DNA of 23,096 bases from a virus, in the IMG/VR virus record IMGVR_UViG_3300046751_000027, positions 1 to 23,096 of that record; one strand, 5' to 3'. How positions within the stretch are numbered: position 1 is the stretch's first letter; each line of letters starts with the position of its first letter. Both the position numbers and the translations under genes were made by a program. Of this stretch, positions 1 to 23,096 are shown one piece after another. Under the pieces are notes generated by a model that was not told where the DNA came from, did not search any database, and saw only the letters and a list, made by a program, of their open reading frames with translations.

Positions 1-507
1 AACTTCTGGAATGTACTGATCTTTAAATGGGACGTTTTCATAAAGCGTTATACACTCAATTAAATCATCGCCTCTTTTATGTCCGATGACACGTTCCAAT
101 CGTTTTTCGTTACGAAAGTCTCCAACTCTTTGATCCCCTTTACCAGGACAGGGTTCTAACTTTATTTCTTCTTTCTTTTCAGGTGTCTTGGGTATTTCAG
201 GTGTTTTAGATTTTGGTATCTCAGGTGTTGTGATAGGTTGTTCTTGTTTTTGCTCTACAATCTCTATCCTTTTTCGGTCATAATTTATTGGAACGAAAGA
301 AGGTATTTTTCCTTCTGGGCAGCTATAAAACGCTCCATTAACATCATCTTCTATTATCTGTGTGTTTGTAACCGAAGCATCTCTATGCGTCTTTACGCAG
401 CCTGGTAGATCAATATTAGGTAAAGGTACGTTTAATACGGGTAAAGGAGTATAAATATAATGATTAACAGTTGGAATCTCTGGAATTATAATCTCAGGTA
501 TCTCCAT
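1..507 (-). CDS. Pro/Lys-rich protein of unknown function, partial
   Basis: The reading frame opens at an ATG with an AGGAG ribosome-binding site 9 bases upstream and runs without a stop off the left edge, so only the first 169 residues are visible. The N-terminus (MEIPEIIIPEIP) is rich in Ile, Pro and Glu. It is followed by the conserved-looking stretches LPNIDLPGCVKTHRD and FYSCPEGKIPSFVPINYD, then a repetitive TPEIPK/TPEK linker near residues 94-112. Cysteines fall at 37, 63, 120 and 152. The start overlaps the end of the upstream small gene by 14 bases, which suggests translational coupling. I recall similar 'LPNIDLPGC' proteins beside fibre genes in marine phages, but their role is not known to me. 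A structural or accessory tail role is only inferred from position. Confidence 0.75.
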   Translation of the reverse strand, partial: MEIPEIIIPEIPTVNHYIYTPLPVLNVPLPNIDLPGCVKTHRDASVTNTQIIEDDVNGAFYSCPEGKIPSFVPINYDRKRIEIVEQKQEQPITTPEIPKSKTPEIPKTPEKKEEIKLEPCPGKGDQRVGDFRNEKRLERVIGHKRGDDLIECITLYENVPFKDQYIPEV

Positions 508-715
508 CTTCTACATCTCCTATAGAAATAAACCAGCCATCTTCTCCAAATTTACCAGTTTCTACAATCTTAGGTTTTTTTACTTTTTTATCTAATTTTT
601 CGTGATATTTTTTTATGTCATTATCTAGTTCTAAGTTAAATCTTTTCATTCTTAACCAATTAATTAATTTATCTATGTAATATTTAACTAATTTTTTTAA
701 AAATCCAAATACCAT
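494..715 (-). CDS. small protein of unknown function
   Basis: This 73-residue protein has an amphipathic, Lys/Arg-rich N-terminal helix (MVFGFLKKLVKYYIDKLINWL) broken by charged residues, a lysine-rich middle, and the C-terminal stretch FGEDGWFISIGDVEDGDT. The ATG at 715 overlaps the TGA of the zinc-ribbon gene by one base (TGATG), so it is chosen over the TTG one codon earlier. There is no clear Shine-Dalgarno sequence, and expression is probably by coupling to the gene before it. I do not recognise a family. The N-terminal segment is too charged for a confident membrane span, though membrane association is possible. Confidence 0.65.
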   Translation of the reverse strand: MVFGFLKKLVKYYIDKLINWLRMKRFNLELDNDIKKYHEKLDKKVKKPKIVETGKFGEDGWFISIGDVEDGDT

Positions 716-876
716 CAATCAAAAGCATCTCGTTTCTTTAATATTTCTACTTCCGAAAAACATTTAGGACAGGATAAGTTGGTCATTATTGAAAATTCGG
801 GATAACCATTCATCCCATCTTCGATATCAATGTCACCACCTATTATTAATTCTGTATTGCACCAATAACAATTCAT
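715..876 (-). CDS. small zinc-ribbon protein
   Basis: A 53-residue protein with two CxxC knuckles: CYWC at residues 3-6 and CPKC at 36-39. The spacing and the stretch between them (IIGGDIDIEDG...MTNLS) match the small treble-clef/zinc-ribbon proteins common in phage genomes. Four cysteines predict one structural zinc. The start ATG overlaps the stop of the upstream membrane-protein gene by one base (TAATG), and its own stop overlaps the next ATG (TGATG), so it sits in a tightly coupled small-gene operon. The specific partner (nucleic acid or protein) cannot be read from the sequence. Confidence 0.75.
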   Translation of the reverse strand: MNCYWCNTELIIGGDIDIEDGMNGYPEFSIMTNLSCPKCFSEVEILKKRDAFD

Positions 877-1145
877 TAGAACTTAGGAAGTTTTGTTGTG
901 GGTAGAGATGGGCCTGTCATATCAGGTAATCCTTGGTCTAACATCTTTGGCATAAGTCCTTGTACATTACCTAAGACTTCGTTCATTAATTTTGTTTTAA
1001 ACTGTTCTGATGTTACATATTTATAACCAAAGTAGCTTCCACCGATGACAGATGACACCAAAACAAAGGAAACTATACTAAGAATGTTAGCTATTTTTTG
1101 AAACATGATAAAAGAAGCATTTTTAAAAGCATTAATGCCTGTCAC
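876..1145 (-). CDS. small one-pass membrane protein, unknown role
   Basis: An 89-residue product if translation starts at the GTG at 1145, which has GAAGG 8 bases upstream; an ATG at 1106 would give a 76-residue form. One strongly hydrophobic segment (NILSIVSFVLVSSVIGGSYFG, roughly residues 20-41) is followed by a soluble tail with TSEQFKTKLMNEVLGNVQGLMPKML and a terminal MTGPSLP...PKF pattern. The single span and small size fit a virion-associated or lysis-related membrane protein, but a lone span with a Pro-rich tail is not enough to call a holin. It lies downstream of the fibre genes. The tail pattern reminds me of small proteins in marine siphophages of unknown function. Confidence 0.65.
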   Translation of the reverse strand: MTGINAFKNASFIMFQKIANILSIVSFVLVSSVIGGSYFGYKYVTSEQFKTKLMNEVLGNVQGLMPKMLDQGLPDMTGPSLPTTKLPKF

Positions 1146-1236
1146 TATTATAACCTTCGCTGGAATCTGTGCATTAGCACCTCTCTACGTCACGATGGGG
1201 ATAATGACAAGGCAGATGCAAGATAAGGTTAATTAA
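1105..1236 (+). CDS. candidate opposite-strand small membrane peptide
   Basis: The only plausible plus-strand coding region. An ATG opens 43 codons giving MIKEAFLKALMPVTIITFAG followed by ICALAPLYVTMGIMTRQMQD and KVN: an amphipathic start, one clean hydrophobic span of about 20 residues, and a polar end. It fills most of a gap of about 90 bases (about 130 if the neighbour starts at its later ATG) that lacks any minus-strand gene. Its start shares the palindrome CATG with an internal ATG of the opposite membrane gene, and its stop meets the stop of the 59-residue gene. No good ribosome-binding site or promoter is visible. It could be chance, so confidence is limited. Confidence 0.35.
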   Translation: MIKEAFLKALMPVTIITFAGICALAPLYVTMGIMTRQMQDKVN

Positions 1237-1412
1237 TCAGCAGCTTCGGCTGTATTAGTCTTTGCCCATTCGAGGTACTCTTGGTAGTCGGTGTTTCCTT
1301 CGTCTATTGGAATAAGTTTAACCTGTGAAGAAGTTTCTGTTTTTACACCATTTACTACCCCTCTTAATGGGTCAGTAATAAATTTGTAAATTGGGTCTGT
1401 TGGATATGCCAT
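1233..1412 (-). CDS. small conserved hypothetical protein
   Basis: A 59-residue ORF starting MAYPTDPIYKFITDPLRG and ending in EYLEWAKTNTAEAAD. The start lies 3 bases after the stop of the large fibre gene, so it is the next cistron in the same operon. The pattern of an N-terminal 'YPTDPIYK' motif, a Val/Lys middle and a C-terminal 'NTDYQEYLEWA...AEAAD' is one I recall from short proteins next to tail fibre genes in cyanophages. There is no membrane segment, and the protein is acidic at the C-terminus. The function is unknown; an accessory role for the fibres is a guess from location. Confidence 0.75.
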   Translation of the reverse strand: MAYPTDPIYKFITDPLRGVVNGVKTETSSQVKLIPIDEGNTDYQEYLEWAKTNTAEAAD

Positions 1413-1415
1413 AGT

Positions 1416-2588
1416 TTAAAGCTCCGAAGATGCAGCTATGTAGCCGCCTGTACTATTTTTTACATCAATAATTACGGATTGCCCTGCTGTGCCTGATACA
1501 CTATTTACATATATTCCTGTACCTCTAGTATTTTCTCCTGTGAATCCATTAAAGCTATTAAAATCAACACCATTAGGATAAGCTGCTGAAAAAGCTGCAT
1601 AATTATTACCAGAAGCACTACCTTGATCTATAGTAGGTGCTGCTCTCATTTCACAAAAAAATCTTATAAATCCATAAAGTTGTGAGCTAGTATATTGACA
1701 TCCGATTGCTACTTTATTAGCACCTGTAACAGCATCTACGAATTTTTGATAATACCTCTGACATAAAGCAAGCTCTTGAGCAAATGACCTATGCTCAAAC
1801 GAGGTCGCATGATCTGAAACTTCAACCTGTAATCCTGTCATTTCCCAAGTACTTGCTCCTGCCGTGTACCATGTAGTTGCTTGGTCGGGAGTATGTGAAC
1901 TACCTGCGGTTTCCCAAACATCTAAATTACGACTTCCAGTATAATCTGTTCCGTAAAACATATAAAATTGAACTCTTAATCCTTCTCCATTATCAGTATT
2001 GAAAAGTAAATTAGCATTTCCAGGAATCGTTTTTGTTATTTTTGTCCAAGTATTATTTCCTGATGCTGTATAACTAAAGCAATAAGTTTTACTACCAGTA
2101 TCATCTGCATATAATCTTACATAGAAAGTTTGATTTGTACTAACTTTTACCCAAAAAGAAACTGTAATATTACTAGAAGAAGAAAGATAATTCCAACCAG
2201 AAGTTGCCACATTTTGAGCTTCTATCTTTTGAAAACTATCAATATAACTATTATTATTTATTGTACCTGCTCCAGACATACTTATTTTTAAAGCTTTTCT
2301 AAAACCTAAAGTATAAGGAGTAGTTCCACTTGCAACATCAACTTGTGCTTGTGTTACTGTATTTCCTGTATTTCCGGAAGTATATTTAAATCTATCAACA
2401 GTATTATAGCCAGAAGATGTAGTTGACGTACCACGTTGAGCCACTTGCATAGCTCCGTTAATTATTAAATTACGATTACTTAGGTTATTGGTAATGTTGG
2501 CAGTACACGTTCCATCAGAATTGTTGACAGTAATGGCAGCAGCACTAGCTCCTACCCCTTTTATCGAATTTACCTTGATCTCTGACAT
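1416..2588 (-). CDS. distal tail fibre / receptor-binding protein
   Basis: A 390-residue protein. The N-terminal part (MSEIKVNSIKG, with NRNLIINGAMQVAQRGTS near residues 38-55) is the entry to a beta-rich jelly-roll found in many marine phage fibre proteins. The middle (SNITVSFWVKVSTNQTFYV, then NTWTKITKTIPG) looks like a carbohydrate-binding sandwich. It is followed by the signature GLQVEVSDHATSFEHRSFAQ and ELALCQRYYQK, and then a C-terminal beta domain. It is the last and largest of the fibre series and follows the chaperone gene by two bases, the usual arrangement for a fibre and its chaperone. Host recognition is inferred from the domain type and position. The start context is TTAATTATG without a Shine-Dalgarno sequence. 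Confidence 0.85.
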   Translation of the reverse strand: MSEIKVNSIKGVGASAAAITVNNSDGTCTANITNNLSNRNLIINGAMQVAQRGTSTTSSGYNTVDRFKYTSGNTGNTVTQAQVDVASGTTPYTLGFRKALKISMSGAGTINNNSYIDSFQKIEAQNVATSGWNYLSSSSNITVSFWVKVSTNQTFYVRLYADDTGSKTYCFSYTASGNNTWTKITKTIPGNANLLFNTDNGEGLRVQFYMFYGTDYTGSRNLDVWETAGSSHTPDQATTWYTAGASTWEMTGLQVEVSDHATSFEHRSFAQELALCQRYYQKFVDAVTGANKVAIGCQYTSSQLYGFIRFFCEMRAAPTIDQGSASGNNYAAFSAAYPNGVDFNSFNGFTGENTRGTGIYVNSVSGTAGQSVIIDVKNSTGGYIAASSEL

Positions 2589-2590
2589 AA

Positions 2591-2950
2591 TTAACTAGGT
2601 ACAGTAGGGAAAGTAACAGATGACATATCTAAATTACCACTTGAATCAAGTGCTGGCGATGAACTGGCTGGTAGATCACGCAAACTTTGACGATATGTTT
2701 TCCAAGCATCTGCAAGTGTTAAATCAGAACTAGCTCGCCAATCTGTAGCAGCTAATAATTTATCTCTTTCTACTCTTAATAATCTCATTCCTTCTGCATT
2801 AGTTAACCTTGTTACTTCAGCATCTATTTCAGATTCGGTTGGTTTTGTTTCGCTTTCAAGCCATGTTAAGCCAGAGTATTCTTCACCACTCCAAGTAAAT
2901 TGTTTATTAGGTTTTAAACTAACTAATGCTTTTGTTTTTGTATAAATCAT
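2591..2950 (-). CDS. phage tail fibre assembly chaperone-like protein
   Basis: A 119-residue protein. The N-terminal half (FTWSGEEYSGLTWLESETKPTESEI) and the helical C-terminal half (MRLLRVERDKLLAATDWRAS, then LADAWKTYRQSLRDLP) match the pattern of phage tail assembly chaperones of the Phage_tail_APC/DUF4376 type, which have the recurrent RdklLaetDw...W..YRqaLRdlp motif. Such proteins are usually encoded next to a fibre gene and assist its folding or trimerisation. Its ATG overlaps the stop of the preceding fibre gene (ATGA), and the gene ends with CCTAGTTAATTATG, which runs directly into the next fibre gene. The family call is by motif recall and not by search. Confidence 0.75.
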   Translation of the reverse strand: MIYTKTKALVSLKPNKQFTWSGEEYSGLTWLESETKPTESEIDAEVTRLTNAEGMRLLRVERDKLLAATDWRASSDLTLADAWKTYRQSLRDLPASSSPALDSSGNLDMSSVTFPTVPS

Positions 2951-3579
2951 GCTGCAATTTCCTCTAAAGTTATAGTTGATGTTCTTGGGTAATTACTATT
3001 GCTAACACTAATAGTAGCTCCAGAAGAAAGAAGTTGTACATGCATTTTGTAAGTTATAGCATTGCCAAGAGTATATGATGGCGAATCAAGATAAATAACC
3101 GCACTACTAGTATAATAATTTCCTTGGCCAACACTATTTGCTCCAAGTATTATTCCAGCAATATCAGAAAATGAACCACTTGCAATTTGTCTAGCAACAA
3201 TAAAAATTCCGACACTAGTGTTATTTGTTGTATTATCAATATCAGTATCAAAACTAAAAGTAACTTTTATTTTACTGCTTGCAGCCGTTGGTGTGATAGC
3301 TTTGCTGTACCCAGTTACATCTGTATGACTTGTTGAAGTGCTTGTAAAAGTTGAAGGAAGTTGATGGCTAACAACTTGTAATAACTTTCCTCCTACATCC
3401 GCACCAAATTCAAGTTCTGCATTTGTTGCACTATGGTTTGCACTTGCTACTTTTAAAACTTGACCAGCCGATCCACTTGTAGATGGTAATTTTAAAGTTA
3501 CATCATTGGTAGGATTAGCCGCTGGACTATTTAAAATAGTGCCGTTACCTGATGCGTGTTTTAGTTTAATACTTGCCAT
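2947..3579 (-). CDS. tail fibre protein with C-terminal receptor-binding-type beta domain
   Basis: A 210-residue protein. The N-terminal 55 residues (MASIKLKHASGNGTILNSPA, then TLKLPSTSGSAGQVLKV) form a short stalk-type segment. GGKLLQVVSHQLPSTF then starts a beta-rich globular domain (KAITPTAASSKIKVTFSF) ending in STITLEEIAA. The same GGKxLQVV...ITP..SSsKI...STITLxExAA framework occurs in the 227-residue neighbour, so the two are paralogous fibre tips. The start follows CCTAGTTAATT with no Shine-Dalgarno sequence. Neighbours on both sides are small accessory genes. A structural fibre role is well supported by the shared architecture; the ligand is unknown. Confidence 0.75.
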   Translation of the reverse strand: MASIKLKHASGNGTILNSPAANPTNDVTLKLPSTSGSAGQVLKVASANHSATNAELEFGADVGGKLLQVVSHQLPSTFTSTSTSHTDVTGYSKAITPTAASSKIKVTFSFDTDIDNTTNNTSVGIFIVARQIASGSFSDIAGIILGANSVGQGNYYTSSAVIYLDSPSYTLGNAITYKMHVQLLSSGATISVSNSNYPRTSTITLEEIAA

Positions 3580-3581
3580 AA

Positions 3582-3896
3582 TTAACTAGGCTTGGGATTG
3601 TCGGTTTTAACTTTTTCACAAGCTGTATAGTATGCTTCTAGTTTACTTGAATCTCCCTTACTATTCCAGTACATAGCATCTGCAAAGTCTCCCAAAGATG
3701 GATAAAGAGGTTGTCTTGTAGATTGATATGCAATAGCTGCTGCTTCAGTATTTAGTGTGGTTCTTGCAGCGTCTATATCAGATTGAACTAGAGTTACCTG
3801 AGTAACCCCATCATCTTTAAAAGCACCTACATCATCTTGAATACTTTTAACTTCTGGATAAGCCTTATAAATAGCTTCATGGTCATAAATTGCCAT
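3582..3896 (-). CDS. small fibre-accessory protein (XkdW-like motif)
   Basis: A 104-residue, mostly helical acidic protein lying between two fibre genes. The N-terminal half (HEAIYKAYPEVKSIQDDVGA, FKDDG) is followed by a helix (SDIDAARTTLNTEAAAIAYQ) and then RQPLYPSLGDFADAMYWNSKG near residues 62-81 and a terminal VKTDNPKPS. The 'YPSxxDxxDaxyW' motif recalls the XkdW/fibre-accessory group of marine phages, which I match by memory only. Its ATG overlaps the stop of the upstream fibre gene (TAATG), and it ends with the same CCTAGTTAATTATG junction as the other chaperone. It may be a folding or attachment cofactor for one of the adjacent fibres. Confidence 0.65.
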   Translation of the reverse strand: MAIYDHEAIYKAYPEVKSIQDDVGAFKDDGVTQVTLVQSDIDAARTTLNTEAAAIAYQSTRQPLYPSLGDFADAMYWNSKGDSSKLEAYYTACEKVKTDNPKPS

Positions 3897-4579
3897 TATG
3901 CTGCTACCTCCATAAGAGTAATAGTTGAACAGCCACTACCAGAATAATTAAGTGTACCTGTGTGATATGCTGTTCTATTCATATAGACAGTTCCTTGTTG
4001 TGCTCTCCATTGAACTCTATAACTATGTTCTGCTGCTGATACTGCTGTATCTAAAGTGCTAACTGTTACTGAACGAAAGTCATAATAATTACCATAACTG
4101 GTCGTATGATAAGTCGAAGAAAATCCTTGATTGGCTGTATATGTTGTATTTACAGTACTATACGCAATGTTATAACCTGTTCCGCCCACAAATCTTACTA
4201 GTTTTAAAAAACTTTCTCCACTTCCACTCATTTTCATATCAACCATACAAAGTATTTTGTTAGAAGATGAAGAAGGTGTTATTGTTCTTACCAATGCTGT
4301 GTCAGCAAAACTTTGACTTGCAGTACTACTTGATGTAAGTATTTGTGTTTGCACTACTTGAAGAATTTTGCCACCACCTATTCCTGTTAGTCCCGAACCA
4401 TCTCCTGTTAAACCACTATTTGTAATCGACATTCTTTCAACACCACCAGTTGAAAACTTGATAGTGTCAGCAGAAGGGAAGCTTATTCCTGTATTTGTGT
4501 CATCTCCAACGACACTTGGTGCGGAAACTGATCCAGCTACACCTTTAACACCAGTTGTTCCAGAAAGTTCTAAGCTCAT
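3896..4579 (-). CDS. tail fibre protein, phage-type repeat stalk plus beta tip domain
   Basis: A 227-residue protein. The N-terminal segment (LSGTTGVKGVAGSVSAPSVV, then GDDTNTGISFPSADTIKFST and RMSITNSGLTGDGSGLTG) is the stalk repeat common in cyanophage fibre and structural proteins. From residue 73, GGGKILQVVQTQ begins a globular beta domain (ITPSSSSNKILCMVDMKMSG) that ends in CSTITLMEVAA. This tip is paralogous to that of the 210-residue fibre. The gene follows the preceding fibre gene by two bases (TAATTATG) and overlaps the next accessory gene by one base. Without a search I cannot say which receptor it binds. Confidence 0.78.
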   Translation of the reverse strand: MSLELSGTTGVKGVAGSVSAPSVVGDDTNTGISFPSADTIKFSTGGVERMSITNSGLTGDGSGLTGIGGGKILQVVQTQILTSSSTASQSFADTALVRTITPSSSSNKILCMVDMKMSGSGESFLKLVRFVGGTGYNIAYSTVNTTYTANQGFSSTYHTTSYGNYYDFRSVTVSTLDTAVSAAEHSYRVQWRAQQGTVYMNRTAYHTGTLNYSGSGCSTITLMEVAA

Positions 4580-4581
4580 AA

Positions 4582-5211
4582 TTAAAGAATAACAAATAAA
4601 CTGCCAGAAGGCACAGTCACAGTAACTCCACTATTTATAACAGGGCTTACTGTATGTGCATTTTTTCCAGAAGTAATTGTATAGTTTGTTGTTACGTTAG
4701 TATCTGATTCAAAGAACACTTCATCAGTTCCTCCTCCAGTAGCTCCAGCACCTCCACCAATAGCACCCCAAGCACCATTGTTATAGCCTTCAAACTGATT
4801 TAATGTTGAGTTATGTCTAAACATACCAACAGCAGCACTACCATCTCTCTGGGCTGTCGTACCAGAAGGTATCGTTAAACTAGACGTATAGTTATGAATT
4901 ACTTTTCCTGTAAATGTAGACCCTGATAATGCTGCATGACCAAAGTTTGCTTCGTTTATTTTTCCTAAAACAACATAAGTTGCAGTATCACCTGAGACTG
5001 CTGTTGCTATTTTTAATTCATTAGTGGATGTATTTATATGAGGTTGAAACTGAGCTATATTTGCTGCTCCTGATGGGTCGCTACTTCCAGAACTTAATGT
5101 TCTTAATGCTGTAAATATTTCATTTAATTTCGTACGAACTGCCGCACCCGTTCCATTGGCGGTATTGTAATTATTACCCGTTTCGCTGGTGGTCGAACCT
5201 GGTCTAGCCAT
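4582..5211 (-). CDS. proximal tail fibre / structural protein
   Basis: A 209-residue protein, the first gene after J. The N-terminal part (MARPGSTTSETGNNYNTANG, then VRTKLNEIFTALRTLSSGSS) has a short helix that could dock onto the tail tip. The central part includes FTGKVIHNYTSSLTIPSGTT and GMFRHNSTLNQFEGYNNGAW, which is the 'sample-like' fibre segment. A glycine run (GGGAGATGGG) then leads to DEVFFESDTNVTTNYTITSG and a final beta strand. The 'DEVFFESD..VT.NYTIT..KNA' ending is one I recognise from marine phage structural proteins. It probably links J to the more distal fibres, which is an inference from gene order. There is no clear ribosome-binding site, and 25 bases separate it from J. Confidence 0.78.
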   Translation of the reverse strand: MARPGSTTSETGNNYNTANGTGAAVRTKLNEIFTALRTLSSGSSDPSGAANIAQFQPHINTSTNELKIATAVSGDTATYVVLGKINEANFGHAALSGSTFTGKVIHNYTSSLTIPSGTTAQRDGSAAVGMFRHNSTLNQFEGYNNGAWGAIGGGAGATGGGTDEVFFESDTNVTTNYTITSGKNAHTVSPVINSGVTVTVPSGSLFVIL

Positions 5212-5236
5212 CTAAAAAACAAATATTGATCTTATT

Positions 5237-8200
5237 CTAACTTGCTTTACCAAATCCGACAGCCTGATACGTGAAATTTCTATCAACTGAAGCATTTGAA
5301 GAATTTTTAAAGTGAACACTAAAACCCGTTCCAGAAACACTTGATATTTCAAAAAAGTCTCCAGACTGCATATTTTGTGCAGTAATACCGACAGAAGGTA
5401 AGCTACTATTTACACCACCAAGACCAGATGTTCCAGTAAAGAAGGGGCTTTGGAACGTGACTGCTTTTGCTGATGCTCCACTTGCTGTAGTTGCAAGACT
5501 CTGTTCTGTTCTTCTTTGCATAGAAGCTGTATAACCTAGTTGGAAAACTCTAATATCCTGTGCTGGATCATCACTTGTTAGATTTACTTTAAACTGAAAA
5601 CCTCTTCCTTTATAAGTTCCATTTGTAAAAGTCTGAAAACCAGAATAAGTAGGAGATCCACTATTAGGATTATCTTGAGTAACACGAACTAGCATTTCTG
5701 CGTTTACTTCAGTTGCAGTTAATCCTTCAAAGTCTCCTCTTGCGTCTAAATCTGGTATTGAATCAAATAAATCTGAAGGATAAAATGCTTCTGTTAAGAA
5801 ATGACGTTTCAAATCAAGACTATACACATCTCCTAAATCTAAAGTAGTACTTCCTGGTGCTCCACCAAATTCATAAGTACCTAATGGTGCAATACCTCCT
5901 ACATCATCAAGAGATGAAACTAAATCAAAATCTGTAATACTATCAAATTGTCCTACACCAGTAAGATTTAAAGAATTTGTTGGGGCATCAAAAGCAACAT
6001 TAGTTTTTGTTCCTTGAAATTTTGGAACATCTAAATCTTCTCTTCTTGTTTGGATTAATTTTGCATCAAGAGTATCGGGTAAGTCTAAAATTACACTTGC
6101 TTCACCAGCACTAAATCTACCCCCATCATCTTGAAATTTTAAAATATACTCTCCTTCAAGAAGTGGAACATCAGCAGAGGTTGTATTACCAGCTAATGCT
6201 TTTACTAAATCAGTAGCGTTAGAAAAAGATCCCGTTCCATCGGTCTTTGAAGAGTGTCTTACATAAACACGGCCACCATGAGTAACATCTAAATCTGTTG
6301 CTAAATTCCAGCGTAATCGTACTTGTTTATCATTTATTGGTTCTCCCGTTAGTCCTGTGACATCAGCAGGAACAGCAGTTTTACCAACAGCATTAAAAGT
6401 ATCACTAGCATCTGTAGCACTAGGTTCTAGAGCAGCATTTAAACTACGAACAGATACTTCATAAGCTCCAACCTGTGAGTTAACAATTTCAAAATCAGGA
6501 CTACTGGTTGTAGTCGAGACAACATTATTATCTTTAAATCTATAGTTAACTAAATAGTTTGAAACACCAGTTACAGGCTGCCATCTAACGATTAATTTAG
6601 ATACAGGCTGGTTATTAATAAGAACTATCACTTCATTAGCTGACAATCCACTAGGAGGAGGCTTAAGAAGATTTAAAGTTGTAATTTTTTGAACTGGAAT
6701 TGGCTGATTATCTTCAATAAACGCATATTTTTCGTTTACATAAGCTAGTGCTGTTATTCCATAATTAATACCATCGACTTCTTCGACAGATATAACTCGG
6801 AAAGACTGAGCAGAAATAGTATCGTTTTCAAGTAACCAAACACTATTAGAATTTGGTGTCTGACTTAAAGCACTATCTAAAGTAATTATCTTGCCTGATA
6901 TTGCAGTTACATTTTTAGTTTCAACTGTTCCATTTGGTAGTATTACACTTAATTTAGGGTTGTTTTCAGCAGATAAATCAGTTGAATCTGAATCATCTAC
7001 AGTTATTTGAGTAGTCGTAGCAGTATTAATTCTTCCTCCTCTTCTTACTCCTGATCTCCCTGGATCGGCAATGCTGACAATCGTTCCAGGTCTAACAACA
7101 ATTCCTGATTCCATTGAAGCAGAAAAAGTTACTACTTCTGTTTCTCTTTGTTCTGTAAATAATATTGCTTTTGCAAATCTTCTAGCTTGACCTCGACTTG
7201 TGCAACCTAATGCTTTTACTCTTTTAACGTGTAATCCATATTTATTTCTATAAGCTGACTCTGCTTCTACTTCTTCATAATCTAAATCTCTAGTTTCCAT
7301 ATTAAAATAGGAAACTGCAACTACTGTGCTTCTAGTTTTTAAGCTGCTACCTGTATAGCTGAATCCTTCGGGGCCAACATTAGACAAAGTAAATAAGTAA
7401 CTAGGATCTTTAGGACTATCTTGAGTAAGAAGTAATGCCCCTTCAGACCAAATAGGCATACATCTCATTATTCCCGATAAAGTATTTATGACATCAAAAG
7501 CTTCTACACTTGATTGAATATTTATATTGCAAGCAAATCTAGCTTCCTGTCCATTAAATCCATCATCAACAAGTTCGTTAGAAAACTTACTTGCAGTTAC
7601 AAATGAAAATAAATCTAAATTACTATCAATAATATGATTACCTAATCCATACCTTGTATTAGTAATTAAATCTAAAAGTATTAAAGCAGGGCAAGTTGTC
7701 CATTGAGCAGCACCCATTACTCCATTAAAAATATATCCAGTTGGATAAACTATTCTGCCAGTTTGTAAATCTACAGTTGGAGTTCCTGATGAGTTAGCTC
7801 CTGCACCTGGGATTCTTACTTTTACTCCTCTAACTCTAAACTTTCTAGCAGGAATCCTAGTAAAAAATTCTGAATCTAAACGCAACCTTGTGTAAGCACA
7901 GTCAGGATAAGTACTTGAATCATCTTCTAATTCTGAAAAAGATTGCCAGATTAAATCTCTTGCTATTCTATCGGTACTATTTTCAGAGGTTTTTGTAACA
8001 CGCACATCTACAGGATGAGCACCAGTAAGAGCAATTCTATATTCTCTGTTATAAGCATCTGCTGTTCTTCCTCTTATAGTGTCGGAGAGAACTGTAGTAA
8101 AACCTCCTCCGTTATATTGAATTTGAATATTAAAAGTAACTTGGGAACCATTTATATCTCCATCCTCTTCTAAAATTTGCAATGTAGGTACAGTAACAGT

Positions 8201-9085
8201 AACTTTTACAGCATCTAAATCAGTATTATTAGTAAGTTGTCTAGTTACAGGATTACCATTTGGTACTTCTACTCCCACATTAAAGACAGAAGAACTTCCC
8301 GAAACTTTAGACATTTTAGTTTGAGAACTCGTTCCAAAACGAACATCAAAGTCTATATTTTGATGATTAAATTCAACATTCTGTGGATTAGTTGAATCAG
8401 CAGTAGAAGCTAAAATAGGAGTATCGTCTAGGAAAATATCTTTCTTTGCAGCATTGAAATAAGCAGTAGTGCCTTTAGTTCTTCCTTCTTTTGAAGGACT
8501 TGAAAAACCTTCTATCTCACCTTCAGAAATAAGATCAAGTAAAGTAGCAAACTGTTTACTATGTAAATTATCTGGAGTAATAGTAGGAGGACTTCCACCT
8601 CCACCCTTGTTACCTCCTCCACCAGAACCAGCAATACTTGGCCCTAATCCAGCATTATGAACACGAATAGTATTAGCAATAAAAGTATGATGTCCTTCAA
8701 CAGTTAAGTTATAGACAGTATGTTCTCCAAGTTCAGTACGTTTAACAATCGGTCTTAAGTGACCAAATTCATCAACTAAACAATCATCAGTCTTTAACGT
8801 GCCAATACCGACAAACGCATTAAATTGATTTAAAACCCAATGGTTTGGTGTTGCATCTAATTCTTTACCGCCCCATATTTTATATCTAGTAACAGATTCT
8901 TTTTCATGCTCATGTACTTTTAAAACTTTGGCATGATAAATAGTACCTTTATCATCGAAACTACAAACAATATCACCAACACTAATCTCTTTAATTAATT
9001 TAGTGCCACCTGGTATAGAAACAGGAGTATCACCAGTAAAGCAACCTCCACCTCCTCCTGCTATGTACTTATTTGTATCCGTCAT
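5237..9085 (-). CDS. J: central tail-tip (host specificity) protein, lambda J family, with Hint domain
   Basis: A 1282-residue protein at the tip of the tail, which in lambda forms the receptor-contacting fibre. Residues 1-14 are a leader ending in five glycines. Residues 15-144 form a Hint domain, listed separately. A second Gly-rich linker (145-165) precedes the J-family entry motif LLDLISEGEIEG at 182-193, which in lambda lies near the N-terminus. The body then follows the J pattern (YPDCAYTRLRLDSEFF, VRGVKVRIPG, then INTLSGIMRCMPIWSEGALL). Two fibronectin type III-like repeats lie at roughly 805-900 and 910-985, followed by a C-terminal domain without recognisable motifs. It overlaps the I gene by 4 bases. 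The Hint insertion makes it unusual. Confidence 0.92.
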   Translation of the reverse strand: MTDTNKYIAGGGGGCFTGDTPVSIPGGTKLIKEISVGDIVCSFDDKGTIYHAKVLKVHEHEKESVTRYKIWGGKELDATPNHWVLNQFNAFVGIGTLKTDDCLVDEFGHLRPIVKRTELGEHTVYNLTVEGHHTFIANTIRVHNAGLGPSIAGSGGGGNKGGGGSPPTITPDNLHSKQFATLLDLISEGEIEGFSSPSKEGRTKGTTAYFNAAKKDIFLDDTPILASTADSTNPQNVEFNHQNIDFDVRFGTSSQTKMSKVSGSSSVFNVGVEVPNGNPVTRQLTNNTDLDAVKVTVTVPTLQILEEDGDINGSQVTFNIQIQYNGGGFTTVLSDTIRGRTADAYNREYRIALTGAHPVDVRVTKTSENSTDRIARDLIWQSFSELEDDSSTYPDCAYTRLRLDSEFFTRIPARKFRVRGVKVRIPGAGANSSGTPTVDLQTGRIVYPTGYIFNGVMGAAQWTTCPALILLDLITNTRYGLGNHIIDSNLDLFSFVTASKFSNELVDDGFNGQEARFACNINIQSSVEAFDVINTLSGIMRCMPIWSEGALLLTQDSPKDPSYLFTLSNVGPEGFSYTGSSLKTRSTVVAVSYFNMETRDLDYEEVEAESAYRNKYGLHVKRVKALGCTSRGQARRFAKAILFTEQRETEVVTFSASMESGIVVRPGTIVSIADPGRSGVRRGGRINTATTTQITVDDSDSTDLSAENNPKLSVILPNGTVETKNVTAISGKIITLDSALSQTPNSNSVWLLENDTISAQSFRVISVEEVDGINYGITALAYVNEKYAFIEDNQPIPVQKITTLNLLKPPPSGLSANEVIVLINNQPVSKLIVRWQPVTGVSNYLVNYRFKDNNVVSTTTSSPDFEIVNSQVGAYEVSVRSLNAALEPSATDASDTFNAVGKTAVPADVTGLTGEPINDKQVRLRWNLATDLDVTHGGRVYVRHSSKTDGTGSFSNATDLVKALAGNTTSADVPLLEGEYILKFQDDGGRFSAGEASVILDLPDTLDAKLIQTRREDLDVPKFQGTKTNVAFDAPTNSLNLTGVGQFDSITDFDLVSSLDDVGGIAPLGTYEFGGAPGSTTLDLGDVYSLDLKRHFLTEAFYPSDLFDSIPDLDARGDFEGLTATEVNAEMLVRVTQDNPNSGSPTYSGFQTFTNGTYKGRGFQFKVNLTSDDPAQDIRVFQLGYTASMQRRTEQSLATTASGASAKAVTFQSPFFTGTSGLGGVNSSLPSVGITAQNMQSGDFFEISSVSGTGFSVHFKNSSNASVDRNFTYQAVGFGKAS
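8654..9043 (-). other. Hint / bacterial intein-like domain within J
   Basis: Residues 15-144 of J form a complete 130-residue Hint fold. Block A is CFTGDTPV with the catalytic Cys15, preceded by GGGGG. Block B is DATPNHWVL with the T-x-x-H motif (Thr79, His82). The C-terminal blocks are HTVYNLTVEGHHTFIAN and IRVHN, ending at the His-Asn pair (143-144). No homing endonuclease region is present, so it is a mini-domain. The residue after Asn144 is Ala instead of Cys, Ser or Thr, which points to a bacterial intein-like (A-type BIL) domain and away from a classical splicing intein. Cleavage at Gly14/Cys15 and after Asn144 is expected from the family but is not shown here. Confidence 0.88.
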
Positions 9086-9738
9086 GCCTGTACCGCTTCT
9101 GTATCTACATCGCCACTAATAACAACGGAACCTGTAAATATTTCACCATAAACAATCGGAACTGGAGTACCAGCCCTTGCTGTGTTTTGCGTTCCAGAGA
9201 AATTAAATGATATTTGTGGATTGTCTTCAAAGGAAGCCTGTTGGGTAGGATATAACATTTCACCAACACCATTTAAAACCATTCCAGCACCAATCGCACT
9301 TAAACCCGTACCGATAGCTGTTCCTAAAAGACTACCAGCTACTCCAGTAGCTCCTACAAAAGGTACCGCTGACGCAGATCCAGCAGCTAAAGCTCCTCCA
9401 AAACTTTGAGTACCGAATAATCCTGCACCTGGAAAAAAGAATGACGCACCAATTAATAATCCTCCCAATAAAATATTTCTAAATCCACCACCTGCACCTG
9501 ATATTACTGGAACGATATGAATATCCTGTTGTCCTATTGGATAATCTAATTCATCTTCATTAATCTCGTAATTCCCAATTTTTACTTGATAATGTTTAGG
9601 AGTCATATACTTTTCAACTTCTGGAAAATTATTTACTAAAAAACTAACAGCTTGAGGTAAATTATGTACTTGCACTTCAAATTCTTTGTGGCCTATAAAT
9701 TTAGCCAACTCTCCATACAATTTTAGTTTACGCAACAT
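9082..9738 (-). CDS. I: tail assembly protein, lambda I family (ubiquitin-like N-terminus)
   Basis: A 218-residue protein. Residues 1-80 form a beta-grasp, ubiquitin/MoaD-like domain (MLRKLKLYGELAKFIGHKEF...IHIVPVIS) that ends in GAGGG at 81-85, as in lambda I. A Gly/Ala-rich hydrophobic region follows (about 86-160, with LLGGLLIGASFFFPGAG and GLSAIGAGMVLNGVGEML). The C-terminal part includes GTPVPIVYGEIFTGSVVISG, the common ending of I homologues. The gene lies between K and J, overlapping K by 11 and J by 4 bases. In lambda, I is needed for tail-tip assembly but is not found in the mature virion. The Gly-rich tail next to a JAMM-domain K is a known pairing in this family. Confidence 0.87.
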   Translation of the reverse strand: MLRKLKLYGELAKFIGHKEFEVQVHNLPQAVSFLVNNFPEVEKYMTPKHYQVKIGNYEINEDELDYPIGQQDIHIVPVISGAGGGFRNILLGGLLIGASFFFPGAGLFGTQSFGGALAAGSASAVPFVGATGVAGSLLGTAIGTGLSAIGAGMVLNGVGEMLYPTQQASFEDNPQISFNFSGTQNTARAGTPVPIVYGEIFTGSVVISGDVDTEAVQA

Positions 9739-10432
9739 AACGATACCGCCCTCCTGTACATTTTAACAACCAAGGTGAGTATGGCTCTCTACAAGATAGT
9801 CTATCTGCTAAATGATGTAAAACATCTCCATCTAAGAAAATAGCCACATGATTTAATCCTTGTCCAAAAATACTCATTGCTAAAACATCACCATTTATTA
9901 ATTCTTCGTTTGGATCTAGTAATCTAAAACCCCTGCTAGGTAAATACCTTTCAAAAACAGGATCATTTAAGAAATCTTCTACTTTTGCTGGTCTTTTATA
10001 GTCTAATAATTCAATCCCTTTCTCTTCTTTATACCAATCAATAACTAATGACCAACAATCTGTTATACCCCAAACCCATTCTCTTCCTAGTAATGGAGCT
10101 TTATAACCACTTGGTTCGCAGTAACCCCACTTTTCTGTTTTTGGATTAACAATATGCCAAGGTAAATTAGAATCTTCACAGCTAATCAAATCTGCCTGAC
10201 TCGGAGTTGGAGGAGTAACTGGATGACTATGAACAATGCCTGTAATCTCACCAACAGAATCAGCCTTTACATAATCAACTGGATCGAGAACAAAACATTG
10301 ATATGAAGTCATAGATAAATTATTACAGGGATAATATCTTTCTTTACCTTTTACATTTAACAAAAGACCAACAGATTCTTTCGGATCTTCAACTTTTGCA
10401 TGACTGAGAGCAGCTTCCTTCCAATCACTCAT
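9728..10432 (-). CDS. K: tail assembly peptidase, lambda K family (JAMM + NlpC/P60)
   Basis: A 234-residue two-domain protein. Residues 1-90 are a JAMM/MPN metallopeptidase: Glu19 (KESVGLL), the HSHP pair His68/His70, and Ser78 and Asp81 in PSQADL give the full E...HxH...SxxD zinc motif. Residues 115-234 are an NlpC/P60 domain with the likely nucleophile Cys126 (ITDCWSLVIDW) and catalytic His195 (GLNHVAIFLDGD). NlpC/P60 domains usually cut peptidoglycan peptides, and JAMM domains remove ubiquitin-like moieties. Both sets of key residues are intact, so both activities are plausible. The ATG overlaps the TGA of the L gene (ATGA), and the gene overlaps the start of I by 11 bases. Confidence 0.9.
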   Translation of the reverse strand: MSDWKEAALSHAKVEDPKESVGLLLNVKGKERYYPCNNLSMTSYQCFVLDPVDYVKADSVGEITGIVHSHPVTPPTPSQADLISCEDSNLPWHIVNPKTEKWGYCEPSGYKAPLLGREWVWGITDCWSLVIDWYKEEKGIELLDYKRPAKVEDFLNDPVFERYLPSRGFRLLDPNEELINGDVLAMSIFGQGLNHVAIFLDGDVLHHLADRLSCREPYSPWLLKCTGGRYRYVA

Positions 10433-11415
10433 GGCATAAACGTACCAATAGAAGGAAATAGTTGCTTAGTGCATACTCTTAAAGGGATTCTTATATTTGC
10501 CAGATCAAAAGAAGCAGCTAATTCAAATTGAACAACGGCTCTATTTTCTGCTGATTTTCTATCTATTTTGTAAATTTGTTGAGGATATTCTGCTGTTGGA
10601 TCAGGTGTTCCGTAAGGGTTTGATTGACTTGTAGAAGTTGAACTTGTTTGTTGTTGGATCGTATTTGGGTTATTCATTGTAATTGTATTTCCCATTCCAT
10701 TACCATGAACGCTGCAATAGTATCTCAAATCATTTGGTGCGGTTGGATATGCTGGCTGATAAGTTACTGTTGCCCCTGCTTGCCCTGGAGTTCCGCTTAC
10801 TGTTGTAGTTTGTGCTCCTCCAGCATCAGATTTTATTCTTAGTGGATGATTTGCATTTGTAGCATCTGACTGATTAAAAATATAAGTTGATGCACGTTTC
10901 ATTGTAAGAACTGGATTCGTGCTTCCATTAATAGCAAAATAATTAGAACCACCTACATTCACTACTGTTACTGTGTAAGTTACAGTTTCTACATCAGAAG
11001 GATCAGCAATAGTTGAAGTTGATGTAGTTGTTGTGGCTACAGGATCAAAATTTGCAGAGTCTAAAAATCTAGCTAAAGTTGTTCTTCTTTTTACTACCGC
11101 ACCAGTAAGATCATTTCCAGGAGTTACCTGATTTACGTTTAATAAAATAGCTGTAATTACATTGGTAACATTACTAATAGTTAGAGTGGGTCGAGGTAAT
11201 TGACCATTTGCATATTTAAACCCATCAGCTTCCATTGGTATTGCAATATAAGTATTCCCATCCCAAATAATATTTCCATTATTAACTTCATTCGTACCAG
11301 CATGAAATCTATATGTAGTAGCCGATCCATGTAAAGCTGCATCTGTTGTTAGTTCAAACAACTCTATAAGTGAACCAGGATTTATTGCTTGGGTTTCAGA
11401 TACAGGATTTGCCAT
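10429..11415 (-). CDS. L: minor tail protein, lambda L family, with inserted cupredoxin-like domain
   Basis: A 328-residue protein. Residues 1-125 (INPGSLIELFELTTDAALHG, YRFHAGTNEVNN, then VKRRTTLARFLDSANFDP) and 270-328 (EYPQQIYKIDRKSAENRAVV, FELAASFDLANIRIPLR) match the L family. Between them lies a foreign-looking 140-residue insertion with a cupredoxin pattern, listed separately. Lambda L normally continues into a Cys-rich C-terminal region that holds an iron-sulfur cluster. Here the gene ends soon after IPLRVCTKQLFPSIGTFMP with a single cysteine. The stop overlaps K by 4 bases, so the shortened end is the annotated end and not a frameshift artefact that I can see. Confidence 0.85.
   Translation of the reverse strand: MANPVSETQAINPGSLIELFELTTDAALHGSATTYRFHAGTNEVNNGNIIWDGNTYIAIPMEADGFKYANGQLPRPTLTISNVTNVITAILLNVNQVTPGNDLTGAVVKRRTTLARFLDSANFDPVATTTTSTSTIADPSDVETVTYTVTVVNVGGSNYFAINGSTNPVLTMKRASTYIFNQSDATNANHPLRIKSDAGGAQTTTVSGTPGQAGATVTYQPAYPTAPNDLRYYCSVHGNGMGNTITMNNPNTIQQQTSSTSTSQSNPYGTPDPTAEYPQQIYKIDRKSAENRAVVQFELAASFDLANIRIPLRVCTKQLFPSIGTFMP
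10621..11040 (-). other. cupredoxin-like domain inserted in L
   Basis: Roughly residues 126-265 of L. Ser/Thr-rich linkers (TTTTSTSTIADPS and QQQTSSTSTSQSN) flank a beta-sandwich candidate (TYTVTVVNVGGSNYFAINGS, VLTMKRASTYIFNQSD). It carries NHPLRI with His190 and RYYCSVHGNGMGN with Cys234, His237 and Met241. His...Cys-x2-His-x3-Met is close to the plastocyanin-type copper ligand set (Cys-x2-His-x4-Met). Whether copper is bound is not known. The flanking low-complexity linkers mark it as an independent module. I recall similar CxxHxGMG modules in marine phage structural proteins. Confidence 0.7.
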
Positions 11416-11756
11416 TAGGGTTCAAATACTTGTGTAAATGTTGCATTAATTCTATTTCGATCAAAACTAAATACTTCTTTAGTAAAAGAAGGACATACCC
11501 ATTTAAAAGTAGTAGATGAATCTGGAGGAGACCAATCAAAAGATGCTCCATCAACTTTTCTTGCTTCTAAAAATGTTTCAATTTCTCCTGCATCTTCATT
11601 GTCAACATTAAATGTAAGACTCCATTGCTTTGCTTTTTGATTTATACCAAATGTAAATCTTTGTTGGTAGCCATCACCAAACTGAACTGTTCTGGTATTA
11701 GTAATATCAGTTTTATTTGCAGAAAAAACAGGGTTATAACTAGGAAAAGTAGCCAT
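11415..11756 (-). CDS. M: minor tail protein, lambda M family
   Basis: A 113-residue protein matching the phage minor tail protein M family in length and pattern: FGDGYQQRFTFGINQKAKQW near residues 27-46, then a helix (EDAGEIETFLEARKV) and GASFDWSPPDSSTTFKWVC, ending in a beta strand. It probably forms part of the ring at the distal end of the tail tube, connecting the tape measure with L. The gene overlaps the tape measure stop and the L start by one base each (TAATG), and its place between tape measure and L is exactly that in lambda-like phages. Confidence 0.88.
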   Translation of the reverse strand: MATFPSYNPVFSANKTDITNTRTVQFGDGYQQRFTFGINQKAKQWSLTFNVDNEDAGEIETFLEARKVDGASFDWSPPDSSTTFKWVCPSFTKEVFSFDRNRINATFTQVFEP

Positions 11757-14455
11757 TATCTTAATAAACCTCCAGGTCTTCTTTGTTTTAATAATTCTGA
11801 TTGTATCGCTGCTGAGATAGCCCTGCCAAGTTCTTTACTTTGTTGTTCATCACCTTGAACAGACGATCCAGAAGCATCTACATTTACGCTGATGTTTGTA
11901 CTACCTCCTCCACCTAATTTATCATTAGGTATTATTGTACCTGATCTTTTGGGTACGAATAATTCTGGGCCTTTCTCTCCCACTAATGATGGTTTACCTA
12001 CAGGTGGATTTCCTCCACTTGCAAAACCTAAAAGTCCTCCAAAACCAGGTATTCCTCCCAAAATAGTGTTTACACCGAGTCTTATTAGACTTGAAGATAA
12101 ATCGTTCAATATTGATTTTGCGGCATCACCTAAAGATTTTGTTCCTTGAATAGCCGCAACCAGATTATCACTAACACCAGAAGCAATAGATTCTCCAATT
12201 TTTTCAAAGGCTGTGCTTATATCAGTAGTTGCTTCATGTAATTTTACTGTTAATTCTACTGATCTCAGCTTTTCATCATTTACACCTTTTATAATATTTT
12301 TTTGTTCTTCTATCTTTGCATTTGCTATATCAATGTTTTCTTGTTCTTTTGTGTTAATTCCAAATCTTTTTTCTGCATTTTCTTTTATTCTATCTCTTTC
12401 TTTTGTTAACTGATCTAATGTCATGTCTAAGGTATCTCTTCTAAGATCAAATTCCTGTTGAACTTTAGACACCTTTTCAGCAAGAGCAGTCTTCATGGAG
12501 AGCTCATTTTGCTTTATTCTGTCTCTTAAATCTATTTCTTCCTCTAATTGTTTTAATGTAATCTTCCCTTCGTTTACAGTAGCTCCAGCTTGTATTCTTG
12601 TTTTTTCTTCTGCTGCAAATATTTTTTCTTGTTTTGATAATCTTTCGTCATCTGCTCCCTGTCCAGAAACTCCAGATAGACCTTTAGCAAGACCTCCAAA
12701 TCCAGCACCTCCAGGGGTAAATACCTGACCTATTTTACCAAAAAATGTATTATTAATTGCATTATCTAGCTTACTAAAAAATCCTTGATTTTCCCTACGA
12801 TCTAATAATCCTTGGGCTTCTTCATTACCTGTTCCTGCTGCTCCTGCCACTATATCTCTTGCTTCTCCTCTTTCCAAAGCTTCACTTAAACCTAAAACTT
12901 CATTTGTAAAATTAATTATTCTAGCTACTACAGTCTGTAATTGAAGATTTAATTTAGCAAATTCTTGTGACATTAACCTACCTGTATTTGCAAATTTTTC
13001 AATAGCATCTACACCTCCTCGACCTATCTGCCTTGCCATGATTGCTGTAGCTGCGTTAAATGCAGCAGTCTTACCCTCAACTTGTTCTATTAATTTAATC
13101 TGTGCTTCTTGTGCAGACCCTTGCAATCCAAGGGCATCTGTTACGGCTTGTGTATTTTGAGTGAATGGACCAAGTGCATTACCTAATTCACTAATTCCAT
13201 TCAAAAATCCTTGAATTTGTTGAACTATTGCTGTAGCTGCTATACCTCCTGCAAAACCACCCATGCCACCAAACATTCCACCGACACCACCACCTAAAGC
13301 ACCCGCAGCAGCACCTATTGGACCTTGACCGAATAACAAAGGAAACGCACCACTTATTAAAGCACTTTCCATGTCAAAGCCCTTTGTAGCTCCGATAGAT
13401 TGCATAAAACCCATTTTTGGGATTCCTCCAGCAAACCGACTTTGACCGCCAAAACCTCCTCCCTGTCCTGTTGCTCTCACTCTTGTATCTAACATTTCGG
13501 AACTAGGTAGAGCTAACATTCTTCCTCCCGATCCCCTAGTTCTTGTCAATCCCTGCTGAAAGTCTTCAATTCTTCGACCAAATTTTCCAAAACTATCTCC
13601 TAATTTTCTCAATCTTGTAGCCTGAGTTGCTGACAACTTATTCTGCTTGTCTATAGCCTTATTTACTTTTATAGCTTGTCTATTTCTAATTCTTTCCGAT
13701 CCAATTAACTTTTCATTTTCTTCAACACCTCTAGCTATAGCAGCATTTCTTCGTTTTTCAAATAATTCAGCTTTTTCAACTGATGTTGCGGTAAAGGAGG
13801 AAGTTATTCCTCCTGTTGGTCTACTTGATAATTGTGAAGCAGTAGGTATTCTTTGTATTCCTCTATTCTGTATGTCCTTAGAACTTGGTAAACCCAGTAA
13901 ATTATTCGGACCAGCACCTTTTCTTTGACTGTCAATAAATCCACCCATTCCTCCTGCTGCTTTATTAAAGCCACCAGATAGACGCAAAACATTTATTCTT
14001 TCCTGTGCAGTTAAAGTTTTCTGTGTTGCTTTTGCTACTTCGGTTTGAGCTTTTTGTTGTTTTTGTGTGGTTAATATTAATTTTTCAGCATTTTGAATTT
14101 TCTTCTTTTGTTCCTCAATAATTTTTCTGTCTTTACTTAAATTGTCATCTATGCTTCTACTCGCAACTTTTTTTAAAGCTGCCATTTCTTCTTCTAAAGT
14201 TACTCCAATTTTCTTTAGTTTGTTAGCTGCTCTTTGTGCTCTATTTATATTAGATAAAGCTGTATTTTGAAGTTTTAAACTAACTATTTCATCTTTTAAT
14301 GGATCTTTAGTAGTTTTAGATCCTCCTGCACCGCCTTTTAAATTTTTCTTATTTATTGCATTTACATTTTTACTTATACTGCTTAACTTCTTTTCTAATT
14401 GACTAATCGAGCCAAGATTCCGTACTTTTACATCTATCTCGGCTTTATATGCCAC
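11756..14455 (-). CDS. tail length tape measure protein
   Basis: An 899-residue protein, the longest after J. It starts at a GTG with only a weak ribosome-binding site. Residues 1-165 are charged coiled coil (LEKKLSSISKNVNAINKKNL, then EEQKKKIQNAEKLILTTQKQ). A Gly/Ala hydrophobic stretch at about 345-415 (ALISGAFPLLFGQGPIGAAA, GALGGGVGG) is the usual membrane-active segment of tape measures. A second coiled coil spans about 620-735. The C-terminus has the recurrent GFASGGNPPVGKPSLVGEKG and PELFVPKRSGTIIPN motif. The protein sets tail length and is expected to be wrapped by the G and GT chaperones encoded immediately upstream. By the lambda ruler rule, 899 residues suggest a tail of moderate length. 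Confidence 0.92.
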   Translation of the reverse strand: MAYKAEIDVKVRNLGSISQLEKKLSSISKNVNAINKKNLKGGAGGSKTTKDPLKDEIVSLKLQNTALSNINRAQRAANKLKKIGVTLEEEMAALKKVASRSIDDNLSKDRKIIEEQKKKIQNAEKLILTTQKQQKAQTEVAKATQKTLTAQERINVLRLSGGFNKAAGGMGGFIDSQRKGAGPNNLLGLPSSKDIQNRGIQRIPTASQLSSRPTGGITSSFTATSVEKAELFEKRRNAAIARGVEENEKLIGSERIRNRQAIKVNKAIDKQNKLSATQATRLRKLGDSFGKFGRRIEDFQQGLTRTRGSGGRMLALPSSEMLDTRVRATGQGGGFGGQSRFAGGIPKMGFMQSIGATKGFDMESALISGAFPLLFGQGPIGAAAGALGGGVGGMFGGMGGFAGGIAATAIVQQIQGFLNGISELGNALGPFTQNTQAVTDALGLQGSAQEAQIKLIEQVEGKTAAFNAATAIMARQIGRGGVDAIEKFANTGRLMSQEFAKLNLQLQTVVARIINFTNEVLGLSEALERGEARDIVAGAAGTGNEEAQGLLDRRENQGFFSKLDNAINNTFFGKIGQVFTPGGAGFGGLAKGLSGVSGQGADDERLSKQEKIFAAEEKTRIQAGATVNEGKITLKQLEEEIDLRDRIKQNELSMKTALAEKVSKVQQEFDLRRDTLDMTLDQLTKERDRIKENAEKRFGINTKEQENIDIANAKIEEQKNIIKGVNDEKLRSVELTVKLHEATTDISTAFEKIGESIASGVSDNLVAAIQGTKSLGDAAKSILNDLSSSLIRLGVNTILGGIPGFGGLLGFASGGNPPVGKPSLVGEKGPELFVPKRSGTIIPNDKLGGGGSTNISVNVDASGSSVQGDEQQSKELGRAISAAIQSELLKQRRPGGLLR

Positions 14456-14505
14456 AATCCAAAAATATTATTTACTTTATTTTACATTAAATAAACTGAT
14501 TAGCA

Positions 14506-15038
14506 CTATCTTCTACGTTTAATTTTATTAAACTCTTTTTCTTGCTCTTCATTTACTACTTGGAAGTAAGCACTCCAGCCAATAAGTTCCTGCTCTGTCA
14601 TTTCTCCAATCTCGTAGAGCGTTTTACCTAGTTCTTTGGCTACTGCGAACTTAAGCATCATCCAGTTATCTCTTTTTAACTGGCTGGCTAAGATTTTGGG
14701 TCTATTACTTCTTCCTCCTCTGCATTTATAACTGCGAGCATAAGAGATTGTAGGTCACTGTCCTTAACTTCATTTTTAAGAACGTCTATTTCTCCTGGAT
14801 TAAATAGCTTCGTTCCGTTTGCATCTAATGCTTTGTTTATTAATAATTGTAAAGCGAAAGCATTTGAGTCATCGCCTCTAGCCTGTTTTTGGGCTCTTTC
14901 TCGCTCTGCCATTGTTAATGGTGTTACAAACATCTCGAAAGTCGAACCATCGGATAGAGTTACTTGTTTTTTGATTGGTTCGAGATTTGCAGCTTTTTTA
15001 AGTCTGTCGAGAGCGTTCAATGTCGCCATAAGTTTCAT
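14506..15038 (-). CDS. tail assembly chaperone GT, made by -1 frameshift
   Basis: Translation begins with the 116-codon G frame and can slip back one base at C CCA AAA (14700-14694), continuing for 62 codons in the new frame to a TAG at 14506-14508. The product is about 177 residues. The T extension reads ILASQLKRDNWMMLKFAVAK, followed by ELGKTLYEIGEMTEQELIGW and SAYFQVVNEEQEKEFNKIKR. The 'ELGxTxxEIxxMTxxELxxWxAYF' pattern is the typical T-domain signature, so the frame is coding and does not look random. In lambda, gpGT binds the tape measure through the G part and recruits tube protein through T. Confidence 0.88.
14688..15038 (-). CDS. tail assembly chaperone, lambda G-like
   Basis: The 116-residue zero-frame product lies directly between the tail tube terminator and the tape measure, the fixed position of G. 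The N-terminal part (MKLMATLNALDRLKKA) leads to VTLSDGSTFEMFVTPLTMAE and RERAQKQARG, then a helical half ending in the acidic AEEEEVIDPKS. Lambda G is of similar size and is a soluble chaperone that coats the tape measure during tail assembly. An internal ATG at codon 4 is an alternative start; neither has a strong ribosome-binding site. G should be the major product, and GT the minor one. Confidence 0.85.
   Translation of the reverse strand: MKLMATLNALDRLKKAANLEPIKKQVTLSDGSTFEMFVTPLTMAERERAQKQARGDDSNAFALQLLINKALDANGTKLFNPGEIDVLKNEVKDSDLQSLMLAVINAEEEEVIDPKS
14694..14700 (-). promoter_or_regulatory. -1 programmed frameshift slippery heptamer (CCCAAAA)
   Basis: On the coding strand the zero frame reads GAC CCA AAA TCT TAG. 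The heptamer C CCA AAA has the X XXY YYZ form and allows both tRNAs to re-pair as CCC AAA in the -1 frame. The zero-frame stop lies only one codon after the site, and the -1 frame is open for 62 codons after it, encoding a recognisable T domain. This is the same logic as the lambda G/GT site, although the heptamer differs. I did not identify a clear stimulatory stem-loop just downstream. Confidence 0.88.
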
Positions 15039-15071
15039 GTACTTTTCTATTAGTGTACTTCATTATGCAAT

Positions 15072-15096
15072 AAAAAACCTCGGATTGACCGAGGTT
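15072..15096 (-). terminator. rho-independent terminator after tail tube gene
   Basis: On the minus strand, AACCTCGG pairs perfectly with CCGAGGTT around a 5-base loop and is followed by a run of T overlapping the stem end (six T, then A). It lies 30 bases past the tail tube stop codon and before the tail chaperone gene, so it should limit read-through into G/GT and the tape measure. Confidence 0.9.
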
Positions 15097-15125
15097 CATA
15101 ATAATTGATAACTACTAATATAGTA

Positions 15126-15875
15126 TTATGCAGATTTAGATAGATCGAATGTAGGAGCAGCACTAGGTCTGAACGCTATTTCTACAACCTGTCCGTCATC
15201 TGGGTTTACGTTGAAACTTGCAGAAGTAAGAATAATGTCTGCCAGAATTGATCTACTTGCGTTTTGATCTACGTTAGCACCACTCATCTGACGATCAATG
15301 TACAATCTTACCTTTGCACCAGCTTGCTGACGTTGGATAACATCTTCAACCATTCTACTGGATAGAAGTGTATCATCATCCGTTGAATAAACACTAGCAG
15401 AGCCACTACCATCAGCAAAACCTGAGATGAAGGTTCTAAACGGTGCAGTCTGAGTAACAGTTTGACCGATACTTGTTACGTCAATTTCTGCTCTGGTTAT
15501 TTCAAAACTCCATTCTCTTACAGATCCAACAACTAATGGTGTAGTAAATGTAATGCTTGCAAAAGTTCCTGCTGTAAAAGTAGGTGCTGCTGAAGCTGTT
15601 AATGCTGCTCCTCCTGCTGTTGCAGAAAGTGTCATAACACCAGTTGAAGCATCGTAAGTTTTTACAAAATGATCTCCTGCTGCAATACAGTTAGTTAATG
15701 TTGCTCCTGATGGATATGCAAGTGTTACTGTATCGTTAACTTTGTAACCCAACTGAGATCCTACAGTAATGTTTCCTCCTGATGAAGGAAAAGCTGTAGC
15801 TGCAAGAGTTGTTACGCTTGTACCAGCAGGAGAATAGTATAACGCTCCCGAAGTACCCGATAGAACTGTAGCCAT
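15126..15875 (-). CDS. major tail tube protein
   Basis: A 249-residue protein. The core (VREWSFEITRAEIDVTSIGQ, TVTQTAPFRTFISGFADGSG, and a C-terminal half with DILLTSASFN-like strands) is the standard tail tube fold of siphoviruses, which polymerises as stacked rings around the tape measure. Residues about 30-105 form an additional beta module (ITVGSQLGYKVNDTVTLAYP, HFVKTYDASTGVMTLSATAG, GAALT), which probably decorates the outside of the tube and is an insertion relative to the minimal family. The start lacks a Shine-Dalgarno sequence. The gene is set off by a 76-base upstream gap and a strong terminator downstream, as expected for a highly expressed structural gene. Confidence 0.88.
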   Translation of the reverse strand: MATVLSGTSGALYYSPAGTSVTTLAATAFPSSGGNITVGSQLGYKVNDTVTLAYPSGATLTNCIAAGDHFVKTYDASTGVMTLSATAGGAALTASAAPTFTAGTFASITFTTPLVVGSVREWSFEITRAEIDVTSIGQTVTQTAPFRTFISGFADGSGSASVYSTDDDTLLSSRMVEDVIQRQQAGAKVRLYIDRQMSGANVDQNASRSILADIILTSASFNVNPDDGQVVEIAFRPSAAPTFDLSKSA

Positions 15876-15951
15876 GATAAATGATTCTAAGGTTTGAACA
15901 TACGGGTACTACCCGATATGTCTATAGGATAGCGTAAATTGATGAAAAGAT

Positions 15952-16407
15952 TCAAGGAGTTAACTGAGCTTGAAAATTTGTTTCTATTCTTGACACAAAG
16001 AAAGGGTATAGTCCTTTCCTGGATTCCTGTCCACCTTCTACTGATGTGAAACTCGGTCCATCAATTTGACCTGTGCGTACATAGACTCCACTTGTTGCTT
16101 TGGCTGTGTTGTCTAGAGTAGATAATGTTGTAAACGCTGTTCCCGCAAGGGTTTGGTTTCTAGCTGGTCCTTTATTCTTTTCAGTGCATACTCTTACAAT
16201 TATTATTCCCCTTATATTATTATGAGATGAAGTAAGAGCAGTTTCAGTTGTTAGTCCAAACTTTATATTTATATGAATAAATTCATCTACGCTGTCTGAT
16301 AAAACATTATAAAAATTATCAAAAAATACTGGAATTGCAGGACTTAACGCTCCATAATCAGTCTGAAAAGGTGTTTCAATGGCGGTTCGTACAGTTTGAT
16401 AATTCAT
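15952..16407 (-). CDS. tail terminator protein (gpU/DUF4128-like)
   Basis: A 151-residue protein. The pattern (AIETPFQTDYGALSPAIPVF at the start, then HINIKFGLTTETALTSSHNN, RGIIIVRVCTEKNKGPAR and VRTGQIDGPSFT) resembles tail terminator proteins that cap the tube and join it to the head. The place after the HK97 gp10-like gene and before the tube gene is the normal position of a terminator. Its ATG overlaps the preceding stop (ATGA). The family assignment is by pattern and position; residue identity within this family is low. Confidence 0.72.
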   Translation of the reverse strand: MNYQTVRTAIETPFQTDYGALSPAIPVFFDNFYNVLSDSVDEFIHINIKFGLTTETALTSSHNNIRGIIIVRVCTEKNKGPARNQTLAGTAFTTLSTLDNTAKATSGVYVRTGQIDGPSFTSVEGGQESRKGLYPFFVSRIETNFQAQLTP

Positions 16408-16955
16408 TTTAGTCCTTCAAATACTCCTCTAAACGTAGTTTCTACTTCTTTTTGCATCCTACCGCCTTTTTGAGCATAGTCTGAAAACCAATCTAAAGGA
16501 GCAGTTGCTCTGTCTGGACCGTCACTACTTACTGCTGATTCAGGTATTCCTCTTTTGGTTTCTCTAGTACCTCTTATTACATTATCGGGTTCAAAACCTG
16601 TAGGTGCAGGAATAAAATCTGCTAAATCTGCTGCTTGACTCGCATAATCAACCATATTTGTTATAGAAAAAACAGATTTACCTGAAACTAAAGCTCTTTT
16701 GACTGCACTTCTATTGGGCTTTATCTTAAACTTTATTGGAGAAGGTAATCCAGCTTGTTGTGTTCCATCGGCTAAAACACCAAGTTGTTGGTTCTGTATA
16801 ATCCAAGAATTAGCAAATCGACCTGTCCATACTGGTCCAGCTTCCTGCATGGAGCTTATTACTTTTTCGGATGAACGAGCAGGAGCAGTAAAAGCAACTG
16901 CATAAGATACAGCTTTTATTTTTTCAATTAGTTTTGGGATTTCGTTTATAGGCAT
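16404..16955 (-). CDS. neck / tail completion protein (HK97 gp10-like)
   Basis: A 183-residue protein. The segment EAGPVWTGRFANSWIIQNQQ near residues 37-56 is the 'pvwTGrfanSW' signature of HK97 gp10-type proteins, which form the neck between head and tail. The C-terminal helix (GGRMQKEVETTFRGVFEGLK) is also typical. It overlaps the preceding gene by one base (TAATG) and the terminator gene by 4 bases, so it belongs to a tightly packed connector operon. A minor capsid role is an alternative annotation used for the same family. Confidence 0.72.
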   Translation of the reverse strand: MPINEIPKLIEKIKAVSYAVAFTAPARSSEKVISSMQEAGPVWTGRFANSWIIQNQQLGVLADGTQQAGLPSPIKFKIKPNRSAVKRALVSGKSVFSITNMVDYASQAADLADFIPAPTGFEPDNVIRGTRETKRGIPESAVSSDGPDRATAPLDWFSDYAQKGGRMQKEVETTFRGVFEGLK

Positions 16956-17332
16956 TATTGTGGTCGCCCCAATACTGTGTGGAGGATTGGTTGGTCGCCT
17001 CTGGATGTTTTTACGTCTACTATTCTTGCCACTTTAGTTGCTCCTGCCTCTGTATATTGTATGCGATCTCTACTGTTTGGGAAGTAGTCTCCTAGCTCTG
17101 CGTTACCAAATATTATTTGTACGTCTGTTGTCTGGGATGTTGATTGAAATTCTGTGGCTGTGACGCTGGTTATCAATGCTTTCATAGATACGTTTGTGTC
17201 CGATCCACCTACTACACCTGTTGTTGCGTTGTAGGTTTGGGTTGTTGCAGCTTTTATGTAAGTTACGTCTATGCCGAACTGGTTTAGTAACTGTGCTGGT
17301 AAAGTTTTAAAGGTATCGTCTACAAATGACAT
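16955..17332 (-). CDS. head-tail joining protein (stopper-like)
   Basis: A 125-residue beta-rich protein. The N-terminal helix (FVDDTFKTLPAQLLNQFGID) leads into strands (VTYIKAATTQTYNATTGVVG, then VSMKALITSVTATEFQST) and an end pattern RIVDVKTSRGDQPILHTVLG. Size, fold pattern and place, second after the capsid and between an adaptor and gp10-like proteins, fit a stopper or head-tail joining protein (SPP1 gp16/HK97 gp7/lambda FII role). It follows the adaptor gene after one base and overlaps the next by one. I call the role with moderate confidence because sequence conservation in this class is weak. Confidence 0.65.
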   Translation of the reverse strand: MSFVDDTFKTLPAQLLNQFGIDVTYIKAATTQTYNATTGVVGGSDTNVSMKALITSVTATEFQSTSQTTDVQIIFGNAELGDYFPNSRDRIQYTEAGATKVARIVDVKTSRGDQPILHTVLGRPQ

Positions 17333-17333
17333 A

Positions 17334-17864
17334 TTATCCTCGGACTGCTCTCATTTGGAAAGTTCCTGCTCCACCAATCATATAAGCTCCAAGATAACTT
17401 TGTAACCAAGGGTAAACATCCATAATATTATTAACAGAACCAGTTCCCTGACTTGCAACATTATATTTAACAGCTAAATCTCCTAACTTTGCTTCTGCAA
17501 TATTTCCATTTGTTCCTACATTTCCTGTCATTGCATCGGTATCATTTGCTAATGCTCTCGCTAATTCATATTGTGCGTATTTAATATTATTTGGAATTGC
17601 AGAACAAGCTAGTTCTACATCATCTACCTGATAATTATTTCTAGGAAACTTTAATGCCTGTCCATGATCACATCTATCTCCATAAAATACAAAGCTATCA
17701 ATCCATCTGGTTGCTGCTATTAATGCTCGATTCTTTTTGTCATCTTGCTTATTATCCCATTGCGTAGAACTTGGGACAGTTTCAAAGTATGCGTCTGCTT
17801 CAGCTAATGTAACATAGCTATTTGCACTCGCACTTGATAGTGTTGCGTTTATAGTAGCTGCCAC
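17334..17864 (-). CDS. head-tail adaptor, DnaT-like/gp6-type connector
   Basis: A 176-residue protein starting at GTG. SYVTLAEADAYFETVPSSTQ, then WDNKQDDKKNRALIAATRWI, DSFVFYGDRCDHGQALKFPR, and IKYAQYELARALA give the typical 'SYvTlaeAdaYf...W...aaLi.AtrwiD...f.G....QaL.fPR' pattern of the phage head-tail connector family that databases call putative DnaT-like (PF20557). The helical fold resembles HK97 gp6 and forms the ring under the portal. It is the first gene after the capsid terminator, which implies that it needs read-through or its own promoter. A DNA-replication role from the family name is unlikely in this context. Confidence 0.78.
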   Translation of the reverse strand: MAATINATLSSASANSYVTLAEADAYFETVPSSTQWDNKQDDKKNRALIAATRWIDSFVFYGDRCDHGQALKFPRNNYQVDDVELACSAIPNNIKYAQYELARALANDTDAMTGNVGTNGNIAEAKLGDLAVKYNVASQGTGSVNNIMDVYPWLQSYLGAYMIGGAGTFQMRAVRG

Positions 17865-17901
17865 GATCTATAAAGTAATTTAGTTTTATTGTAGCGTAAA
17901 G

Positions 17902-17930
17902 AAAAAACCCCACCAATAATTGATGAGGTT
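17902..17930 (-). terminator. rho-independent terminator after major capsid gene
   Basis: On the minus strand an 11-base stem, AACCTCATCAA with TTGGTGGGGTT (two G-T pairs), closes a 3-base loop and is followed by a T run ending in TTTTTTC. It is 34 bases past the capsid stop codon and 37 bases before the next gene. It should reduce transcription of the connector genes relative to the capsid. Confidence 0.85.
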
Positions 17931-17964
17931 CTTTACTGCTTTGCTTTGCAACTTAATAATACGA

Positions 17965-19044
17965 TTAATAAGTTGAAGTATCAAGAGGTGAGTTAACTGT
18001 TAACTGAACTAATGGAATTAAGTCAGCATCATATGTTAATGCCCACTTGTTAGCTGTTGCTAAGTTCGCATTAGTTGGGTTGTCATCAGCAACATTCCAC
18101 TTAGTACCCATAACGTGATAAGCACTATGGTAGTCAACTGACATAACATCCTGCTTAGAAAGAATGTTTCTTTCAGCTTCAATTCTTAGTGCTTGCTGAT
18201 TACCTTCGAGGATTGTTCCTGAAGATGTTAGGTAGCAGAAGAACTCAGTTTGATGACCACTTGAACTAGATGGTGCAACTGTGTTAACAGCAGAGTCAAC
18301 AACAACTGTACATCCAGCAAATTCACCAACGGCTCTATCGCTGATACCAACACCACCGCCACCCCAAGTGAGGTTTGTGCCTGTTGATAATGCAGAAGTA
18401 GAGAATGTTAACATACCAACCTGATAGAGGTAGTAAGCAACAGATGGATGAACGATTAGAAGATCAAGATCCTCTCCTCTTTCTCCAAGCAAGTTTCTTG
18501 CTCTTGCAATAGTTGAAGCTGTTAAAAAGTTAACTTCAGTAGCACTAGCACCAGCTTTTGCTACGTCCAACTTGTTAGCTGCTAATGCAGTTCCAAATAA
18601 ACCAGCTAAATGTGAGAACAATCTAGCGTTGTTTAATTTGTTGATTGCATCTGCAAGTTGGTTTCTGATGTGACCCATTGGATCTTCACCAGCAGCCAAG
18701 ATAGCAACATCATCTACAGCATAAGCAAATGCTCTATGACAGATAGTTGCAACCTGTGTACCTGTACCAATCTTCTGTGGTGTTAAGTAACCAGCAGTAG
18801 ATGTTCCCCAGTTTGCAGCACCAGTAAGAATTTCTTCTGTTGGAGCGATTGGGTTGAATTCTGGAACTTGGATTCTTGTTCCACCTTCTGTTGCATCAAG
18901 TAGTCCATTACGAGTAACAGCACCAGACTTGATAAAAGCACTACGTTCTTTTATAGCTTCAGAAACGTAAGTACTAAAATTATTTCTCTTAACGACATCC
19001 GCTAATAGGACACCGCCAGAGTAATTCTGAAACGGAGCAGCCAT
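17965..19044 (-). CDS. major capsid protein
   Basis: A 359-residue protein between the scaffold and the head-tail adaptor, the fixed position of the major capsid. It begins MAAPFQNYSGGVLLADVVKR with helix-rich N-terminal sequence, and contains RNQLADAINKLNNARLFSHL, then LDLLIVHPSVAYYLYQVGML and QQALRIEAERNILSKQDVMS, consistent with an HK97-fold capsid of the phage P22/lambda E-like size class; the fold is inferred. The start has a weak AAGG 9 bases upstream. The gene has a hairpin upstream and a terminator downstream, which separate its expression from the neighbours. Confidence 0.85.
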   Translation of the reverse strand: MAAPFQNYSGGVLLADVVKRNNFSTYVSEAIKERSAFIKSGAVTRNGLLDATEGGTRIQVPEFNPIAPTEEILTGAANWGTSTAGYLTPQKIGTGTQVATICHRAFAYAVDDVAILAAGEDPMGHIRNQLADAINKLNNARLFSHLAGLFGTALAANKLDVAKAGASATEVNFLTASTIARARNLLGERGEDLDLLIVHPSVAYYLYQVGMLTFSTSALSTGTNLTWGGGGVGISDRAVGEFAGCTVVVDSAVNTVAPSSSSGHQTEFFCYLTSSGTILEGNQQALRIEAERNILSKQDVMSVDYHSAYHVMGTKWNVADDNPTNANLATANKWALTYDADLIPLVQLTVNSPLDTSTY

Positions 19045-19094
19045 TCAGATTTACCTTTTTTATGTTTGCGATACCCTAATCACAGATAAGGGCA

Positions 19095-19113
19095 TTAGTT
19101 TCACAGAAACTAA
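19095..19113 (-). promoter_or_regulatory. stem-loop between scaffold and capsid genes
   Basis: Immediately after the scaffold stop codon the minus strand reads TTAGTTTC TGT GAAACTAA, a perfect 8-base stem with a 3-base loop. It has no T run, so it is not a typical terminator. It may be an RNA-stability or processing element that raises capsid expression over scaffold, which is an inference from its place only. Confidence 0.5.
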
Positions 19114-19839
19114 CTATTTTGTTTGAGCCTCCCTCTTCAGCACGGCTGAGAGTTCGGGGTTCTCATTCTCCATTATAAGCTGTTGAGTCAAATTGCCAGT
19201 CTTCCAAGGATTATCTGTTCCACCTGATACATTTGAGATAGGACTAGGCTTTGCACCCATACCAGCAGCACTACTTGGTTTGAAATGATGTTCCCATCCA
19301 CTACCAGGATTCTTGAGACTCGTGAGATAAGTACCTAAATCTTGTTCTACACCACCATTTAGTACCACAACCTTTCCTTCAGCGTTCTTTTGTAGTTTTC
19401 CCTGCAATAAAGATAGAGTTTGTTCTGCGTTTATCGCTCCAAGGTTACTAATAGCAGCAAGGGCTGTTGTTTTAGTAGAAGCTACTTCATTAGAAGTCTT
19501 CATTTCTTGTAGCTGTTGAGATAAGGTATTGATCTGTTGATCTTTATCCTGTGCGGTTTTATTGGCTTCTTCCCAAAGAGTTTTCCATTGCCCTTGTTCT
19601 TCTAATTCTTTGGTACGTTTTTCTTCTTTTTGTTTATAAACATCGTCAAGTTTAGTTTTGATGCCTTGAAACTTTTCTTGTGCTTCAGCAGCTTCTTTTT
19701 GTGCAGCAGCTACTTTTGCTTCATATTCTGCTTTTACAGAATCTAAGTTTGGGGCTGTTGGTTGTGAAGGAGTTTCAGTCACGGACTGATCAGTAGGAGT
19801 CACAGACTCAGACTGAACTACTTTTTCTTCTATTGCCAT
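19114..19839 (-). CDS. capsid scaffolding protein
   Basis: A 241-residue protein immediately upstream of the major capsid gene. The N-terminal 30 residues are Ser/Thr/Pro-rich and disordered. Residues about 33-118 form a long charged coiled coil (VKAEYEAKVAAAQKEAAEAQ, KFQGIKTKLDDVYKQKEEKR, then DQQINTLSQQLQEMKTSN). The C-terminal part (GSGWEHHFKPSSAAGMGAKP, then QQLIMENENPELSAVLKRE) has a short basic helix that probably binds the capsid. No Ser-His-Asp protease triad is apparent, so this is a scaffold without an obvious fused protease. The gene starts three bases after the small Lys-rich gene. Confidence 0.82.
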   Translation of the reverse strand: MAIEEKVVQSESVTPTDQSVTETPSQPTAPNLDSVKAEYEAKVAAAQKEAAEAQEKFQGIKTKLDDVYKQKEEKRTKELEEQGQWKTLWEEANKTAQDKDQQINTLSQQLQEMKTSNEVASTKTTALAAISNLGAINAEQTLSLLQGKLQKNAEGKVVVLNGGVEQDLGTYLTSLKNPGSGWEHHFKPSSAAGMGAKPSPISNVSGGTDNPWKTGNLTQQLIMENENPELSAVLKREAQTK

Positions 19840-19842
19840 GAA

Positions 19843-20004
19843 TTATTCAGATAAGATGTTTGAGGACTTTTTTTTAGAAACTTTTTTAGTTTCTGTTTTT
19901 GGTTTAGCTGTTTCTACTAGAGTGGACTTAACAGCAGGGATCTCTGCCAGTTCCCATTTGTATGTTCCATCTTCTTGAAGAACATGGTCTAAATGTTTGC
20001 CCAT
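19843..20004 (-). CDS. small Lys-rich protein between portal and scaffold
   Basis: A 53-residue ORF. The N-terminal half, MGKHLDHVLQEDGTYKWELA, is ordered-looking. The C-terminal half is Lys/Thr/Ser-rich (KPKTETKKVSKKKSSN) and probably disordered. It lies 33 bases after the portal stop and 3 bases before the scaffold start. A TATAAATT sequence abuts its ATG. I recall similar short 'DHVLQEDGTYKWEL' proteins at this position in marine phages. The role is unknown; a head-assembly accessory is only a guess from location. Confidence 0.72.
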   Translation of the reverse strand: MGKHLDHVLQEDGTYKWELAEIPAVKSTLVETAKPKTETKKVSKKKSSNILSE

Positions 20005-20037
20005 AATTTATATGTACTTAACTATCATTGTAACAAA

Positions 20038-21480
20038 TTATTCTGGTTTGACCTCATTTGCTGTTGGTAAAACTTCACCTTGTACCAAAATGTCTCTAAA
20101 TTCTTCTCTATCTATGACTTGTTGATCAAATAATGCTGTTAAAGCGGTAATATCCTGTCCAATTAGTCTTTCGATGTCAAAGTCTCTGCTGATTTTTACT
20201 TCTGGTGGCTCGATTCCAACATATTGGGCAGAGAGATTGAAAGCTTTTTGCAGTTTTTGCTCTAATTCCATGGATACCATTGCGAGCATGGAGTTTGTGT
20301 CTACTCGATCCAAGCGTCTAGCATCTGCTGACTCTGCTACAAACTTCTGTTGTGATAATGTACTGATGCCTAATGTTGCCATTTGCATCTGTAATTCTTT
20401 TATTTCAGCAGATTGTGCTTCAAATGCACTAGAAGCTGGTTCGACATAGTAAACTTTGTTGCCAGGTTGGGTAGCCATTGCGTAGTTTACAGATATAGCA
20501 AGATCTTTTGTCTGATCATCATATCCTTCCATTACCAGCATTGGTTGAGATGCAACGTGCAAACTATGTATTAAATCAGCTTGTCTTTGAAAATGTGCAA
20601 GATTTAAGTATGCAATGTCTAATAAAGGTGGTTTACTTACTAAATTTTCAACTTTTCCAGAATAAATCGTAACTAATGGTATTTCACCTAATGAAAAACT
20701 ACCTGATTCTGCTAATTTAAAGTCTTTTTCTCCAGCAGGACTAGCCATATTACCAGCATAAGCACCGCTATCTTCTTCATACATATCTTCTATTGTCTCT
20801 TTCTTTCTAAAAACACGATAACGACCAGGTTCTATAACTCTCATCTGCTCATAAATTTTTTCACCAAAAGCACCATCGGGTAATACTGCCCTTTCAGCTA
20901 TTCTTACTTGAGTTAAATTTCCATAATTAGATTCTCTATCTAATCTCCAACCATAAATATTTGTAGGATCTATTTCGATCCAATATGGTCTACGATTCTG
21001 TTGACGCTCTTCAGCTAAACTCATTGCACCAGAAGGTGCAGGATAATCTACAAGTATATGACTTTGACCATAAGTTAATGAACACATCAATAATCTTCTT
21101 GCGTATTCATCTAAATCAGATTTGCAACCATCGACATCCATCTTGAACATTTCTGTCCAGTATGGATCGCCTGTTAAAGTTATTGGTTTTCTTAATACAA
21201 GACCTGTGGCTGCTCTTATCAATCTTTGTGTAAAAGGACTAAATACTGATCTATTTACTCTTGCAAGATAAGCATCGTAATCTTCTCTAGGTTCTAGAGG
21301 TAGAAAGGCTTCGCTATTTTCTCTAAGATATTCTGTTCCTTCACTTACAGCTTTCATTATTTCCCAACCCTTCACCATGTCCAATACTGCTCTGGTACGA
21401 ACGAATGGACTATCGACACCCCCTACAGAAGATGATGCAGTAATACTTGTTTTTAATAATCCTGGGAGTGCGTAGGTCAT
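20038..21480 (-). CDS. portal protein (DUF4055-like)
   Basis: A 480-residue protein at the usual size for a siphovirus portal. The N-terminal clip and stem region includes YLRENSEAFLPLEPREDYDA, then YLARVNRSVFSPFTQRLIRA, ATGLVLRKPITL and DLDEYARRLLMCSLTYGQSH, ILVDYPAP, a pattern typical of DUF4055 portals. The C-terminal half contains ISTLSQQKFVAESADARRLD and the helical MLAMVSMELEQKLQKAFN. The dodecameric ring occupies the packaging vertex, partners with the terminase encoded upstream and receives the gp6-like adaptor. The start follows the preceding stop by 3 bases with no strong ribosome-binding site. Confidence 0.87.
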   Translation of the reverse strand: MTYALPGLLKTSITASSSVGGVDSPFVRTRAVLDMVKGWEIMKAVSEGTEYLRENSEAFLPLEPREDYDAYLARVNRSVFSPFTQRLIRAATGLVLRKPITLTGDPYWTEMFKMDVDGCKSDLDEYARRLLMCSLTYGQSHILVDYPAPSGAMSLAEERQQNRRPYWIEIDPTNIYGWRLDRESNYGNLTQVRIAERAVLPDGAFGEKIYEQMRVIEPGRYRVFRKKETIEDMYEEDSGAYAGNMASPAGEKDFKLAESGSFSLGEIPLVTIYSGKVENLVSKPPLLDIAYLNLAHFQRQADLIHSLHVASQPMLVMEGYDDQTKDLAISVNYAMATQPGNKVYYVEPASSAFEAQSAEIKELQMQMATLGISTLSQQKFVAESADARRLDRVDTNSMLAMVSMELEQKLQKAFNLSAQYVGIEPPEVKISRDFDIERLIGQDITALTALFDQQVIDREEFRDILVQGEVLPTANEVKPE

Positions 21481-21483
21481 GAG

Positions 21484-21753
21484 TTACCACTTAGTTTTAT
21501 TGGCCCAAAAAGCTGCCGACATTTTGCCTTTTGCTATATTTTTAGCATGACGAGCTTTAAAAGACCTACGCCTTGCTTTTTCTTTTTCGGTTTTGGGGTT
21601 TTTCCCTGCACCAGATACACCTTGTTGACCATAGCGTATTAACTTTATTTTATCGCCTTCTTTCGCTAATACAACATGAGATTTCTTGGGGTGACTAGGA
21701 GTTCTTTTCGGTTTATTGTAGCCAGAAAATTTTACACCTCTATAAGTAATCAT
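21484..21753 (-). CDS. small basic protein, DUF6321-like
   Basis: An 89-residue strongly basic protein. FSGYNKPKRTPSHPKKSHVV, then LAKEGDKIKLIRYGQQGVSG, AGKNPKTEKEKARRRSFKAR and HAKNIAKGKMSAAFWANKTK make up nearly the whole sequence. This matches my recollection of the DUF6321 domain found in marine phages and algal giant viruses. The conserved His/Lys/Arg pattern would suit nucleic acid binding, but function is not established. Its ATG overlaps the stop of the 49-residue gene (ATGA), and it ends 3 bases before the portal start, so it is coupled to both. Confidence 0.82.
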   Translation of the reverse strand: MITYRGVKFSGYNKPKRTPSHPKKSHVVLAKEGDKIKLIRYGQQGVSGAGKNPKTEKEKARRRSFKARHAKNIAKGKMSAAFWANKTKW

Positions 21754-21899
21754 TTGCCCATCCTCTCCATTGCCATTTCGTGAGCTTTTTTGAAGCTAAA
21801 TCCATCACGCATTTTGCGTTTCATGTAATTTATGTGCCTATCGGTGTGATGTACCGAATGTTCTTCTAGTTTTTTGCGTTGTGTTGGTGTCAATCTCAT
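21750..21899 (-). CDS. small helical basic protein, conserved hypothetical
   Basis: A 49-residue ORF. It starts MRLTPTQRKKLEEHSVHHTD, continues RHINYMKRKMRDGFSFKKAH, and ends EMAMERMGK. It is rich in His, Lys and Met and is predicted to be two helices. I recall closely similar short proteins at this locus in marine phages. The start overlaps the preceding stop (ATGA), and its own stop overlaps the following ATG (ATGA). These overlaps on both sides support it as a real gene. The function is unknown. Confidence 0.75.
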   Translation of the reverse strand: MRLTPTQRKKLEEHSVHHTDRHINYMKRKMRDGFSFKKAHEMAMERMGK

Positions 21900-22162
21900 T
21901 TTTTCTTGCTTTTCGTCTTGGTTTTACGCTTATGTTGATATTGTATCTTCTTACTACTTGTTTTTTCACGTTTAAATTTAGTTTTCTCACTTTTTGACAT
22001 CTCCCCTACAGTCTTAGGTGTCTTACTTGAGACACGCTTCTTTGGTCTACACGCTGGATATGCTCTTTTTTCTCCTTTCGTACGGCCACATGGTTTACCT
22101 GTTTTTATATCAACCCAGTTCTCTTTGAACCAACGGGTCAGTCCACCACTACTTTTTGCCAC
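21896..22162 (-). CDS. DUF5872-like protein, C-terminal part of a possibly split gene
   Basis: An 88-residue product starting at GTG with a perfect AGGAG 6 bases upstream. SSGGLTRWFKENWVDIKTGK, then PCGRTKGEKRAYPACRPKKR, VSSKTPKTVGEMS and a Lys-rich tail match the C-terminal portion of DUF5872-type proteins as I remember them. In that memory the family is usually a single polypeptide that also contains the module encoded just upstream. Here the two lie in different frames with a 14-base overlap, so this may be an independent gene or one half of a frameshifted gene. The Cys pair and basic charge suggest binding to nucleic acid or metal, without proof. Confidence 0.72.
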   Translation of the reverse strand: MAKSSGGLTRWFKENWVDIKTGKPCGRTKGEKRAYPACRPKKRVSSKTPKTVGEMSKSEKTKFKREKTSSKKIQYQHKRKTKTKSKKK

Positions 22163-22313
22163 GTTTTGCTCCTGTACGATAAGTACCGCCACGTTTTTTG
22201 TACTCTCGTACAAGCCACGCATTAGCATAAGCACTTGGGTAGACCTTGAACTTACGCTTTGCTTCGGATTTTACTCTTGAATATAATGCTTTATTAACAG
22301 GAATGTTTGCCAC
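22149..22313 (-). CDS. small basic protein, N-terminal DUF5872-like module
   Basis: A 54-residue product starting at GTG with GGGAGG upstream. ANIPVNKALYSRVKSEAKRK, then FKVYPSAYANAWLVREYKKR and GGTYRTGAKRGKK match the N-terminal half of the marine phage and giant virus family that I recall as DUF5872. It stops in a GGCAAAAAGTAG context, inside the start of the next frame. Removing one A from the five-A run would join both frames into a single protein of about 140 residues. It may therefore be a real short gene or the 5' half of a split gene. Confidence 0.7.
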   Translation of the reverse strand: MANIPVNKALYSRVKSEAKRKFKVYPSAYANAWLVREYKKRGGTYRTGAKRGKK

Positions 22314-22368
22314 GCTTCTTACCTCCCTTCTTTTTCTTCTTCTTTTTCTTTGTAGTTGAGTGATACAT
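22294..22368 (-). CDS. candidate Lys-rich 24-residue peptide
   Basis: The 24-codon frame MYHSTTKKKKKKKKGGKKRG, ending KHSC, begins 19 bases after the terminase stop and overlaps the start of the DUF5872-like module by 20 bases. It has no ribosome-binding site. The polylysine character recalls small peptides at this locus in other phages. It could also be a by-product of the A/G-rich leader that provides the ribosome-binding site of the next gene. Confidence 0.3.
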   Translation of the reverse strand: MYHSTTKKKKKKKKGGKKRGKHSC

Positions 22369-22387
22369 AGTAAGAATTAGGTGGTTC

Positions 22388-23096
22388 TTAGTATATTCTA
22401 AACGAAGTTTGGCCTAGTGTCTCTGGTTTTGCAAGATTAAATTGTTGGAGGCAGAGGTAGCCGAAAGCGTCAAATGCGTGGTCAACCCCAAGGTTTTTGT
22501 TAGGCATACCTGTGTTTGGAGCGTATGTGAGAGTTCGGAGGGATTTTATTAATTCTTTACAGCGTGGGTGGATTAAAGTTCGTCTTTCTCCTGCTGCGTC
22601 ATATAGTGCAGTGTTTACGGATGTTACTTTATCTCGTATTTTCCAGGGGGCTCTGGGAGAAGATACTGTGAATCCGCTTCTGCGTAGGATAGTGTGGTCC
22701 GTTGAACCTACTCCTGATGTTTTTCTGGCAGCACCCGTGGGGTCGGGGCAAGCTATTACTCTGCGTTCCACACCATATCGGTTGGTTACTTCTTCTGCAA
22801 AATCCCAGGTTGTTGCTCCGCCCGTCATAATTATTTCATCGAAGACGTAGAGGTATTCTTGGTAGCGGACTGCACAGATTCCGCAGAGTGGGTCTACGTT
22901 AAAGTCAACTCCCAGGAGTAGTGGGGCGATGTTTATGTCCTCTGCTTCGGTAGAAATGTTGGAATCTGAAAAGGAGACTGCAACGAGACCAGTGAGATTC
23001 TCAAAGCTGGCTTCAAATTCCTGTTTGAATGTTCTTATGTCCAGTTGGGATCTCGCTGCTTCAACTTCTTCTTTTGGTACGTTGCCCCCGTCTATT
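22388..23096 (-). CDS. terL: terminase large subunit, C-terminal nuclease part, partial
   Basis: The frame is open to the right edge, so the gene is cut: 235 residues and the stop are visible, and the N-terminal ATPase domain lies outside. The visible part is the RNase H-like headful or cos nuclease. LLLGVDFNVDP carries the first catalytic Asp, YLYVFDEI carries the conserved Glu, and NKNLGVDHAFDAFGYLCLQQ carries the third acidic position, in the order expected for TerL. EEVTNRYGVERRVIACPDPT and the following GVGSTDHTILRRSGF also fit. TerL cuts and translocates the DNA into the procapsid through the portal encoded downstream. The internal ATG at 22828 is not the gene start. Confidence 0.9.
   Translation of the reverse strand, partial: IDGGNVPKEEVEAARSQLDIRTFKQEFEASFENLTGLVAVSFSDSNISTEAEDINIAPLLLGVDFNVDPLCGICAVRYQEYLYVFDEIIMTGGATTWDFAEEVTNRYGVERRVIACPDPTGAARKTSGVGSTDHTILRRSGFTVSSPRAPWKIRDKVTSVNTALYDAAGERRTLIHPRCKELIKSLRTLTYAPNTGMPNKNLGVDHAFDAFGYLCLQQFNLAKPETLGQTSFRIY

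Follow-up and report, generated by a model that had tools for sequence, protein, structure and literature searches.

The virus fragment analysed here, a 23-kb metagenome contig from IMG/VR (23,096 nt; hereafter the window), very probably carries a lambda-type G/GT gene within the tail module of a lambda-like siphovirus, in which a −1 frameshift on the heptamer C_CCA_AAA extends a tail assembly chaperone (G) into a second domain (T) encoded in an overlapping frame. The signal in the window is itself of a well-known type; the surprise appears to lie in close relatives that shift in the opposite direction. Across the G/T family we think it reasonably probable that −1 shifting on C_CCA_AAR and +1 shifting on AAA_AG(C/T) have repeatedly replaced one another at the same lysine codon and junction, at least once by recombination of a cassette, and that AAA_AGC serves as a bacterial +1 site that requires no stop codon in the A site. 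We infer the shift by the ribosome, its frequency, the effect of a Shine–Dalgarno (SD)-like element and the role in assembly from sequence, conservation, coding in the −1 frame, homology and gene order.

The heptamer and the −1 frame

The elements on which the argument turns are as follows.

14688..15038, minus strand: G ORF, tail assembly chaperone, 116 aa, zero frame, stop TAG 14690–14688
14694..14700, minus strand: putative slippery heptamer C_CCA_AAA (C_CCA_AAR in 75/75 distinct close relatives)
14506..14694, minus strand: T domain, −1 frame, 62 codons plus TAG 14508–14506
14659..14661, minus strand: first ATG of the T frame, the internal start of a rival explanation, missing in three relatives named below
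14714..14719, minus strand: SD-like AGGAGG, a probable 5′ stimulator judged from its sequence and position
11756..14455, minus strand: tape measure protein (lambda H position), beginning 50 nt past the T stop
15126..15875, minus strand: ORF where lambda V (major tail protein) would lie, assigned by position and without a family match

The minus strand around the site reads GAG GAG GAA GAA GTA ATA GAC CCA AAA TCT TAG. In the zero frame GAC (14702–14700), CCA (14699–14697) and AAA (14696–14694) are followed by TCT, the single sense codon between the heptamer (14700–14694) and TAG (14690–14688), and the initial annotation, which had placed CCCAAAA one codon ahead of the zero-frame stop, was therefore right in its minus-strand coordinates. 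Its 62-codon −1 frame is likewise borne out: reading from 14694 gives ILASQLKRDNWMMLKFAVAKELGKTLYEIGEMTEQELIGWSAYFQVVNEEQEKEFNKIKRRR and then TAG 14508–14506, and the frame is open from about position 14754. The ORFs of the window contain 51 in-frame X_XXY_YYZ heptamers in 6591 codons, which puts the chance expectation for the final two codons ahead of any one stop at about 0.015; an open frame of 62 codons arose in 0.08% of dinucleotide shuffles. Since the heptamer is kept in 75 distinct relatives, heptamer and open frame together lie far beyond chance.

We propose that most ribosomes would stay in the zero frame as far as TAG 14690–14688, making G of 116 aa, and that a minority would slip one base back on C_CCA_AAA, the peptidyl-tRNA-Pro re-pairing from CCA to CCC and the tRNA-Lys from AAA to AAA. 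After the slip 62 more codons would be read, giving a GT protein of 177 aa with the junction ...EEVIDPK-ILASQLKRDN.... In E. coli the related heptamer C_CCA_AAG shifts very readily (PMC5009743). As in lambda, G may coat the tape measure, with the T part of GT perhaps recruiting the major tail protein.

Conservation, coding selection and rival explanations

Relatives of G and of T were drawn from IMG/VR, the close set comprising 75 distinct sequences. The heptamer is C_CCA_AAA in 55 of these and C_CCA_AAG in 20, it always lies 10 nt ahead of the stop, and T is always in −1 (75/75). Codon choice at the site is invariant (GAC in 75/75 against 37% elsewhere in G, and CCA in 75/75 against 60%), the sequences being related and these counts thus not independent. 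Several close relatives have a −1-frame stop immediately 5′ of the heptamer (TTGACCC, giving TGA-CCC-AAA), which confines the shift to about 10 nt.

Purifying selection acts strongly on the T frame in −1 and not on the other two frames. Over 37 disjoint pairs its pN/pS is 0.14, and of 653 changes 411 fall at third codon positions, against 156 and 86 at the other two, with a median dN/dS of 0.7 and 1.4 when the same DNA is read in the other frames. The initial annotation had interpreted the site as a G/GT −1 frameshift and had named a −1 frame without conservation as the result that would speak against it; the frame proves to be conserved and under purifying selection, and its interpretation is further supported by the PHROG shared with lambda T and by the HK97 chaperone fold predicted for G (see below).

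It is very unlikely that T is instead a separate small protein of 51 aa, produced by internal initiation or re-initiation at the ATG at 14661 with no frameshift at all. Most close relatives do have an ATG-ATG at the corresponding site, and a ribosome re-initiating after the G stop would be close by, but the −1 frame is conserved ahead of this ATG too (residues L..QLK+DN), and L068, L071 and L082 have no ATG at the equivalent site. Moreover, G coding by itself would not require this heptamer, yet it never varies, and in the relatives whose T lies in +1 the two domains are still joined at the residue used by the −1 fusion. Slippage by RNA polymerase, rather than by the ribosome, we regard as scarcely credible: the A run that it would use exists at the shift site, but is only 4 A long (3 A in the C_CCA_AAG relatives), and the tracts described for bacterial slippage measure about 9 A or T (PMC5009743). 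That the frame break stems from faulty sequencing or assembly, or that T is a decaying remnant, is extremely improbable even for a record that is a metagenome contig, since the same arrangement recurs in 75 distinct contigs and in cultured phages and purifying selection on T is contrary to decay. A −1 shift by the ribosome is the reading that we favour.

Gene neighbourhood and the G and T domains

On the minus strand the head genes (the end of terminase, portal, scaffold, major capsid protein, head–tail adaptor and head closure) are followed by neck/tail completion, tail terminator, the ORF in the major-tail-protein position, G, T and the tape measure, and after the tape measure by minor tail M, L, K, I and J. 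This tail-gene order is that of lambda V-G-T-H, and the minor tail genes are also in lambda order. The virus is a marine tailed virus, probably of a cyanobacterial host, given that its closest cultured relative infects Synechococcus; bacterial genomes scanned as hosts gave 121 pattern matches, with no relative confirmed among them. A small ORF (876–1145, minus strand), flanked by the tail genes on one side and by ORFs of unknown function on the other, matches PHROG 568, ‘plasmid stability’ (3e-16).

The window G matches PHROG 20784 (2e-35) and the tail assembly chaperone PHROG 344 (1e-4), and one of its relatives matches Phage_TAC_13 (5e-4). The structure models were made from alignments from which rows of annotated phage records had been left out. 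For the AlphaFold model of G (pLDDT 76) the best PDB match is the HK97 tail assembly chaperone 2ob9 (E 9e-4, TM ~0.5, 17% identity, the model being of moderate confidence), and T is predicted to be a helical domain (pLDDT 83). PHROG 337 is matched by the window T (6e-4), by its best relative (8e-8) and by lambda T (5e-7); profile alignment places T residues 12–45 on lambda T residues 6–41 (P 0.011), a weak pairwise match, so that the connection to lambda T rests on the shared PHROG. Pfam searches with the window G and T returned no significant match, PDB sequence searches with the G and T profiles no relevant one, and the direct comparison of G with lambda G no profile match. A single viral protein model, BFVD entry D6PII1 (179 aa), matches the models of both G and T; it may be that G and T share a single frame in some relatives, or that the record has the frames joined.

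Probable stimulatory signals

Upstream of the heptamer, GAGGA (14717–14713) ends 12 nt ahead of C_CCA_AAA in the window, and it is present in 26/26 thinned close relatives at 9 or 12 nt. GAG makes up 16% of Glu codons elsewhere in G, and none of the 59 sequences with two Glu codons at the SD-like positions uses GAA-GAA. SD stimulators of −1 shifts act at a spacing of 9–14 nt (reviewed in PMC5009743). The element, carried by 23/23 thinned members of the tree clade that includes the window, is a probable clade-specific stimulator of the −1 shift: AGGAGG would pair with the ribosomal anti-SD and so probably aid the slip. Conservation of GAGGA could come in part from Glu coding and shared ancestry. 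As a family-wide feature the element was considered and rejected, being found in 30 of 44 thinned C_CCA_AAR loci and in 7 of 25 thinned +1 loci. Downstream, in models of pseudoknot-free structure, RNAalifold yields no base pair and the mean z is −0.6 to −1.0, and 3′ RNA structure would apparently play no part in the slip.

Shift direction in the wider family

The wider set comprises 344 distinct G+T loci, with T in −1 in 246 and in +1 in 98 (the sample is query-driven, so that these counts are not natural frequencies). Among the 246 −1 loci the site is CCCAAAA in 137, CCCAAAG in 61, AAAAAAC in 38, CCCCAAG in 6, AAAAAAA in 2 and GGGAAAG in 1, and one has no heptamer. The last is Prochlorococcus phage MED4-184 (L002; the same sequence is found in P-HS2), with T in −1 and, at about 1985–2004, the sequence GCAAAGGAATCCTAA, in which X_XXY_YYZ is absent ahead of the G stop. 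In the GC-rich loci L215, L220, L223, L224, L230 and L232, also with T in −1, C_CCC_AAG replaces the canonical heptamer, and a slip on CCCC by the P-site tRNA-Pro alone would fit this.

All 98 +1 loci (L228, L260, L261, L263, L266, L267, L269, L273, L003 and most distinct loci of L358–L458) carry GA(C/T)-NNN-AAA-AG(C/T), with AGC in 97/98 and AAA in 98/98, even though these genes use AAG more often than AAA for Lys. The Lys codon of AAA_AG(C/T) is the homologue of the one in the −1 heptamer. In the subgroup with ATG-AAA-AGC the +1 frame has TGA directly 5′ of AAA-GCN, and a ribosome therefore cannot enter +1 any earlier. The simplest reading of these sequences is that tRNA-Lys re-pairs at +1 on AAAA. 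Slippage by −2, which would lead into the same frame, was considered for the +1 loci and rejected: by the base pairing deduced from the sequence, a step of two bases back at AAA_AGC would leave neither tRNA able to re-pair, while at +1 tRNA-Lys would re-pair fully. The +1 T frame has a pN/pS of 0.145 (2.5 and 1.0 in the other frames) and is thus under the same purifying selection as the −1 T, and the fused junctions align without a gap (DPK-ILASQLKKDN in −1 against DMK-ALKIELKKDN in +1).

On a G tree from which the shift region was left out (80 rows and 99 columns, with many forks unresolved and a few branches long), the distribution of shift direction needs 7 changes, at least 4 of them forced by well-supported branches. 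The −1 locus L465 and the +1 locus L495 are sisters on this tree (support 99/94); their DNA is closely similar along G and very different over the stretch that begins at the shift site and spans T. That the similarity stops at the shift site suggests replacement of a cassette, and recombination is the likely route by which shift site and T were exchanged together. The literature searched (partial, open-licence only), that on chaperone frameshifts in cyanophages included, contains no report of the CCCAAAA or AAAAGC site, nor of direction switching inside one family.

The window thus offers a clean, heavily conserved example of C_CCA_AAA G/GT recoding in marine phages, and the family offers a natural experiment, in which closely related phages apparently reach the same GT through −1 or +1 at the same codon. 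It becomes testable whether the direction of the shift matters, or only the G:GT ratio.

Comparison with known systems

Like the window, lambda has for gpG/gpGT two overlapping frames between the major tail protein and the tape measure, an X_XXY_YYZ heptamer near the end of G, and a T that is reached from G and matches PHROG 337. The slippery heptamer of lambda is G_GGA_AAG; that of the window is C_CCA_AAA. The T domain of the window is also shorter, at 62 aa, than that of the lambda record (144 aa), an SD-like element lies upstream in the window, and the two G sequences are not alignable by profile. In fold the window G model comes closest to the HK97 chaperone 2ob9, at the low sequence identity given above.

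Among cultured phages, cyanophage KBS-S-2A of Synechococcus WH7803 resembles the window in its G (65% identical), in its T (52% identical) and in having T in −1, with an SD-like GAGGA 9 nt upstream, but differs in its heptamer, A_AAA_AAC, which lies immediately ahead of TAA. The GenBank records of KBS-S-2A (L001; 4327–4503) and of MED4-184 (2001–2171) have no CDS for the T domain, and T is accordingly absent from the annotation of cultured relatives, much as the initial annotation had expected when it warned that such a frame is easily lost in gene calls. Cyanophage S-2L, with a G 43% identical to that of the window, has C_CCA_AAG at the homologous place and a T-like −1 frame; unlike in the window, no stop stands beside the heptamer, and the zero frame runs on into a longer G.

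With regard to stimulation, the window resembles dnaX-type −1 signals, AGGAGG lying within the 9–14 nt spacing of their SD stimulators. Finally, G/GT pairs are known to be made by shifts in other directions, +1 in HSTV-2 and −2 in Mu, within a recognized variety of −1, −2 and +1 among phages (PMC5009743). The window has the same gene pair as these two phages and would reach T by −1, and some relatives of the window would reach it by +1 on AAA_AGC.
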